Shown piece by piece: positions 1 through 64,000 of a stretch of 64,000 bases of DNA. This DNA comes from Streptomyces sp. NBC_01235 (GTDB lineage: Bacteria; Actinomycetota; Actinomycetes; Streptomycetales; Streptomycetaceae), in assembly GCF_035989285.1 (NCBI RefSeq), contig NZ_CP108513.1, positions 6,138,001 to 6,202,000 of the forward strand, given 5' to 3'. The first letter of the stretch is position 1. Each line of letters opens with the position of its first letter. Made by a program: the position numbers and the translations under genes. A model generated the notes under the pieces. That model was not told the DNA's origin. It searched no databases and worked only from the letters and a program-made list of their open reading frames with translations.

Positions 1-1262
1 GCGAGGAGTTCGCCGTTCCGGCCGAGCCGCAGCCGCGCGTGGCCGTTCACCAGGTCGCCCTTGGTGGCGAGCTGGTCCTCCCAGATGCGGACGGCATGGA
101 TGGAGATGCGGTCCCTGGGATCGTCGACCGCCGCGTAGGCGTCCACTCCCATCCATTGGGTGAGATCCCGGTCCTGGTCGGCGGACTGCACGATTCCGTT
201 ACCGGGGTCCAGATGCCATCGGCCGGCACCGTCGATGAGCAGGGCGTCCGGGCTGCGTCCGGTGAGGCTCGCCCCGCCGCCGATCACCACCTGGCGCAAC
301 GGAAACTGCCCGGCCGCGAGCTGCCCCTCCAGCGACTGCACGGTGCGCTGACTGACCTGCGCGCGGTACTCCGCCCACTGCGCGGCGGCGGGTTCCAACT
401 GGTCGCGGGGGAGGGGGAGGCCGTTCTGGTCGTAGCCGGGGAGGGGCATGGTGACGTCCCGGCCGGCGATGAAGGCTTCTACCTGGCGTTCGGCGCGTCG
501 GGCTGCGTCGCGGGAGGCTTGGAGGGCGGTGGCGTCGGCTGGGGGGAGCTGTTCTATGGGGTGGGCGAGGGCGTCGACCAGACGTCTGGCGTCTGAGGAG
601 AGGGCCCGCCGCGAGATGTAGCGGCGGATCTCGGCGGCCTCTGATTCGGCCTCGTGTGCTGCCGTCTCGGACATGGCAGCCGTCGGGCGCATGCCGAGTT
701 GGTCGAGCAGGGACGAGAGCTGCGTACGGGCTTCGGCGCGTTCTCCCTGGGAAGCTTCCACCGCAGCGGCCCGGTGGGCGAGCCAGTTGAGCTCGGCGAT
801 GTTTCCGTGGTCCCGGCTGGACAGCTCGTGTCGATCACCGATCTCGGCGCCCTGTGTCAGGAAGTGCTCGCGTACCGGCGCCAGTCCCTCGCTGGACCGG
901 TCGTGCACGGCAAGGAGTTCGCCCACCTCGTGGGCCAGGACACGGGACAGGCTTTCGACCGGCAGACGGTCGGAGACGTGGACGATGTACTGGTCTGTCG
1001 TCGTGTTCGTCACGGTGTTGGCGACGGTACCCGACTCCATCGGGACGGCATCCAGCCAGATCGTGAGGGAGCCGCCCTGAGCGTCCTTCAGGAGGAAGTA
1101 CTGCTGCTCGTCCTTCGTCCGATGCCTGTCAAACGAGCCGAGTCGTTTTCCCAGGACGGCGGCGGACACCGCGCCCAGATCACGTTCTGCCGCTGCGATC
1201 AGGGCTGCCTGCTGTGTACGCAACTGCTCGTCAGTGAACTCTGCGGACTCCGGCTGCGACAT
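1..1262 (-). CDS. Partial toxin-like hypothetical protein (N-terminal 420 residues)
   Basis: The reading frame is open from an ATG at 1262 to the left window edge, so the C-terminus is missing. A GGAGG lies 9 nt upstream of the ATG, which fixes the start. There is no signal peptide or membrane segment. A conserved-looking block near residue 110 reads LAHEVGELLAV; it resembles a metalloprotease helix but lacks the second His of HExxH. Residues about 180-330 are helical and charged. Near residue 335 a glycine-rich VVIGGGASLTG stretch looks like a nucleotide-binding turn, followed by short Trp/His/Asp-rich segments. I do not recognise the family. The architecture resembles the body of actinobacterial polymorphic toxins, but this is inference. 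Plus-strand ORFs over this interval are codon shadows. Confidence 0.6.
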   Translation of the reverse strand, partial: MSQPESAEFTDEQLRTQQAALIAAAERDLGAVSAAVLGKRLGSFDRHRTKDEQQYFLLKDAQGGSLTIWLDAVPMESGTVANTVTNTTTDQYIVHVSDRLPVESLSRVLAHEVGELLAVHDRSSEGLAPVREHFLTQGAEIGDRHELSSRDHGNIAELNWLAHRAAAVEASQGERAEARTQLSSLLDQLGMRPTAAMSETAAHEAESEAAEIRRYISRRALSSDARRLVDALAHPIEQLPPADATALQASRDAARRAERQVEAFIAGRDVTMPLPGYDQNGLPLPRDQLEPAAAQWAEYRAQVSQRTVQSLEGQLAAGQFPLRQVVIGGGASLTGRSPDALLIDGAGRWHLDPGNGIVQSADQDRDLTQWMGVDAYAAVDDPRDRISIHAVRIWEDQLATKGDLVNGHARLRLGRNGELL

Positions 1263-1312
1263 TCCCCCGTACCTCCATGTACGTCCCCGTCAACGGCCCT
1301 TAGGATCATGTC

Positions 1313-1885
1313 ATGTTGACAGCGCGCTCAGCCTTCGAAGCTCACCTGTACATGGATCTGCATCCGTGCGAGTGCGGCTCCGGTGACTTCGATCGGCAGC
1401 ACCGGCTGGAGCAGCACGGCGATGACATCGTGGCGGTGTACGAGGGGCCTTGCCGGCAGTGCGGTACGACACGTCGTTTCGTCTTCCGTATGGCCGAGGA
1501 GATTCCGCCGCCTCCCCCTGCGTTCGGCGGCCGGGAACCGTCGCAGATCATCGATCCGTGGGAATTTGCCGAGGTCGGATTCCGTATCTCCGAGTCGACG
1601 GGAATCAAGCTGCTCAACACGCCGAAGTCCGAGCATGGAAAGTTGCGTGACGCCGTGGCTTACACGGTCGCGGCGTTCGAAGAGATCCCGAAATTCATTC
1701 CGCCTGGCCAGGACGCGGTACCTGCCTCTGCTTTCACATCCGAAGCGGGCAAGGCCGGGTATCGACGTGATCCGGGTAACTTCGACCGGGACATACTCGA
1801 GATGAACATCAAAAACGCGAGAGCTGTGCTCGCCAACATCGACAAGCACAGCACCCCGCCCGGCGGCGCCGCGTCCAAGGCGTGA
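1313..1885 (+). CDS. Hypothetical protein with N-terminal zinc-ribbon-like Cys pairs
   Basis: 190 residues from ATG 1313. The sequence has CECG near residue 19 and CRQCG near residue 47, a spacing that suggests a small zinc ribbon, followed by a Pro-rich link and a mixed alpha/beta domain. It is divergent from the toxin-like gene to its left, with only about 50 bp between starts, and its stop overlaps the start of the next gene (GTGA). Proteins with this kind of N-terminus are common singletons beside secreted or toxin-like genes in Streptomyces, so a role as partner or immunity protein is possible. The sequence does not show it. Confidence 0.6.
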   Translation: MLTARSAFEAHLYMDLHPCECGSGDFDRQHRLEQHGDDIVAVYEGPCRQCGTTRRFVFRMAEEIPPPPPAFGGREPSQIIDPWEFAEVGFRISESTGIKLLNTPKSEHGKLRDAVAYTVAAFEEIPKFIPPGQDAVPASAFTSEAGKAGYRRDPGNFDRDILEMNIKNARAVLANIDKHSTPPGGAASKA

Positions 1886-2199
1886 GCGGGGAGGGCGCGC
1901 GTCCTCGACGGCTTCGAGCATCGGACCTGCCTGAGGACGTGGTGAAAAAGCTCCTCTATGAGGTGAGGCTTCGTCTTGCGATTCCCGAGCGCAGGAATGA
2001 GGTCCGTTATGTTCTGCGCCATGTCTATGCCCCGGACGGAGGGCCGATCACCGTTTATCTGACCGTCGCCGCCGACGAGGTGAAGAAGTACGTTCTTGAG
2101 GTCGGCGGGACGTTTTCCGTCCGCGATGAGACGTGGGTCGTCGACCGAGTGGGCCCGATGAGCGATGACGTGCGGGTGGTTCTGCGCCTGGTGGAGTAG
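1882..2199 (+). CDS. Small hypothetical protein, coupled to upstream gene
   Basis: 105 residues from a GTG that overlaps the preceding TGA, so translation is probably coupled. The protein is soluble and charged, with a predicted alpha-beta fold and several long beta-type stretches (ITVYLTVAADEV, DVRVVLRLVE). No motif or family was recognised. It forms a two-gene unit with the zinc-ribbon gene, and both may serve the divergent toxin-like gene. Confidence 0.5.
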   Translation: MSGEGARPRRLRASDLPEDVVKKLLYEVRLRLAIPERRNEVRYVLRHVYAPDGGPITVYLTVAADEVKKYVLEVGGTFSVRDETWVVDRVGPMSDDVRVVLRLVE

Positions 2200-2311
2200 C
2201 GGAGCCGAGATCGGCTCCGGCGCCTCGATGAATTCCCTGGGGTCGGAACTCGGAGCGGCGGTTGGCTGCATGGGCACCCGCGGCTTGACCTGTGCCCCCA
2301 GGACCCGGGTC

Positions 2312-2545
2312 TCACCCCAGCTTGGCCAGCCTTGCCTTGAGCGGCTCGGCCGAGTGCAGGCTCACCGCCTCCTCGAAGAGTTCTCGTTCGACGAGGTGGT
2401 CGCGCCAGGGGTAGCGGACGTGCCAGCGGTCGACGACGTACTACAGGAGGTCGAATCGGCCCGCCTCGGCGATCGTCGTCGCGGCGGTCAGGCTCTGGCA
2501 AACGTCTCGTCGAACTCGTCGACCTGCGTTCACTCACGCATCAGA
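2312..2545 (-). pseudogene. Decayed gene remnant
   Basis: Reading right to left, the last 75 or so codons encode a gene-like C-terminus (RYPWRDHLVERELFEEAV and so on, ending AKLG then TGA). The frame is broken by an in-frame TAG where a Gln codon is expected (about 2444) and by at least one frame change near 2500. There is no start codon with a ribosome site. It lies just downstream of the 2562-3755 gene. The family was not identified. The overlapping plus-strand ORF has no ribosome site and looks like a shadow. Confidence 0.4.
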
Positions 2546-2561
2546 GTGGATCACGAGGCGT

Positions 2562-3755
2562 CTACCACAGCGAGGGCTGGTAGGGATCGTCGTCGGGGTC
2601 GACGTAAACAGGTGGCTTGGGAGCCGGTCTCGCGCTCGCCGGTGCGCTGCCTTCTATCGTGAAGGCGATCTCGTGCTGCGGTAGGGGGACCGTGACGTAG
2701 ACCGTCGGCTTCCCTTCGATCGTCCAGGTGGTCCTTGCGCCCTCGGGGACCCGCACGATGTAGTCGCCGTCGTCGAGTTCCATGGCGCCGCTGAACCGGA
2801 TGATGTCCTTGTGCGCCTGTCCGGGCGAGTGGAAATGTACGCGGCCGACGACCTCCCCCGAGGCGCGGACGACTTCGGCTTTCTCGTGCCACCCGCCGGC
2901 TTGGCCCTGGAAGAATCTGGGTGACTCCAGTCGAGGAACGCCGCCCGTCCGGTTGTACGTCAGCCGGTTCAGGTAGACCGTAGCGGTTTTGCGGCCCCAG
3001 TCACTTGTGCTGATGCGTATGCCCAGTTGGGTCCGCGCCAGATACGCCCCGTCTTCGGACGTCTGCTCCGCCCAATCGGTCCAGGCCGCCGTGAAGAACG
3101 ATGTGCCGGGATGGCGGTCGTCGACCGGACCAGCGGCCGATCCCCGGTCCATGGGGGGTGAACGGAACGTCATGGACAGGTTCGCACCGCCGCCCCAGAC
3201 GTCGTGCGCCGTTCCCACCGCGAGGGTGGCGCGCATGATGACGAACGGGCCGATGCCCGACTCGGGCAGCCAGTAGGCCATCCGATAGGGGTCCCTCTCC
3301 TCGAGCCGGATCATCGGATCGGTGAGAATCGAGCCTCGGGGCCGGTCGGGAAAGTTCTCGGAGTCCCAGCGGCCTTCCCACGTCGGTTCTCCCAACAACG
3401 AACGTGCCGCCGCCAGATAGGCCGGCCACACCTGCGCCGCCCGCTCCATCACCGCGGGGTTGTCCTCGGCTGTCCCGGCTTCGACGCCCCAGACCCGGTA
3501 GTCGACCTCACGGATGTTGAACCAATTGCCGGACAGCGGTTTTCCGGACGTGACGGTGAGGGCGAGCTCGCCTCCTGTGGCGGTCCGTACCCGAAAGGCT
3601 CCTTCCGGGCTGGTCCGCTCCCAGTTGAACTGGGCGTACCAGGCGTCCAGTTCCGGTTGCTGCGTGTAGTAGTAGAGGACATCCCGCCAGTTCAGCTCCG
3701 ACAGCCCCCGCAGTTCGGTGACGAATTCCTGCGGAGTGTGGTTCTGGTGGCTCAT
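2562..3755 (-). CDS. Protein of unknown family, paralogous to two genes in the T4SS-like operon
   Basis: 397 residues from ATG 3755, whose ATGA overlaps the stop of the DUF397 gene upstream; the longer ORF start is a shadow of that gene. Residues 1-190 (TPQEFVTELRGLSELNWRD, then WY..F.WE and an ERDPYRMAYW block) match the complete proteins encoded at 10185-10793 and 10831-11460 in order of motifs. Residues about 190-397 are extra: beta-rich, with a DDGDYIVRVPEGARTTW segment and a Pro-rich tail. No signal peptide is present. Membership of the XRE/DUF397 operon suggests co-control. Function unknown. Confidence 0.6.
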   Translation of the reverse strand: MSHQNHTPQEFVTELRGLSELNWRDVLYYYTQQPELDAWYAQFNWERTSPEGAFRVRTATGGELALTVTSGKPLSGNWFNIREVDYRVWGVEAGTAEDNPAVMERAAQVWPAYLAAARSLLGEPTWEGRWDSENFPDRPRGSILTDPMIRLEERDPYRMAYWLPESGIGPFVIMRATLAVGTAHDVWGGGANLSMTFRSPPMDRGSAAGPVDDRHPGTSFFTAAWTDWAEQTSEDGAYLARTQLGIRISTSDWGRKTATVYLNRLTYNRTGGVPRLESPRFFQGQAGGWHEKAEVVRASGEVVGRVHFHSPGQAHKDIIRFSGAMELDDGDYIVRVPEGARTTWTIEGKPTVYVTVPLPQHEIAFTIEGSAPASARPAPKPPVYVDPDDDPYQPSLW

Positions 3756-4080
3756 GGGTGCGCCTTGAGGTGCTTCAGGAGGGCGGCGAGGGACTCCGGG
3801 ACGGCGGCCAGGATGATGTCCGGGGTGTCGCTCTCGCGGAGGCGGATCGTTCCGTCGGGGGTGGGGGCGAGGTAGAGGCACTCGCCTTCGGGGCCGCCGC
3901 TGAAGGTCGACTTCTGCCAGGCGAGTTCGTCCATCGGGGAGTGGCTCATGGGTGCGCCTTGAGGTGCTTCAGGAGGGCGGCGAGGGACTCCGGGACGGCG
4001 GCCAGGATGATGTCCGGGGTGTCGCTCTCGCGGAGGCGGATCGTTCCGTCGGGGGTGGGGGCGAGGTAGAGGCACTCGCC
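3751..4080. repeat. 136-bp identical tandem repeat (offset 194 bp) in the DUF397 pair
   Basis: Bases 3751-3886 and 3945-4080 are identical, and similarity continues with scattered changes for another 40 bases. The repeat covers the 3' part of both DUF397 genes and their ATGA junctions. It indicates recent duplication or ongoing gene conversion. Confidence 0.9.
3752..3949 (-). CDS. DUF397 protein, copy b
   Basis: 65 residues. The DUF397 signature is clear: a W-x-K-S-x-F-S-G block, GECLYLAPTPDGTI, then RESDTP and a C-terminal helix. Members of this family are small partners of XRE/DUF5753 regulators in Streptomyces and occur beside RsbW-like ATPases. The start overlaps the stop of copy a (ATGA), and the stop overlaps the start of the next gene. 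The 136 bases from 3751 are identical to those from 3945, so the last 45 or so codons equal those of copy a. Confidence 0.85.
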   Translation of the reverse strand: MSHSPMDELAWQKSTFSGGPEGECLYLAPTPDGTIRLRESDTPDIILAAVPESLAALLKHLKAHP

Positions 4081-4131
4081 CTGGGGGCCGCCGCTGAACG
4101 ACGACTTCTGCCAGGTGAGTTGTTCAGGCAT
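3946..4131 (-). CDS. DUF397 protein, copy a
   Basis: 61 residues from ATG 4131, 11 bp after the stop of the XRE regulator. It carries the same DUF397 motifs as its tandem neighbour and differs only in the first 20 or so residues (MPEQLTWQKSS against MSHSPMDELAWQKST). DUF397 proteins are thought to bind or modulate the adjacent HTH/DUF5753 protein, as in the WhiJ/BldB-type modules of Streptomyces development. That function is transferred from the family and is not visible here. Confidence 0.85.
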   Translation of the reverse strand: MPEQLTWQKSSFSGGPQGECLYLAPTPDGTIRLRESDTPDIILAAVPESLAALLKHLKAHP

Positions 4132-4142
4132 TCGGGGCCTCC

Positions 4143-5024
4143 TCAAAGGGTGTAGAGCAGGTGTTGGATGAGGGCCAGCGAGTCCTTCACGGAATGTGCT
4201 TCCGGGGCCAACGATACGTCGACGGGGGCCAGGGCGTATTTGGTGAGGCTCTCGAACAACGTCCCGTACTGAGTCAGGCTTTCGCGGTCGCCCAAGTACT
4301 GGAAGCTGCCGAATTGTTCGAGCACCACGGTGCCCAGTTGGGCGACGGCGGGGAGGACGTGCACGAAGTTGCTGGAGAGGGCGGGGTGAGCCCGCGAGGT
4401 GAACGGGTAGATCTGCACGGTGACGTGGGGCAGTCGAGCCAGCTCGATGAGGCGCAGCAGCTGACCACGCAGCACTTCGGTGCCACCGAATCGCATATGC
4501 AGGGCGGACTCGTGGATCACGGCATGCACGTCGGGCGGGTCGTCGCGGGTGAGTACCTGCTGTCGTTCCATGCGGAACTCCAGAGCTTCCTCGATGCGTT
4601 CGAAGCCCAGGCCAGGGGTGGCGAAGATGGCTCGTGCGTAGTCCTCGGTCTGGAACAGGCCCGGGACGAGCAGGTGCTGGTGCATCCGTAGGGCCACGGC
4701 TCCTGCTTCCAGTTCCGCCATGTTCAGCGGGCCCTGCTCCATAGGCTTCTTATGGGCGGTCCACCAGCCCTTACCGGTGGCTTCGGACATGGCGACGAGC
4801 GCGTCGGTGTAGGTCTCATCTTTGCATGCATAGAGACGGCACAGCTCGCGGAGTCGCTCCGTGAGGATCGTCGTCTTCGCCGTTTCGATCTGGCTGAGCT
4901 GGGCCCGGCCCATGCCGATCCGCTCGGCGGCCTCACCAGCACTCAAACCTGCTTGTTCGCGCAGTTGTTTGAGTTCGTAGCCGAGTCGTCGCTGGCGTTC
5001 GGTGATGGTGGTGCGCAGTCCCAC
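4143..5024 (-). CDS. XRE-family HTH regulator with DUF5753
   Basis: 293 residues from a GTG at 5024, with GAGGAG 7 nt upstream. Residues about 12-70 form an XRE helix-turn-helix (LKQLREQAGLSAGEAAERIG, then GRAQLSQIE). Residues about 100-285 are the DUF5753 sensor domain (VPGLFQTEDYARA, then ESALHMRFGG and HVTVQIYPF). This is the typical WhiJ-like regulator that works with DUF397 proteins in Streptomyces. It heads a minus-strand operon with two DUF397 genes and the 2562 gene, and it is divergent from an RsbW-like ATPase across a 218-bp intergenic region, so both promoters lie at 5025-5242. Confidence 0.9.
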   Translation of the reverse strand: MGLRTTITERQRRLGYELKQLREQAGLSAGEAAERIGMGRAQLSQIETAKTTILTERLRELCRLYACKDETYTDALVAMSEATGKGWWTAHKKPMEQGPLNMAELEAGAVALRMHQHLLVPGLFQTEDYARAIFATPGLGFERIEEALEFRMERQQVLTRDDPPDVHAVIHESALHMRFGGTEVLRGQLLRLIELARLPHVTVQIYPFTSRAHPALSSNFVHVLPAVAQLGTVVLEQFGSFQYLGDRESLTQYGTLFESLTKYALAPVDVSLAPEAHSVKDSLALIQHLLYTL

Positions 5025-5242
5025 GGGTTACTCCTCGTCCGGTCGCCCAAAGTCTCTCCAGATCGGGTGAGTTCGTCCATCGATGTGGGTGATCGGCTTG
5101 AAAATTGTAAACCTCTATCTCTACCTTGGGTGTGGCATCGGTAACGCACCGAAACCATCCAACCTCCCCTGCCCATAAGCCGACAGAGCACCCGCACCCC
5201 GTGGGCGACGCCATCGCGGGGCACGTAAAGGAGCCGCCCGCC

Positions 5243-5698
5243 ATGAACCCAGCCCGCCGTGCCGCCCACCGTCCGGCTCAACTCGCCTGGGACTACAGCC
5301 TGTTCGCCCCGGCCGACGTCACCTCGCCTCGCGTGTGCCGGGACTTCGTGCGTGCCGTCCTCTTCACTCATGACCGGGAGTCCCTCGTCATGCCGGCGGC
5401 CTTGTGCACCTCGGAGCTCGTCACGAACGTGCATCTGCACACCAAGGGCACCGCCATGCTCCGGATCCGGCTCTCGCCGCCAGGGTTGCGGGTCAGCGTG
5501 TTCGACGAGAGTCCTGACCCGCCCGTCGTCACGTACCCGGCGGCCGGGGCCGTCGCCTGTTGGGGGAGGGGGCTCGCGCTTGTTGAGGAGATGGCGGATG
5601 TGTGGGGCGTCGCCGATGAGCGGGCGGGACGGTATGCGAAGGGGGTCTGGTTCGAGTTGGGTGGGTCGTTCCGCCCGAGGACGGGAGCGAAAGCGTGA
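5243..5698 (+). CDS. RsbW-like ATP-binding protein (HATPase_c)
   Basis: 151 residues from ATG 5243, with GGAG about 9 nt upstream; the longer ORF start at 5126 lacks a ribosome site. Motifs follow the GHKL fold: the N-box helix (LCTSELVTNVHLHT, with the usual second Asn replaced by His), the G1-type FDESPDPP segment and a G2-type WGRGLALVEEMADVWG. This is an anti-sigma-factor-type serine kinase, or an ATP-binding partner of the adjacent XRE/DUF397 set. It overlaps the following Uma2 gene by 4 bp. Confidence 0.85.
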   Translation: MNPARRAAHRPAQLAWDYSLFAPADVTSPRVCRDFVRAVLFTHDRESLVMPAALCTSELVTNVHLHTKGTAMLRIRLSPPGLRVSVFDESPDPPVVTYPAAGAVACWGRGLALVEEMADVWGVADERAGRYAKGVWFELGGSFRPRTGAKA

Positions 5699-6288
5699 AG
5701 GGCTCCTCCGTGGAGAAGGTGGTCTGGAAGGCGTGGAAGGCCATGGAACTCCCCGAGGGCTACCGCGCCGAGATCGTCGAGGGGGTGATCGAGGTGTCGT
5801 CCAACGGAGGCTTTGCGCATGCTCAGGTCGCCAACCGTCTGTGGGACGCCCTGGCGGATTTCCTGCGGGACAGCGAGTACGGAGCCTGGAGCGTCACGGA
5901 TGTGATCCACCGGCGCACGGCGTGGACTCCGGATGTGCTCGTCGCCCCTCGGGACGGGAAGCCGGGCGCAGCGAAGGGCGGACTCGGCCTCAAGGCCTCC
6001 GCGGTCCGGATGGTCGTCGAGGTTGTGTCTCCAGGCAAGCGTGACCAGGAACGTGACCGGTTCGGCAAGCGCCGCGATTACGCCCGCGCCGGGATTCCCG
6101 TCTACGTCCTCGTCGACGACTACGACGGCCAGGGCGCCGTCACCCTCTTCACCATGCCCCAGCCCGACAGGGCCGACTGGGAGGACATCCACCGCGTGCC
6201 CTACGGCACCGACGTCACCATCCCCGAAGGCCCCGCCAAGGGGTTCGTCATCGGTGAGGCGATCACCGGGCCCAAGCGGGGCAGCTGA
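5695..6288 (+). CDS. Uma2-family (PD-(D/E)XK-fold) protein
   Basis: 197 residues from a GTG overlapping the upstream stop (GTGA). The Uma2 pattern is visible: ELPEGYRAEIVEGVIEVSS at the N-terminus, VTDVIHRRTAWTPDVLVAP in the middle, VEVVSPGKRDQERDRFGKR, then YARAGIPVYVLVDDY. The putative nuclease residues are the Asp of PDVLV and the Glu of MVVEVVSP. Uma2 genes are numerous in Streptomyces; their biological role is not settled. It is co-transcribed with the RsbW-like gene. Confidence 0.85.
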   Translation: MKGSSVEKVVWKAWKAMELPEGYRAEIVEGVIEVSSNGGFAHAQVANRLWDALADFLRDSEYGAWSVTDVIHRRTAWTPDVLVAPRDGKPGAAKGGLGLKASAVRMVVEVVSPGKRDQERDRFGKRRDYARAGIPVYVLVDDYDGQGAVTLFTMPQPDRADWEDIHRVPYGTDVTIPEGPAKGFVIGEAITGPKRGS

Positions 6289-6312
6289 AGTCGAGGCGGG
6301 AGCCGAAGCCGC

Positions 6313-6576
6313 TCAGCCCAGTTGTTCCGTCGTCCCGTCCGGGTGGATCAGGAGGCGGATCGCGCCGCCGTAACGGTTGTCCGTGATGGTGGCCGGGGTG
6401 GGTGCGCCCAGTTGCTGGGCGCGTTGCTGGAGGATCGCCAGGACCACGTCCTGGATGTCGCCGTAGGGCGGGGCGGTGACCGGGACGCCGTCGATCAGGC
6501 CGGCGTTGGGGGAGAAGACGTGCACCTGGGCGTCCGCCGTGGAGGGGGGCGGGGGTGGCGGCGTCGGTTCGGTCAT
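6313..6576 (-). CDS. Small hypothetical protein, last gene of the T4SS-like operon
   Basis: 87 residues. A Pro-rich N-terminus (TEPTPPPPPPSTADAQ) is followed by a compact domain (DVVLAILQQRAQQLG, then DNRYGGAIRLLIHPDGT). It starts 34 bp after the WhiB-like gene on the same strand, which puts it at the end of the long minus-strand operon. No family was recognised. Confidence 0.6.
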   Translation of the reverse strand: MTEPTPPPPPPSTADAQVHVFSPNAGLIDGVPVTAPPYGDIQDVVLAILQQRAQQLGAPTPATITDNRYGGAIRLLIHPDGTTEQLG

Positions 6577-6610
6577 CGGGGTTCTCGGTTCCTTCCGGCT
6601 CGGTTCCGGC

Positions 6611-8119
<1,509 letters not shown>

Positions 8120-8246
8120 GTGTGTTGTCCCCCGTGGTGATCCGTGATCGGAGGGGACTCTAGAACGACCCGTCAACCAGGTGCAACGCATCTGCAAAGC
8201 ATGTGCCGATCTGGCACAGTGACGAGACGAAAAGTTCACATGGGCC

Positions 8247-8927
8247 TCAACTGTCCGCCGGGTCAGTGGCTTTGCGGGGCCGCAGACGGCCGAATGCCCG
8301 GCGGGCACGGACCGCAACCGCCTTCGCGCTGCTTCCGCGCAGCGCCAACACGCCGATCACTCCGAGGAATCCGAGCGGTACGCCCGCTTCTGGCAGGAAC
8401 ATCCCGACGACGGACGCGATGACGAGGATCACATCCGCGAGGAGGACGGTGACGCCGCGTCGGCCCGGGTGTTGCTTCACCATCCAGGCGCCGAGGAGGG
8501 CCATGCCGGCGAGGGCCCAGTAGCCGAACACCGCCTGTCCGCTGACGGCCGCGCCCGTGTTCCAGCGCGCCGCGTCGCCCGCGGCCGAGAAGTAGCCGGT
8601 GAGCGCGGCGGCGATGGTCGTCGAGGCCAGGGCCAGCAGCAGCTGGACACGGCGGCGGAGCAGCCAGACGACGATGCCGAGGACGATCAGTGTGGCGACC
8701 GCTACGAAGGACGAGCCGCTCTGCGAGGCCAGGGCGAACAGCGTGTAGGCGGCTGCGATGCCGAAGACGATGCGGGGGAGGAGCTTGACCGCCCAGGGGT
8801 CGTTCTTGTCCTGGTGGAGGAGGCGGCGGAGGAGGGTCTGCGGTGCGGCGGATGTTCGTCCCTGCTTGCCGGGGCGGGACTGCCGGGAGCGGGACTGCTG
8901 GGGGCGGGTGCGCGGGGTGCGGCTCAT
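8247..8927 (-). CDS. Multi-pass membrane protein of the T4SS-like operon
   Basis: 226 residues from ATG 8927, 7 bp after the upstream stop. An N-terminal Arg/Gln/Ser-rich cytoplasmic stretch of about 50 residues precedes about five hydrophobic segments (IVFGIAAAYTLFALA; VAVATLIVLGIVVWLL; LLLALASTTIAAALTGYF; VLLADVILVIASVVGMFL; and one more), and a basic tail closes the protein. It has no recognised domain. Its place between a candidate cargo gene and the WhiB fusion suggests an inner-membrane accessory of the secretion apparatus. Confidence 0.6.
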   Translation of the reverse strand: MSRTPRTRPQQSRSRQSRPGKQGRTSAAPQTLLRRLLHQDKNDPWAVKLLPRIVFGIAAAYTLFALASQSGSSFVAVATLIVLGIVVWLLRRRVQLLLALASTTIAAALTGYFSAAGDAARWNTGAAVSGQAVFGYWALAGMALLGAWMVKQHPGRRGVTVLLADVILVIASVVGMFLPEAGVPLGFLGVIGVLALRGSSAKAVAVRARRAFGRLRPRKATDPADS

Positions 8928-8934
8928 GGGCGGG

Positions 8935-10188
8935 TCACACCCCCATGCCTGTGTCACGCGACTGCGCGGGGGCCGACGGGGCCTGCGTGGGAGCCGCGGG
9001 AGCGGCGGCCTTGTCCGGGACGGCGAGCGGCTTCGCTTGCGGCGTGACGCCGGGCAGGAAGTTGTGGGCGCTCATCGTGGCTGCCTCTGGGGTCGGGAGG
9101 TTGAGCGAGTCGAGCAGGGCCGGTCCCGTCCTGGCGTTGACTTTGACACCCGGGAGGTACTGGCCGTGGGTGCTGACAGCGGCGGGCAGTGGTGCCGTCG
9201 GCGAGTCCGGTTCGTGGCCGCGGAGTTTGGCCGCCCACTCCTGGTCCTCGACGCTGGGCAGGGTGACCTCGTGGTCCGGACGCAGGACCTTGATCTCCTC
9301 TACGAGCTTCTCCACGTCGGCCGCGCGGGCCGGCCCGTCCATGGTGGCGACGCGGGCGCAGACCTCCAGCACGGCGGCGCGCTGGGCCTCGGGGGTGGGG
9401 AGCGTCTTCAACTGCTCCAGGTCGAGGTGGCCCGCCTTGGTCAGCGGCGTGTATTTGGAATCCTTCTCGTCGTACGAGAACGTGTGGACCTGCGCGCGGA
9501 CGGCCTGGGAGGCCAGCAACTCCTGTGTCTCCGGGGCGAGGTCCGCGTACTTCTCCATCGGCGCCGGATACATGAAGTTGATGATGTCGAGCTTGCCGTC
9601 CTGACGGAGCTGGCGGGACTCCGTCTGGTAGGCGACCGTTCCCGGACTGAGCTCGGCCATGAAGAAGAGGGCCTCGCCCTCCGTTTTCGCGGCGTACTTT
9701 TCGGAGAGGGTGCCCCAGGCGTCGTAGGCCAGTGCCAGACCCGCCTTCTCATCCAGGTCCAGCGCGTCCTGCATCTCCGCGTCCCACAGGTGGAGTCGCC
9801 CCAGCGCTTCTCCGCCAGGTGTCCCCTCCAGGTACCGCAGGGTGTCCGGCACGATCGAGTTCTGCGTCTCGGTGTACGCAGCCGCCATGTGCATGCTGTA
9901 CAGCTTTTCGCCGGTCCCCATATTGAGGTTCGGGTGATCCTCCAGTCGGTAGGACCAGAAGGTCGACCTGGTGTCGGGCGTGGGCAGGTCCACGTCCTGA
10001 GCGGCTGCGAACGCCCGGAGCCGCTGGTGGAGTTGCTCCCTGTATTCCCGCACCGGCAGGTGATCGATGCCCTCGCGCAGCCCGCTCGCGATCCGCTTGG
10101 CCTCGGCCTCGGTCAGCTCGGGCTCGACGATCTGCTGCCGGTCGCGGGCGTTGTCGAGAACACGGTCCGGGATGTGTGCCTGGATCAC
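8935..10188 (-). CDS. Unknown soluble protein, candidate cargo of the T4SS-like system
   Basis: 417 residues from ATG 10188, overlapping the stop of the 10185 gene (ATGA). There is no signal peptide or membrane segment. Residues 1-260 are a helical/mixed domain without a recognised motif (an N-terminal VEPELTEAEAKRIASGLREG helix and a middle block SYDEKDSKYTPLTKAGH). Residues about 330-417 form a low-complexity Pro/Ala-rich tail. The shape, a folded N-terminal part with a disordered C-terminus, in strict coupling to a paralogue-type small gene fits either an effector or a cytoplasmic accessory. Confidence 0.55.
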   Translation of the reverse strand: MIQAHIPDRVLDNARDRQQIVEPELTEAEAKRIASGLREGIDHLPVREYREQLHQRLRAFAAAQDVDLPTPDTRSTFWSYRLEDHPNLNMGTGEKLYSMHMAAAYTETQNSIVPDTLRYLEGTPGGEALGRLHLWDAEMQDALDLDEKAGLALAYDAWGTLSEKYAAKTEGEALFFMAELSPGTVAYQTESRQLRQDGKLDIINFMYPAPMEKYADLAPETQELLASQAVRAQVHTFSYDEKDSKYTPLTKAGHLDLEQLKTLPTPEAQRAAVLEVCARVATMDGPARAADVEKLVEEIKVLRPDHEVTLPSVEDQEWAAKLRGHEPDSPTAPLPAAVSTHGQYLPGVKVNARTGPALLDSLNLPTPEAATMSAHNFLPGVTPQAKPLAVPDKAAAPAAPTQAPSAPAQSRDTGMGV

Positions 10189-10793
10189 ACGGCCTCCGGC
10201 GGGTAGCAGGTCACTTTGATCATCGAGCGTCGGAGCGCACCCGGCGCCCGGACGGATCCGGGCTTAACGGCGAGAACGGTGATGGTGCCCTCTGGTCCGT
10301 CCTCCCGCCAGATGGCCATGCGGTAGGGGTCCATGTCCTCGAGACGAAGGTCGCTGGGCATGAGCCAGTGTCGGTCGTGCGGCGGTTCCGGGAAGGCAGG
10401 GTCGTCCCAGGCGCCTGCGTAGGAAGGATCACCGAGCACAGTCCGGGCAGCCGCCACATAGGCGGCCCATGTCTCGGCAGCCTGGGCGAGGACGTCGGCG
10501 TTCTCGGACGAGTCATCCGCGGACATCTGCCAACTCGTCCAGCTGAGTTGTTTGACCGGAGCCCATCCAGCGGAACGCACGGGGAAGAGCGTGAAGTCCT
10601 GGCCTGTGCCACTGAGTACGGTCAGCACACGCTCTTCCGACGTCGGCTCCCAGCCGAACAGCGCGCACCAGTCGTCCAGCGCCTGACCGGGGTTTGGCGG
10701 GCCCGCCCAGACGGCCGGCCAGTCCACGTGCTCCAGTCCCCTGAGCTCCTCGGCCAGCTGCTCGGGGCTGCGGTCGATCCCGAGAGTCGTCAT
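10185..10793 (-). CDS. Paralogue family protein (short form, first)
   Basis: 202 residues. Motifs shared with the 10831 gene and the N-terminal half of the 2562 gene, in order: SPEQLAEELRGLEHVDWPAVW; WCALFGWEP; RVLTVLSG; AAETWAAYVAAARTVLGDPSY; PYRMAIW with an acidic residue before it. The protein is soluble. It is coupled by ATGA to the 8935 gene and follows its paralogue by 37 bp. The family is unknown to me. Tandem copies next to candidate cargo could be chaperones or immunity proteins (inference). Confidence 0.6.
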   Translation of the reverse strand: MTTLGIDRSPEQLAEELRGLEHVDWPAVWAGPPNPGQALDDWCALFGWEPTSEERVLTVLSGTGQDFTLFPVRSAGWAPVKQLSWTSWQMSADDSSENADVLAQAAETWAAYVAAARTVLGDPSYAGAWDDPAFPEPPHDRHWLMPSDLRLEDMDPYRMAIWREDGPEGTITVLAVKPGSVRAPGALRRSMIKVTCYPPEAV

Positions 10794-10830
10794 CGCTTGT
10801 TACCTTCCTCGCGTTCCGCACGGCTCCGGT

Positions 10831-11460
10831 TCATCCGTGCCGCGCCTGCCGACGGGACTCCGCGTGGTCGGGGTCATGGCAGACGAGTTCGATCCTCGCA
10901 TTGGCTGGTACCGGACCACGTCGTGCCGTTGCACCGAGCGTCGCCCTGAGCTCGAACACCGGTGCCTGCGGCACCCGGAACCGCCACATGGCGACGCGGT
11001 GCGGGTCCTGGTATTCCGCACGCCACCGGGCGTCGGGCCAGGCTCCCGGAACCGGCAGTTCCGGGAAGCCGGGCGTGTCCCAGGTGCCGTTCCAGGCCGG
11101 GTTTCCCAGCAGGCCGCGCAGGGCGGTCAGGGAGGCGGTCCAGCGGGCCTCCGTCAGGTTGGTGACGTGGGCGTTCTCGTCCGTGTCCCGGGCCCGGGCC
11201 GACCACACCGTGTGGTCGATCCGGGTGACCGGGCCGCCTGGGGTGGCGGAGGCGAGGTACAGGCGGCCGCCCAGGGCCGTACGGACGCGCAGTCCCGCCT
11301 CGAACCACAGCGGCCGCCAGCCGAACCCCGTGCACCACTGCGACCGCTTCTCCTCGTCCTCCGGGACCCCCGCCCACACCGTGGGCCAGTCCACCTCGAC
11401 GAGCCGCTCCAGCTCCGCGACCAGTTGGTCGGGGGTGCGGTCGGCGGTCAGGACGGGCAT
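10831..11460 (-). CDS. Paralogue family protein (short form, second)
   Basis: 209 residues. Same motif order as its neighbour: TPDQLVAELERLVEVDWPTVW; WCTGFGWRP; LRVRTALGG; WTASLTALRGLLGNPAW; DPHRVAMWRF. It begins 42 bp after the VirB6-like gene, so it belongs to the T4SS-like operon. It is closer in length to the 10185 product than to the 397-residue homologue at 2562-3755. No membrane segment or signal is present. Confidence 0.6.
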   Translation of the reverse strand: MPVLTADRTPDQLVAELERLVEVDWPTVWAGVPEDEEKRSQWCTGFGWRPLWFEAGLRVRTALGGRLYLASATPGGPVTRIDHTVWSARARDTDENAHVTNLTEARWTASLTALRGLLGNPAWNGTWDTPGFPELPVPGAWPDARWRAEYQDPHRVAMWRFRVPQAPVFELRATLGATARRGPVPANARIELVCHDPDHAESRRQARHG

Positions 11461-11502
11461 GGGGTGGCTCCTCGGAGGGTTACGGGCGGGGGTGGGGCGG
11501 GG

Positions 11503-13692
11503 TCAGACGCGGCCGCTGGGGCCGCGCGGGTCCCGGGGCGCCGGTGGCGGGGTCGGGGACGCGGGCGGCTCCGCGGGTGCCGGACGGGGACGGGGGGCCG
11601 GCGGCTGGGCCTGCTGTTGCGGCAGCTTGGGGGCCGGAGCGGGCGCCGGCGACGGGGCCGGGGCCGGGCGGGGCTCGGCCGGTGCCGTCGGCTGAGGGGC
11701 CGGCTTGCTCGTGGACCCGCTGACGCGGCCGCTGCGCTTGGGGGCGGGGGACGACTCCGGCTCCGGTGCCGACCGTGCCTCGTGCTCCTGGCGGGTCTGC
11801 TCGTACTTCATGCGCGTCGTTTCCGCCGACTGGCGCTGGGTCTTGCGCTGCTCGCGCTTGGACTGACCGATCCAGCCCCACTGCTGCATCTTGTCGCGCC
11901 CCTTGCCGCCGGTGACGACCCTGTCCGCCGTCCAGGCGACGCCCTTGGCGCCGCCGCTCGCGACGCGGCCCGAGGTCTTGGCCGTGGAGGCGGCGAGACC
12001 CGGTGCCATGGCGGTCACCTTGCCCGCGGCGTCCCTGATGCCGAGCATGTCCTCGCCGCCCGCGACCTGCGGGGTGAAGTTCCCGCCGAGGAGCTTCTTC
12101 AACATCATGACGATGGCGATGGTGACGAGGAGCAGCATGAGCAGCTGGGTGCCGAGGGCGACCTTGGCCGGCAGGATCATCTGGTAGAGCACCAGCAGCA
12201 CGGTCAGGATCACGCCGAAGCCGGCGCGCAGCACGAAGCTGTGGATGAACGTCTCCAGCCAGCTCTTCAGCAGCTTCTGCTGCGAGGGGTGGATGCCGAT
12301 CGTGGCCACCAGCGGCAGCAGGATGACCAGGATCAGCGTGACCGCGTGCCACAACAGGGTCAGGCCGCTCAGGACGATGACCATCAGACCGACGATGAGC
12401 GCGGCGATGATGGAGTAGAAGGCGAGTCCCACCCGGTTGCCGGCGTTCTTGCCCGCCCACTCGTCGAACGAGACCGGGTAGATGTGCATGTCCCCGACGT
12501 CGTCGCCCTTGTCCTTGCCGCCCGCGATCTCCTGGCGGATGGGTATCCAGTCGTCCTTGAACTTGTCGAGCTTCTTGCCGCTGAACGCGTCGACGTTCGT
12601 CTTCGACTGGGCCACGAGCTGGATCACCCGCAGGTCCTCGCAGCGGGCGCCCTTGCCCCAGTCGCAGGTCTTGCTCTTCTCGGCGGGGACGCAGACGCCG
12701 TTCCTGATCTCGCCGCCGCCCTCCTTCTTGAAGATGCAGTTCTTGCCCGCGTCACCGAACTGCCCGAGGGCCCAGGGCCGGAAGACGAGGGTGTCGTACA
12801 TGGCGCAGCTGGAGATGCGCAGGCCACGGTTGTAGGCGCCCTTGTCCAGGTCGCACGGCGACTGCGTCTCCCCCGAGACACCGGCGAGGACGACCTCCGT
12901 CAGGGCGGAGTTGGCCCGGGCGATGTAGGAGTCGGCGGTGCCCACGAACTTGTCGTAGTTGCCGCCCGTCAGGAACGCCGTGACGGCGACGATCGTCAGC
13001 GCCGACCATGAGATGCCCGCCCACACCTCGCGCATGTCGCCCTTGCGCCACTTGGTGAACACCCACAGGCCGACCAGCAGGATCATGACCGGGACGGCCG
13101 GACGCAGCACGTTCTCCTTCAGCGTCGTCACGACGCTGTCGCGGCCCTCGTAGAGGCCGGCGAGCGGGCTGGGGTTGGAGGCGGACTCCTTGATGGAGAT
13201 GGCGGCCCGGGTGAAGATCTTGGTGCCGTTGAGGATGGAGTCGGCGACGCCGTTGTTGATGTAGGACATCACCGAGCAGTCGTCGGCGCCGCTGCCCCAG
13301 TCGCCGTTGTTCTCGGAGGCGTCGCCCTGGCCCTTGAAGGTCTGGGACCAGTTCATGCCGCGCATGCCGTCGAGTTCGTACATCGTGTACGTGTCGGGCG
13401 AGTTCGGCATCTTCACGGCGCCGGTCGTCGTCCCGGAGTCGTCCAGGAGCGTCGTCGACTGCTTGGTGTCCTTGTCCCACTGCATGACGGCGGCGAACAT
13501 GGACTCGCCGTTGGTGCCCGGCGTGTCCATCTGGTAGCTGTCGTCGCCCGTGAAGTCGCAGGAGAAGCCCGCGTACGCCGGGGTCGGCATGGCCAGGGAG
13601 ACGGCCGTCAGGGTCAGCGCCACGAAGACGACGGCGCGGACGGCTGTGGCGGCCTTGGTGAGGGCCCGTTGCAACGCTTTGCGCGAGGGCAT
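11503..13692 (-). CDS. VirB6/TrbL-like polytopic membrane protein
   Basis: 729 residues from ATG 13692, with AAGGA 7 nt upstream; the longer frame upstream is a shadow. A signal peptide ends near ...TPAYA|GFSCDF. A Cys-containing extracytoplasmic domain of about 200 residues follows, then at least five hydrophobic segments (PVMILLVGLWVFTKW; SALTIVAVTAFLTGG; SIIAALIVGLMVIVLSGL; TLILVILLPLVATIGI; LLMLLLVTIAIVMML). The C-terminal 200 residues are a Pro/Ala/Arg-rich cytoplasmic tail. The topology matches VirB6/TrbL proteins of Gram-positive type IV systems, which form the inner-membrane channel. It sits next to VirB4 and a lipoprotein. Confidence 0.8.
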   Translation of the reverse strand: MPSRKALQRALTKAATAVRAVVFVALTLTAVSLAMPTPAYAGFSCDFTGDDSYQMDTPGTNGESMFAAVMQWDKDTKQSTTLLDDSGTTTGAVKMPNSPDTYTMYELDGMRGMNWSQTFKGQGDASENNGDWGSGADDCSVMSYINNGVADSILNGTKIFTRAAISIKESASNPSPLAGLYEGRDSVVTTLKENVLRPAVPVMILLVGLWVFTKWRKGDMREVWAGISWSALTIVAVTAFLTGGNYDKFVGTADSYIARANSALTEVVLAGVSGETQSPCDLDKGAYNRGLRISSCAMYDTLVFRPWALGQFGDAGKNCIFKKEGGGEIRNGVCVPAEKSKTCDWGKGARCEDLRVIQLVAQSKTNVDAFSGKKLDKFKDDWIPIRQEIAGGKDKGDDVGDMHIYPVSFDEWAGKNAGNRVGLAFYSIIAALIVGLMVIVLSGLTLLWHAVTLILVILLPLVATIGIHPSQQKLLKSWLETFIHSFVLRAGFGVILTVLLVLYQMILPAKVALGTQLLMLLLVTIAIVMMLKKLLGGNFTPQVAGGEDMLGIRDAAGKVTAMAPGLAASTAKTSGRVASGGAKGVAWTADRVVTGGKGRDKMQQWGWIGQSKREQRKTQRQSAETTRMKYEQTRQEHEARSAPEPESSPAPKRSGRVSGSTSKPAPQPTAPAEPRPAPAPSPAPAPAPKLPQQQAQPPAPRPRPAPAEPPASPTPPPAPRDPRGPSGRV

Positions 13693-13745
13693 CTGGAATC
13701 CTTCGGGAACGCGGGAACAGAGGGGAGCCGAACAGGCGGGCCGGT

Positions 13746-14339
13746 TCAGCTGGAGAAGTAGTTGCTCAGCACACAGCCGTCGACGAGGCCCGGGCTCTTC
13801 TGGAAACCGCTCGGTGCCGAGAAGTCCGGATCGCAGGTCAGGAACAGAAGCTCGGACTTCTGCAGTTCCTGGATGGCCTGGCTCCCGACCGGAATGACAG
13901 CGAAGTCCTGGCCGACCAGGAATTTCTCGTTCTTCGCCTTGGCCGCGGTCTGGAACTTCTTCATGTCCGCCACGGAGAGGAGGGCGACGGGGTCGCCGGC
14001 CCCGTCGCTGCACACGCCCCGCTCCTTGATGCCCCAGGACGGGTCCGCCGCCTCGTCCGCGCCCCACGCGGTCTTGTCGCCGTCGTGGTTGGCGTCGTAG
14101 TCGGCGCCCGTCTTCAGGTCCAGACAGGAGGTGTACTTGTTCACGTAGTACGCGATGGACGCCAGGTCCGCCGCCTTGGGCAGGCCGCCGCCCGCGTCCT
14201 GCCCCGTGCTGCCCGAAGAACTGGCGGCCGGGCTCTTGCCCCCGCTGTCCTTGGCCTTGTCGTCGTCGCTTCCGCACCCCGCCACCGCCGTCAACGCGAC
14301 GAGGGTGGCGCCGATCGCGAGCGCTTGCTTGATTCGCAT
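13746..14339 (-). CDS. Lipoprotein of the T4SS-like locus
   Basis: 197 residues. A type II signal peptide with the lipobox VAGC (Cys near residue 21) is followed by a Ser/Gly/Lys linker. The mature part has several Cys residues (SCLDLKTGADYDANHDGD; GVCSD; LTCDPD), which suggests disulfides outside the membrane. It lies between the VirB4 and VirB6 genes with gaps of about 50 bp. No family was recognised. A structural role on the outer face of the membrane is likely. Confidence 0.75.
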   Translation of the reverse strand: MRIKQALAIGATLVALTAVAGCGSDDDKAKDSGGKSPAASSSGSTGQDAGGGLPKAADLASIAYYVNKYTSCLDLKTGADYDANHDGDKTAWGADEAADPSWGIKERGVCSDGAGDPVALLSVADMKKFQTAAKAKNEKFLVGQDFAVIPVGSQAIQELQKSELLFLTCDPDFSAPSGFQKSPGLVDGCVLSNYFSS

Positions 14340-14391
14340 GGTGTTCGTCCTCAGTGCTGGTGGGGGTGGTCGGCGGCGGGTTCGCGCGCGG

Positions 14392-17391
14392 TCACACGGG
14401 CTGGGAGACCGACTCCTGTTCCGGGCGTTGCGCGGTCGCCGGGTCCTCCTCCGCCTCCTGCAGGAACGTCCAGTCCCAGACGCTCAGCGGCGGGTTGATG
14501 CCCTGGCGAGCCGGGCGGGTGGTGCCGTTGGTGTCCGTGGCGGCGAGGATCTCCTTGAAGACCAGGTCGACGGCGACCGTGCCGACCCGCTTGTCGGCGT
14601 CGCGCTGGAGGCAGACACCCGTGCGGAGTTCCTGCAGGGCGGCGATGACCTTCGGGTCGTTCTCCGGGCGGCCCAGGAGCGGGGCGACCAGGGAGGCTTC
14701 CTGCGCCGACTTCTGCTTGAAGGCGAAGACCGTGTGGATCTGGTTGGCGCCGCCGCTGCGGGCCTCGGAGTCCTCGATCTGGACCAGGTCGATGGCCTGC
14801 TGGGTGATCAGGACGGTGACCGCCAGGTAGGAGCGGCCCTGCTTCAGCGCGCGGCGCATCAGGTCGCGGCCGGACTCGGTCGCCGTGACGACGTACGCCT
14901 CGTCGACGAAGAGCGCCTTGGGGCGCAGACCGATCTCGCCGGTCACCGGGTTCTTCTCGTAGCCGACGTCGAGCATCTGGCTGCCCAGCTCCACGACCGC
15001 CATCAGGGCCGTCGCCGCGAGGCGTTCCGCGGGGTTCCAGTTGCGCGGGTCGGAGGCCGCCGGCGACTGGAAGCCGCGCAGGGTGATGACCGTCCGCCGC
15101 TTGCGCATGCTGGACAGGGGCTGCGGGTGCTCGGCGAAGGACAGCCGGGCGTAGGGGAGCGTGCGCAGTTCGGTGAGGAGCATCTGCGCGAGCTTCAGGT
15201 CCTTCTGCGCCTCTCGGTCTCCGCTGGCCACGGCGTGGTCGTACGCCGCGACGACCTCGTCCACGACCTGCCACAACGTCGGGCGGGGGACGGCGAGTTC
15301 GGCGTCGCGGGCCGTGTAGCCCTGCTCGACGGCCTGGCGGATCGCGGAGTTGTAGCGGCCGATGACGGTGGCCATGCCCTCGATGACGGGGAGACGTACG
15401 CGCTGGTAGTCCTCGTCGCCGAGGAAGCCGCGGAGCATGGACTCCGCGAGGAGGCGGCCCGCCGGGACGTCCCGGGCGATGACCCACGGGTCCAGGACGC
15501 CCGCCTGGCCCTTCAGGAGGTCGACGACCTCCGTCTCCGCCCAGAACTCCGGGTTCACCGGCTGGAACCGGCTCTCCGGGGTGCCCAGGAGGCCCTGCTC
15601 CGCGTCGCCGGCGAAGTCCGGGTCGTTCACCTGGGCGCCGAAGGCCAGGTAGTAGCACAGCTGGGCGAAGTCGGTCTTCGGGTCGATGACCAGGCAGCGG
15701 ACGCCCGACTCCGACTCCTCGTAGAACTTCTGGAGGGCGAGGGAGGACTTGCCACCGCCGGACGCGCCGACGATGGCCAGGCCACCGCCGTCGTTGCGCG
15801 CCGGGCCGACGTGCAGCGAGTAGTGGACCGGCATCTTGCCCGCCCAGCCGACCAGGTTGCCGACCCAGCCCAGCCGCTTGCCGGAACGATGCTCGGGGTT
15901 GTCGCCCAACTCCGTTCCCGCGGTGGGAAGTCCGGCACCGAGCTGTTCGACCTCCTGGAGTCGGAGGTAGGGCGCGATCGGCAACTTGGGCGCGTCACCG
16001 GGAAGTTGTGCCTGAAGCAGCCGCCACTGCTGACGGGTCGGGCGCAGCAGCGTGACCTTGAGGTCCTGCTTGAACTGCATCTCCAGCACGCGGCGGCGGC
16101 GCTCCAGCTCCTTCACGTCGTGAGCGGAGATCGTGAAGCGGATCTGCGCCTCCATGCCCGGCATCTTGTGCTCGTCGATGTCGTCGACGAGCTCCTGGGC
16201 GCGGGTGACCTGGGTGGCCAGCTTGGTGTCGGGGCTGCGGCCGGAGTTGGCCATGTCGTTCATCTCGTCGACGAGGTTGCCGCGGATCTTGTCGGCGCGG
16301 TCCTTGAACTTCAGGTACGGGATGAGCGTGAACCGCATGTCGATCTCTACGGGGAAGTCCACGTGCTGGGCGGCGTAGCGGGCCCACGCGGTCGACTGGC
16401 GGAAGCGGGTCTCGGCGGGCCAGTTGGCGGCGACGAGGGTGGTGGTGTAGCTGGTCTGCTGCTCGCCGGTGACCTCGTCGTACTGGTTGAGCACGATGTG
16501 CGTCTTGCGGTTCTCGCCGGAGAAATCGACGACCAGGTCGAACTGGTTCGGGCCCCAGGCACGCGAGCCGAGCACCGGCTCCGGCGGGACCGGGAGGTCG
16601 CCGTGGAGCGGCTTGCGGATCAGCCAGACGAGCTCCTCGCGGCTGAGCGGGGTGCCCTTGAGGCCCTCCAGGCTCTCGTGGACCTCGACGGCCGTCTGCG
16701 TCCACTCGGCGAGGACGTGCGGGGAGAGGTACTCGTCGGTGACGCCGGTCGCGGTGGCGGCGGCCTGGTCGGCGACGCCGCGCACGCCCTGGAGCAGACC
16801 GGGCTCGTCGTAGGGCTCGTCGTCCTGGGCCAGGACGCCGGTGCCGCCGCTGGTGCGCTTCAGCGAACCCAGCTTCACCAGCAGGATGTTGCGCTCCCGC
16901 TTGGCGCCGATGCGCTCCTGGTACTCGGCCTTGCGCAGGTTGTACGCCTTGTAGTTCTCGGTGGGCTCCCAGGCGATCGCGTTCAGCTCCTCCGCCCAGG
17001 TCAGCGCGGTGATCGGCTGGTAGACCTTGCGGTAGTGGCACTCGACGTTGCGGTCGCCGCGGGCCAGGTTGAGCAGACCGCGGGCCGGGCCCTCGGCCAT
17101 CGCCTGGAGCTCGCCGGCGTTCAGGTACTCGTCGATGGCGTTGGGCAGGACCATGCCCGTCCACACCGAGTCGCCGTGCACGAAGATCATGTCGTCGGCG
17201 TAGCGGTAGGGGAGGCGGAGGTCCTCGCGGCGGGCGGACGCCGACGAGCCGGACGGCCTGGAGCGGGAGGAGGACGACTGCCTCGAGCCGCCCTGGCCGC
17301 CCTGACCGTTCTTCTTGCTCGACGAGGCGGCCATGATCATGGCGACCACGAAGAAGGCGGCCGCCCCGCCCAGAAGGATCAGCATGAACAT
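14392..17391 (-). CDS. VirB4-like secretion ATPase
   Basis: 999 residues. One hydrophobic N-terminal segment (LILLGGAAAFFVVAMIM) anchors it to the membrane. The N-terminal half is the VirB4/TrbE/CagE-type region; the C-terminal half is the ATPase, with Walker A GASGGGKS near residues 541-548 and Walker B ALFVDEA with Asp/Glu near 829-830, followed by the QQAIDL segment typical of this fold. VirB4 proteins power assembly and substrate transfer in type IV systems. Length is within the actinobacterial range and no truncation is seen. It is transcribed after the TcpE-like gene (40-bp gap). Confidence 0.88.
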   Translation of the reverse strand: MFMLILLGGAAAFFVVAMIMAASSSKKNGQGGQGGSRQSSSSRSRPSGSSASARREDLRLPYRYADDMIFVHGDSVWTGMVLPNAIDEYLNAGELQAMAEGPARGLLNLARGDRNVECHYRKVYQPITALTWAEELNAIAWEPTENYKAYNLRKAEYQERIGAKRERNILLVKLGSLKRTSGGTGVLAQDDEPYDEPGLLQGVRGVADQAAATATGVTDEYLSPHVLAEWTQTAVEVHESLEGLKGTPLSREELVWLIRKPLHGDLPVPPEPVLGSRAWGPNQFDLVVDFSGENRKTHIVLNQYDEVTGEQQTSYTTTLVAANWPAETRFRQSTAWARYAAQHVDFPVEIDMRFTLIPYLKFKDRADKIRGNLVDEMNDMANSGRSPDTKLATQVTRAQELVDDIDEHKMPGMEAQIRFTISAHDVKELERRRRVLEMQFKQDLKVTLLRPTRQQWRLLQAQLPGDAPKLPIAPYLRLQEVEQLGAGLPTAGTELGDNPEHRSGKRLGWVGNLVGWAGKMPVHYSLHVGPARNDGGGLAIVGASGGGKSSLALQKFYEESESGVRCLVIDPKTDFAQLCYYLAFGAQVNDPDFAGDAEQGLLGTPESRFQPVNPEFWAETEVVDLLKGQAGVLDPWVIARDVPAGRLLAESMLRGFLGDEDYQRVRLPVIEGMATVIGRYNSAIRQAVEQGYTARDAELAVPRPTLWQVVDEVVAAYDHAVASGDREAQKDLKLAQMLLTELRTLPYARLSFAEHPQPLSSMRKRRTVITLRGFQSPAASDPRNWNPAERLAATALMAVVELGSQMLDVGYEKNPVTGEIGLRPKALFVDEAYVVTATESGRDLMRRALKQGRSYLAVTVLITQQAIDLVQIEDSEARSGGANQIHTVFAFKQKSAQEASLVAPLLGRPENDPKVIAALQELRTGVCLQRDADKRVGTVAVDLVFKEILAATDTNGTTRPARQGINPPLSVWDWTFLQEAEEDPATAQRPEQESVSQPV

Positions 17392-17431
17392 GGAGGAGTC
17401 ACCTGCGGTAATCGAAGTCGGTTGTCGGTGG

Positions 17432-17917
17432 TCAGCGGTAGGTCGAGAAGGCGCTGCCGCGTGCGGCGGCGGTCCGGCGCGCGGCTTCGTAGCGGGCCTG
17501 CCAGCGCGGCGAGCCGGGGGTGAAGAGGATGACCTGCCAGTGCAGTTGCTCCGGCTCCTGGTCGGCGGCGAGGCCCTGCAGCCGCTTGGGCTGGAACCAC
17601 CAGTCGGTCCACACCACGATCTGCTGGCTCAGCGTGAGCGCCGAGGGCAGCGGCCGTCCCCAGACGAAGTAGACGGCGAACGGCGGTCCGAAGTAGAGGA
17701 TCGACGTCCACATCGACATGCCGAGGAAGGGCAGGAACGCCGACATCGTGAACAGCGCGATGAGCCAGACCAGCCCGAAGCCGAAGGCCGCGCCCAGCGC
17801 GGGCAGCAGCAGTCCCGGCAGCGGGATGTTGCCCCAGTTCCAGATCCTCTTGGGGCGGTTGACCAGATCGGTGTGGTCGTACGCGACCAACGGCTCCGGC
17901 GGTGCCTCCTGGCTCAT
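17432..17917 (-). CDS. TcpE/PrgI-like membrane protein
   Basis: 161 residues. Two or three hydrophobic segments lie at residues about 30-100 (LLLPALGAAFGFGLVWLIAL; a SAFLPFLGM stretch; ILYFGPPFAVYFVWG). A soluble C-terminal tail with a W-rich turn follows (VVWTDWWFQPKRLQ) and then a basic end. Size, topology and position directly before the VirB4 gene match TcpE/PrgI-type proteins (the VirB3 counterpart) of Gram-positive conjugation systems. The assignment is from topology and context; sequence identity would need a profile search. Confidence 0.6.
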   Translation of the reverse strand: MSQEAPPEPLVAYDHTDLVNRPKRIWNWGNIPLPGLLLPALGAAFGFGLVWLIALFTMSAFLPFLGMSMWTSILYFGPPFAVYFVWGRPLPSALTLSQQIVVWTDWWFQPKRLQGLAADQEPEQLHWQVILFTPGSPRWQARYEAARRTAAARGSAFSTYR

Positions 17918-17973
17918 GACTGCGAACTCCCCTGGTAGGGACGGCTACTGACGGACCGACCGATGCCGGAACG

Positions 17974-18237
17974 TCAGCCCTTGCCGCCGCCGATCTGGCC
18001 GCCGAGGTCGATGAGCAGACCGGCGAGGCCGGTGGCGCCGCCGATGATCAGGGCGGCGAGCGCGATCATGCCGAAGCCCTGGAAGGCCTCGCGCATGCCG
18101 TCGCCGCGCTTCATCGACAGGAGCATGCGGATGCCGAGGATGAGGAGGGCGATGACGGCGACCATCGTGCCGGCGTTGCGGAGGATCGTCTCGATCTCTC
18201 CGAACATGTCCTCCATGGTGGTGGCTGCCAGGTACAC
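17974..18237 (-). CDS. VirB2-like small two-pass membrane protein
   Basis: 87 residues from a GTG at 18237, with AGAGG 7 nt upstream. It contains two hydrophobic helices (NAGTMVAVIALLILGIRMLL and MIALAALIIGGATGLAGLLI) joined by a short basic loop with KRGDGMREA, and it ends in a Gly-rich tail. That is the fold of VirB2/TrbC pilin-like subunits in type IV systems. There is no cleavable signal, as is usual in Gram-positive versions. It lies between the TcpE-like and TcpC-like genes. Confidence 0.7.
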   Translation of the reverse strand: MYLAATTMEDMFGEIETILRNAGTMVAVIALLILGIRMLLSMKRGDGMREAFQGFGMIALAALIIGGATGLAGLLIDLGGQIGGGKG

Positions 18238-18302
18238 GGTGTTTCCTCTCGGGTGGTGAAGCAGTAGGTGAGCTGTAGGGGGTGACGGCGGCGCGGACCC
18301 GG

Positions 18303-19979
18303 TCAGGGCTTGCCGGGCTGCTTGCTCTTGGACGACTGGGGGGTCGTGGCGGGGGACGAGGAGGCGGAGGTGGACGGACTGGCCGAGGGGGAAGCGGTGC
18401 CCGTACCGGCGCCCGTGCCTCCTTCGCTGTCGGCCCGGCCGCCCTGCGAGTCGAGCACGCCTCCGCGGATGTCCTTGATGAACCAGCCCTGGGCCGTGTT
18501 CACCACGGTCATCCGGTAGGCGCGGCGCACCGTCTCGCCCTTCGGGTCGCCCCAGTCGACGACCACGCGCACCTCGACGGCCTGCCCCTCGGGGTAGGCG
18601 TACGGGTCGGTGTTCTGCACGTTCTTCGGGACGAGCGCGGTGACGTCGTTGATCGTCGGGGTCGTCAGCCGGCCGGCCAGGCCGGAGGTGGCCGCCTGCG
18701 AGGCGTCGGGGGTGGTGAAGCGGGCCATCGCGGTGGCGTCGGAGGCGCCCCAGGCCGCGAAGTATCCCGGCAGCACCTGCTGCTGGAGCTGCTGCCCCAG
18801 GGCGTCGTCCGCGACCTCGTTGTCCTGGTCGATCTCCGGCACGTCCGCGCGGCCGGGCAGCGGCATCTGGCCGACGTCGCCGGCGACGCGCATGCCCTCG
18901 CCGGTCGAGAGGTTCTTCACGTAGACGGGGACGGTGAGCGTGGTGAGCGTGCCGTCGTCGGTACGGACCTGGACCCCGATGTAGCGGCCGTGGTCGCCGT
19001 ACTCGGCAAGCTTCTCGGCGGTTCCGTCCCAGGTGGCGGACACGGCGGTGGAGGTGCCCTCGCCGCTCCAGCCGCACTCGGCGTCGACGCCGGAGGAGGC
19101 GTAGCGGGCGAGGTTCGCCCGGCGCGTCGACGCGGTCTCCGGGGAGAACGTCATGCACAGCAGGGCGTACTGCTCGGCGAAGGTCGCCGCCGCTTGCGTC
19201 GGGAAGTCGGTGAGGCGGTACTTGTCCACGTCGGCGGTGTCCAGCCCGGCGGTCTTGGGACCGGACGACTTGCCGACCACCAGTCCCATCACGCCGCAGG
19301 AGCCCAGCGCGAACACACAGGTGGTGATCAGCAGCGTGGCGCGGAGCGCGACGTGCGTGCGACGCCCTCCGGTGGAGATGCGACCACCGGGCTTCGGGAC
19401 GACGAAGTCGCGGTTGGGCTGGGGCTTGGCGGCGGGCTGGGCGGTGGCTGCGGCGCCGGCCGAGGCGGCGGTGTGGGCCGGGGCGGCCGCTCCTGCCGTG
19501 GGCCTGAGCGAGAGCGTCGGGGAAGCGGTGACGGGGGCCTGGGGCGCGGGCGTGGTGGCAGCCGGGGCAGTGTGCTGGGGAGTCGCGACCGGCGTGGGCG
19601 CTGCGGCCGTCGCCGTACCGCCCCTCTTGCGCTGCTCCTTCTCCGCCTTCTTCTGCTCGTACGCCGCCTTGCGTGCCGCCCGCTCGCGCTCGCGCTTCTC
19701 CTTCTTCGACTCGCCCTGGGGGCGCGTCTCACGCGGCGGCAGCGACGGTACGGCGGCCTGGCCGGCCCGGGGCGTGTTGCGCACCCAGGCGGCGGCGACC
19801 TGTGCGCGGGCCGCGTCGGTGGGGAGTTGCTGGGGCTGCGGCTGTTGCGGGGCAGGCGCCGGCTGCCCTTGCCCCTGCCACGCCTGTTGCTGTGGCTGCT
19901 GGGAAGGACCGAAGGACCCGGGCTGCCCGGAAGGCTGGCCTCCGCCGACCGCGCCAGCAGGGCTGTTGTGGTCTGTCAT
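18303..19979 (-). CDS. TcpC/VirB8-like conjugal transfer protein
   Basis: 558 residues from ATG 19979. The N-terminal 220 residues are Gln/Pro/Ala-rich and charged (cytoplasmic). One transmembrane helix follows (LRATLLITTCVFALGSCGVM), then two extracytoplasmic NTF2-like domains at about 260-390 and 400-530, and a Ser/Ala/Thr-rich tail. This is the TcpC arrangement of Gram-positive conjugation machines, the VirB8 counterpart that organises the channel. It is the first gene of the minus-strand operon and is divergent from the 20307 gene. The large plus-strand ORF over it is a shadow. Confidence 0.8.
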   Translation of the reverse strand: MTDHNSPAGAVGGGQPSGQPGSFGPSQQPQQQAWQGQGQPAPAPQQPQPQQLPTDAARAQVAAAWVRNTPRAGQAAVPSLPPRETRPQGESKKEKRERERAARKAAYEQKKAEKEQRKRGGTATAAAPTPVATPQHTAPAATTPAPQAPVTASPTLSLRPTAGAAAPAHTAASAGAAATAQPAAKPQPNRDFVVPKPGGRISTGGRRTHVALRATLLITTCVFALGSCGVMGLVVGKSSGPKTAGLDTADVDKYRLTDFPTQAAATFAEQYALLCMTFSPETASTRRANLARYASSGVDAECGWSGEGTSTAVSATWDGTAEKLAEYGDHGRYIGVQVRTDDGTLTTLTVPVYVKNLSTGEGMRVAGDVGQMPLPGRADVPEIDQDNEVADDALGQQLQQQVLPGYFAAWGASDATAMARFTTPDASQAATSGLAGRLTTPTINDVTALVPKNVQNTDPYAYPEGQAVEVRVVVDWGDPKGETVRRAYRMTVVNTAQGWFIKDIRGGVLDSQGGRADSEGGTGAGTGTASPSASPSTSASSSPATTPQSSKSKQPGKP

Positions 19980-20107
19980 CGAGTCGGTTACTCCAGCGAG
20001 TCGGTTCCCCGTCCGCCTGGGCGGGTTCACGACCGCACCGCACGACGGGCCCTGGCCCCAGCCAGGTGCGCTGGCAGTGTGACAAAGACCCGTCACGGGA
20101 CCGGTGT

Positions 20108-20170
20108 CGCTTTCCTCGCCGGGAGACGGGGAATTCCCGGCAGGCGTCCGCCGGGAAAGCTGCCGGGAAA
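20108..20170. promoter_or_regulatory. Repeated GCCGGGAA elements in the divergent T4SS promoter region
   Basis: The 327-bp gap between the two divergent operons contains CGCTTTCCTCGCCGGGA (20108-20124), a perfect inverted repeat TTCCCGGC-N8-GCCGGGAA (20134-20157) and a further GCCGGGAA at 20162-20169. The 17-base motif recurs exactly at 21333-21349. A binding site for an operon-specific regulator is likely. No convincing -35/-10 pair was picked out in this GC-rich stretch. Confidence 0.45.
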
Positions 20171-20306
20171 AGTGGCAGGGACATGTCGGGAAGCGGTGTC
20201 GTCGCTCCGGCCGCCCGCGGACCACAATGCGCGGGGCAGGCCTGCCCGGCGTACCGACGTACCCGGCACCACCCCTGGACCCGACGGACCCGGCGAAGGA
20301 CGAGAG

Positions 20307-20849
20307 TTGAGCGACCACTACGGACACGCGCAGCAGCCCGACCCCCGTGTCCTGGGCGTGCCCCAGCAGGCGCCGACGGATGGCCAGGCACAGCCGTCGG
20401 CCCCGCAGGTTCCCCAGGCCCCGCAGGTTCCCCAGATCCCCCAGGCCCCGCAGGTCTTCCAGTCCGAGCGCGCCTGGGTCGACGGCTACGAACCCGGCAA
20501 CCCGTGGCAGGCCCGCCTGTGCGTGGAGACGCCGTACGGGACCTTCGCCTATCCGCTCACCCCGAACACGATTCCCGAACTCCTCGAGCAGATGGTCCTG
20601 GTGGCCCAGGAGCAGCAGGGACTGCCGGTCGGCATCGACGACGACGATTCCCCGCCGCAGCCGGCCGACGGCGAGGAGGACGGCGAGGAGCAGCAGGGCG
20701 TGGGTGCGCGGCTCCAGGGCGGCCGTGCCGCGCGGGTGACCGGCTGGGCCGTCGTCCACGACCTGTGGGAACGCGAGGATCCGACGGCGCGGATCGTGAT
20801 GGGCGCGGTGGTCGTGGCACTGCTGGTGCTCGGCATCTTTCTGACCTGA
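20307..20849 (+). CDS. Tail-anchored protein with Pro-Gln repeats
   Basis: 180 residues from a TTG at 20307, with AAGGA 6 nt upstream; no ATG or GTG in frame is better placed. Residues 25-55 carry short PQVPQ/PQAPQ repeats. A soluble region follows (DGYEPGNPWQARLCVETP, then YPLTPNTIPELLEQM), then an acidic linker, and a single C-terminal helix (IVMGAVVVALLVLGIFL) ends the protein, which would place it in the cytoplasm with a membrane anchor. It is the first gene of the plus-strand T4SS-like operon. Family not recognised. Confidence 0.65.
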   Translation: MSDHYGHAQQPDPRVLGVPQQAPTDGQAQPSAPQVPQAPQVPQIPQAPQVFQSERAWVDGYEPGNPWQARLCVETPYGTFAYPLTPNTIPELLEQMVLVAQEQQGLPVGIDDDDSPPQPADGEEDGEEQQGVGARLQGGRAARVTGWAVVHDLWEREDPTARIVMGAVVVALLVLGIFLT

Positions 20850-20879
20850 TCACCCGATACCTGACCGATGGGGGCACCG

Positions 20880-21242
20880 ATGCCTGGCACCGAAGAGGTC
20901 TCCGAGGAGCCGGAGTTCTACTTCGCGGACGTCTTCGTCTTCGTCTCCGACTACCTCGCCCAGATGATCCGGCGCCGGGTCAACGGCACGTCGGCCACCT
21001 GGTGTCCGCGGTGGTGGGAACATCCCGAGGCCGGCGCCCGGCTGTCCGCGCTCTGGCTGGCCTGGGAACACCTGCGCCAGGACCCGGCGCTCGGCATGTC
21101 GACCTGGTGGCTGCACCACGCCGACCCGCATCTGCGGGTTCTGATGGACGCCGACTCGGGCCCGTTCGCGGCCTGTTCGCCCAAGGACGGCCACACGGCG
21201 TACCCGTTCGACCCGCTGCCGGTGGATCCGCGACCGGAGTGA
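20880..21242 (+). CDS. DUF4913 family protein
   Basis: 120 residues from ATG 20880, which has GGGGG 5 nt upstream; an in-frame ATG at 20868 lacks a ribosome site. DUF4913 motifs are present: an FVSDYLAQMIRR helix, TWCPRWWEHPEA, RLSALWLAWEHLR and WWLHHADPHLRVL. The family is small, soluble and actinobacterial, and commonly sits in mobile or conjugation-type clusters. Its biochemical role is unknown. Confidence 0.8.
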   Translation: MPGTEEVSEEPEFYFADVFVFVSDYLAQMIRRRVNGTSATWCPRWWEHPEAGARLSALWLAWEHLRQDPALGMSTWWLHHADPHLRVLMDADSGPFAACSPKDGHTAYPFDPLPVDPRPE

Positions 21243-21332
21243 CCGCGGCCCCCGGCCGAGCGCGACCGGGGCACATCCCTTCACCGTCGTCCTCTCCCGA
21301 TGTCCCGCCCGCCTTTCCCGAGTGCCCGGCGC

Positions 21333-21349
21333 CGCTTTCCTCGCCGGGA
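21333..21349. promoter_or_regulatory. Second copy of the 17-bp CGCTTTCCTCGCCGGGA element
   Basis: This is an exact copy of the motif at 20108-20124. It lies 86 bases before the GTG of the next gene, inside a 192-bp gap that breaks the plus-strand operon. It probably marks a second promoter controlled by the same factor. Confidence 0.45.
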
Positions 21350-21434
21350 ATCCCCGCAACCCCCCTCGCCCGCCGCCACCTACCGTGTCCCGGTCACCCG
21401 CCGTACCGGATCAGCACAAGGGAGGCGCGGGAAC

Positions 21435-22103
21435 GTGGATGTGCCTGAGGAGGGCAAGCGCTCGGGGCTGCTCGCCCTGGCGGTGCTCGGTGTTCTGCTG
21501 GTCGCCGTGCTCACGGTGTTCACCGTCTTCGACGGGGACGAGGGCAGTGGCGGCGGCGGTGCGGCGACTCCCGCCGCGACGGCCGGGGGGCAGGACGCCG
21601 CGAACTCGGCCACGGGATCCGGCGGCAGCCAGGCACCGAGTGGCGGCGCCACCCCCATCGTCGCGCTCACCGAGGTGGCCGCGGCGCACGAGGTCATGGC
21701 GAAGTACATGGCCGGTCTCAGCACGTACGACCACACCAGCAAGTCGGCGGCCTGGAGCGCCCCGCTGCTGCGACTGACCACCGGCGACACGCAGATGGAG
21801 CAGGTGACCGCCCTCCCCACCGGCAAGGAGTGGGCCCGGTGCGAGGCCGACCAGTGCTCCTCGACGGGCACGGCGACCGTCGTACGGGACGCGATGATCT
21901 CGGACGACCTGGTGCGTGACAGCGGCCGTTCGATCTCCAGCGTCGTGAACGTGACCGCCGCGCGGACCGCGGACGGCAAGACCGTCACGGAGTCCAACAA
22001 GTGGCTGGTGACCGTCAAGGAGGAGAGCGGCGCGTGGGTCGTCTCCGGCTTCGACATCTTCGGTCTCGGCGACGTGGGCGCCTCTGACGAATCGGGGGAG
22101 TGA
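21435..22103 (+). CDS. Membrane-anchored extracytoplasmic protein, NTF2-like
   Basis: 222 residues from a GTG at 21435, with GGAGG 9 nt upstream. One N-terminal helix (LLALAVLGVLLVAVLTVF) is followed by a Gly/Ala/Ser linker and a domain of about 130 residues with the helix-then-strands pattern of NTF2-like folds (VAAAHEVMAKYMAGLSTYD, then SSVVNVTAARTADGK, KWLVTVKEESGAWVVSGFD). Two Cys (CEADQC) may form a disulfide. This looks like a second, shorter VirB8-type subunit next to the cell-wall hydrolase. Confidence 0.65.
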   Translation: MDVPEEGKRSGLLALAVLGVLLVAVLTVFTVFDGDEGSGGGGAATPAATAGGQDAANSATGSGGSQAPSGGATPIVALTEVAAAHEVMAKYMAGLSTYDHTSKSAAWSAPLLRLTTGDTQMEQVTALPTGKEWARCEADQCSSTGTATVVRDAMISDDLVRDSGRSISSVVNVTAARTADGKTVTESNKWLVTVKEESGAWVVSGFDIFGLGDVGASDESGE

Positions 22104-22109
22104 GCCGGC

Positions 22110-24218
22110 ATGGTGGCACCCGCCGTACTGGCGGCCGCGCAGAAGGCCGCGAAGGTCGCCAAGACCGCCAAGAAGGCCCGTCAGGCCGCGTCCGGGGGAG
22201 GCGGTCAGGGCGGCGGCAAGGACAAGGACAAGGACAAGAGCAACCTCAAGCTCTGGCTCATCCTCGGCGGCAGCGGCGGACTGCTGACCTTCGGCGGCAT
22301 ATCCCTGGTGACCATCATCCTCATGGGCATGATCGGCGGGACGGGCAACGGCGCGGTCGCGGCCGCCTGTGGCGACTACGCCGACAACGCCAGCGCCGGC
22401 AACACCGGTGACGCCGCGGCCACCAACCCGATCCTGCCGGCCGGCAAGATGTACATGCCGAGCGAGACCGCGCGCAACGAGATACCGCCGAAGATGATCC
22501 TCGCCGCGATGCGCGCCGCCGCCCGCTACGACGGCCTCGACTGGGGGCTCATCGCCGGGCAGATGTACCAGGAGACCAAGTTCGGCCAGGACCAGTCGGC
22601 CGCGCCCGGCGGCAAGAACTCCCTCGGCTACATGGGCATCCTGCAGTTCGGCACCCCCGCCTGGAAGGACTACGGCGCCGACGGCAACGGCGACGGCAAG
22701 AAGGACCTCTACAACATCGACGACGCCGCCTGGGCCGCCGCCAACTTCCTGCACGCCCAGAAGGCGGAGACCGCTCCCTTCAAGGCGCTCCAGACCTACT
22801 CCGGCTCCACGGCCTCCAACACGATCTACCCGCGCGTCGTCATCACCCAGGCCACCCGCTACCACGGGGTGCTCACGGGCGATCAGGAGCTCATCAAGCG
22901 CTGGTACGCGCATCTGAAGGAGACCGTCGAGAAGAACCCCGACTTCCCCACGCTCGGGAAGCAGTCGGACATCCCGGAGCCGGTCGGCAACAACGCCCAG
23001 CCCAGTTCCGCCCTCAGCATCGCGGCGACCTCGCCCCGCTCGTGGTCCACCCCGGCGCTGGACGCGGGCGACGAGGCGTCGTCCACCACGGCCATGGCAC
23101 CGGCCGCGTACACCACGAGCACCTTCGACACGACCGGCGTCACCACCGTCGCCTTCCCCGCGGCCAAGCAGCCCACCGGCGGCGCCGGCTGGCAGTGGCC
23201 CCTGAAGGAGGGCACCTACACCCTCGGCACCAAGTACCACGAGAACGGCAGCATGTGGAGCCTCGGCTACCACACCGGCCTCGACCTCGTGGCGACCTCC
23301 GGCACCCCGATCTACGCCCCGGCCGACGGCAAGATCGTCCACGCGGGCCCCGGCGGCTCGTACGGCAACGAGACGGAGATCCAGCACGCCGACGGCGTCA
23401 TCACGCTCTACGCCCACCAGACCTCGATCAAGGTGTCCGTCGGACAGACCGTCAAGCGCGGCGACCAGATCGGCACGGTCGGCGCGACCGGCAACGTCAC
23501 CGGACCCCACCTGCACTGGGAGGTGCGGATCCCCGGGGTCGACAACCCGTTCGTCGCCGGCCAGGACTCGGGTCCCGGCATGGTCGACCCCCAGGAGTGG
23601 ATGAAGGGCCGGATCACCGCCAACCCGGACTACGGCACCGTCCCGGGCTCCAGCGACAAGGGCAAGGACGCCCAGTACGCCGACTGCGCGCAGGAGAACG
23701 GCAGCGCGGCCGTCGCGCCCGACGGCGCCGGCGCCTCCGGTGTCATCCCCGACGCCGACGACCCCGTGATCCGTGCGGTCCTCGGCTGGGCCCAGCGCGG
23801 CATCGGCGTCCCCTACGTGTTCGGCGCCCCGCGGCTGCAAGGCCAGAGCCCCACCAGCTTCGACTGCTCCAGCTTCACGCAGTGGGCCTACTACATGGCC
23901 AGCGGCGGGAAGATCAACATCGGCACGACCACGTACACCCAGGAGCCCTACCTCAAGAAGTACGAGGTCCCGCTCTCCGAGGCCCAGCCCGGCGACGTCA
24001 TCTTCTTCCGGCCGGAGGGCAACGGCCACTCCGGTCACGTGGGCCTGGTCTGGGACCCCAAGGGCCACAAGATCATCCATGCTCCGCGTCCGGGCAAGAC
24101 GGTCGAGTTCAGCAAGTGGGACTACCAGGACGAGATCACCGGCGTCTACCGCGTCCCGATCCCTCAGGGCACGGACCCGGTCGAGGGCAACGGCACGGGT
24201 CAAGAGAAGGGCGCCTGA
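22110..24218 (+). CDS. Triple-domain cell-wall hydrolase (transglycosylase, M23, NlpC/P60)
   Basis: 702 residues. A basic N-terminus and one membrane helix (LTFGGISLVTIILMGMIGG) are followed by three catalytic modules. Residues about 125-280 are a lytic-transglycosylase-like domain (GLIAGQMYQETKFGQD, with a candidate Glu). Residues about 360-490 are an M23 metallopeptidase (GYHTGLDLVAT and GPHLHWEVRIPG, the HxxxD and HxH zinc ligands). Residues about 555-685 are NlpC/P60 (FDCSSFTQWAYY, GHVGLVWD, HAPRPG). VirB1/CwlT-type proteins usually have two domains; a third is unusual. It opens peptidoglycan for the secretion channel. Confidence 0.9.
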   Translation: MVAPAVLAAAQKAAKVAKTAKKARQAASGGGGQGGGKDKDKDKSNLKLWLILGGSGGLLTFGGISLVTIILMGMIGGTGNGAVAAACGDYADNASAGNTGDAAATNPILPAGKMYMPSETARNEIPPKMILAAMRAAARYDGLDWGLIAGQMYQETKFGQDQSAAPGGKNSLGYMGILQFGTPAWKDYGADGNGDGKKDLYNIDDAAWAAANFLHAQKAETAPFKALQTYSGSTASNTIYPRVVITQATRYHGVLTGDQELIKRWYAHLKETVEKNPDFPTLGKQSDIPEPVGNNAQPSSALSIAATSPRSWSTPALDAGDEASSTTAMAPAAYTTSTFDTTGVTTVAFPAAKQPTGGAGWQWPLKEGTYTLGTKYHENGSMWSLGYHTGLDLVATSGTPIYAPADGKIVHAGPGGSYGNETEIQHADGVITLYAHQTSIKVSVGQTVKRGDQIGTVGATGNVTGPHLHWEVRIPGVDNPFVAGQDSGPGMVDPQEWMKGRITANPDYGTVPGSSDKGKDAQYADCAQENGSAAVAPDGAGASGVIPDADDPVIRAVLGWAQRGIGVPYVFGAPRLQGQSPTSFDCSSFTQWAYYMASGGKINIGTTTYTQEPYLKKYEVPLSEAQPGDVIFFRPEGNGHSGHVGLVWDPKGHKIIHAPRPGKTVEFSKWDYQDEITGVYRVPIPQGTDPVEGNGTGQEKGA

Positions 24219-24222
24219 GGCG

Positions 24223-25611
24223 GTGGCGACCCCGCGACACTTCCTGCCGGCCTGCGCCGCCGGGACCGTCATGTCCCTGGGACTCCTCACCGGCTGCGGA
24301 GGCGGTGACGGTCCGGCGGACCCGGAGGCGACCGGCCAGGCCCGACCCCGGGCGTCGGCCTCCACGGCCCCACAGGCGCGCTACCCGGGAGAACCGATCC
24401 CCGGCCTCGCCACGAAGCCCGCGTGGAGCCTCGCCCCGCGGAGCGACGCGGTCCGGCGATGCGGCGGCGACGCAGCCCTGCCCGCCGAGAAGCAGAACGA
24501 GACCGGCCGCTGCGCCGTCGGCGACGCCTTCCTCCTCGTCGAGGACCTGTCCGCTCCGGTGGCCGTCGGCGAGACGCAGCCGCAGACCACCCGCTTCCTC
24601 GCCCACCTCTACGACGCGGCCACCGGCAAGGAACGCAGGTCCTTCACGGTCACCTGCACCTATGACCCGTCCGGCGGCGACGCCCCGCAACCCGCCACGC
24701 GGGTCCAGGTGGGCACCTGGCGGGACGGCTCGCCGGCCGTCCTGATCCGCGACTGCGAGAACACCGAGGCGGGCGGCCCGGACAAGGCCGCCGCCACGAC
24801 CGTCTACACCATGTACGCGCCGAGCGGCACGAAGCTCGGCAGCTCCGCCTACGCCGGCGAGGACCACGCCGGACTGCCGGTCGTGCGAGGACATGTGTTG
24901 CTGCCCGGCGACGCCCACGAGGCTCGCACCCTCGCCCCGATCGGCGGCGGCCAGAACCTCGTCCTGCCCGCCGGGGCCGAACCGCTCGACACCGGCCGGG
25001 GATACGCGACCCGGGGCACCGGCGTGAACGAGCCGCTGTCCGTGATCGACCAGGGCACCGGCAGAACGCTGTGGACCACGACGGACCTCACCCCGCCCGA
25101 CGGCGTGGCCGAGCAGAACCAGAACGGCGAGGAACCCGACGCCGGCCTCTACCCCCTGCACGGTGACCGGGCGATCCTCGTCTGGTCGGCGAGCGGCTCC
25201 GATGACGCGGTGCTCACCACCGTCGACCTGCGCACCGGCGCCACCCTGGCCGTGGGCCCGCGCACCAGGCTCAAGCAGTTCACCCAGGACGCCGGCCCCG
25301 TCGTCTCGCCGGACGGAGAGACGGCCGTCGTCAACTTCGCCGAGGGCGCGGTGGCGTGGGACACACGGACCGGCGCCGAGCTGTGGCGGCAGGACGCCGA
25401 CGGCAAGGACGTCCGGCCGCGGACGGTGACACCCGGCGGCGTCCTGTACGCGGAGCTCGACCAGGAGGATGCCGCCCTGGCGATGCGGACCGGGAAACCG
25501 CTCGGCCCGCTTCCCCAGGACGTGGACGTCCCCCTGGAGTTCACCGGTAACGGCTACACGCTCGTCACCGCCGGCGAAGCGCTCTTCGCCTTCGCGGCGA
25601 CGAAGACCTGA
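24223..25611 (+). CDS. Lipoprotein with beta-propeller-like repeats
   Basis: 462 residues from a GTG at 24223, 4 bp after the hydrolase stop. A type II signal peptide carries the lipobox LTGC. The mature part has repeated strands of the quinoprotein/WD type (LSVIDQGTGRTLWTTTDL; TVDLRTGATLAVGPR; AVAWDTRTGAELWRQD), which suggests a PQQ-like beta-propeller of six or more blades outside the membrane. Such propellers usually act as assembly scaffolds. It is encoded between the hydrolase and the coupling protein. Confidence 0.75.
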   Translation: MATPRHFLPACAAGTVMSLGLLTGCGGGDGPADPEATGQARPRASASTAPQARYPGEPIPGLATKPAWSLAPRSDAVRRCGGDAALPAEKQNETGRCAVGDAFLLVEDLSAPVAVGETQPQTTRFLAHLYDAATGKERRSFTVTCTYDPSGGDAPQPATRVQVGTWRDGSPAVLIRDCENTEAGGPDKAAATTVYTMYAPSGTKLGSSAYAGEDHAGLPVVRGHVLLPGDAHEARTLAPIGGGQNLVLPAGAEPLDTGRGYATRGTGVNEPLSVIDQGTGRTLWTTTDLTPPDGVAEQNQNGEEPDAGLYPLHGDRAILVWSASGSDDAVLTTVDLRTGATLAVGPRTRLKQFTQDAGPVVSPDGETAVVNFAEGAVAWDTRTGAELWRQDADGKDVRPRTVTPGGVLYAELDQEDAALAMRTGKPLGPLPQDVDVPLEFTGNGYTLVTAGEALFAFAATKT

Positions 25612-25685
25612 CCCGACCCACCGAACCCTTCGGAATTCGACCCCCCCCAGCAAGTCTCAGAAGTCCAGAAAGGACGGACCCGCGG

Positions 25686-27416
25686 GTGACCGCAGAACAG
25701 CAGAAGAAGCCCCGCGCCGAGGACGACTGGACCTTCGAGATCGTCATCGCCGTCGCGGTCGTGCTCCTCGTCGGCGCCGGTGCCTGGCTGGCGGCGAAGA
25801 TCGGGGCCGGGTACGCCGACGAGCCCGCGCCGGCCTCCAATCCGCTGACGTTCCTCGTCGAGGTGATCAAGGGCGACTACAGCTGGCCGGGATCGGCGGC
25901 CAGTGCCGTCGCGGCCGGGGAGGCGGTGGTGGTCGGGATCCTCGGCCTGGCCGCCTACCGGGTGCGGGAGCGGCTGCGGAACAAGCCCAAGGTGGACGGC
26001 GCCGCCAAGCATCTCGCGCAGGGCGAGGAGCTCGGCAAGCTGACCATGAAGGGCGCCGCCGCCACCGCCGAGCGCCTGGGCGTGCAGTCGAGCACGCCCG
26101 GCGTGTTCATCGGACGGTCCGTCAAGGGGCGCCAGCCGCTGTACGGGTCGTACGAGGACATGCACGTCGACATCTGGGGTCCGCGGACCGGTAAGACGAC
26201 CCGGCGTGCCATCCCGGCCATCCTCGACGGGCCCGGCGCCGTCCTCGTCACCTCCAACAAGCGGGACATCGTGGACGCGACCCGGGGGCCGCGGACCGCG
26301 CGCGGGCCGGTGTGGGTGTTCGACCCGCAGCAGGTCGCGCAGGAGGAGCCGAGCTGGTGGTGGAACCCGCTGTCGTACGTCACCGACGTCGCCAAGGCCC
26401 GCAAGATGGCCGACCACTTCGCCAGCGGCTCGCGTGACGCGGGCGCCTCCACCGACGCCTTCTTCGACCCGGCCGGCCAGGACCTGCTCGCCAACCTGCT
26501 GCTCGCCGCCGCCTGCGCCAAGGCGCCGATCACCCAGATCTACACCTGGCTGTCCAACCCCAAGGACGACGCCCCGGAGCGGATCCTGCGCGGCGCCGGA
26601 CACGCCATGTCCGCCGACGGGCTGTCCGGTGTCATCAACGCCCCCGACAAGCAGCGCAGCGGCATCTACGGCGTTGCCCAGCAGATGGCGTCCTGCCTGG
26701 TCAATCCCGAGGTCAACCGGTGGGTCACCCCGCCCGCCGACGAGTACGCGGGGGAGTTCGACCCGCACGAGTTCGTCCGCGGCGGCGGCACCCTGTACTC
26801 GCTGAGCCGGGAGGGGCGCGACTCCGCCGGGCCGCTCGTGACCGCGCTCACCGTCGCCGTCGTCGAGGCCGCCGAGGAGTACGCCACCACCCAGCGCGGC
26901 GGCCGGCTGCCCCTGCCCCTCGTCGGCGTCCTCGACGAGGCGGCCAACGTCTGCCGCTGGCGTTCCCTGCCCGACCTGTACTCCCACTACGGCTCGCGCG
27001 GCATCATCCTGATGACGATTCTGCAGTCCTGGGCGCAGGGCATCGAGGTGTGGGGCGAGCGCGGCATGGAGAAGCTGTGGTCCGCCGCGAACGTCCGCGT
27101 GTACGGCGGCGGCGTCTCCGACACCCGCTTCCTGGGCGACCTGAGCGAACTGGCCGGCGAGTTCGAGCTGCGTGAGTACCAGACCAGCCGGGAGTCGGAG
27201 TTCGGCGGCTGGTCCGGCAACCGCGCGATCAGCGAGTCCACGCGCCGCGAACGCGTCCTTCAGGTCTCCGACCTCGGCGCCATGCCCCCCGGCCGGGCCC
27301 TCGTCCTCGCCTCCGGCACCAAGCCGGTGCTGGTCGAGACGGTCCCGTGGTGGGAGGGCGCGTACGCCGCCGAGGTCCAGGCGTCGCTGAAGAAGTACGA
27401 CCCCGGGGCGCGTTGA
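25686..27416 (+). CDS. VirD4/TraG-type coupling ATPase
   Basis: 576 residues from a GTG at 25686. Two N-terminal membrane helices (VIAVAVVLLVGAGAWLA; VVVGILGLAAYRV) precede the cytoplasmic ATPase, with Walker A GPRTGKTT near residues 165-172 and Walker B VGVLDEA with Asp/Glu near 416-417. The C-terminal TraG/TraD helical part follows (SHYGSRGIILMTILQSWAQG). Coupling proteins deliver substrate to the VirB4 machine. Length is normal and no frameshift is seen. Last gene of the plus-strand operon. Confidence 0.9.
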   Translation: MTAEQQKKPRAEDDWTFEIVIAVAVVLLVGAGAWLAAKIGAGYADEPAPASNPLTFLVEVIKGDYSWPGSAASAVAAGEAVVVGILGLAAYRVRERLRNKPKVDGAAKHLAQGEELGKLTMKGAAATAERLGVQSSTPGVFIGRSVKGRQPLYGSYEDMHVDIWGPRTGKTTRRAIPAILDGPGAVLVTSNKRDIVDATRGPRTARGPVWVFDPQQVAQEEPSWWWNPLSYVTDVAKARKMADHFASGSRDAGASTDAFFDPAGQDLLANLLLAAACAKAPITQIYTWLSNPKDDAPERILRGAGHAMSADGLSGVINAPDKQRSGIYGVAQQMASCLVNPEVNRWVTPPADEYAGEFDPHEFVRGGGTLYSLSREGRDSAGPLVTALTVAVVEAAEEYATTQRGGRLPLPLVGVLDEAANVCRWRSLPDLYSHYGSRGIILMTILQSWAQGIEVWGERGMEKLWSAANVRVYGGGVSDTRFLGDLSELAGEFELREYQTSRESEFGGWSGNRAISESTRRERVLQVSDLGAMPPGRALVLASGTKPVLVETVPWWEGAYAAEVQASLKKYDPGAR

Positions 27417-27447
27417 GCCGACGGCGGCAGAGAGAAGAGAAGAGACA

Positions 27448-27487
27448 GGGGAGGGGCTCGGAGGTGGATACCTCCGAGCCCCTCCCC
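27448..27487. terminator. Bidirectional hairpin terminator, end of T4SS-like operon
   Basis: A perfect 18-bp inverted repeat (GGGGAGGGGCTCGGAGGT and its complement) has a 4-base loop. It separates the coupling-protein gene from the convergent surface-protein gene and can serve both. Confidence 0.9.
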
Positions 27488-27501
27488 TTCTCCGTCGGTG
27501 A

Positions 27502-28788
27502 TCAGACGCGGGCCGTCCGCCGACGACGCGTGCCGAACCACGCCGCCGCACCGCCGACCGCCAGGAGGACGGCGGCGAGGGAGCCGTAAAGGCCGCTGCC
27601 CGAACCGGTGTTGGCGAGCGAGCCGGTCGCGCTCGTGGTCGTGGTGCCGCCGGTCGTGCCGCCCGTGGTGGTGGCCGCGGAGGTGGACTCGGACGCCGAC
27701 GGGGTCGCGGAGGCGGACGGGGACTGCGACGCCGGCGTCGACGGGGTCGCCGACGGGGTCGCCGACGGCGAGCTCGGGGTGGTCTTGGCCGGACCGGCCG
27801 TCACCTTCGTCGTGATCGCGTTGAAGTATCCGGAGTCATCCATGGAGATCAGCGACTCCAGCGGTACGGCCGTGTCCTTCTTGATGTCGCTGTGCTCGCC
27901 CAGGGAGAGGTACAGGTCGATGATCGCCAGGCCGGAGGCCGCGCCGAAGCCCTTCGGGAGGTCGGGCAGCTCCCACTCGCTCTCGTCGCTCTCCTTCAGC
28001 TTCACGATCTTGCCGTCGATCTTGGCCTCGAGGATGAAGTCGGGGTGGCCCGCGCCCTGACGGAAGCCCTTCGCGGAGACGGTGCGGTGCAGCTCGGCGG
28101 GGAACTCGCCGGGGCCGTCGGCACGGGTCTCGAGCAGCAGGCCGGCGCGCCGGCCCGGGCGGGCGACGGCGTTGTCGTTTCGCACCCAGGCCTGGTTCAG
28201 CTTGCCCGGCTTGATCTGCGGGTCGGTCTTGAAGACGACGGTGTTGCGCGCCGGGGCGTCGTCGATGTCGCCGACCAGCCGGCCGGCGTGGAGGGTGAAG
28301 TCACCGTCGTTGGTGGGGTAGGAGGCGCCGAGGCCGACGGTGACCTTCCAGGTGAACTCGGTCTTCGCCGGGACGGAGAAGGTGGACGAGGCGTTGCCGG
28401 AGGCCGGGAAGAACAGGCCCTGGAAGAAGCCGTCCTGGTGGCCGATGGCGGACTTGGTCGCGGGCGCGTCGACCGCGGTCACGTCGAAGACGATGGAGTC
28501 CTTCAGCACCGGGCTCGGGCCGTTGGGCTCGCCCGGCATCCAGGCCGAGAACTCCTGTGCCTTGTCGGAGGAGTTGGCGACCGTCAGGATCATCGACTCC
28601 GTCGACCCGCCACGCTTGAGCGGGGCGTCGGGGGTGGGCGCGCCGAGCGTCATCCTCAGCGCGTGCTCGCCCGCCTTGTCGGCGGCGACGGCGGTGGCCG
28701 GGACGAAGGCGGTGCCGGCGACAGCGGTGACGACGGCGGTCGCGGCCACGGTGCGGATGCGGCGGGCGGCGACGGAACGAGCGGACAT
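27502..28788 (-). CDS. Sortase-anchored surface protein (LANTG)
   Basis: 428 residues from ATG 28788, with GGGGGGA upstream. A signal peptide ends near ...PATAVAA. The mature domain of about 290 residues is beta-rich (RGGSTESMILTVANSSDKAQ; SYPTNDGDFTLHAGR), resembling Ig-like adhesion modules. A Thr/Ser/Pro-rich stalk of about 80 residues leads to the sorting signal: LANTG, a hydrophobic helix (SLAAVLLAVGGAAAWF) and the basic tail RRRR. LANTG departs slightly from LAxTG consensus but fits class E sortases of Streptomyces. Exposed at the cell wall; ligand unknown. Confidence 0.8.
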   Translation of the reverse strand: MSARSVAARRIRTVAATAVVTAVAGTAFVPATAVAADKAGEHALRMTLGAPTPDAPLKRGGSTESMILTVANSSDKAQEFSAWMPGEPNGPSPVLKDSIVFDVTAVDAPATKSAIGHQDGFFQGLFFPASGNASSTFSVPAKTEFTWKVTVGLGASYPTNDGDFTLHAGRLVGDIDDAPARNTVVFKTDPQIKPGKLNQAWVRNDNAVARPGRRAGLLLETRADGPGEFPAELHRTVSAKGFRQGAGHPDFILEAKIDGKIVKLKESDESEWELPDLPKGFGAASGLAIIDLYLSLGEHSDIKKDTAVPLESLISMDDSGYFNAITTKVTAGPAKTTPSSPSATPSATPSTPASQSPSASATPSASESTSAATTTGGTTGGTTTTSATGSLANTGSGSGLYGSLAAVLLAVGGAAAWFGTRRRRTARV

Positions 28789-28837
28789 GATGAATCCCCC
28801 CAAGGAATCAACAAGGATCAACGAAGACGAGAGAACT

Positions 28838-28890
28838 GCGAGCGCTGCGAGCGCTGCGAGAGCAGCGGGAGCAGCGGGAGCAGCGGGAGT
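28838..28890. repeat. Short tandem repeats in a 5' leader
   Basis: Two copies of a GAGCGCTGC unit and three of AGCAGCGGG lie in the leader upstream of the surface-protein gene. They look like slippage-prone microsatellites, possibly without function. Confidence 0.5.
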
Positions 28891-29041
28891 GGAGAGAAGG
28901 CGCGTTGCCGCCGGTATTGCTTGTCCCCCCGGCGGCTCGCGGTGTGCCTATCCTCACCCGGATTTCATGCTTGATCAATCGTCGCTCCGTCACCACTTCG
29001 CAACAGCGCCGGAAGCGGTAATTCCGCTGGTCACAGCCGGG

Positions 29042-29501
29042 TTACGGCGACCCGGACATGACCTGCGGAGGCGGTTGCCGCCGTGCGGGAGCGGTCGCCG
29101 CGCAGTCGCCCGAGGGCGTCGTTCCGGTGCCGTCGGCGGATACGGCCGTCACCCGGTAGAGGGACGTTGCGCGGGGCGGCACGCCCGTGTCGTAGAACTC
29201 CCCGGTCCCGCCGGTGAGTCCGGGGTCATCGTCCGGCGGACGGAGAAGTCGTCCTTCGGTATGCCTCAGGCGGGGCCTTGGTGCCCCGGGGGCCGGCGAT
29301 CGCGGCGTCGCGGCCGGTCTGCTTCGCCGTGCCGGAGAAGGTGGTGCCGGCGAAGATCTGGCGCTTGTGGACCGGGGAGGCGCAGGTCGTCGCGGCCGAG
29401 ACGGCGGTGACGGCGGCGGTGAGGAGGCCGCCCGTCGTGGCGAGGACGACGGCCGTCGCGAGTCCGGCGGGGCTCCTGGCGGGGCTTTTGGCGGAGTTCA
29501 T
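29042..29501 (-). pseudogene. Decayed PA14/fibronectin-type secreted protein
   Basis: An ATG at 29501 opens a good signal peptide (AGLATAVVLATTGGLLTAAV) and the start of a PA14-like domain (TTCASPVHKRQIFAGTTFSG). The frame then stops at 29226. Codons for a DDFSVRR segment continue in a second frame near 29250, and a fibronectin-type end (GEFYDTGVPPRATSLYRVTA, ending at a TAA at 29042) lies in a third. Most of the domain between these parts is missing. At least two frameshifts and a deletion are needed, so the gene is dead. Confidence 0.65.
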
Positions 29502-29651
29502 GAGTCCTCTGTCGGAAGGGAGCCTGTCGTGATCACGACCCGCGAGGAACGGGGGGTTTTCTCCGGCAGGTCTTCCTCAGGTCTTCGCAAGGTCTCCGCT
29601 TCGTCTCCATGCGTCCGTGTCCACTGAGCGGAGTGTGATGTTGTTACTTCG

Positions 29652-29670
29652 TTAAGCGGTTCCGCTTGAC
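29652..29670. promoter_or_regulatory. Inverted repeat upstream of the sugar-binding gene
   Basis: AAGCGG-TT-CCGCTT is a perfect palindrome with partly matching flanks (GTT/GAC), about 100 bases before the ATG at 29771. LacI/ROK-type repressors bind sites of this size. The regulator is not encoded nearby. Confidence 0.35.
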
Positions 29671-29770
29671 GTCGGTGGCCACCGCCGCGTTGTCTTTTGA
29701 GACACCTGGGTCACCATGTCGTACCCATGTGCCCGGAATTGCACCGAACGCACCTGAAGTGAGTCCCCGA

Positions 29771-30880
29771 ATGCGTCGTATCGCCATAGCTGTGGTCGCC
29801 TCCACGATGTCCCTCTCGCTCGCCGGGTGCGGGATGCTGGGGGCTTCGGGGACCAGCAGCGACGCGACACCGACCCGGAGCGACGACATCACGGTGGGCG
29901 TCCTGATGCCGGAGGAGACGAACACCCGGTACGCGGAGTTCGACTACCCCATCATCAAGAAGAAGGTCGCCGAGCTCACGCAGAACAAGGGCAGGACCGA
30001 GTACGCGAACGCCGCCGGGGAAACCAAGACGCAGAACACCCAGATGCAGAAGATGATCGACGAGAAGGTCGACATCATCCTGCTGGACGCCGTCGACGCG
30101 AAGGAGGTCGCGCCCATGGTGAAGAAGGCCAAGGACGCGAACATCCCCGTCATCGCCTACGACCGCCTCGCCCAGGGTCCGATCGACGCGTACGTGTCCT
30201 TCGACAACGAGCTCGTCGGCCAGGTGCAGGGCCGCACCCTCGCGGAGGCCATCGGCAGTCCCAGCACCGCGGACAAGATCGTCATGGTGAACGGCTCGCC
30301 CACCGACCCGAACGCCGGGCAGTTCAAGCAGGGCGCGCTCAGCGAGCTCAACGGCCGGGTCACGATCGCGAAGTCGTACGACACCGACAAGTGGAGCCCG
30401 GAGGTCGCCCAGGCCGAAATGACGAAGGCGATCGACGAGATCGGCAAGAACAACATCGCCGGTGTCTACTCCGCCAACGACGCCATGGCCGGCGGCATCA
30501 TCAAGGCCTTCGAGGCGGCGGGCATGAGCGACAGCGACCTGCCCCCGATCACCGGGCAGGACGCGGAGCTGGCGGCCGTGCAGCGGATCATCACCGGCGA
30601 GCAGTACATGAGCGTCTACAAGCCGTACCCCGCCATGGCCGCGGCCGCGGCCGAGGCGGCCGTCGCCAAGGTCCAGGGCCGCGACCTCCAGTTCGAGGCC
30701 CTCACCCGCGACAAGGTCGACAGCCCGACCGACAAGGACATCCCGGCCAAGCTGCAGACCGTGGTCGCGCTGACGAAGAGCAACATCAAGACGACCGTCC
30801 TCGCCGACGGCATCTTCACGGTCGCCCAGATCTGCACCACCAAGTACAAGGCCGCCTGCGAGGCCCTCAAGCTGACCTGA
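29771..30880 (+). CDS. Periplasmic-type sugar-binding lipoprotein (ABC transporter)
   Basis: 369 residues from ATG 29771; the upstream ORF start lacks a signal. A lipobox LAGC (Cys near residue 20) gives a lipid-anchored protein. The mature part matches the xylose/ribose-binding family (peripla_BP_4): ITVGVLMPEETNTRYAEFD, KVDIILLDAVDAKEVAPM, NIPVIAYDRLAQG, VYSANDAMAGGIIKAF and TGQDAELAAVQRIITGEQY. It resembles XylF/ChvE-type proteins, so a monosaccharide is the likely ligand. No permease or ATPase gene adjoins it, so it is an orphan. Confidence 0.88.
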   Translation: MRRIAIAVVASTMSLSLAGCGMLGASGTSSDATPTRSDDITVGVLMPEETNTRYAEFDYPIIKKKVAELTQNKGRTEYANAAGETKTQNTQMQKMIDEKVDIILLDAVDAKEVAPMVKKAKDANIPVIAYDRLAQGPIDAYVSFDNELVGQVQGRTLAEAIGSPSTADKIVMVNGSPTDPNAGQFKQGALSELNGRVTIAKSYDTDKWSPEVAQAEMTKAIDEIGKNNIAGVYSANDAMAGGIIKAFEAAGMSDSDLPPITGQDAELAAVQRIITGEQYMSVYKPYPAMAAAAAEAAVAKVQGRDLQFEALTRDKVDSPTDKDIPAKLQTVVALTKSNIKTTVLADGIFTVAQICTTKYKAACEALKLT

Positions 30881-30890
30881 GATCCGTGGG

Positions 30891-31448
30891 CTACCAGCCC
30901 ATCAGCGGCTTCATCGCGATGAGGACCCCACCCGGCGCGTACGGCGCCGGGCTGGTGTTCATGTAGCCGGCCGGATCGCGGTCCCCCGAGACGCGCAGGC
31001 CGCTCACCTTCGCGTCGCGCGGCACGTCGTACCAGAGCTCGACCTCGATGAGATCGTGCCCGCCGATCTCCACACTGTCGTGCTGGCGCCGTACGGCCAT
31101 GGCGAAGGTGTCGGGCTGTCCGGGGCGCCCCGGGACGCCCGCCAGCCGCTGGCTCTTCGCCACGTACGTGTGGAACACCGGGTCCTGGTTGTCCACCCGC
31201 AGCCGCGCCCAGCAGAACCGCCCCTCCGGCTGCCCCTCGCTGTGCGACCCGGCGACCGCGTTCAGCCCGCAGCGCAGGAACAGCAGGGTGAAGGTGAGAT
31301 GGCCGTCCTTGTAGGGGCGGGAGGGCGCCTGCGTGGCCGTGGCGGAGGGGGTGGGGGCGGGTTCACCGTCGCCCCCACCCCCTCCGCAGCCCGCCGCCGC
31401 GCACAGCGCCGCTCCCACGGTCAGGGCCCGTACCCGGTTCCTCGCCAT
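30891..31448 (-). CDS. Small lipoprotein
   Basis: 185 residues. The lipobox AAGC lies near residue 20 and is followed by a Gly run and a Pro/Thr/Ala linker. The mature domain of about 130 residues (HLTFTLLFLRCGLNAVAGSH; GRFCWARLRVDNQDPVFH; IEVELWYDVPRDAKV) has the beta-sandwich look of DUF4352-type extracytoplasmic proteins. It ends 10 bp from the stop of the convergent sugar-binding gene. Function unknown. Confidence 0.7.
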   Translation of the reverse strand: MARNRVRALTVGAALCAAAGCGGGGGDGEPAPTPSATATQAPSRPYKDGHLTFTLLFLRCGLNAVAGSHSEGQPEGRFCWARLRVDNQDPVFHTYVAKSQRLAGVPGRPGQPDTFAMAVRRQHDSVEIGGHDLIEVELWYDVPRDAKVSGLRVSGDRDPAGYMNTSPAPYAPGGVLIAMKPLMGW

Positions 31449-31512
31449 ACCGGGATTGTCCGGCCGGCGCCCGCGAAACGGAACGGTCCGTCACGGCCTC
31501 GTCGGTGCCCGT

Positions 31513-32367
31513 TCACGCCACCCGCGTGAACTCCACCGTCACCTCCGGCGGTCCTCCGGCGACCCCCCGGTAGATGCCCTTGTGCGGGGTGACGTCGTCG
31601 TAGTCGCGGCCCCGGCCGACCACGACGTGGGACTCGTCGGCCCGGGTCCGGTTCGTGGGGTCGTAGCCGTGCCAGTCGCCCGCCCAGTACTCGACCCAGG
31701 CGTGGCTCTGCCCCGCCACCGGGCGGTGCAGCTCCGCCTCCCGCTCGGGGTGGAGATAGCCGGAGACGTACCGCGTCGGCAGCCCGAGGCCCCGCAGCAG
31801 GGCGATCGTGACGTGCGCGATGTCCTGGCAGACGCCCGCGCCCTGCTCCCAGGCCTCGGCGGCCGAGGTGTTCACGCCGGTGACGCCGGGGAGGTAGGAC
31901 ACCCGGTCGGCGACCAGCGAGGAGACGGCCACGACCGTCTCGTGCGGGTCCAGGCCCGCGGCCGCCTTCCGCGCCTTCTTCACCAGCTTCGGCGGGACCG
32001 TCGTACGGACCGTGGGGCCCGCGAACTCCAGCAGACGGGAGGCGGCCGTGCGTTCGGTGATCTCCGCCCAGGCGGGGGAGGCCGGCAGGTCGGCCGGCGG
32101 GGACGTCTCCACCAGGCTGGACGCCGTGATGGTGAGGTCCGCGTGCGGGTCCATCAGCTCGAAGGCGGTGACCTGGGTGCCCCAGTAGTCCCAGTACGAC
32201 CAGGTCGTGGCCGCCGGGCGGATGGTCACCCGGGCGTCCAGGGTGGTCTGTCCGGGCAGTGTGAGCGGGGTCATCCGGACCTCGTTGTGGGAAGAGACCG
32301 CCGCCTGCGCGTAGGAGACGTGGGTGGTGTGGCGGATACGGAGCCTGCGGGTGCTGTTGGCGCTCAT
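31513..32367 (-). CDS. Transglutaminase-like protein
   Basis: 284 residues from ATG 32367, with AGGAG 7 nt upstream and the start 3 bp from the preceding stop. The N-terminal domain of about 90 residues (RLRIRHTTHVSYAQAA, bacterial transglutaminase-like N region) precedes the catalytic core: Cys in GAGVCQDIAHVTIALLRG, His in GQSHAWVEYWAGDWHGYDP and the Asp of YDPTN. It forms an operon with the alpha-E and ATP-grasp genes. This trio recurs in many bacteria and is predicted to make or process a peptide; the substrate is unknown. Confidence 0.88.
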   Translation of the reverse strand: MSANSTRRLRIRHTTHVSYAQAAVSSHNEVRMTPLTLPGQTTLDARVTIRPAATTWSYWDYWGTQVTAFELMDPHADLTITASSLVETSPPADLPASPAWAEITERTAASRLLEFAGPTVRTTVPPKLVKKARKAAAGLDPHETVVAVSSLVADRVSYLPGVTGVNTSAAEAWEQGAGVCQDIAHVTIALLRGLGLPTRYVSGYLHPEREAELHRPVAGQSHAWVEYWAGDWHGYDPTNRTRADESHVVVGRGRDYDDVTPHKGIYRGVAGGPPEVTVEFTRVA

Positions 32368-32369
32368 GC

Positions 32370-33302
32370 TCACGCTCCTTCCTGGGCCCACACGACGGGC
32401 CCCTGGTACGGGAAGAACCGCTCGGCGACCGCCTCCGCCGAGGCCATGCAGGCGGTCTGCAAGTCCCGTAGCAGCAGCGGCAGTTGTTCTTCCAGGGCGT
32501 GGGTGTCGAGGTATTCGAGACGGGTGCGCAGCCGGCCGATGGGCCGGCGGGCCGGGTCCTGGCGGGGGCGGCCGAGCGCGCTCAGGCACTCCTCGGCGGT
32601 GGTGAGGGCGTGCAACGCCGAGCGCGGGAAGTCCCGGTCCAGAAGCAGGAATTCGGCCACTCTCGGGGTGTCGCCGAAACCGCCGTACACGCGCGCGTAC
32701 GCCTCGTCGGCGCCGGACGCGCTCAGCAGGGTCGGCCAGTCGGGCGCGTGGGCGGCGTCCAGCACGCGCACGGACAGCAGCCGTACGGTCATGTCCACGC
32801 GCTCCAGGCTGCGGCCCAGGACGACGAACCGCCAGCTGTCGTCGCGGCTCATCGTGGAGTCGGCGAGCCCGAAGAAGAGGGCCGCGCGGCTGCGGACGAG
32901 CTCCAGATAGCCGTAGGGGCCCGTACGGCGGGCCGCGCGGCGCTGCTCGGCGAGGGCGTGCCAGGTGGCGTTCAGGCATTCCCACATCGCCGAGGAGACG
33001 GCCTCGCGGGCACTCCTGGCGTTCAGCCGGGCGGCGCCCAGCGCGCCCTCGATCGAGCAGGTGGAGCGGGAGTCGAAAGCCAGTTGGTCCAGGACCTGCT
33101 GCATGTCGACGGCGTCGGAACCCGCGTCGACGCCGAGGATCGCGTACAGCGACCGGCAGGCCACGTCCTCGTCGCGCCAGGGGTCCTCCAGCATGCGGTG
33201 CAGGTAGGCGTCGAGGATGCGCGCGGTGGCGTCGGCCCGTTCGACGTAGCGGCCGGTCCAGGTCAGCGCTTCCGCAATGCGGGAGAGGATCACGTCGTTC
33301 AC
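32370..33302 (-). CDS. Alpha-E domain protein
   Basis: 310 residues, all helical, with the family start LSRIAEALTWTGRYVERADA, the middle RSREAVSSAMWECLNATWHAL-type block (here AREAVSSAMWECLNATWHA) and a FLLLDRDFPRSALHAL segment. Alpha-E proteins always accompany the circularly permuted ATP-grasp and the transglutaminase-like protein. The start overlaps the stop of the ATP-grasp gene (ATGA). Confidence 0.9.
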   Translation of the reverse strand: MNDVILSRIAEALTWTGRYVERADATARILDAYLHRMLEDPWRDEDVACRSLYAILGVDAGSDAVDMQQVLDQLAFDSRSTCSIEGALGAARLNARSAREAVSSAMWECLNATWHALAEQRRAARRTGPYGYLELVRSRAALFFGLADSTMSRDDSWRFVVLGRSLERVDMTVRLLSVRVLDAAHAPDWPTLLSASGADEAYARVYGGFGDTPRVAEFLLLDRDFPRSALHALTTAEECLSALGRPRQDPARRPIGRLRTRLEYLDTHALEEQLPLLLRDLQTACMASAEAVAERFFPYQGPVVWAQEGA

Positions 33303-34846
33303 TGCTGCTGCGCCCCTTCCTGTACGCCGGCGGGGGCCCCGTCGGGGCCGAGCTGGCGGGGTGCGACGGCCGGCGGCGCGTCGTCTGCCGGCAGGGCGGC
33401 CGGACCGTCCGTCGGGCCCTCGGCGAGGACCCAGGTGTCCTTGGAGCCGCCGCCCTGGCTGGAGTTGACGATCAGGTTGCCCTCCTGGAGCGCCACCCGC
33501 GTCAGCCCGCCCGGCAGCACCCAGATATCACTGCCGTCGTTGACGGCGAACGGCCGCAGGTCTATGTGGCGCGGTGCCATGCGTTCGCCCGCGAGGGTGG
33601 GGGAGGTCGACAGGGCGACGGGCCGCTGGGCGATGAAGCCGCGCGGGTCGGCGGCGACCGCCTTGCGCGTCTTCTCCAGCGTCTTCGCGTCGGCCTTCGG
33701 GCCGATGACGATGCCCTGCCCGCCCGCGCCGTCGACCGGCTTGATGACCAGCCGGTCGATCTGGTCGAGAACGGCGTCGAGCTGCCCGGGCTCGTCGGGG
33801 CGGTACGACTCCACGTTGGGAAGAATCGGTTCCTCGCCGAGGTAGTACCGGATCAGGTCCGGGACGTACGTGTACAGCAGCTTGTCGTCGGCGATGCCGT
33901 TGCCGACGGCGTTGGCGAGGGTGACCTTTCCGGCCACGGCCGCCGTCATGATGCCCGGGCAGCCGATCACCGAGTCGGGGCGGAAGTGGAGCGGGTCGAG
34001 GAAGTCGTCGTCGAGCCGCCGGTAGACGACGTGGACCGGGACCTCGCCCTTCGTGGTGCGCATCCACACCCGGTTGTTGCGGCACACCAGGTCGTGCCCC
34101 TCGACCAGCTGCACGCCCATCAGCCGTGCCAGCAGGGCGTGTTCGAAGTAGGCGGCGTTGCTGGGCCCGGGGGTGAGCACGACGACCCGTGGGTCCGCGG
34201 TCCCCCCGGGTGCGGCGGCGCGCAGGGCGGCGAGCAGCCGCGCGGGATAGCCGTCCACCGGCACGACGTGCTGCCCGTCGAAGAGGGAGGGGAACACCCG
34301 GGTCATGGCCCGCCGGTTCTCGATGACGTACGACACCCCGCTGGGTACCCGGACGTTGTCCTCCAGCACCCGGAAGTCCCCCGCCTCGTCCCGGACGAGG
34401 TCGATGCCGGCGACGTGGATGCGCACCCCGCCGGGCGGTTCGACCCCGTGGGCCGCGCGGTGGAAGTGAGGGGAGCCCAGCAGCAGCCGCCAGGGGACGA
34501 CACCGTCCTCGAAGGCGCGACAGGGCCCGTAGGCGTCGGCGAGATAGGCCTCCAGGGCCCTGACTCTCTGGCTCACGCCCCGTTGTATGAAATCCCATTC
34601 CAGTGCGTCGAGGATTCTGGGTACGAGGTCCAGCGGCCAGGGCCGCTCCTCGCCCGCGAAGGCGTAGGTCACGCCACGGTCGGTGAAGGCGCGGGCCATC
34701 TGGTCGGCCCTGAAGCGCAGTTCACCTGGCTCGATCGGCTGAAGCGCCGCCAGCACCGGCTCATAGGCGGTCCTGACCTCACCCGGCCGCTCGAACATCT
34801 CGTCCCACGCGTCGGCCAACGCGTACGCGTCAAATATGTCCGCCAT
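33299..34846 (-). CDS. Circularly permuted ATP-grasp protein
   Basis: 515 residues. Motifs of the type 2 circularly permuted ATP-grasp family are present: LDALEWDFIQRGVSQRVRAL, DLVRDEAGDFRVLEDNVRVP, VVLTPGPSNAAYFEHALLA, and the catalytic DRLVIKPVDGAGGQGIVIGP. The family forms amide bonds through acyl-phosphates. It is the first gene of the three-gene operon. The extra C-terminal 40 residues are Pro/Ala-rich. Confidence 0.9.
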   Translation of the reverse strand: MADIFDAYALADAWDEMFERPGEVRTAYEPVLAALQPIEPGELRFRADQMARAFTDRGVTYAFAGEERPWPLDLVPRILDALEWDFIQRGVSQRVRALEAYLADAYGPCRAFEDGVVPWRLLLGSPHFHRAAHGVEPPGGVRIHVAGIDLVRDEAGDFRVLEDNVRVPSGVSYVIENRRAMTRVFPSLFDGQHVVPVDGYPARLLAALRAAAPGGTADPRVVVLTPGPSNAAYFEHALLARLMGVQLVEGHDLVCRNNRVWMRTTKGEVPVHVVYRRLDDDFLDPLHFRPDSVIGCPGIMTAAVAGKVTLANAVGNGIADDKLLYTYVPDLIRYYLGEEPILPNVESYRPDEPGQLDAVLDQIDRLVIKPVDGAGGQGIVIGPKADAKTLEKTRKAVAADPRGFIAQRPVALSTSPTLAGERMAPRHIDLRPFAVNDGSDIWVLPGGLTRVALQEGNLIVNSSQGGGSKDTWVLAEGPTDGPAALPADDAPPAVAPRQLGPDGAPAGVQEGAQQQ

Positions 34847-35207
34847 GGGCCGACGTTAAGTGCGGGACGTAACGCGACGATCACTCGGGGATTTCCGGGA
34901 GCGCACGGGTGTGCCGGGGCGCACGGGTGTGGCCCGGGGCCCGGCCGGACTCCCCCGTGGTCCGGCCGGGTCGGTTCCGCTTCCCTCGAGTGGGGAGCAC
35001 CCGGGGGAAGGCGGAAGTCAACGATGCACCGTCGAGAAGGCCCCGCACCACCGTCAGCTTGTTGCAGTGCGAGGGGAGGAGGCCAGGAGAAAGTCACACA
35101 GACGGGTGGTTTTCCACGGCCTCGGTGCGATGAGCCGTGTTGCGGACCCGGTCCGGGCCGCGCATAGTTGCGCTCCGGAAGCGGCGTGGGCGGGGGTGGG
35201 ATGGGCG
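34847..35207. other. Divergent intergenic region
   Basis: 361 bases between the ATP-grasp gene and the first HTH regulator. A GCGCACGGGTGTG direct repeat occurs at 34901-34913 and 34919-34931. No clear operator, RNA structure or coding signal is seen. Confidence 0.4.
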
Positions 35208-36314
35208 ATGGCCGGGCACGGGACGGAGGAACATCCACACGGTGCCGACCGACTGTGCGACGCCGGGGATCGCGTGTATTCCCGGGCCGTACGGCGCGGT
35301 CGGGTGGCGCGGACCGACGCCGAGCCGGTCCCGTGCCTCCTGGAACTGGCCCTCCTCCACCCCGATCCCGACGACATGGACTGGCTGGTGCCGACCTCCC
35401 CGCAGGAGGTCATGACCCGGCTGCTGCGCGGACTGTACGACGAGGTCAGCGCGAGTCGGCGGCGGATGGGCTCGGCGGTCGCCGCCTTCGAGTGGTACGC
35501 GGGCCTGGGCGGTCCGGCGCGGGGTGCGACGGCCGGGGAGGGCGCGGCGATCCGTGTCCTGGACGGCTCCTCCCGGATCCAGGCCGCCCTGGACGCGGCG
35601 ACCGAGGCGTGTACGACCGAGGTCCTCACCGTGCAGCCCGGCGGCATCCGGCGTGAGCACGAGCTGTCGGAGGGCCTGCACCGGGCGTTGGAGCTGCGCG
35701 GCCGGGGCGTGCGCATGCGCGACCTCTACAACCACGTCGCCCGGCACGGCCAGGGCCTGCTCACCTACCTGGAGCTGATGGGCGACGCGGTGGAGGCCCG
35801 CACCCTGGACGAGGTCATCGACCGGCTGATCCTCTTCGACCGCACGGTCGCCTTCATCCCGGCGAACACCGACCGCACGATGGCCCTGGAGCTGCGCCAC
35901 CCGGCCCTCATCTCCTACCTGGTGACGGTCTTCGAGCGGCTGTGGCGGCTGGCGATCCCGCTCACCGCCCCGCTCCCCGACACCCGCATCGAGGGCATCT
36001 CCCACCGCGAGCAGTCCATCGCCGCCCTGCTGGCGGAGGGCCACCAGGACGCCGTCATCGCCGAACGCCTGGGCATCAGCGTCCGCACCTGCCGGGCCCA
36101 CATCGCCCGCCTCTCCGAGACCCTGGGCGCCGCCAGCCGGACCCAACTGGGGGTGCGGATCGCCCAGGTCGGCCTGGACCGGCCGTCCGGGGTGGCGGGG
36201 AGCGGAGGCGGGACGGAGACGCTCAGTCTCCCGGCCCCGGCTCCTGACCCCGACCCGGCCCCGGCGCCGGCTCTGGCTCCTGACCCCGGCCACGGCCCCG
36301 GCGCCAGCTCCTGA
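35208..36314 (+). CDS. HTH regulator, paralogue 1 (plus strand)
   Basis: 368 residues from ATG 35208, with GGGATGGG upstream; a GTG at 35196 is possible. A conserved N-terminal block (ADRLCDAGDRVYSRAVRRG, then EPVPCLLELALLHPDPDD) is followed by a TrmB/PLD-like sensor region (TEVLTVQPGGIRREHELSEG; RGVRMRDLYNHV) and a LuxR-type helix-turn-helix at about 275-335 (HREQSIAALLAEGHQDAVIA, then SVRTCRAHIARL). The C-terminal 35 residues are Pro/Asp/Ala repeats that run into a tandem-repeat array. It is the only plus-strand member of the three paralogues here. Confidence 0.75.
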   Translation: MAGHGTEEHPHGADRLCDAGDRVYSRAVRRGRVARTDAEPVPCLLELALLHPDPDDMDWLVPTSPQEVMTRLLRGLYDEVSASRRRMGSAVAAFEWYAGLGGPARGATAGEGAAIRVLDGSSRIQAALDAATEACTTEVLTVQPGGIRREHELSEGLHRALELRGRGVRMRDLYNHVARHGQGLLTYLELMGDAVEARTLDEVIDRLILFDRTVAFIPANTDRTMALELRHPALISYLVTVFERLWRLAIPLTAPLPDTRIEGISHREQSIAALLAEGHQDAVIAERLGISVRTCRAHIARLSETLGAASRTQLGVRIAQVGLDRPSGVAGSGGGTETLSLPAPAPDPDPAPAPALAPDPGHGPGASS

Positions 36315-36712
36315 CCCGGCCGCGGCCGCGGCCCCGGCTCCTGACCCCGACCCGGCCCCGGCGCCGGCTCTGGCTCCTGACCCCGGCCACGGCCCCGGCG
36401 CCAGCTCCTGACCCGGCCACGGCCGCGGCCCCGGCGCCAGACCCTGACCCGGCCACGGCTCCTGACCCCGACCCGGCCCCGGCGCAGGCCCTGGCTCCTG
36501 ACCCCGGCCACGGCCCCGGCGCCAGCTCCTGACCCGGCCACGGCCGCGGCCCCGGCGCCAGACCCCGACCCGGCCCCGGCCTCGGCTCCTGGCCCGGTCC
36601 CGGCCGCGGCTCCTGACCCGGCCGCGGCTCCTGACCCGGCCCCGGCTCCCGGCCCGGCGCCGGCTCCTGACCCGGCCCCGGCCTCTGACTCCGGCTCACC
36701 CTCGCGTTCACC
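36230..36712. repeat. GC-rich tandem repeat array across the regulator's 3' end
   Basis: About 480 bases consist of degenerate repeats of units such as CCGGCTCCTGACCCCG and GGCCACGGCCCCGGCGCCAG. The array begins inside paralogue 1, contains its TGA (36312-36314) and ends just before the convergent paralogue 2. ORFs read through it on either strand are repeat artefacts. Confidence 0.85.
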
Positions 36713-36714
36713 TG

Positions 36715-37725
36715 CTACCGCTCCGGCTCCCGGCCCCGGCCCTGTTCCCGGTCAAGGATCCCCGACCGCCCGATGAGGTAGCCGAGTTGGGCGCGGCTCT
36801 CGCTGCCCAGGGTGGCGGCGAGTTTGGCGATGTGGACGCGTGCGGTGCGCACGTTCATGCCGAGGCGGTCGGCGATGACGGCGTCGGTGTGGCCCTCGAC
36901 GAGGAGCGCGGCGATGGCCTGCTGACGGGGCGTCACCCCGTCCAGGGAGGGGCGTCGGACGGCCTGCGGGTACATGGGTGTGGCCAGGCGCCAGAGGCGG
37001 TCGAAGGTGGTGGTGAAGTAGGCGAGGAGCGCGGGGTGGCGGACCTCCAGGGCCAGTCGGCCGTCCTCGCCGGCGGGGATGAAGGCGACCGTGCCGTCGA
37101 TGGCGATGAGCCGGTCGGTGACCTCGTCGAGGGTCCGGGCCTCCGCGTCGCCCCGGAGCTGCTCGTAGCGGGCCAGGACGAGGGGCTGGTGGCGCTGGGT
37201 GTGCTGGTAGAGGGTGCGGATGCGGCAGCCCCGGTCCAGCAGGGCCTGGTCGCGGGCCATGGCGACGCCCTGGGCCGTCTCGCCGCGCGGCCCGTTGTAG
37301 TGGACGTTGGGCTGGATGCAGAGCACCTCGCTGGTCGCCTCGGCCATCGCCTCGGTGATGGCCGCGTTGATCCGTTCCGTGCCGCTGAGAACCCGCAGGG
37401 ACGCGGGATCCGGTGGGAGCGTGCGGCTGCCGGTGACGCGCATGAGGGGTTCGAAGAGCGACGCCAGCTGTTCCTCGCGGCGCCGTTCCTCGGCGATGCG
37501 GGTGCCGGAGGCGCGCAGCAGCCGGTGCAGGGCGAGGGCCGGGGGCACGGGTTCGAGCCGGGCCAGGTCGTCGACGACCGGGTGCAGCAGGCCGAGGTCG
37601 ACAAGGCAGGGCGCCGGTCCGGCGTCGGCGTCGCTCACGTGTCCTTCGCGCAGGGCGCGGGCGTACAGTTCCAGGCCCGGCCCGCACAGTTCCTCCGGAC
37701 CGTGCGGGTGCGCCGGTGTCGTCAT
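36715..37725 (-). CDS. HTH regulator, paralogue 2
   Basis: 336 residues. The N-terminal block ELCGPGLELYARALREGHVS, then PCLVDLGLLHPVVDDL, matches the other two paralogues. The sensor region has SGTERINAAITEAMAEATSE and DRGCRIRTLYQHTQRHQ, and the helix-turn-helix at about 260-320 reads TPRQQAIAALLVEGHTDAVI, then VRTARVHIAKLAATLG. It starts 30 bp after paralogue 3, so the two form one operon. Function as a DNA-binding regulator is secure from the HTH; the signal sensed is unknown. Confidence 0.75.
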   Translation of the reverse strand: MTTPAHPHGPEELCGPGLELYARALREGHVSDADAGPAPCLVDLGLLHPVVDDLARLEPVPPALALHRLLRASGTRIAEERRREEQLASLFEPLMRVTGSRTLPPDPASLRVLSGTERINAAITEAMAEATSEVLCIQPNVHYNGPRGETAQGVAMARDQALLDRGCRIRTLYQHTQRHQPLVLARYEQLRGDAEARTLDEVTDRLIAIDGTVAFIPAGEDGRLALEVRHPALLAYFTTTFDRLWRLATPMYPQAVRRPSLDGVTPRQQAIAALLVEGHTDAVIADRLGMNVRTARVHIAKLAATLGSESRAQLGYLIGRSGILDREQGRGREPER

Positions 37726-37755
37726 ACGTGACCTTGGGTTTCTTCGGGCGGGACG

Positions 37756-38739
37756 TCAGGGTTCCTGCTTCAGGATCCCCGACTGGGCTATGAGGAAGCC
37801 GAGTTGGGCGCGGCTGCCACTGCCCAGGGCCGTGGCGAGTTTGGCGATGTGGGCTCGGCAGGTGCGGACGTTCATGCCCAGCCGGCGGGCTATCGCCTCG
37901 TCGACGTGCCCCTCGACTAGGAGCTTGGCGATGGAGTGCTGGATGTCGGTGATGCCGTCGGGCGCGGTCTCGTACGGGGCGCCGGTGGCCAGCGGTACGG
38001 CGCGGCCCCACATGAACTCGAAGACCTTGATCAGGTAGCGGACGAGCCCCGGGTGGCGGAGTTCGAGGGCGACCTGTCCGTCGTCGCGGGTCGGGATGAA
38101 GGCCACCGTCTCGTCGCAGATGATCAGCCGCTCCACGAGTTCGTCGATGGTGCGGTACTCCACCTTGCCGTCGGTGAACTGGGAGACGTAGGCCAGTGTT
38201 TCGGGGCTGTAGCGGGCCGTGTGCTGGTAGAGGGTCCGTATGCGGCAGCCGCGTTCGATCAGCGGTCTGTCGCGCTCGAGCCCCTGGACGAGGGTGTGCT
38301 CCAGGCGGCGGCGGCTCGGCTGGACGGTGAGCATCTCGGTCTGGCACTGGGAGGTGGCCAGGTCGAGCGCCGCGTTGATCCGGTCGATGCCCTCCAGCAC
38401 CGTGATCGAATGCGTGGTCGGCGTCGGCTGGGCGCTGAGGGTCATGAACGGCTCGAAAGCGTCGGCGAGTTCGACCGACAGCCGCCTCCGCTGGGTGATC
38501 TCGCGTTCGATCGGGTTGAGCAGCTGGGACAGGGCGATCGACGGGGGCACCGGGCGCAGCCAGTTCGCGTCGTCGGGGTCGGCATGAAGCAGGGCGAACT
38601 CCATCAAACACGGAGCAGGCTCCACGTCGGCACGGGCTATGCGTCCCGTCCGAAGAGCGTTCCCATAGAGACGGCGACCTTCCTCGCACAGCTCAGTCGA
38701 CGCATGAGGATGTGTCTGCTTTGTCTCATTTTTCGTCAA
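37756..38739 (-). CDS. HTH regulator, paralogue 3, divergent from the DSTW peptide gene
   Basis: 327 residues. Motifs match the other paralogues: STELCEEGRRLYGNALRTGR, PCLMEFALLHADPDD, a middle RGCRIRTLYQHTARYSPETL, VEYRTIDELVERLIICDET, then the helix-turn-helix at about 255-320 (DIQHSIAKLLVEGHVDEAIA; NVRTCRAHIAKLATALG). The start lies 112 bp from the start of the peptide gene on the opposite strand, so this regulator is the best candidate to control the peptide. Confidence 0.75.
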   Translation of the reverse strand: MTKNETKQTHPHASTELCEEGRRLYGNALRTGRIARADVEPAPCLMEFALLHADPDDANWLRPVPPSIALSQLLNPIEREITQRRRLSVELADAFEPFMTLSAQPTPTTHSITVLEGIDRINAALDLATSQCQTEMLTVQPSRRRLEHTLVQGLERDRPLIERGCRIRTLYQHTARYSPETLAYVSQFTDGKVEYRTIDELVERLIICDETVAFIPTRDDGQVALELRHPGLVRYLIKVFEFMWGRAVPLATGAPYETAPDGITDIQHSIAKLLVEGHVDEAIARRLGMNVRTCRAHIAKLATALGSGSRAQLGFLIAQSGILKQEP

Positions 38740-38851
38740 ATCTCCACCCCCCAGGGTCCTGAACGTGCAGGAACATGATGCATCGATTGTGTGGCCATGA
38801 CGTGCCCGAATGGGCCATCGTCGTAGTCGACGGGGGAGAGGTGACCTTCAA

Positions 38852-39133
38852 ATGAGGACGAAGCCGACTATGCATAAGAGAATGCTTCGCTCGGCGCTTG
38901 CCGCCGCCTTCTCCGCCGCCTTGGCCTTCGGAGCACTGAGCGGCCTTGCGGGCACGACGGGCGACACGGCGCGCGACAGTACCTGGAGCCCGGGTGCCGA
39001 CACCGTGGTCGAGGCCGGCGACAGTACGTGGGTCGCTCCCCGCGACAGCACGTGGGTCGTCACCGCGGCGGACGTGCTGGGCGACAGCACCTGGGTCGCT
39101 CCCCGCGACAGCACGTGGGTCGCCGAGTCATGA
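38852..39133 (+). CDS. Secreted peptide with five DSTW motifs
   Basis: 93 residues from ATG 38852, with GAGAGG 9 nt upstream (an in-frame ATG lies at 38870). The N-terminus is a signal peptide: basic (MHKRMLRSA), then a hydrophobic AAAFSAALAFGALSGLA. The mature part of about 55 residues consists of DSTW units: RDSTWS, GDSTWV, RDSTWV, GDSTWV, RDSTWV, ending AES. No Cys is present. The stop overlaps the start of the next gene (ATGA). The motif density suggests a secreted signal, a modified peptide or a self-assembling surface peptide. No known family was recognised. Confidence 0.75.
   Translation: MRTKPTMHKRMLRSALAAAFSAALAFGALSGLAGTTGDTARDSTWSPGADTVVEAGDSTWVAPRDSTWVVTAADVLGDSTWVAPRDSTWVAES
39017..39122. 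repeat. 43-bp imperfect direct repeat in the DSTW peptide gene
   Basis: 39017-39059 and 39080-39122 match at about 41 of 43 bases and each encode GDSTWVAPRDSTWV. The gene grew by internal duplication. Confidence 0.85.
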
Positions 39134-39465
39134 CCACTCCACCCGACGACCGCTCCTTCCGTCGCGAAATGGCCACCGCCTACCGCTCCGGCTGGCACTT
39201 CATCGACCTGGTCACCGCCATCCCCCACAGTGGTGACTCGTTGATGGTGACGGTTTTCGGTGAGCCGGTCGTCGTGACGCGCGACGAGGACGAGGACGTA
39301 CGGGCCTACCGGTGCCTGCGCAAGCCCCGGGGGGCGCCGCAGCCCGTGCGGTGCGCCATTCGTTACGGAATGATCTTTGTGAACCTGGACCAGCGGGACC
39401 ACCGGCTCGTCGAGGCCGAAGTCCCGCCCCTGAAGACCATCTCAGCCACCCCCCGCAGTGCCTGA
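39130..39465 (+). CDS. Rieske-like protein lacking cluster ligands
   Basis: 111 residues from ATG 39130, overlapping the peptide gene stop. The N-terminal part follows Rieske oxygenase alpha-subunits (HFIDLVTAIPHSGDSLMVTV; GEPVVVTRDEDEDVRAYR). Where these carry Cys-x-His (VCRHRGAP), this protein has LRKPRGAP, so both ligands are replaced (Arg and Pro), and the segment with the second Cys-x2-His pair is missing. GMIFVNLDQ, the strand after the cluster, is retained. No iron-sulfur centre can form. Translational coupling ties it to the DSTW peptide. Homology is inferred from motif order; a structural comparison would settle it. Confidence 0.6.
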   Translation: MTTPPDDRSFRREMATAYRSGWHFIDLVTAIPHSGDSLMVTVFGEPVVVTRDEDEDVRAYRCLRKPRGAPQPVRCAIRYGMIFVNLDQRDHRLVEAEVPPLKTISATPRSA

Positions 39466-39509
39466 CGCGATTCCCCCGTCGTAAAAGATCGCTCAGGCGC
39501 TTCCCCCCG

Positions 39510-39548
39510 CAGCGGCGTCACCGTGACCTGAACACGGTGACGCCGCTG
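39510..39548. terminator. Hairpin terminator after the DSTW/Rieske-like pair
   Basis: A perfect 16-bp stem (CAGCGGCGTCACCGTG and its complement) has a 7-base loop. It lies 45 bases after the stop and serves the convergent PPOX gene as well. Confidence 0.85.
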
Positions 39549-39631
39549 TAGTTTGCGGGGACATTTCCGGTTATGCGCCCGCTTGAGCGTTGGCCGGAAA
39601 ACGATGGGGGCGGATTCGGTCAGCCCCGCCG

Positions 39632-40045
39632 TCAGCCCCGCCCCATCGCCCGGGTCAGCTCGATCTCGATCACCACGCGCGCGGGGTTCGGGCTCGGTGT
39701 ACGCCCGTACCGCCGCGCGTACCGGCGCTCCGCCTCCGCCACCCGCTCCGGCTCGGTACGGACATGCGCGCGGCCCTCCAGCGTGGCCCACCGCCGCCCG
39801 TCCACCTGGCACACCGCGACCAGGGCGCCGGCCGGGCCCGCCGCCAGCACGTTGCCCACTTTCGTACTGCCCTTGTTCGCGATGACCCGAGCGAGGCGGG
39901 CCTCGGGGTCGTATGTCACTCCGACCGGAACCACGTGCGGACTGGCGTCCTGGCGTGGTGTGGTCAGCGTGCACAGGTGCCGTTCCCGCCAGAAGGCGAG
40001 ATACGGCGCGTCCGGGGCGCCCGGGTCCTGGGGGTGTGCGGCCAT
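39632..40045 (-). CDS. PPOX/F420-type flavin-fold protein
   Basis: 137 residues from ATG 40045. Motifs of the pyridoxamine 5'-phosphate-oxidase-like split barrel are present: LAFWRERHLCTLTTPRQD, HVVPVGVTYDPEARLARV, KVGNVLAAGPAGALVAVCQV and RRWATLEGRAHV. Members bind FMN or F420; the cofactor cannot be told from the sequence. It is divergent from clpB across a 120-bp gap that holds a HAIR box. The 1083-residue ORF extending over clpB on this strand is a shadow. Confidence 0.8.
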   Translation of the reverse strand: MAAHPQDPGAPDAPYLAFWRERHLCTLTTPRQDASPHVVPVGVTYDPEARLARVIANKGSTKVGNVLAAGPAGALVAVCQVDGRRWATLEGRAHVRTEPERVAEAERRYARRYGRTPSPNPARVVIEIELTRAMGRG

Positions 40046-40084
40046 GGTCCGGAACCTACTGCTTCCCGAACCTCCACCCCAAAC

Positions 40085-40105
40085 CTTGAGCGGAATAGGC
40101 TCAAC
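40085..40105. promoter_or_regulatory. HAIR element (HspR operator) of clpB
   Basis: CTTGAGC-N7-GCTCAAC fits the HAIR consensus CTTGAGT-N7-ACTCAAG with two changed positions. It lies 61 bases before the clpB start. In Streptomyces HspR represses clpB and dnaK through such sites. Confidence 0.75.
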
Positions 40106-40165
40106 TTTGTGTACGCTGACTGAGTCAGTAACGGGTAGCGCTGACGCAAGGAGGAGACAGCCACC

Positions 40166-42763
<2,598 letters not shown>

Positions 42764-42783
42764 TTCGTCGAGACCTTGCCGTC

Positions 42784-42813
42784 GCGGCCCTGGGGCAAGC
42801 GCTTCAGGGCCGC
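42784..42813 (+). terminator. clpB terminator
   Basis: GCGGCCCTG and CAGGGCCGC form a 9-bp perfect stem with a 12-base loop, 20 bases after the clpB stop. Confidence 0.6.
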
Positions 42814-42924
42814 GCAGCCGTACCGTGGGCGCCCAGGCTTCAGGATGAGTATCGAGTCGATGATGCGACTTTGACGTGACCACCGGGCCGGTGAGCTCGT
42901 TCCTCTGGCCGGGAGGTATGTCAT

Positions 42925-44567
42925 ATGAAGCGAGTTCTGGCCGTTCAGCGCATCAGCCGTGACACCGAGGCGTCATCGGCGCTCACACGGCAGGACAAGG
43001 CGCTCACTCTCGCGATACGGCGAGGTACCTACACGGAGGTGGGACGCGTCGTCGACGCCACCGTGTCCGGCGCTGTCAACCTGGACCAGCGCCCCAGCCT
43101 GAGGAAGTGGCTCACCGAGCCGCTCGTGCACGAGTGGGATGTCCTCATGGTCACCGAGCAGGATCGCGTGACGCGCGATGACATGCACTGGTGGCACTTT
43201 GTCGACTGGATCCTGAAGAACGGGAAGGACATCGAGGTCCTCGACGATCCGACGTTCGACATCCACTCCGAGGACGGACGGATGCTGGCGGGCATCAAGG
43301 CGGCCCAAGCAGCCAAGTACCGCAAAGCTGTGCAGGCCAGGCAACTCGATCGTACGCAGTTCTTCCGTGAGAACAGGTTGTGGAACGGCGGAATCTGGCC
43401 CTTCGGCTACCGCGCTGAGGTCTTCAGCCACCTGGGAGAGTCACGTAAGTGCCTGGCTGTCGACCCTTGCAGCTCACGACTCGTGCGCGAGGCGTACGAG
43501 CGCATGGTCCACGGTGGCGACACCGTTTACGCCGTGGCGAGGGACTGGAATGCGCGAGGCGTTCCCAGTGCCCGGGATCATCAGCGCAGAGAACAGAACA
43601 AGGATCTTCCGGAGCATGAGCGCAGGCCGGAGAAGGGGACTGTCTGGTCCGTGACCCCCTTGCGCAACATGTTGAGGTCACCCGCCCTGATGGGCGTGAT
43701 GATGCATCGTTCGGAACCTGTTCTGGACGCGGAGGGACAGCCCGTGGTCTGGGCAGATCCCATCCTCACCCCCGAGGAGCAGCGCTCCAGGACGCGATCA
43801 TCACCGGGAGGGGCGAGGGGGAGCCCAGGCCGGGCAAGGGCTGGCGCACTCCTCTGCTCGGCGTGGTCTTCTGCATGTGTGGCAGGCCCATGTATGTGCG
43901 GCATCAGAAGAATCGCCTGGCCGACGGAACGACGACTGTGCTGACCTACTACCAGTGCCGTTCCGTTTCCGAGATGAACCGCTGCGAGGGGCCGTCGAGC
44001 TGGCGGGCCGAGAGTCTCTACGAGACTGTAGAGCGGCACTTTCTGGACAGCGCCGGTGATCTGACCGAGACGAAGCGCGCCCACGTACCGGGACGGGACC
44101 ACACCGCGGCGATCGCCGAGCTGCGAAAAGCCCTCGTCAATCTCACCACTGCCATCGGACACGCGCTTGACTCGGCGGCCGTTGAGGCCCTGGCCCGGCA
44201 GATGGACGAGCACGCGAAGACGCTCGCGAGGCTGGAGGCCGAGCCGGTGGTCCCTGCCCGTTGGATCGAGGAACCGACCGGTGCGATCTACCGCAAACGG
44301 TGGTGCGCGGCTGAGAACTGGGAAGGCCGGGCGGCGATCCTCCTCAAGGCCGGCGTCCGCTACTTCTGCGAGGGAACGCACAAGTCGGGCATCGTGCACG
44401 TGTATCTCCCTCCAGCCTTGCAGCGGCAGGCGGAAGGGCGGACTGCATGGGGAGGGTCCGAGGCCGTTGACGGGATCGGCTGCCACGAGGACGGGGCCCG
44501 CCAGTATTTCCTGGAGCTTCGACGGGCCAAAGGGATGGGACCGGGATTCTGGTACTCACATCGTTGA
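42925..44567 (+). pseudogene. Large serine recombinase, frameshifted
   Basis: An ATG at 42925 behind GGGAGG opens an N-terminal resolvase domain (VQRISRDTEASSALTRQD, with catalytic Ser near residue 11) and the recombinase domain (NGGIWPFGYRAEV; TVWSVTPLRNMLRSPALMG). Near 43785 the frame shifts: the coding register continues as LQDAIITGRG..., then the zinc ribbon (FCMCGRPMYVRHQ, then QCRSVSEMNRC) and a coiled coil, ending at 44567. One missing base explains it. Either a dead integrase or a sequencing error; the rest of the gene is well conserved, so decay is recent. Confidence 0.8.
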
Positions 44568-44694
44568 TCCGCCGCACGGTGGACGTATCTCGGCCAGGGC
44601 AGGTTGCCGGGCACAGGCCAAGAGAGAGAGGGTGGGCTGTACGTCTGGTCTCAGTGATGGCCGGACGATCCAGACGACCGCAGGAGTACCCAGT

Positions 44695-45243
44695 ATGTCC
44701 ATCGACCCGTCCTCGATTCCGAACTTCGGGGGCCAGCCCGAGCCGCAGCCCCAGGGTGGACCGGCGGGCCCCGTCGTCCCGGATCAGGATCTCGTGAAGC
44801 AGCTCCTCGACCAGATGGAGCTGAAGTACGTCGTCGACGACGAGGGTGACCTCGCGGCGCCGTGGGAGGAGTTCCGCACGTACTTCATGTTCCGCGGCGA
44901 GGGGGACCAGACGGTCTACTCGGTGCGGACGTTCTACGACCGGCCCCACCAGATCGACGACAAGGCGCTGCTGCTGGAGTCGATCGACGACTGGAACCGG
45001 CGCACCCTGTGGCCCAAGGTCTACACGCACACCCACGACGACGGCACCGTCCGCCTCATCGGCGAGGCGCAGCTGCTGATCGGCGCCGGCGTGAACATCG
45101 AGCTGTTCGTCTCCTCGACGGTGAGCTGGGTGCGGGCGGCGATCGAGTTCGACAAGTGGCTCGTGGAGCAGCTCGGCCTCGAGAAGGAGGTCGACGCGGC
45201 CGAGGAGGAGACCGAGGAGAAGCCCGAAGAGGGCGACGAGTAG
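44695..45243 (+). CDS. YbjN domain protein
   Basis: 182 residues from ATG 44695, with GGAG 9 nt upstream. An N-terminal Pro/Gln-rich stretch precedes the YbjN domain (QLLDQMELKYVVDDEGDLAA, then YFMFRGEGDQTVYSVRTFYD, NRRTLWPKVYTHTHDDGTVR, LIGAGVNIELFVSSTVSWV), with an acidic C-terminal tail EEETEEKPEEGDE. YbjN proteins form chaperone-like or secretion-chaperone folds (CesT/YbjN); in Streptomyces the role is not established. Its last 27 bases are duplicated downstream. Confidence 0.85.
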   Translation: MSIDPSSIPNFGGQPEPQPQGGPAGPVVPDQDLVKQLLDQMELKYVVDDEGDLAAPWEEFRTYFMFRGEGDQTVYSVRTFYDRPHQIDDKALLLESIDDWNRRTLWPKVYTHTHDDGTVRLIGEAQLLIGAGVNIELFVSSTVSWVRAAIEFDKWLVEQLGLEKEVDAAEEETEEKPEEGDE

Positions 45244-45386
45244 TTCCCCCGCCCCACATACCGCCTGCGCGGCCCCGTCCACAGCCTGTGGACGGGGCCG
45301 CGGCGTTCAGTCGGCCAGGGGCCGACGGCCCCTGGGTGCCGTCAGCCCGCCAAGGCGACGAGAAGCCCGAGGAGGGCGACGAGTAG
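45217..45386. repeat. 27-bp duplication of the YbjN 3' end
   Basis: The bases 45217-45243, including the stop codon, recur at 45360-45386 with one change. They frame a segment of 116 bases holding the YbjN terminator and a CCAGGGGCCGACGGCCCCTGG hairpin-type repeat. The arrangement looks like the footprint of an insertion or tandem duplication. Confidence 0.75.
45269..45301. terminator. YbjN terminator
   Basis: A 16-bp perfect inverted repeat (GCGGCCCCGTCCACAG and its complement) is almost without loop, 26 bases after the stop. Confidence 0.8.
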
Positions 45387-45660
45387 GTCCACGACCGGTC
45401 GGTACGTCGAGAGGCGCCCGTCCACAACCTGCGAACGGGTGTCTCCCTCGCCGGCCCTGCTTGCCGGTGCCTTCAGGCATCCGTCCGTCCGACCGGGATC
45501 CTGGTACGCATGAGTACGGATACTCATGCGTGATGGTCACCGGGGCGGGTGGGGCATGCGTTGTGCGGGCCCTACGGTGCTTCTCGAGCACCGCAAGATC
45601 GCTGTCGCACGTTCCATCAGCTCGTCGTTGCCGGACGGGCTGTCCAGAGTGGGGACACAC
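45302..45660. other. Intergenic region before the WXG-like cassette
   Basis: 359 bases. It holds the second copy of the YbjN 3' end, then a damaged copy (45409-45445) of the hairpin that stands intact at 48544-48582, then a stretch without recognised features. No promoter can be assigned with confidence. Confidence 0.5.
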
Positions 45661-46128
45661 ATGGCGTGGGATGAGTGGGAGCAGCTCAAGGCCGCGGCGA
45701 CCGAGCGGCACACCACGCAGATGCAGCTCAACCAGCTGCCCGCCGACCAAGGTGGCACCAGCTCCGATGGCAGTGGCGGCGGCGCTGGCAAGCTGAGGTC
45801 CGACAGGGCGGCGTGGACCAAGGCGGGAGAAGGCGTCGGATCGTTGCGGGAAGAACTCGGCAAGGCGTGGGTGAAGGCGGAGTCGGGCCAGACGGGACTC
45901 GGGGCGGGATCAGGGTGCCTGACCGAGGCGGCCCAGCAGGGCGTCTACGACTCCTGGAAGCGCTACGTCAAGGACGTGAGCGAGGTGTGCGATGGGCTCG
46001 CCGACGTGCTGGAGAAGGCAGGCAACGACCAGTTACGGACCGACGAGGCCATCGAAGCAGAGATCGCCAAGCTGAGGACCGAGTACTACGGGGACGCGCC
46101 CGCCGGCGGCCAGGCCAAGGGGCGGTGA
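45661..46128 (+). CDS. WXG100-like helical protein
   Basis: 155 residues from ATG 45661; the longer frame start lacks a ribosome site. It is helical, with an early W-x-x-W-E pattern (MAWDEWEQLKAAATE), a Gly/Ser linker and an amphipathic second half (VYDSWKRYVKDVSEVCDGLA, then VLEKAGNDQLRTDEA). Size, charge and helical pattern resemble WXG100/ESX-type proteins, but the loop WxG motif is not obvious. It is followed after 9 bp by a hydrolase gene, a pairing typical of type VII-exported systems. Confidence 0.55.
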   Translation: MAWDEWEQLKAAATERHTTQMQLNQLPADQGGTSSDGSGGGAGKLRSDRAAWTKAGEGVGSLREELGKAWVKAESGQTGLGAGSGCLTEAAQQGVYDSWKRYVKDVSEVCDGLADVLEKAGNDQLRTDEAIEAEIAKLRTEYYGDAPAGGQAKGR

Positions 46129-46137
46129 CCCGGACAC

Positions 46138-47961
46138 ATGGACCACCAGACGCTCAAGGCCCTCAAACCGGCCGAGTACACGGAGGCGGCGGACGGGTAC
46201 CGCGCGATCAGCGGCACGGCCGACGCAGCCAAGGAACGCATCGACAAGCAGATCACTGCGGCAATGCGGAAGGCCAACGAGGGTGAGGCCGCGGACGCGG
46301 CACTCAAGCAGCTGCTGAAGCTGTCGGAGAACTTCCACTACACCCAGGTCGAATGCGGTCTGATCACCGGAGCTCTCGACAGTTTCTCGTCCGAGATCAC
46401 CGCTCCCAAGCGGCGCCTGATCGAGGCACTGGACGATGCGGCCGCGCTGGCGTACACCGTCAACGAGGACGGCACAGTCACGTATCCCGCCGGCGGTAAG
46501 AACGAGCTCACTGGTGAGCCGATCCCCGGCGGCACCGTCCTGGGCAATAACGGCCTGATCACGGGTAATGACACAGGGTTTCAGTCACCGGGGCTTGTGC
46601 CGAACAACCCTCAGTTCAAAAACCCGAACCCGCACCACGCCAAAGCCGTGGACATCGCCGACCGCATCGCCCATGCCGTACGGGAAGCCCAGGAGATCGA
46701 CGATCGGTACAGCAAGGCACTGAACAAGCTCAAGGCAGCGCCGAGGCTGAACGTCAACACCAAGACGTGGGCGGACGTGGCGTCCGATGTCGATGCGGTG
46801 AGCTCAGCGGCCAGCAAATACCTTCAGAGTCATATCCCGTTGGACAAGTCGCCCGCCGACCGCAAGGAGTGGTGGGACAGCCTCAGCGATGAGGAGCGCG
46901 AGGAGTACAGGACGGCCTTCCCGGAGATCATCGGCAACTTGGACGGGATCCCGTCCACGGTCCGGGACGAGGCGAACCGGGAGAACATCCACCTCCTCAT
47001 CGCCCAGCTGGAGGGCCAGCCCGGTGATGCATCCAAGGAAAAGCTCGAAGGACTGAAAGGCATACAGACCAAGCTCAACGCGGGAAGTCAGCCGCCCATG
47101 TTCCTCCTTGGTGTCGGTCTCGAAGGAAACGGGCGGGCGATCGTCGCCTACGGGAACCCTGACACCTCGAAGAACGTGTCGGCTTATGTTCCTGGTCTGG
47201 GCACCAAACTCGACTTCGGATTTGCCGATGGCACGGTGAAGCGCGCCTTCTATACGGCTCAGGGCGCCCAGAAAATCGATCCCTCCTCATCTGCGATCGT
47301 ATGGCTCGGCTACGACGCCCCTCAGTCGCTCGACGTGATGACCACGGCCGATGCCGAGCGTGGCGCCCCCGCGTACAACAGTTTCATGAGTGGAATTTCG
47401 GCAACCAATGAAAATGCCGACCCTCACGTCACTGCCATCGGCCATTCCTATGGTTCCCGACTGGTAGGGGCCGCCACGCAGGAGGCAGGAGGAATTGCGG
47501 GCGCCGACGACATCATCCTCGTCGGAAGTCCTGGCGTCGGCGTGGACAAGGCGGAGGAACTGGGTGTGGGCAAGGATCACGTCTGGGTGGGCGCGGCTGA
47601 GAACGACATCGTCACCAAGCTCCCTTCGTCGAAGGAAGCCACGGCCGGGGCTATGGGATTCTTCGGGGGAGGGCCGCTCGGCGCGTACCTCGGAGGAGAA
47701 GTAGCTGACCAGGGTGATGACGACATCTGGTTCGGCAAGGATCCGGCAAGTAAGGCGTTTGGTGCCAACAGATTCCAGACCCTGCCCGGGCCGGAGCTGG
47801 CGCAGCCCTCCTTCCCCGAGGTATGGGACTCTAAGCTGGATATCGAGGCCCATAGCAATTACTTCTCCCCGGAGGAAGGGAAGGACAAGGTTTCTGCGCG
47901 AAACATCGCTGCCATTGTCGCAGGGCAGCCGGGATATGTCCGGAGGGAGACGCCGCGATGA
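46138..47961 (+). CDS. Alpha/beta hydrolase (DUF1023), putative exported effector
   Basis: 607 residues. The N-terminal 290 residues are helical, of the WXG/LXG-type exported-toxin kind. The C-terminal 300 residues are an alpha/beta-hydrolase of the DUF1023 family, with the nucleophile elbow GHSYGS (Ser near residue 436), a VWLGYDAPQSLDVM segment and GADDIILVGSPGVGV. There is no signal peptide, which fits export by a type VII-like route with the preceding small helical protein. The next gene, a lipoprotein, overlaps its stop. Confidence 0.75.
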   Translation: MDHQTLKALKPAEYTEAADGYRAISGTADAAKERIDKQITAAMRKANEGEAADAALKQLLKLSENFHYTQVECGLITGALDSFSSEITAPKRRLIEALDDAAALAYTVNEDGTVTYPAGGKNELTGEPIPGGTVLGNNGLITGNDTGFQSPGLVPNNPQFKNPNPHHAKAVDIADRIAHAVREAQEIDDRYSKALNKLKAAPRLNVNTKTWADVASDVDAVSSAASKYLQSHIPLDKSPADRKEWWDSLSDEEREEYRTAFPEIIGNLDGIPSTVRDEANRENIHLLIAQLEGQPGDASKEKLEGLKGIQTKLNAGSQPPMFLLGVGLEGNGRAIVAYGNPDTSKNVSAYVPGLGTKLDFGFADGTVKRAFYTAQGAQKIDPSSSAIVWLGYDAPQSLDVMTTADAERGAPAYNSFMSGISATNENADPHVTAIGHSYGSRLVGAATQEAGGIAGADDIILVGSPGVGVDKAEELGVGKDHVWVGAAENDIVTKLPSSKEATAGAMGFFGGGPLGAYLGGEVADQGDDDIWFGKDPASKAFGANRFQTLPGPELAQPSFPEVWDSKLDIEAHSNYFSPEEGKDKVSARNIAAIVAGQPGYVRRETPR

Positions 47962-48512
47962 AAACAAGAGCAGCAGTGGCTGCTGTACTGGCTCTGCTTC
48001 TTTCCGGATGCGGCGCGACAGGCAGCGCGTCCTCGAGCAAGGAAAGTCAATCGAAGATGAACCTGCAAGAGGCCGCCGACAGGGCCGACACGATCCTGGA
48101 CGAGGCGTTTGCGGCCATCAAGCCTCCCGTTCAGTGGACGCACTTGTACTCCATGCCGGGAGACTGCTACGTGGACCGTGATCGTTCCGTTATGACGATC
48201 ATCTCCGCCGAACGGCGTGGCAGCTTTCTCGGCGTGCTGGAGCGTCACTGGAAGAGCAAGGGCTACAAGCTCGTCGCCACGAGTCCGAACGGGCTGGCGG
48301 CCAATTTCGAGACCCAGGACGGCTTCCAGCTCGAAGTCCTGATCGGGTCCAATGGCCAGGCCCATCTGAGCGTCACCACCCCGTGCGTGGAGAAGTCCGA
48401 CGTCGGCCAGCCGACCAGCAGGCCGAACGGCCCCGACTACTCGAAGCAGAAGTTGCCGGAGCCGAACGTGCGGTCGACGTTCTGGTCGAGCGACACGCTC
48501 CTGTCGAGCTGA
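47958..48512 (+). CDS. Lipoprotein coupled to the hydrolase, possible immunity protein
   Basis: 184 residues from an ATG overlapping the hydrolase stop (ATGA). The lipobox LSGC (Cys near 18) is followed by a Ser-rich linker. The mature part (NLQEAADRADTILDEAFAAI, then DCYVDRDRSVMTIISAERRG) ends in a disordered tail. A lipid-anchored protein directly after an exported hydrolase could protect the producer. This is inference from context. Confidence 0.65.
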   Translation: MKTRAAVAAVLALLLSGCGATGSASSSKESQSKMNLQEAADRADTILDEAFAAIKPPVQWTHLYSMPGDCYVDRDRSVMTIISAERRGSFLGVLERHWKSKGYKLVATSPNGLAANFETQDGFQLEVLIGSNGQAHLSVTTPCVEKSDVGQPTSRPNGPDYSKQKLPEPNVRSTFWSSDTLLSS

Positions 48513-48543
48513 CGGAGACGACATCCGGAGGTCCGAGCCGCCG

Positions 48544-48582
48544 AGAGGCGCCCGTCCAGAACCTGTGGACGGGCGCCTCTCC
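48544..48582. terminator. Terminator between the cassette and the aminotransferase
   Basis: A perfect 16-bp stem (GAGAGGCGCCCGTCCA and its complement) has a 7-base loop and serves two convergent genes. A degenerate copy lies at 45409-45445, on the other side of the cassette. Confidence 0.9.
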
Positions 48583-48590
48583 CCGTTCGG

Positions 48591-49778
48591 TCAGCCCGCC
48601 AGCGCCTTCAGGCGCGTCACCGCCTCCTCCAGAACGCTCGCCCGCTTGCAGAACGCGAACCGTACGAACGGGGCGCCCGCCTCGCGGTGGTCGTAGAAGA
48701 CCGCGTTGGGGATGGCGACCACGCCCGCGCGTTCGGGCAGGGCGCGGCAGAAGGCGAAGCCGTCGCTCTCGCCGAGGGGGCGGATGTCGGTGGTGATGAA
48801 GTAGGTGCCGGCCGGGCGGAAGACCGCGAAACCGGCGTCCGCGAGCCCCGCCGCCAGCAGGTCGCGCTTGGCCAGCATGTCCGCGCGGAACGCGTCGAAG
48901 TAGCTGTCGGGCAGGGCGAGGGCCTCGGCGACCGCGTACTGGAACGGGCCCGACGACACGTACGTCAGGAACTGCTTTGCCGAGCGCACCGCCGCGACCA
49001 GGCCGGGCGCCGCCGTCACCCAGCCGACCTTCCAGCCGGTGAACGAGAACGTCTTGCCGCTCGACCCGATGGTGACCGTGCGCTCCCGCATCCCCGGCAG
49101 GGTGGCGAGGGGCACGTGCTCGGCATCGTCGAACACCAGATGCTCGTACACCTCGTCCGTCACCACCAGCAGGTCCCGCTCCACCGCCAGCTCGGCGATC
49201 GCCGTCAGCTCCTCGCGGGTGAGGACCATGCCGGTCGGGTTGTGCGGGGTGTTGATCAGCAGCAGCCGGGTGCGGTCCGTCACCGCGTCGCGCAGTTCGT
49301 CCAGGTCGAGGCGGAAACGGGCCTGCTCGGGGTCCGGGCGCAGGGTGACGGGCACGCGCGTGGCGCCCGCCATGGCGATGCAGGCCGCGTAGGAGTCGTA
49401 GTACGGCTCCAGGGCCACGACCTCGTCCCCGAACTCCAGGAGGGCCAGCAGGGTGGCGGCGATGGCCTCCGTGGCGCCCGCGGTGACCAGGACCTCCGTG
49501 TCCGGGTCGATGGAGAGGCCGTAACGGCGGCGCTGGTGGTCGGCGATCGCCGTGCGCAGCTCGGGGACGCCGGGGCCCGGCGGGTACTGGTTGCCGCGGC
49601 CGTCCCGCAGCGCCCGTACGGCCGCCTCGCGGACCTCCTCGGGGCCGTCCGTGTCCGGGAAACCCTGGCCCAGGTTGATCGAGCCGGTCGCGACCGCCAG
49701 GGCGGACATCTCGGCGAAGATCGTCGTCCCGAACTCGGCGAGGCGGCGGTTGAGGAACGGGCGCTCGGTGGAGGTCAT
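48591..49778 (-). CDS. Class I/II PLP aminotransferase
   Basis: 395 residues from ATG 49778, with AGGA 8 nt upstream (a second ATG at 49787 has no room for a site). Fold type I motifs: INLGQGFPDTDGPEEVREAA, VTAGATEAIAATLLALLEFG, INTPHNPTGMVLTREELTAI, and the PLP lysine of SSGKTFSFTGWKVGW (Lys about 242). It is close to the DapC/kynurenine-type aminotransferases (YbdL-like); the exact substrate cannot be read from the sequence. Only 21 bp separate its start from the proposed att site, so its native promoter was moved away by the element. Confidence 0.88.
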   Translation of the reverse strand: MTSTERPFLNRRLAEFGTTIFAEMSALAVATGSINLGQGFPDTDGPEEVREAAVRALRDGRGNQYPPGPGVPELRTAIADHQRRRYGLSIDPDTEVLVTAGATEAIAATLLALLEFGDEVVALEPYYDSYAACIAMAGATRVPVTLRPDPEQARFRLDLDELRDAVTDRTRLLLINTPHNPTGMVLTREELTAIAELAVERDLLVVTDEVYEHLVFDDAEHVPLATLPGMRERTVTIGSSGKTFSFTGWKVGWVTAAPGLVAAVRSAKQFLTYVSSGPFQYAVAEALALPDSYFDAFRADMLAKRDLLAAGLADAGFAVFRPAGTYFITTDIRPLGESDGFAFCRALPERAGVVAIPNAVFYDHREAGAPFVRFAFCKRASVLEEAVTRLKALAG

Positions 49779-49799
49779 GCCCGTCATCCTGCGCCGAAG

Positions 49800-49817
49800 C
49801 TCTGGAGTTCCTCAACT
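49800..49817 (+). other. Candidate attL
   Basis: CTCTGGAGTTCCTCAACT, 22 bases upstream of the aminotransferase start. It matches 17 of 18 bases of the sequence at 63678-63695, just after the integrase terminator. The match does not extend outward. Excision between the copies would leave a divergent promoter region of about 150 bp. Confidence 0.55.
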
Positions 49818-50345
49818 GACGTTCACGGATCGGGACCTGCGCGTGTGCCCAAGGCACCACCTCTGAGCAGGGAAAGAGCCGTCGTTGTCTGTCGTTGTCT
49901 GTCGTCGTTGGTCACCCTGGGACGGCCCAGGGACGGCCCAGCCCGCCGGGGGAGAGCAGGGCCGTCCAGGGAGCGCGTGGCTTGGCATGCGGCGCATCTG
50001 ATCCGTAGGCGCGTTCACTCGTGCGAGGGACCCCGCAAACCAGCCGCTCCGCCCCTGTGATCCGGCTTCGCGTAGCGGCTCGGGTCCGTGGATGTGCACT
50101 GGTGTACGTGGCCGTTGGTGTCAGCGGTTGATGTCAATCCAGCAACTACGCGCCCCTGCGGCCATCATCTCCGCTCTCCCCTGACTGTGCCCTGGCAGGC
50201 CGGCAGGTAGGTCATCGAAGTTAACCGTTCACTGCACTTGGCTTGCGCAGGCGTACAAGGCGCTCGGCGAATTGGGTAATTTCACCCATCAGCAACCGGC
50301 CGCGAGATATCATGCTGCCGCTACACGGAGAACGGATGGCACACC
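49818..50345. other. Left-end non-coding region of the AICE
   Basis: 528 bases without a gene. It contains the direct repeats GTCGTTGTCT (two copies near 49883) and GACGGCCCAG (two copies near 49921). G+C falls towards 50200-50345. No tRNA was found. Confidence 0.45.
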
Positions 50346-51506
50346 ATGACGCGATTTAGCCGTGTTGATTTCTCAGTCCCGCCCGCCCAGCGTGCAGGCT
50401 TCTCGCTCCCAGATGAACTTGAGGTGAATCTCGAAAACGCATTGAAGCCCATTACCCCCTTGGTCAGAGAGGTGGGAAGGACCCTACTGCACACGTCAAG
50501 GCTCTATTGGCCAGGAATCGAAGACCGGGCACGAACCTCGATATTCAATCACGCGATCAACGATTTCACTTCCCTCCTATCCCAACTGGAGGACGGGGAT
50601 GGAAGAAACGCGGCGAGAACTTCGCGCTCGCTGTACGAGCACCTGGTCAATTACTGTTGGGTCGCCGCTTACGAAGAAGCCAGAGAGCGATACATAACGC
50701 ACGAAGTTGTGACACGTGACCTAATGGCGAAGATGCGGCGTGGCGTAATGCTACTGAGCAGTGTCCAACGAAAGCGGGAATTGCATCGACTCAAAGGAAT
50801 CGGGAGGAAGAACGAAAAGGCTTTTCGGGAAGCCCTAAAGAAATACGGATCATCGTTCACTCGCGACTGGTCGGCAGTCAGCCTTCGCGAGCGGGCGGAA
50901 ATCTGCGGTTTTGAGTCATCATACGATACTTATAGGCTACTTTCCCAAGTGACTCACGGAAGTTTCGGAGGGACACTTGGGACGCGGAGGGAAGACAATG
51001 ACATCCCTGTTCACCGCGTCGGGTCGTCTCTAGAACTCGCGATTATCTCCTATCCTGAGGGGCTATCATTCTTTCGCGATCTATGCAGAAGGATTCATGT
51101 CCTAGACGGACTGGACACGTCAGAGCTCGTTGATGCCATAAATCTAATGATTGGCGCATGGCCGGCTTACAAGGCGGCTTGCGAGGCGGTGGATAGGCAC
51201 CTTTGGCCTACTTCTCCACCGCAAAAGCCAACGGCCGTTCTGGCCTTTTACCCGAACGGGGGAAAAAGATGGTTTCTATGGGAGCCGGATTTTGCGGTGA
51301 TAGCCCCCGCGCCACCACCTGAAAAAGCGGATGACTGGGCGGCCCAGGCATGGGAACAGCTAGGTTTGGTCAATAGCAACACCTTCGCTGGGCTCAAACC
51401 GTGGGTCCCCATCACAATCGCGATTCACGGGATTCGGCTCACGGTCGACACACACGTAAAATGGTACCCCGCCGAATCAATCATGGAGATGCCCACAGAT
51501 CATTAA
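50346..51506 (+). CDS. DUF5677-like cargo protein
   Basis: 386 residues from ATG 50346. The G+C and codon use are visibly lower than in the neighbours, with many A/T-ending codons, a sign of foreign origin. Residues about 60-260 are helical, with RSLYEHLVNYCWVAAYEEAR and a SQVTHGSFGG segment near 215-225; this pattern matches the DUF5677 family, predicted to be HEPN-like. The C-terminal 100 residues have Trp/Phe-rich strands. Lone DUF5677 genes are often found as cargo on mobile elements, with a possible role in defence. Function not shown. Confidence 0.65.
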   Translation: MTRFSRVDFSVPPAQRAGFSLPDELEVNLENALKPITPLVREVGRTLLHTSRLYWPGIEDRARTSIFNHAINDFTSLLSQLEDGDGRNAARTSRSLYEHLVNYCWVAAYEEARERYITHEVVTRDLMAKMRRGVMLLSSVQRKRELHRLKGIGRKNEKAFREALKKYGSSFTRDWSAVSLRERAEICGFESSYDTYRLLSQVTHGSFGGTLGTRREDNDIPVHRVGSSLELAIISYPEGLSFFRDLCRRIHVLDGLDTSELVDAINLMIGAWPAYKAACEAVDRHLWPTSPPQKPTAVLAFYPNGGKRWFLWEPDFAVIAPAPPPEKADDWAAQAWEQLGLVNSNTFAGLKPWVPITIAIHGIRLTVDTHVKWYPAESIMEMPTDH

Positions 51507-51556
51507 GAGATAGCTCCTATGCGGCAAATCGACAGAGCCGCAGGCCCCGCAGGACG

Positions 51557-51591
51557 GCCGATGGCCCGCACCTTCGGTGCGGGCCATCGGC
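51557..51591. terminator. Terminator after the cargo gene
   Basis: A perfect 15-bp stem (GCCGATGGCCCGCAC and its complement) has a CTTCG loop. It lies between the convergent cargo and UTRA genes and serves both. Confidence 0.9.
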
Positions 51592-51603
51592 ATGCGCGCG
51601 GAA

Positions 51604-52152
51604 TTAGCTAATGGGCGGGCTGTAGCGCAGTACCCAACCGGGGCTGGGTCGGTGGACAGTGACCTCAACGGCGCGACCGGTCTTCGTGTATCCAGTGTGC
51701 GTGATCTGAAGAAGGTTGCTGCCGATCTCGACGCCGAACGCCTCCGCTTCGACCGAGGTCGCCGCGTACAGCGTGATCTCTTCGATCGCTTCGGTCTGCT
51801 CGTATCCCGCGTCGCGCATCCGGCTGATGATGCCGCCGAGACCCGGGTCAGGGTTCTCGATGCTCGCGGCTTCTGCCACATCCAGGGGGACGTACGAGTC
51901 GGCGAGCTGGACCAGACGGTCACCGTCGTACATGTGCCTGGCGCGGATCACGGTCTGGTCGGTGCTCGCGATGCCGAGGAGTTGGGCGACCTGAGAGGGC
52001 GCGGTGTCGCGACGAATCGCGGTTTCCACACGGGGAGCCCCCCCGAGCCGCTTGATCTCGGTCTCGAACGCACCACGGCTTTCGCCTGCCTCGCGACGCG
52101 CAGTGCGGTAGCGCTCCGTGGCGTCGCGGACGATGGCGGTGTTGCTGCTCAC
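51604..52152 (-). CDS. UTRA-domain protein without DNA-binding domain
   Basis: 182 residues from a GTG at 52152, with GAGGAAA 8 nt upstream. It corresponds to the C-terminal ligand-binding (UTRA) half of GntR/HutC regulators (TAPSQVAQLLGI, RARHMYDGDRLVQLADSYVP, GLGGIISRMRDAGYEQT). It is similar to the C-terminal half of the preceding GntR gene. The winged helix is absent, so it may modulate the full-length repressor by dimerising with it. It starts 14 bp after that gene. Confidence 0.75.
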   Translation of the reverse strand: MSSNTAIVRDATERYRTARREAGESRGAFETEIKRLGGAPRVETAIRRDTAPSQVAQLLGIASTDQTVIRARHMYDGDRLVQLADSYVPLDVAEAASIENPDPGLGGIISRMRDAGYEQTEAIEEITLYAATSVEAEAFGVEIGSNLLQITHTGYTKTGRAVEVTVHRPSPGWVLRYSPPIS

Positions 52153-52166
52153 TTCGGTCTTTCCTC

Positions 52167-52943
52167 TCAGACGGCGGGCTGGTCGATGGGCCACTCATAG
52201 CTGAGCGACCAAAGTGTGATGGGCATGACGTGGACGCAGACTTCCACGGCCCTGCCGCTCTCGGTCAGGCCAACATGGGTGATCTCGTAGACCAACCTGT
52301 CGGCTGAAACGCCGAGCGACTCGGCTTCCTCCTTGCTCGGCGGCCGTACGTCCACGGACTCCCGAATACGGGTCTGCTGGTACCCAAGCTCAGCAAGACG
52401 AGACTTGCTTCCACCGTCCCCGGTGTCCTGCTGTTCGAGCTGCGTATCAAAGGCCACGTCGCCAGGGAAGTATGAGGTTGCCACCTGCACGACGGTGGCA
52501 TCAGCGCGCATGACCCGTGCCCTGACGACAGCCTTCGCGGCGTGATGGATGCCCAGGATCTGGGCAACTCGCTTCGGCGGCCGCTCACGGCTGATCACGG
52601 TTGACGCGCTCGATGTCATCCCGAGCCTGGCAATCTCCGCCGCGAACGCACCCCGCGCGCCGGCCTCTTCCCGGGCCGACTTGATGTAGCGCCCCGTTCC
52701 GTCCCGGTGAATCTTCCCGAGGATCGGAGACACGAAGGTGCCCTCACCCCTGCGAGAAATGATCAGCCCTTCGTCTTCCAGCACCCGGTACACGTCGCGG
52801 ACGGTCTGGTAGGCGACACCTTCGGATTCCTGGAGCTCCCGGACCTTCGGCAGTGCAGAACCCGGGGGGTACGCCCCCTCTCGAATCTTCGCCCGAAGCT
52901 CAGCGGCGAGCCGCTGAACCTTCGGAACCTTGGTCTCCTCCAT
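52167..52943 (-). CDS. GntR/HutC-family repressor of the AICE
   Basis: 258 residues from ATG 52943, with GAGGGAG upstream. Residues about 5-75 are the winged helix (QRLAAELRAKIREGAYPPGS, then VRELQESEGVAYQTVRDVYR), and residues about 95-245 are UTRA. This resembles the KorSA-type regulators that keep AICE transfer and replication genes silent. Three GAACTAGTTC-type sites lie in the divergent promoter region next to its start. It autoregulates and controls the plus-strand genes, if the sites are its operators. Confidence 0.88.
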   Translation of the reverse strand: MEETKVPKVQRLAAELRAKIREGAYPPGSALPKVRELQESEGVAYQTVRDVYRVLEDEGLIISRRGEGTFVSPILGKIHRDGTGRYIKSAREEAGARGAFAAEIARLGMTSSASTVISRERPPKRVAQILGIHHAAKAVVRARVMRADATVVQVATSYFPGDVAFDTQLEQQDTGDGGSKSRLAELGYQQTRIRESVDVRPPSKEEAESLGVSADRLVYEITHVGLTESGRAVEVCVHVMPITLWSLSYEWPIDQPAV

Positions 52944-52987
52944 GCCTGACTCCCTCGATGTGTGACTCACGCGCCCCCAGTCTTGCA

Positions 52988-53119
52988 GAACTAGTCCTAG
53001 AAGGATAGCCGGGACCACTTCGGGACCGATCGGGCGCGCCACAGAGTCTCTGAACTAGTTCTATTGACGCCCACGCCTGAGCGTGCCTTAATCGTCACAG
53101 CGCACCGCAGAACTAGTTC
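52988..53119. promoter_or_regulatory. Three GAACTAGTTC operators and a promoter
   Basis: Perfect palindromes GAACTAGTTC lie at 53052-53061 and 53110-53119; a variant GAACTAGTCC lies at 52988-52997. A good sigma-70-type promoter, TTGACG-N17-CTTAAT (53064-53092), lies between the two perfect sites and reads towards the transfer genes. Binding of the GntR protein would block it. Confidence 0.75.
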
Positions 53120-53585
53120 AGCGGAACGCAAGGAGGGGCCCTCTTTGGGTTGCTCCGACCAGGGCGGAGCACGCTGCAAGACCGCCCGCTAGCCCAGGGA
53201 CAACAGGGTTTCGGCCCGTACTGGGGAGGTGGCCCGGCGACCGCGAGCAACGGCCGGAGAGTGGGGACATGGTCCCCCTTGCAGTGATCTTCCGTACCCC
53301 TTCGACCGAGGAGCCCCGATGTGCCAACGACAGCTTTGGGTGTCGCCGTGATGGACCGGACGGCGTCGCCTGTGCAGTAGCTCGGTCCGCGCAGTTCTAG
53401 CCTTCGCGGCGGCTCACGCTGCGCCGGTTGCCTCCCTCGCCCGTCCGGTCCCGCAGCTCGCGGAGTCCGTACGGACGGGGTCGAGGGGAGCCGGACATTC
53501 CGACCCCAACGGCGAGCGCCCCCGGTGCGGGAACACCGAGGGCGCGGTTCGGGCCGTTGCCACCTTGCAGGGAGAACACGACCCA
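53120..53585 (+). other. Long leader of the AICE transfer operon
   Basis: 466 bases between the promoter and the first gene. They hold a ten-codon ORF (53320-53352, MCQRQLWVSP) behind GAGGAG and, after it, a hairpin at 53515-53544. The order short ORF then terminator resembles an attenuator. No protein of normal size is encoded. Confidence 0.5.
53515..53544 (+). terminator. Hairpin in the transfer-operon leader
   Basis: GCGCCCCCGGTG pairs with CACCGAGGGCGC with one mismatch; the loop is six bases. It stands 42 bases before the DUF6284-like gene. Confidence 0.5.
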
Positions 53586-53852
53586 ATGACGTACATCGTG
53601 ACTGTTCAGGACGCTGTTACCGCGTTTGCCGACTTCATGGAGCCGACGAACGCGGAGCTGGACGCGATCGAGCTGGAGTCCCCGCTGATCCTGGCGGAGG
53701 TCGACCTGCTCGACGCGCAGATCAAGGCCCTGGACCACCCCGAGAACGAGGTCGACACCCGCCGCATCCGCCGGGCCCGTAACCGGGTCCTGGCCGTCCG
53801 CCGGGACCTGACCAACCGAACCGCCGCCGCGCTGCCGGGCGGTGCCGCATGA
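53586..53852 (+). CDS. Small AICE protein (DUF6284-like)
   Basis: 88 residues from ATG 53586. It is helical and acidic (VQDAVTAFADFMEPTNAELD, then EVDLLDAQIKALDHPENEVD), with a basic end. It matches small proteins found at this place in many Streptomyces AICEs. The start is preceded by GGGAG. It overlaps the next gene by 4 bp. Role unknown. Confidence 0.7.
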   Translation: MTYIVTVQDAVTAFADFMEPTNAELDAIELESPLILAEVDLLDAQIKALDHPENEVDTRRIRRARNRVLAVRRDLTNRTAAALPGGAA

Positions 53853-54298
53853 GCGCCCCGGGCCAGAACCTGACCGCCGCGCACGCTGAGGTGAAGGCGG
53901 AGATCACGCGGACGGACACGAAGACGGGGCTGCTTCTGGCGTTCGTCGGCGCCGTTCTCGCCGCCGCGTGGACGGTCGCTCGGGACCTCCCGATGAACGC
54001 CCTCGCCTACGCGGTGGGTGGTCTGGGGATCGCGCTGCTGGTCGGCGCTGCCGGGCTGCTGCTGCGGTCGGTGCGTCCGAACCTGCGCGGCCGGCACGGC
54101 TTCCCGCTGTGGGCCACGCTCACCCCGGACGAGATCACCACCACCGTGAGCGGCGCGAACCTCGCCGCCGACGTCGCCGGACTGTCCCGTCTGGCGGTCA
54201 CGAAGTTCACCTGCCTGCGCCGCGCGGTCGACCTCACCTGTGCCGGCGGGGGCCTGCTCGTCCTCGCCGTCCTGCTCGCGGTTGGGGGTGCGGCATGA
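53849..54298 (+). CDS. Two-to-three-pass membrane protein (PycTM-like)
   Basis: 149 residues. The layout is AEVKAEITRTDTKTGLLLAF, a membrane hairpin (VGAVLAAAWTVARDL; ALAYAVGGLGIALLVGAAGLLL), a soluble loop, then a C-terminal helix (GGLLVLAVLLAVGGAA). The D-x-K-x-x-L-L-L pattern before the first helix is that of Pycsar-effector-type (PycTM) membrane domains, also used in plasmid spread proteins. On AICEs it is likely an Spd-type protein that helps intramycelial spread. Confidence 0.65.
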   Translation: MSAPGQNLTAAHAEVKAEITRTDTKTGLLLAFVGAVLAAAWTVARDLPMNALAYAVGGLGIALLVGAAGLLLRSVRPNLRGRHGFPLWATLTPDEITTTVSGANLAADVAGLSRLAVTKFTCLRRAVDLTCAGGGLLVLAVLLAVGGAA

Positions 54299-55179
54299 AG
54301 GCCAAGACCCTGTTGTTGGCCGTGGGCCGGGCCAAGACTGTGCTGCCCGCCGTGGCCATGACGGCCGTGTCCATGGTCCTCACCCTGGCCGTGGTCGTGA
54401 TGTGGCTCGGTGCTGTGATGCCGTGGCCCGTCGCGCTGGTCGTCGGGATCGGGATCGACGGGGGATGGCTGGCCACCCTCGCCTACGAACGCCGGCTGGC
54501 CGCGCAGGGCGACCACAGCCACGCGGTGACCGCCGTGGGCTGGTTCTTCGGCCTGGTCGCCACCGGCGTCCTGGTCGCACACGCGCTGCTGGTGGAGGAG
54601 TCTCCCGGTGGGTGGCTCGCCGTGGCGTGGCTGCCCGTCGCGGCCAAGGCCCTGTGGCTGGTCCACAGCCTGTGGGAGCGCACCGCGCTCACCCCGGATG
54701 CCCTCGGAGCGATCCGGGGAATCCAGCAGGAGGCCCGGGACGAAGCGGCCGTGGCGCGTGCCCGACTGCGGGCGGAAGCGGGCACGGAGGAGACACGGCT
54801 GACGGCCGTGACGCAGGCCGGGGCGCGCGTCGCCCGCGTCCAGGCCAAGACCGCCGCAACCCTCGCCGAAGCCTGGTCGACGCTGGAGAAAGCCCGGCAG
54901 GGCGAGGGCACGGGCAGGGCACTGACCAGCGTGACGACCCGCGTCACACCCGACGTCACACCCCTGTGGGAACTGCCCGTATGGGGCCCCACCGAGCCCG
55001 TTCCCGCCCTCGAAGCGGGACCCGCACTCACCGACGCGCAACTCGATGCGCTGGTCGACGAGATCCGCCACAGCCAGACGCCGGCCCTGTCGTACCGCGA
55101 GATGGCCGTGCGCTTCCGTACGGCCGGACACTCCGCGTCTGAGGTCCGTCTTCGGCAGGCCTGGAAGCGCGTCGCCTGA
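54295..55179 (+). CDS. SpdB-like spread protein
   Basis: 294 residues from an ATG overlapping the previous stop. Four hydrophobic segments lie in the first 120 residues (VAMTAVSMVLTLAVVVMWL; PVALVVGIGIDGGWLATLAY; VGWFFGLVATGVLVAHALL; LAVAWLPVAAKALWLVHSLW), then a long coiled coil (QQEARDEAAVARARLRAEAG) and a C-terminal HTH-like segment (SYREMAVRFRTAGHSASEVR). This is the form of SpdB proteins of conjugative Streptomyces plasmids, which act with TraB in spread through the mycelium. Confidence 0.75.
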   Translation: MKAKTLLLAVGRAKTVLPAVAMTAVSMVLTLAVVVMWLGAVMPWPVALVVGIGIDGGWLATLAYERRLAAQGDHSHAVTAVGWFFGLVATGVLVAHALLVEESPGGWLAVAWLPVAAKALWLVHSLWERTALTPDALGAIRGIQQEARDEAAVARARLRAEAGTEETRLTAVTQAGARVARVQAKTAATLAEAWSTLEKARQGEGTGRALTSVTTRVTPDVTPLWELPVWGPTEPVPALEAGPALTDAQLDALVDEIRHSQTPALSYREMAVRFRTAGHSASEVRLRQAWKRVA

Positions 55180-55526
55180 TGGCCACGCTGCCGGTCTACC
55201 GGTGGCACCTGGCCCCGGACGGCTACGCCACCCGCCGCCAACTGAGGGCGCGCGACCTGCGCCCCGGTGGTCAGGGGGTGGCCGCCCAGCTCGAACGGCC
55301 GCGCCGCCGCCGGGGGCCGCTGGTCGCCTACCTGTACCGCGTCGACCTCGCCAAGCCCGTACGGCCCATGACGCCCGCCCGGTGGGCGGCTCTGGCCAAG
55401 GCCAACGCCGCCCGCCGCACCTGCCCCGAGTGCCGACGCGATGCCGGGTACGTCATCCCGCCGTCGCTCGGCATGTGCGTGCCCTGCGCCTTCCCCGAAC
55501 CCACCGAAGCTTTGAGGAGTGCCTGA
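55179..55526 (+). CDS. RRQRL-type zinc-binding protein
   Basis: 115 residues; the ATG shares its A with the preceding TGA. An N-terminal ATRRQLRARDLRPGGQ block and a C-terminal zinc ribbon (CPECRRDAGYVIPP, then CVPC) are visible. Proteins of this kind recur on actinomycete mobile elements. A nucleic-acid-binding role is likely but unproven. Confidence 0.75.
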   Translation: MATLPVYRWHLAPDGYATRRQLRARDLRPGGQGVAAQLERPRRRRGPLVAYLYRVDLAKPVRPMTPARWAALAKANAARRTCPECRRDAGYVIPPSLGMCVPCAFPEPTEALRSA

Positions 55527-55527
55527 C

Positions 55528-55845
55528 ATGGGCAAGCCCGACACCCGCCGCCTGGACAAGGCGATTCAGCAGACGACCCGCAAGCTCGAAGCGGTCCGCA
55601 ACCGTGAGATGTGGCCGCTGGACGGCCGTGAACGGCGCGCCGTCTTGGCCGGTCTCGCTGGCGGCTCCTACCGCGTGCTGCGGGGCGAGACCCCGTCCCG
55701 CGCGGAACGCAAGCTGGAGACGGCCTGGAGTTCGGCGGAGACCCGGCTGGTCGCGGAGATCGCCGCGCTCACGACCGAGCGTCAGCGCGTTGTGAACGAG
55801 CACGCCAAGGCCAAGGCCGCCAAGAAGTCGTCCGGGTGGTGGTGA
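55528..55845 (+). CDS. Small charged helical AICE protein
   Basis: 105 residues from ATG 55528, with GAGGAG 9 nt upstream. It is basic and helical (DTRRLDKAIQQTTRKLEAVR, then ERKLETAWSSAETRLVAEIA). No domain was recognised. It lies in the transfer operon. Confidence 0.6.
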   Translation: MGKPDTRRLDKAIQQTTRKLEAVRNREMWPLDGRERRAVLAGLAGGSYRVLRGETPSRAERKLETAWSSAETRLVAEIAALTTERQRVVNEHAKAKAAKKSSGWW

Positions 55846-55847
55846 GG

Positions 55848-56030
55848 ATGCCGCTACCGGTCCTGACATCGCACTTTCACTGCCCGGCCTGCGGGCCGCT
55901 GGTGTTCGGCGTGACCCGGGCCATCTGTGGCCAGGTGATCCCCGCTCCGGTCGTCGGCAACGGGCCCGAACGCAAGTGCCCGGCCTGCAAGGCGGCACTG
56001 CGCGCCCACAAGACCAGCCACCGCCGCTGA
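55848..56030 (+). CDS. Zinc-finger mini-protein
   Basis: 60 residues if ATG 55848 is used; a GTG at 55836 is an alternative and the ribosome site is weak for both. Two Cys pairs (CPAC near residue 11 and near 47) point to one zinc-binding unit. It ends with a basic AHKTSHRR tail. Confidence 0.55.
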   Translation: MPLPVLTSHFHCPACGPLVFGVTRAICGQVIPAPVVGNGPERKCPACKAALRAHKTSHRR

Positions 56031-56113
56031 ACCCTCGGGCGCCGGCCCCCGCGCGGCCGGCGCCCGCCCTTCCTCTTCTCGCCCCGTTCACCGCAGTCAG
56101 GAGCCTTCCCGCC

Positions 56114-58210
56114 ATGGGTGACAACGTCATTCGCCTGCACAAGAGCACCGACATCCCGGTCGTGACCACGCTGACCGTGGTCCCCGAACCGGCACCGGCC
56201 CCGCTGTGGGTTCGGTCCGGCCGCGCCGTCAAGCACGCCGTCACGCACGAGAACACCAAGACCGCCGCTCGCGCCGTCGCCCGCCACAGCCTCTATGTGG
56301 TGGGCGGGGCCCGGATCGTGGGCCGCCGTGCCTGGGACGGCCGCACGGCCGCCCGCTACGAGCGCTACATGCGCACGGCGGAAGCCGCGGGGAACATGGA
56401 GTTGGCCGCTGAGTGGGAGGAGCGCGGGCAGCGCTACCGCGACGCCCGTCACCGCCGCCGCATGGACCTGCTGCACTCGCCCCTCGACGCGGGCAAGAGT
56501 GCACTGGTCGGGACGGGGATGGGGATCGGGGGTCTGGTCGCCCTCGGCATCGTGATGGCCATCGCGACCAAGGACGTGTCCGACGTGGTCACTCCGCTCA
56601 TGGCGGCCGTGGAGTTCATCAACCTGCTGATCACCATCGTTCAGGTGGTGTGGGGCCCGGCCGTGACCTTGGGCCCGTTCCTCGCCCTGCTCGCGCTGTG
56701 GGCGGTCGGCAGCAAGCAGCACGCCGCACCCGCCTGGGCTCTTCCCGCGACCGTCCGCAACGGTGAGGGCGAGCCGATCACCCCGTCCATCGTGGTCAAG
56801 GCCCTGCGCGACCTCGGTGTCCCTGCGCTGCGCAACGCCATCAAGGACATGGGTGACGCCGGCGCGTCGATGCTCGGTCCGATCCGGATCGCCGGATGCG
56901 GGGTGGAGGTTGACGTCACCCTTCCGTCCGGGGTGTCGACGAACGAGGTGCAGGCCAAGCGGCGCAAGCTCGCCGAGAACCTGTCCCGGCACGAGCACGA
57001 AGTGTTCATCACGATCCCGCAGGCCGCGCGGACGGTGCGACTGTGGGTCGCCGACTCGGGTGCGCTGGACGAGCCGATCGGCCCGTCCCCGCTGGTCACC
57101 GACGAGACCATGACCGCCGACTACGCCAAGGGCCGTGCCCCGTGGGGGCAGGACCTGCGCGGCGACACGGCCGCGCTGAGCCTCTACCAGCGGCACCTGC
57201 TGATCACGGGCCTGTCCAACCAGGGCAAGACCGTGGCCCTGCGCTCCCTCGCGCTGTGGGTCGCGCTCGACCGGTCGGTCCAGTTCCTCATGGGTGACCT
57301 GAAGGGAGTCGGTGACTGGGCCATGTTCGACGGTCTCGCCTTGACCCTGATCCAGGGGCCGACCGACGAGCACGTCATGCAGGTCACCGAGATGGTCGAG
57401 AGCGCGGTCGAGGAGATGAACCGCCGGATCCAGGCACCGCCCGGCACCCAGTTCCCCCCGTTGATCGTCGTGGTCGACGAAGCGCAGGTCGCGTTCATGT
57501 GCCCCGCCGTGGACGACGAGAAGCGCCCGTACGGCGGCTCCAAGGCAACGTCCCGGTACTTCATGGCCGTACGGAAGATTCACAACCAGGGTCGTGCGGT
57601 CAACGTCCTGATGTGGCAGGGCACCCAGGACCCCACCGACCAGAATCTCCCCAAGCTCGTTCGCGAGGGCGCGCACACCCGTGCGTCGCTCGCGTTGGGC
57701 ACCGAGCAGCAGGCCCGGATGGCACTGGGGGACAAGGCGGTCGACGGCGGGGCAGCGCCGAACATGCTGCGCCCCGGGCTGGACAAGGGAACGCTGGTCG
57801 TCGCCTCCGACGGCATCAAGATTCCGGCCGGACAGGCGTCCATCACGGTCCGCACGCACTACATCGACGACGACGGCGCCAAGGCCATCACCGACCGGGC
57901 CAAGGCCCTGCGCGACGGAGTCACCACCCTCCACGCCATCGACCGGGGCGAGCAGCGCGACCCGCTCGCCGACATCGCCGCCGTCCTCGGTGACGCCTCC
58001 CGCGTCCTGACCGCCGACGTCCTCAAGCGACTGTCCACCCTGAACGCGGACGCCTACGGCGCGTGGACCCCGGGCGACCTCAAGCGCGTCCTGGAGGACG
58101 CCGGCGCGGAGCCCTACAAGTCCGACGGCCGCATGGTCGTCGGCCGCGACCGCGTCCATCGCGCCCTCACCAACCGCGACAGCGATGGTTCCGCTTCCGC
58201 CGACGGATGA
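56114..58210 (+). CDS. traB: TraB, FtsK/SpoIIIE-type DNA translocase
   Basis: 698 residues from ATG 56114. It has two or three membrane helices at about 135-200 (GIGGLVALGIVMAIATK; LLITIVQVVWGPAVTLGPFL), then the motor with Walker A GLSNQGKT near residues 366-373 and Walker B IVVVDEAQ near 455, and a C-terminal winged helix (about 625-690, LTADVLKRLSTLNADAYGAW) that reads clt repeats in this family. TraB alone moves double-stranded plasmid DNA between mycelia. A cluster of 8-bp repeats follows the gene. Confidence 0.93.
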   Translation: MGDNVIRLHKSTDIPVVTTLTVVPEPAPAPLWVRSGRAVKHAVTHENTKTAARAVARHSLYVVGGARIVGRRAWDGRTAARYERYMRTAEAAGNMELAAEWEERGQRYRDARHRRRMDLLHSPLDAGKSALVGTGMGIGGLVALGIVMAIATKDVSDVVTPLMAAVEFINLLITIVQVVWGPAVTLGPFLALLALWAVGSKQHAAPAWALPATVRNGEGEPITPSIVVKALRDLGVPALRNAIKDMGDAGASMLGPIRIAGCGVEVDVTLPSGVSTNEVQAKRRKLAENLSRHEHEVFITIPQAARTVRLWVADSGALDEPIGPSPLVTDETMTADYAKGRAPWGQDLRGDTAALSLYQRHLLITGLSNQGKTVALRSLALWVALDRSVQFLMGDLKGVGDWAMFDGLALTLIQGPTDEHVMQVTEMVESAVEEMNRRIQAPPGTQFPPLIVVVDEAQVAFMCPAVDDEKRPYGGSKATSRYFMAVRKIHNQGRAVNVLMWQGTQDPTDQNLPKLVREGAHTRASLALGTEQQARMALGDKAVDGGAAPNMLRPGLDKGTLVVASDGIKIPAGQASITVRTHYIDDDGAKAITDRAKALRDGVTTLHAIDRGEQRDPLADIAAVLGDASRVLTADVLKRLSTLNADAYGAWTPGDLKRVLEDAGAEPYKSDGRMVVGRDRVHRALTNRDSDGSASADG

Positions 58211-58234
58211 AGGGGAGGCGACCCCGCCCGGGCC

Positions 58235-58389
58235 AGGGAGGCAGGGAGAACTCCCTCACCCCCTCCCTGGCTCGCCTCCCTGGGCCTGACCTGCACTGAT
58301 GATCCATCAGGGAGGCAGGGAGGCACCCCAGGTCAGACCCCTGAAACCCCCTCCACAGCCCATCTGGGAGGGGGTGTCTCAGCCTCCCT
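58235..58389. repeat. AGGGAGGC repeat cluster, candidate clt
   Basis: Five perfect copies of AGGGAGGC occur: 58235-58242, 58309-58316 and 58317-58324 on the plus strand, 58274-58281 and 58382-58389 on the minus strand. They lie in the 248-bp gap right after traB. TraB proteins recognise 8-bp TRS repeats at clt in just this position. Confidence 0.7.
58346..58375 (+). terminator. Hairpin after traB
   Basis: ACCCCCTCC and GGAGGGGGT form a 9-bp stem with a 12-base loop, between the repeats of the clt-like cluster. Confidence 0.45.
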
Positions 58390-58458
58390 GAACCACCGAA
58401 GCAGCGCATTCCGCATACGTCCTGCTCGCACCCGCCGCACGCCCTCAAAGGAGGAGCC

Positions 58459-58767
58459 GTGACCCGCTTAGACCCGCCCGGGAACCTCGCCCCGCACATC
58501 CCCGCCGACGCCTACCGCCAAGCGCAGGCCACCGGCCAACCCGTCGTGATCGTCGTCCACACCACCGACCACACCGGCCGCCCGCTCAGCCACTACCTCT
58601 ACCCGCTCGCCGTCGCCACCGCCGGCGCCGTCGGAGTGTTCGCCACCGTCGCCGCCCTGCTCGCCCTGCTCGACTTCGCCGTCCACACCGCCGTACAGAT
58701 CGCCGCCGCCACCGGCCCGATCAGCGTCGGCGGGATCAGCCTCAAGCTCTTCGGCTCCAAGCGCTGA
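58459..58767 (+). CDS. SpdD-like small membrane protein
   Basis: 102 residues from a GTG at 58459 behind a strong AAAGGAGG. A soluble N-terminus (QATGQPVVIVVHTTDHTGRP) is followed by a long hydrophobic stretch (AGAVGVFATVAALLALLDFA; VHTAVQIAAATG). This is typical of the spread proteins encoded after traB in AICEs. Confidence 0.65.
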   Translation: MTRLDPPGNLAPHIPADAYRQAQATGQPVVIVVHTTDHTGRPLSHYLYPLAVATAGAVGVFATVAALLALLDFAVHTAVQIAAATGPISVGGISLKLFGSKR

Positions 58768-58783
58768 CAGGAGACCACCACCC

Positions 58784-59116
58784 ATGAACCACCTCCACAC
58801 CACCGACGAGCCGTTCCCGACGCCGGAGCAGGCTTACGCGGACGCCCCCAGCATCCTCGACGAGATCGGTTGGACGGCCCGCACTCTCGCCGCCCTGGAG
58901 TGCTTCACCGCACTGGACCGGGACTTCTACCTGCGCAAGGCGGCCCTGCTTGACCGCCTCGCGCTACTCGACGAGCCCGACACTCCCGGTGACACGACCG
59001 ATACCGCAGTCGCGGCGGCCCTGTATCTGCTCGACCTGGACCAGCCAGCCGTGATCTGCGACCCGCGCGCCTACGTCCGCCAGCAGTACGCCCGCACCCT
59101 CACCGACGACCAGTAG
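58784..59116 (+). CDS. Small hypothetical AICE protein
   Basis: 110 residues, acidic and helical (EIGWTARTLAALECFTALDR, then YLRKAALLDRLALLDEPDTP). It lies 16 bp after the SpdD-like gene with a ribosome site GGAG. Family not recognised. Confidence 0.6.
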   Translation: MNHLHTTDEPFPTPEQAYADAPSILDEIGWTARTLAALECFTALDRDFYLRKAALLDRLALLDEPDTPGDTTDTAVAAALYLLDLDQPAVICDPRAYVRQQYARTLTDDQ

Positions 59117-59122
59117 CTACGC

Positions 59123-59165
59123 CAAGGGCGGCCCCCGTTCTCGCCAAAGTCCGGGGCCGCCCTTG
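59123..59165 (+). terminator. Terminator before the replication genes
   Basis: CAAGGGCGGCCCCC pairs with GGGGCCGCCCTTG with one bulged base, shortly after the 59116 stop. Confidence 0.75.
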
Positions 59166-59203
59166 TCCACCAGCCACCAACTGACCTGTGGAGGACATCC
59201 AGC

Positions 59204-60100
59204 ATGCAGCAACCCACCGCCACCCGGCGAGTGCCCCGACCCGCCACGCTCGCCGCGCCGGCCCTGCTGGGCACCGCGCTCACGCTGGCCACGCACGGCG
59301 TTCCGGTTCTGCCCCTGCGGGCGGGGAAGGTGCCGTTCGGCAACTGCCCGGACTGCGCCGGCAACGCGTGCGGCGGCCGGCCGAACATGAAAGCCCCCGG
59401 CCCCTGCGCCTGCCCGTCCCTGTGCCACGGTTGGGCGGCCGCCACCACCGACCCGCAGGTCCTCAGCTCCACAGCGTGGGGCCCGGCTTGGCGGCACGCG
59501 GCGACGGTCGCTTATCACCCCGGGGGCGCCGGCGTGACCGTGGTCGATCTGGACGACGCCGCCGCCGTCCAGTGGGCCCGCGCAACCCTGCCTGCGACGC
59601 GGACCGTGACCACCACACGGGGCGAGCACTGGATCTACCGGGGTGCCATGCCGTCATCGAACGCAGTACGGCGCGGCGTCGACATCAAGTCCCTCATGGC
59701 ATACGCCCGTTGGCTCGGTTCGGGTGCGGGCGCCACGGCCGCTCTCCCGGACTCTGTCCGCGCACTGGTAAAGGAGCCGTCCCCGACCCGCAGGGCGCCG
59801 CAGACGCTCACAGTGCCTCTGAGGGCCCATGGGGGCGAGTGCAGGCACCGTTCGCCCGCCTATCTGGACCGGGGAATCGGCATGGCCGTGCAGCGCATCA
59901 CCGAGGCCCGCAGCACCGTCCACGCGACGGTGTACCGGACGTTCCTCGCGGTGCTGTCCACGCACGGCCGGTGTGGCTGCCTCACGGACGCTCATGTCAC
60001 GCGGCTGTTCGCCGCCGCGCAGGCCAAGGGCGAGTCGGCCCGGCACTGCACGGAGGCGTGGACCAACGCCCTGACCACGTTGGGACTGAGTCATGTCTGA
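59204..60100 (+). CDS. Prim-pol replication protein
   Basis: 298 residues. It belongs to the bifunctional primase/polymerase family: LTLATHGVPVLPLRAGKVPF at the N-terminus, a Cys-rich insert (CPDCAGNACGG, then CACPSLCHGW) that probably binds zinc, and the metal-binding VTVVDLDDA (Asp-x-Asp), then HWIYRG. It is the initiator of prim-pol-type AICEs together with the next gene, whose start overlaps its stop by 8 bp. Confidence 0.85.
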   Translation: MQQPTATRRVPRPATLAAPALLGTALTLATHGVPVLPLRAGKVPFGNCPDCAGNACGGRPNMKAPGPCACPSLCHGWAAATTDPQVLSSTAWGPAWRHAATVAYHPGGAGVTVVDLDDAAAVQWARATLPATRTVTTTRGEHWIYRGAMPSSNAVRRGVDIKSLMAYARWLGSGAGATAALPDSVRALVKEPSPTRRAPQTLTVPLRAHGGECRHRSPAYLDRGIGMAVQRITEARSTVHATVYRTFLAVLSTHGRCGCLTDAHVTRLFAAAQAKGESARHCTEAWTNALTTLGLSHV

Positions 60101-61574
60101 GGACGAGAAGAACCCCGCCCGCGAGGTCATCACCGACTACGCGCAAGCGCACTTCCGGTACTTCCGCACCGCCGACGGGACCGTGTACGCGCAGCGCAAC
60201 GGGCACCCCGTGGCCCGGCCGATGCGCTCGCAAGGCACCACCGGCAGCCACCGCCAGGAACTCATGGTCGGCCTGTTCAAGGACGGGCGCGGCGTGTTCA
60301 ACGGATCAGCGATGAAGGAGGCACTGGACTTGATCGAAGCGCTCGCGTTGGAGTCGGACACGCACGCCGTGCACATCCGTGTTGCCCCCGGGTTCGACGG
60401 GGCGACGTGGCTGGACCTGGGCCGCGACGATGGGAAGTCCGTCCGCATCCACCCCACCGGGTGGGACATCCTCACGCCCGATCCGCGGGAGGTCTGCTGG
60501 CGGCGCACCCAGCTCACCGGGGAACTGCCGCTGCCCGTCAAGGACACCGACGGCAAGGGCATCGACCTGCTGATGAGGCTGTGCAACTTCGCCAACGCCG
60601 AAACCGAGTGCCTGGCCATCGCGTGGCTGATCGGCTGCCTCGGGCCGTCCGTGCCCGTGCCTGCGCCGTTCCTTACCGGACCGCAGGGTGCGGGCAAGTC
60701 CACCGGGGGCCGGATGCTCACCAGGATCATCGAGGGGATGAGCGGTGACCTGCGACGCGCCCCGAAGGATGAGGAAAACCTCATCGCAGCCGTGGCGGCG
60801 GGATGGATCACCGCGCTGGACAACCTCTCCCACATGACGCCGGACCTGTCCGACGCCATGTGCTGCATCGTCACCGGCGCCGAAAGCGTCAAGCGCGCCC
60901 TCTTCACCGACGGGGACGTCTTCCGCGTCGGCTACCGCCGCCCCCTGCTCCTGACCGGGATCGACGTGGGAGTCATCCGCCCTGACCTCGCGGAACGACT
61001 CCTGCCCCTGCGCCTGGAGCGGCCCCGCGTCCGGCGCACCGAGGCCGAACTGTGGGCGGACTACGCGGAGGTTTTGCCCGTCGTGCTGGGCTCACTCCTG
61101 GACCTCACGGTCAAGGTGCGCGCCGTGGAGGCGGAGACTCCGACCGATCTGCGGATGGCGGACTTCGCGCACCTGTGCGCGCAGCTCGACGCCGCGACCG
61201 GGCTCGGTGCGCTGCCGGCGTACCGGGCGAGTCTGGATGACCTGAATGACGACGTGATCGAGGGCGACCTGTTGGCGCAGACCGTCCTCCTGCATGCCGA
61301 GACCATCGAGCCGGGCGGCGCGCAGCAGATGACGTCCACCGAGTGGTTGTCCTGCCTCAGTCGCCTCTACGCGGGCGAGGACTGCCGTGCCCTGCCCAAG
61401 GGGTGGCCGACCACCGGCAAGGTCCTCTCCGACCGCCTCAAGCGCCTCCAACCGACCCTGGCGGCCCGGGGCGTCCTCATCGACTCGGGCCGCACCAAAG
61501 CGGGCCGCTACCTCGAAATGACCCGCACGGCCGCCCTGACCTTGCCTCCGCACGAGCAGACGCAGGCGTTCTGA
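60093..61574 (+). CDS. Replication helicase-like ATPase
   Basis: 493 residues. It resembles the plasmid/phage primase-associated helicases (DUF927-type context): an N-terminal helical part, Walker A GPQGAGKST near residues 195-203, WITALDNLSHM as Walker B, a sensor region (CCIVTGAESVKRALFTDGD) and PDLAERLLPLRLERP. It is expected to unwind the element's origin. Iterons lie directly downstream. Confidence 0.8.
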   Translation: MSEDEKNPAREVITDYAQAHFRYFRTADGTVYAQRNGHPVARPMRSQGTTGSHRQELMVGLFKDGRGVFNGSAMKEALDLIEALALESDTHAVHIRVAPGFDGATWLDLGRDDGKSVRIHPTGWDILTPDPREVCWRRTQLTGELPLPVKDTDGKGIDLLMRLCNFANAETECLAIAWLIGCLGPSVPVPAPFLTGPQGAGKSTGGRMLTRIIEGMSGDLRRAPKDEENLIAAVAAGWITALDNLSHMTPDLSDAMCCIVTGAESVKRALFTDGDVFRVGYRRPLLLTGIDVGVIRPDLAERLLPLRLERPRVRRTEAELWADYAEVLPVVLGSLLDLTVKVRAVEAETPTDLRMADFAHLCAQLDAATGLGALPAYRASLDDLNDDVIEGDLLAQTVLLHAETIEPGGAQQMTSTEWLSCLSRLYAGEDCRALPKGWPTTGKVLSDRLKRLQPTLAARGVLIDSGRTKAGRYLEMTRTAALTLPPHEQTQAF

Positions 61575-61595
61575 CCGCGACCACGCACCCTCAAG

Positions 61596-61648
61596 CGAAC
61601 AGCAAGAGGAGCACCAGCCCGGCCGAGGCGTGCTCCTCTTGCTGTTCG
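61596..61648. terminator. Strong terminator after the replication genes
   Basis: A perfect 19-bp stem (CGAACAGCAAGAGGAGCAC and its complement) has a loop of 15 bases, 22 bases after the stop. Confidence 0.92.
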
Positions 61649-61756
61649 GCGCAGCGCGCCGCCCCAAGGTCGTGCCGCGCAGCGGCTCCTTCTTCGCCCT
61701 GTAAGGCGCACCAACTACTACAGGCAGCCCCTTCTTTGTCCTAAGTAGGAAGACGC

Positions 61757-61962
61757 TGCGTCACCTGCGTCACCCGAGCGGGAAAACGGCCGCTGACCTG
61801 CGCTGAAAGCGGTGACGCAGACGGCCGACTCTGCGTCATCCTGCGTCACCTGCGTCACCCGGTGACGCAGCCGGTGACGCACGGGTGACGCAGCCCCGAT
61901 CCGCAGCGTCACCAAAACTTGCAGGTCAGAGCCTCAGATGACGCTGATGACGCGGTGACGCA
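61757..61962. repeat. TGCGTCAC iteron array, candidate replication origin
   Basis: Nine exact copies of TGCGTCAC/GTGACGCA in both orientations lie within 206 bases, plus one TGCGTCAT. Spacing is 9 or 11 bases in the dense parts. The array lies between the helicase gene and xis, where AICE origins are found. Confidence 0.75.
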
Positions 61963-62027
61963 GAAATCCGAACCTCGGACAGGCACGCCCCGAATCCGGA
62001 TCCCCACCCGCGCACGGAGGACACGCG

Positions 62028-62270
62028 ATGAGCGCTGCACGTGAACAACCGGACCCGCGCGCCACGCTCCGTGGCGGGTTGCCGGACCGCTACCTCACCC
62101 CCGACGACATTGCCCAGATGTTCGAGGTGCCCAAAGAGACCGTCTACCAGTGGCGCCGGAAGCGCGTGGGACCGCCCGGATTCCGCATCGGCAAGTACAT
62201 CCGTTACGACCCCGCCGACGTGCTTGCCCACGTCGCCGAACGCAAGAGCACCGAACAAAACGCTGCCTAA
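62028..62270 (+). CDS. xis: Excisionase (Xis), MerR-type HTH
   Basis: 80 residues from ATG 62028, with GGAGG upstream. Helix-turn-helix motif YLTPDDIAQMFEVPKETVYQ, then PGFRIGKYIRYDPADVLAHV. It is directed with the integrase 79 bp downstream, as in other AICEs. Confidence 0.88.
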   Translation: MSAAREQPDPRATLRGGLPDRYLTPDDIAQMFEVPKETVYQWRRKRVGPPGFRIGKYIRYDPADVLAHVAERKSTEQNAA

Positions 62271-62349
62271 TCCAGCACCCACCGCAGACAGCAGGGAGAG
62301 CCGCGACCTGGCGGCTCTCCCTGCTGCGTGTTGAGAGGACCGCCGCCTC

Positions 62350-63615
62350 ATGGCAGGCCACATCCAAGACCGCTGGTTCAAGACCGAGACGAACGCCGGC
62401 GGAAAGACCGTCCGCGTCAAGAGTGACCGCCACGGAAGTGGTCTGCGCTACCGGGCCCGTTACATCGGTCCAGACGGCGCAGAGAAGTCCAAGAGCTTTC
62501 CCGACGGAAAGAAGCGGCTCGCCGAGAAATGGTTGAGCGCCATTGAGACGGACATGACGCGCGGTCAGTACACCGATCCCAAGTCCGTGCGGATCACTTT
62601 CCGGCAGTACGCGGACAAGTGGTTGGACAGCAAGACGTCCAGCCCGATGGCCCGGAAGGAGTTCGGCCGGCGACTGCGGCTGCATGTCTACCCGGTGCTT
62701 GGCTCCCGGCCGATCGGGACCTTCCGGCCCGAACACATCCGGGAGCTCCTGGCCGCGCTGGACGCGAAGCCCGGTGTAGGCCCTTCCTACACCCGGAACA
62801 TCTTCGCGGACGTTCAGTCGGTCCTGTCGGCCGCTGTGGATGATGCGCTGCTGTCGCGCAACCCGTGCGGTGCACGGACCGTTCGGCGCCCCAAGCCTGA
62901 CCCGCATCGCGTAGTCCCATGGTTGCCCGCGCAGGTGTTCGCTGTTCGAGCAGCCCTTCCGGAGAGGTACCGAGCGATGGTCGACGTCGGCGCCGGGTGC
63001 GGCCTGCGGCAGGGCGAGGTGTTCGGGCTGGCTGAGGACGCCATCGACGCCGACGGGCGCACGCTTCACGTGGTCCGGCAGATCAAGCACGTGGAAGGGC
63101 ACCCGGTGTTCGCTCTCCCCAAGGGCGGCAAGAAGCGGGACGTGCCATTGCCCGACTCGCTGGCGGAAGCTCTCCGGGCGCACATGGATGCCTGCAAGCC
63201 GGTGGAAATCACGTTGCCCTGGGACGTGCCGGAGGGCCCGAAGGTGTCCGCCCGGCTGATCTTCACGGCGGAGCAGGGGGGCATGGTGTGGCGGAGCAAC
63301 TTCAACGGCAAGGAGTGGAAGCCCGCTCTCGCGGTCGCGGGCCTCATCCGCCCGGAAGTGGATGAGAACGGGAAGTACGAGTCGGCGCGTGAACACGGCA
63401 TGCACGCCCTGCGGCACTTCTACGCTTCCGCGTTGCTGGACGCGGGCGAGAACATCAAGGCCATCAGCGAGTACATGGGGCACGCCGACCCGGGGCTGAC
63501 ACTGCGGGTGTACGCCCACCTGATGCCCGACGGCCGCGAGCGTGCCCGTCGTGCGATCGACTCCGTGTTCCAGCGCATCTCTCAGGAAGCTCACGGCCCA
63601 CAGACGGCCCAGTGA
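62350..63615 (+). CDS. int: Tyrosine integrase
   Basis: 421 residues. The N-terminal arm-binding and core-binding domains precede the catalytic domain, with Arg220 (GAGCGLRQGE), His352-x-x-Arg355 (MHALRHFYAS) and Tyr388 (LRVYAHLMP). Length and layout are normal for SLP1/pSAM2-type AICE integrases. It probably acts at the 18-bp repeat. Confidence 0.95.
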   Translation: MAGHIQDRWFKTETNAGGKTVRVKSDRHGSGLRYRARYIGPDGAEKSKSFPDGKKRLAEKWLSAIETDMTRGQYTDPKSVRITFRQYADKWLDSKTSSPMARKEFGRRLRLHVYPVLGSRPIGTFRPEHIRELLAALDAKPGVGPSYTRNIFADVQSVLSAAVDDALLSRNPCGARTVRRPKPDPHRVVPWLPAQVFAVRAALPERYRAMVDVGAGCGLRQGEVFGLAEDAIDADGRTLHVVRQIKHVEGHPVFALPKGGKKRDVPLPDSLAEALRAHMDACKPVEITLPWDVPEGPKVSARLIFTAEQGGMVWRSNFNGKEWKPALAVAGLIRPEVDENGKYESAREHGMHALRHFYASALLDAGENIKAISEYMGHADPGLTLRVYAHLMPDGRERARRAIDSVFQRISQEAHGPQTAQ

Positions 63616-63625
63616 GACTCAGGCG

Positions 63626-63664
63626 GCCCCTGACCTGCCCTTCTGTGCAGGTCAGGGGCTTTTT
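63626..63664 (+). terminator. Integrase terminator
   Basis: GCCCCTGACCTGC pairs perfectly with GCAGGTCAGGGGC over an 8-base loop and is followed by five T residues: a classic intrinsic terminator. Confidence 0.95.
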
Positions 63665-63677
63665 CTTGGGGAGAACC

Positions 63678-63695
63678 CTCTGAAGTTCCTCAACT
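63678..63695 (+). other. Candidate attR
   Basis: CTCTGAAGTTCCTCAACT, 63 bases after the integrase stop, differs from the left copy at one base. Confidence 0.55.
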
Positions 63696-63805
63696 CTGCT
63701 TTGGCCGCTGAGAGGGGCGGGCATCCCAGGTTCACGCAACGCTCACGCACCACGCGAGGCGCCCACGGGGGGCCGCTTCGGGGGACACGGAAGGAGGGTG
63801 GCGCC

Positions 63806-64000
63806 ATGGTCTTCGGCATCATCCTGGCGGTGATCGGAATCCTGTTCGTGGCTGCCATGGTGGCCAACGCCCGTTCGAGCAACGCCGCGAAGTCGTACCG
63901 CGGCGGCCGGTCCAGCGGATACAGCGGCGGCGGCAGCGCCGCCGGCGGCAGCTGGTGGGCCGGCGGGGGAGACGGCGGCGGCGGCTCCGGCGGCGGCCAC
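63806..64000 (+). CDS. Partial small membrane protein (right edge)
   Basis: 65 residues are visible from ATG 63806, with AAGGAGG upstream. The N-terminal helix is hydrophobic (VFGIILAVIGILFVAAMV), and a Gly/Ser-rich, Tyr/Trp-containing tail is cut by the window end. It lies on chromosomal sequence outside the AICE and would be the divergent neighbour of the aminotransferase without the element. Confidence 0.65.
   Translation, partial: MVFGIILAVIGILFVAAMVANARSSNAAKSYRGGRSSGYSGGGSAAGGSWWAGGGDGGGGSGGGH

Follow-up and report, generated by a model that had tools for sequence, protein, structure and literature searches.

A repeated peptide motif that varies in step with one receptor-like regulator in Streptomyces

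The window analysed here, a stretch of 64,000 nucleotides from Streptomyces sp. NBC_01235, contains a locus of a type in which a repeated peptide motif varies between strains in step with one receptor-like regulator, reg3. In our view the locus is most likely a diversifying peptide-pheromone system, with a multicopy short peptide and its cytosolic receptor, reg3, exchanged together as a pherotype cassette. An earlier note on this DNA had proposed a secreted-signal circuit, and this proposal is strongly supported by the repeats, the strain-specific variants and the residue-level covariation with a single regulator.

The putative pheromone precursor is encoded on the forward strand at 38852..39133. 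As the earlier note had described, the open reading frame gives a 93-residue product with five DSTW motifs and no cysteine. A hydrophobic (Sec-type) leader is followed by five copies of D-S-T-W-x, with DSTW starting at residues 42, 57, 65, 78 and 86. The corresponding forward-strand positions, computed from the reading frame, are 38975..38986 (GAC AGT ACC TGG), 39020..39031 (GAC AGT ACG TGG), 39044..39055 (GAC AGC ACG TGG), 39083..39094 (GAC AGC ACC TGG) and 39107..39118 (GAC AGC ACG TGG). Two further observations of the earlier note were borne out: the precursor gene overlaps the gene for a Rieske-like protein by ATGA, and the nearest regulator is divergent at a distance of 112 bp.

The locus in the window exemplifies a pattern that extends across Streptomyces. 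The set compared consists of 237 loci (the genome of the window being counted once), 218 distinct reg3-precursor pairs and 213 distinct precursors, and the precursor gene was found in most Streptomyces examined. The earlier note had made its proposal depend on the peptide accompanying the regulators in further genomes, and this was observed at 237/237 partner-bearing loci: in each, the Rieske-like gene is immediately preceded by a short leader-bearing precursor, and reg3 is divergent, at a median distance of 113 nt from the precursor. Similar peptide-regulator pairs occur at 32 of 61 loci in other Streptomycetaceae (controls, 0/438 and 1/586), and a detectable peptide is missing at 29 of the 61 regulators outside the focal locus. 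In phylum samples, strong relatives from outside the family were absent for the stand-alone partner (296 genomes) and for reg3 (246 genomes). A literature search confined to open-licence PMC papers did not find a description of such a peptide-regulator system.

Across the Streptomyces loci the motif takes the general form D-x1-x2-W-x3. We found 39 tetrapeptides between strains, and the copies are identical within 157 of the 166 multi-copy precursors. Identity at x1x2 within precursors is 97.5%, compared with 12.9% after shuffling (maximum 18.2% in 2,000 shuffles), and two identical [DEN]xxW motifs are present in 77% of the 213 real precursors compared with 0/4,260 shuffled mature regions. With the frame carrying the most motifs chosen by script wherever a locus had several possible precursor frames, the highest count in one precursor is 18 identical copies (locus L067), and 47 of the 213 precursors have only one motif. 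The borders of the motif are marked by the excess identity between copies, which is centred on positions -3 to +1 around the tryptophan (x1, 0.55; x2, 0.78; x3, 0.64), is zero at -4 and amounts to 0.10-0.17 at +2 to +5. The last tryptophan is followed by exactly one residue before the stop in 82/213 precursors. Synonymous and nonsynonymous differences between copies stand at 288:4 for x1 and 478:21 for x2 (1,010 codon pairs); with each precursor counted once (n = 166), variation is only synonymous in 86 at x1 and 110 at x2, and amino-acid variation is seen in 2 and 7, respectively. Recent duplication as the source of the repeat identity is ruled out, because the copies differ synonymously. On this codon evidence, the identity of the motif copies inside a precursor is maintained by purifying selection. 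Export was judged solely by a hydrophobicity score made for this analysis, according to which a hydrophobic leader is present in 213/213 distinct precursors and, by the same criterion, in the precursors outside the focal locus.

The shared promoter region (38740..38851, 112 bp) is strongly conserved across the genus. It contains a conserved inverted repeat, TCCTG-N6-CAGGA (38757..38772), which is a candidate operator. The extended site TCCTGN6CAGGAACATG has one exact copy genome-wide, at this locus, and no wider regulon is called for the extended palindrome because genomic hits with up to two mismatches (64) are close to the control (58). Exact TCCTGN6CAGGA is missing at the outside regulators, where the best sites have one to three mismatches as counted without a shuffled control.

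The Rieske-related partner (39130..39465, forward strand, 111 residues) is highly conserved. Its earlier description as a Rieske-like protein without cluster ligands holds, the likeness being weak: it matches PF00355 at E = 0.013, which is under the family cut-off, and with a profile built from 52 relatives a match (1e-5) is obtained to dioxygenase alpha subunits at their N-termini. Rieske 2Fe-2S ligands follow the pattern CxH...CxxH. Both CxH and CxxH are absent from the window partner, and in the alignment from this profile comparison the first ligand pair is opposite Arg64 and Pro66. The structure model (mean pLDDT 71, pTM 0.58) consists mainly of strands, with a low-confidence C-terminus.

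Three paralogous regulators with a PLD/TrmB-like sensor had been recognized previously, and we agree with this assignment. Reg3 (37756..38739, reverse strand), a putative transcription factor that would serve in the cytosol as the pheromone receptor, comprises an N-terminal block, the TrmB/PLD-like sensor and a C-terminal LuxR HTH. The middle paralogue, reg2 (36715..37725, reverse strand), is present in 0 to 4 copies per locus, and reg1 (35208..36314, forward strand; start codon uncertain, the open frame being longer) is a convergent, slowly evolving paralogue; each is about 50% identical to reg3. A LuxR/GerE HTH is found at the C-terminus of the three regulators, with reg3 alone under the family cut-off; PF00196 is matched at E<=0.01 by 70/70 aligned reg3-family members, one row of this alignment being the paralogue from locus L048. 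The sensor matches TrmBL2 by profile (7e-11) and, in Foldseek fold comparison, TrmBL2 (6e-13) and the PLD Nuc (3e-6); the reg3 structure model has a pTM of 0.48. The catalytic motif of phospholipase D is HxKx4D, and reg3 has no HxK and hence lacks this motif. Domain profiles gave no autoinducer (AHL)-binding domain in reg3 and its relatives, and reg3 is not a TPR-repeat peptide-binding receptor, since model and profiles give a TrmB/PLD-like sensor and a LuxR HTH. The three regulators had been treated alike as receptor-like. We would refine this: of the three, only reg3 shows clear covariation with the peptide, reg1 evolves slowly, and reg2 forms a variable, often missing array. The middle regulators were considered as extra receptors for the same peptide and rejected, as no clear covariation was seen in 150.

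In the sequences compared, residue 136 of reg3 (Met in the window; ATG codon at 38332..38334, reverse strand) follows x1 almost as a code. With reg3 assigned per locus by its distance to the peptide, Ser at x1 is paired with Met in 150/150 cases, Thr with Val in 56/57, Ile with Val in 9/9 and Pro with Leu in 12/12; for distinct pairs, the counts are 134/134, 52/53, 8/8 and 12/12, respectively. At x1, Thr, Val, Ile and some Leu are not told apart by residue 136, and outside the focal locus the pairing is looser (Thr-Val 8/9; Ser with Leu 5, Met 3 and Ala 1). In reg1, Val is aligned to this residue in 163/166. The mutual-information excess with x1 is 0.63 for residue 136, 0.12 for the next column, 0.06 for the best reg1 column and 0.03 for the best partner column. 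Grouped cross-validation from reg3 gave.885,.561 and.599 for x1, x2 and x3 (majority class.688,.274 and.338), and from reg1 and from the partner it fell below the majority class. One of 157 rows (L048) is a wrong regulator in this cross-validation, as in the permutation test, the partner-plus-reg1 tree and the x3 and column-130 contrasts described below. Partner divergence with the motif is weak (93 and 2 of 2,000 permutations at two thresholds). Since the partner hardly tracks the variable motif residues, its probable place is in a step that does not vary, for example precursor handling.

The raw peptide-reg3 association is inflated by shared descent because the two genes are adjacent. This objection is answered by contrasts on reg3's own tree, in which, with trees used without support cut-offs, residue 136 changes in 25/26 independent x1 switches compared with 2/92 same-x1 contrasts; a second set of independent contrasts gave 28/29 (control, 2/90). 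Residue 181 differs in 10/10 contrasts between Pro and non-Pro at x3 (control, 5/93). Column 130, which is outside the proposed pocket, is also raised in the contrasts (0.44-0.60 compared with 0.25-0.29). The same data bear on the view that the peptide and reg3 merely move together by recombination and that the peptide has another role, for example in the envelope or as an antimicrobial. With the L048 pair left out, pairs of loci with near-identical flanks do differ sharply over the peptide and every part of reg3, in the manner of cassette-like replacement; x1 is almost random on the partner-plus-reg1 tree (40 changes, 43 expected); and divergence in step with the motif extends to the reg3 HTH, where it exceeds all 2,000 permutations, with a difference between about one quarter and two fifths of that seen in the sensor. 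Linkage alone, however, predicts a diffuse association and not a residue-specific one, whereas a single reg3 column stands five-fold above the next and changes in nearly every switch on reg3's own tree, and the partner, whose gene overlaps that of the peptide, hardly covaries. We regard this explanation as extremely improbable.

The pheromone reading would operate as follows. The leader would export the precursor, and extracellular cutting would release one short peptide, D-x1-x2-W-x3 (here DSTW plus one residue), in several copies. The peptide would re-enter through an oligopeptide permease; PF00496 oligopeptide-binding proteins are encoded in the genome. It would then bind reg3, the product of the divergent gene, in its TrmB/PLD-like pocket, where Met136, the loop and helix 143-152 and residues 118, 181, 186, 188 and 221 may read x1 to x3. 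Binding would alter the action of the LuxR-type HTH, first on the shared promoter (TCCTGN6CAGGA), in a direction that may be positive or negative. Peptide and reg3 would change together, often as a cassette, giving different strain pherotypes.

A RiPP-like role, also raised in the earlier note, did not find support. The repeats would then be core peptides tailored into a small natural product whose production the regulators control. Short repeated cores, the overlap with a Rieske-related gene and a weak likeness to the model for thiovarsolin precursors (E = 0.009) are in keeping with this, but the score is 16.2 bits where the cut-off is set at 35, CxH and CxxH are both absent from the partner, and no modifying enzyme was noticed in the locus, the one neighbour tested, ATP-grasp, being present in just 23/73 long loci (clpB, 73/73). 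Moreover, covariation of reg3 residues with the core letters is not needed for a product regulator. A RiPP is thus very unlikely; a pheromone that carries a modification is possible. We give hardly more credence to a peptide that acts within the producer or is sensed at its surface, with reg3 reading it in self-sensing or export-checking and no loop of secretion and re-import. Here, reg3 does look soluble and no importer or protease gene was seen inside the locus itself, but the leader scored in every precursor, the variation from strain to strain and the presence of multiple copies are what one would expect if the signal is released, and import of a signalling oligopeptide by BldK is reported for Streptomyces (PMC9640686). 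Such self-sensing seems to us unlikely.

The proposed pheromone system resembles several known ones in part. The RRNPP systems (Rap, NprR, PlcR, PrgX and Rgg) are peptide pheromone systems of Firmicutes. They share with the present loci a small secreted precursor encoded next to a cytosolic receptor-regulator (237/237 loci; leader by hydrophobicity score), a short linear peptide, co-diversification of pherotypes and, presumably here, re-import by oligopeptide permease. Their receptor is a TPR protein, whereas reg3 combines a TrmB/PLD-like sensor with a LuxR HTH at its C-terminus, and the system described here is actinobacterial with a precursor that often has several identical copies. The yeast alpha-factor precursor is likewise secreted with several mature-peptide copies between spacers, but acts through a GPCR; here, the peptide would be bacterial, of 4-5 residues, and read by a cytosolic transcription factor. 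The archaeal regulators TrmB and TrmBL2 share the sensor fold and profile match with reg3, but the HTH of TrmB is N-terminal and that of reg3 C-terminal. TrmB has a sugar-binding domain according to the title of 2f5t, whereas the covarying partner of reg3 is a peptide. With LuxI/LuxR and gamma-butyrolactone signalling these loci have in common a LuxR-type HTH and, putatively, the control of secondary metabolism in Streptomyces, but the signal here would be a gene-encoded peptide, and an AHL-binding domain was not found. Thiovarsolin-type precursors also hold short repeated cores in a small precursor; they differ in model score, in their tailoring genes, which were not noticed here, and in the hydrophobic leader present here.

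Many antibiotics in use come from Streptomyces, and the known signals for the metabolic switch in these bacteria are mostly small lactones. In a transposon screen, SCO3664 was hit among mutants with actinorhodin raised >50-fold and is called a negative modulator of actinorhodin (PMC6585502); SCO3665 (327 aa) and SCO3666 (394 aa) are listed as LuxR-type (PMC3282765). From gene order and these two LuxR-type neighbours, SCO3664 is apparently the S. coelicolor reg3; no S. coelicolor protein appears by name among the matches listed (120 of 1,064). Work from 1996-1998, cited in a later account, presumed a 655-Da peptide imported by BldK to be an aerial-growth signal, and the poor conservation of the BldK binding protein has led others to suggest strain-specific peptides (PMC9640686). 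The locus provides candidate genes, predicted signals (213 distinct precursors), a putative receptor and a specificity residue, and the question can therefore be tested directly with cheap synthetic peptides. We think it probable that these loci form an undescribed class of gene-encoded, pherotype-diversified D-x-x-W-x peptide pheromones with TrmB-fold LuxR-type receptors, found in most of the Streptomyces examined and, in multiplied form, in other Streptomycetaceae, with a partial residue code and control over antibiotic production; some members may be the oligopeptide signals, long looked for, that BldK-type permeases import. A motif that changes in step with one receptor-like regulator suggests that these antibiotic producers use a family of chemical messages, not described before, that are specific to the strain. 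If the link to actinorhodin is borne out, silent antibiotic clusters might be awakened by peptides matched to the strain.

The locus lies on one side of clpB (40166–42763 by ORF reading) and runs in the order reg1 (35208–36314, plus strand), reg2 (36715–37725, minus strand), reg3 (37756–38739, minus strand), a promoter region of 112 bp between reg3 and the precursor, the precursor itself (38852–39133, plus strand; 93 residues) and the 111-residue Rieske-like partner (39130–39465, plus strand). The earlier note had described five DSTW copies and no Cys in the precursor, an ATGA overlap with the partner, a 112 bp gap and three regulators, and this description is accurate. A GC-rich tandem array with periods of 97, 121 and 6 occupies 36230–36683, between reg1 and reg2, and the C-terminus of reg1 extends into it as a Pro/Asp/Ala-rich tail. 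We take the neighbouring pair at 32370–34846 to encode an alpha-E protein and a circularly permuted ATP-grasp protein; since the ATP-grasp gene is close to only 23 of 73 long loci, this pair is probably outside the system.

Partner matches at E ≤ 0.001 were found in 255 of 295 Streptomyces genomes. Twelve of the 255 were weaker than about 1e-17, leaving about 243 strong ones; some of the weak matches are probably oxygenases and some are perhaps divergent partners. Outside the genus, the partner matches listed were all weak and fell inside open frames of 387–672 residues, and thus look like full-length oxygenases. Partner searches, a regulator search in named genomes (80 loci) and 120 fetched regions yielded 240 loci with partner identity above 50%, or 237 with the genome of the window counted once; some genomes are still present twice and distinct counts are therefore given alongside. 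In all 240 loci a short ORF ends between −7 and +10 nt from the partner start. Where precursor frames competed, the one with the most motifs was chosen; each of the 213 distinct precursors contains at least one [DEN]xxW, all 213 pass the hydrophobic-leader score and 193 precursors start with [MV]RTKP. All 237 loci have a divergent reg3 (start-to-start gap 110–524 nt, median 113); retrieval through reg3 favours loci that contain it, and those retrieved through the partner are free of that bias. In the 28 Streptomyces genomes covered by both searches, a reg3-level match (E ≤ 9e-130) was present in 23 of 23 partner-positive genomes versus 0 of 5 partner-negative ones (best 1.5e-43); partner and reg3 are present or absent jointly. 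Among the 197 loci longer than 6 kb, reg1 occurs in 166 and one to four middle regulators in 124. The stretch from reg3 to reg1 (loci L041–L120) holds the middle regulators as an array of 0 to 4 copies, and short tblastn fragments in L071, L085, L113 and L116 appear to be remnants. We regard this as a birth-and-death receptor array, perhaps serving foreign or former pherotypes, that is, strain-specific peptide/receptor variants.

The motif D-x1-x2-W-x3 is present in at least two copies in 166 precursors, with a maximum of 18 identical DSTW copies (locus L067), and all copies carry the same tetrapeptide in 157 of the 166. Across the set there are 39 tetrapeptides, including DSTW, DSSW, DTVW, DSHW, DLGW, DIAW, DPGW, EPTW and EISW. 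Within precursors the identity at x1x2 is 97.5%, compared with 12.9% when shuffled, and the excess identity between copies is centred on D-x1-x2-W-x3, being absent at the preceding residue and 0.10–0.17 at the four residues following. Synonymous to nonsynonymous differences between copies are 288:4 at x1 and 478:21 at x2 in 1,010 codon pairs, which give heavy weight to many-copy precursors. Counted once per precursor, variation is synonymous only in 86 of 166 and alters the amino acid in two of 166 at x1; the corresponding values at x2 are 110 and seven of 166. Differences in the spacers between copies are mostly nonsynonymous, and 82 of the 213 precursors terminate one residue past the last Trp. 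Judged from these sequences, the motif is a unit of selection. A precursor encoding one short signal several times over would give this pattern of copies, which is not to be expected of structural repeats or of recent duplication.

If the peptide is a signal, a receptor must vary alongside its variable letters. For loci with reg1 sensors less than 5% apart, divergence between the reg3 sensors is 8.4% in the 56 pairs that share a motif and 24.7% in the 146 pairs with different motifs; none of 2,000 within-cluster permutations reached the observed difference. The reg3 HTH passes this test too, on a much smaller difference; the partner passes only weakly (93 of 2,000 at one threshold and 2 of 2,000 at another), and the reg1 HTH fails it (2,000 permutations). 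By column (157 loci), x1 covaries with reg3 residue 136 at 0.63 nats above shuffle, five times the next column, while x2 and x3 covary with residues 143, 145, 146, 148, 149, 181, 186, 188, 118, 217 and 221. The best columns for x1, x2 and x3 in reg1 (0.06, 0.18 and 0.15) and in the partner (0.03, 0.11 and 0.24, the last being its start codon) are far below those in reg3. In the 237 loci the pairing of x1 with residue 136 is Ser–Met in 150/150, Thr–Val in 56/57, Val–Val in 4/4, Ile–Val in 9/9 and Pro–Leu in 12/12, and loci with Leu at x1 have Val (two), Ile (one), Ala (one) or a gap (one); in 215 distinct full-length pairs the values are 134/134, 52/53, 4/4, 8/8 and 12/12, respectively. Such complementarity is physically plausible, with small Ser against large Met and beta-branched Thr, Val and Ile against the smaller Val.

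Because the neighbouring peptide and reg3 may be co-inherited, phylogenetically independent contrasts were counted on two reg3 trees, one without residue 136 and one without columns 100–230. Where x1 differs between the two sides of a contrast, so does residue 136 in 25 of 26 and 28 of 29 cases, the sole exception being a Leu/Ile pair; where x1 is the same, residue 136 differs in 2 of 92 and 2 of 90 cases. Contrasts at other reg3 sites are raised less cleanly, and column 130, outside the proposed pocket, is raised as well. A random forest with relatives held out (157 rows, of which one, L048, is a regulator other than reg3) predicted x1, x2 and x3 from reg3 with scores of 0.885, 0.561 and 0.599, where the majority class would give 0.688, 0.274 and 0.338; with reg1 or the partner as input, it did worse than the majority class. 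Of eight close pairs with different motifs, drawn from a separate set of contrasts, seven were usable for reg3, the L048 pair being invalid there. Their DNA identity is 92–98% in the partner, 93–98% in reg1 and 91–97% on the clpB side (six pairs compared), versus as low as 63–76% in the precursor and 71–90%, by segment, in reg3, so that peptide and receptor seem to be exchanged jointly, like a cassette, within flanks that stay conserved, as in pherotype loci. Two same-motif pairs show even similarity along the whole locus. In our view the evidence that reg3 recognises the precursor motif is very strong, and we hold this with high confidence.

The best solved relatives of the reg3 model (mean pLDDT 83, pTM 0.48) are TrmBL2, TrmB and phospholipase D-like proteins, in agreement with the reg3 sequence profile. 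In the model the covarying residues lie in or just after strands 112–116, 135–140 and 212–216 and at helices 147–162 and 179–186, a predicted placement that suits one groove. The intergenic region is near-constant in length and holds TCCTG-N6-CAGGA; the extended site occurs once without mismatch in the genome, which suggests autoregulation rather than a large direct regulon.

Partner residues 5–67 align with dioxygenase alpha subunits when 52 relatives are combined in a profile. In this alignment Arg64 and Pro66 stand opposite the first oxygenase ligand pair, and a two-position shift would put Cys62 opposite the ligand Cys; with so short a chain there is hardly any space for the second pair, and neither CxH nor CxxH was found in the window partner (model pLDDT 71). 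Cys62 is conserved in 192 and Cys75 in 196 of 197 partners. The partner (39130–39465) is highly conserved despite having no cluster ligands, and its C-terminal ATPRSA is conserved in more than 97% of the 197.

Similar pairs occur beyond this locus. Among 61 further regulator loci with sufficient upstream sequence, some of them near-duplicates, 32 have a divergently oriented ORF that carries a hydrophobic leader and [DEN]xxW (28 in the family's other genera and four in Streptomyces), compared with 0 of 438 random windows and one of 586 divergent sides of other long ORFs. Before the upstream-length filter, and with a few loci left out, the peptide adjoined 31 of 48 regulators at 34–50% identity to reg3 versus one of 11 more distant ones. 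At the further loci, Thr at x1 is paired with Val at residue 136 in 8 of 9, and Ser with Leu (five), Met (three) or Ala (one). No strong partner match was among those listed for the other-genus genomes, and the partner is thus dispensable for the core design. One Streptomyces has a second locus (L306) with a 26%-identical regulator and a divergent secreted peptide carrying two DPGWQ copies. In one genus of the family (g14) there are five to 16 regulator matches per genome, with at most 18 candidates scored, and several of those examined adjoin a DxxW peptide; these are possibly many parallel channels within one cell.

We found no description of this peptide–reg3 system in the open-licence literature searched. 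In S. violaceorubidus (L087) the order is partner, DSTWG precursor, reg3 (327 residues), reg2 (330), reg1 (358) and, by ORF reading, a lipoprotein. Published work gives clpB of S. coelicolor as SCO3661 (PMC2687793) and SCO3665 (327 residues) and SCO3666 (394 residues) as LuxR-type (PMC3282765). This gene order and listing fit the L087 layout, and SCO3664 is therefore taken as the putative S. coelicolor reg3. In a transposon study, SCO3664, termed a 'regulator', is named as one of the genes in which insertions increased actinorhodin more than 50-fold, and 12 of 16 tested regulator mutants, not necessarily including SCO3664, were restored by complementation (PMC6585502). BldK is reported to import a 655-Da peptide that presumably acts as a signal in development (PMC9640686). 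The most likely mechanism, which we consider probable as a full circuit, is that the precursor would be exported and cut, and the peptide re-imported to exert control through reg3. By its parts the system belongs to no known signalling family tested, and its working logic is like that of the Firmicute peptide pheromones.
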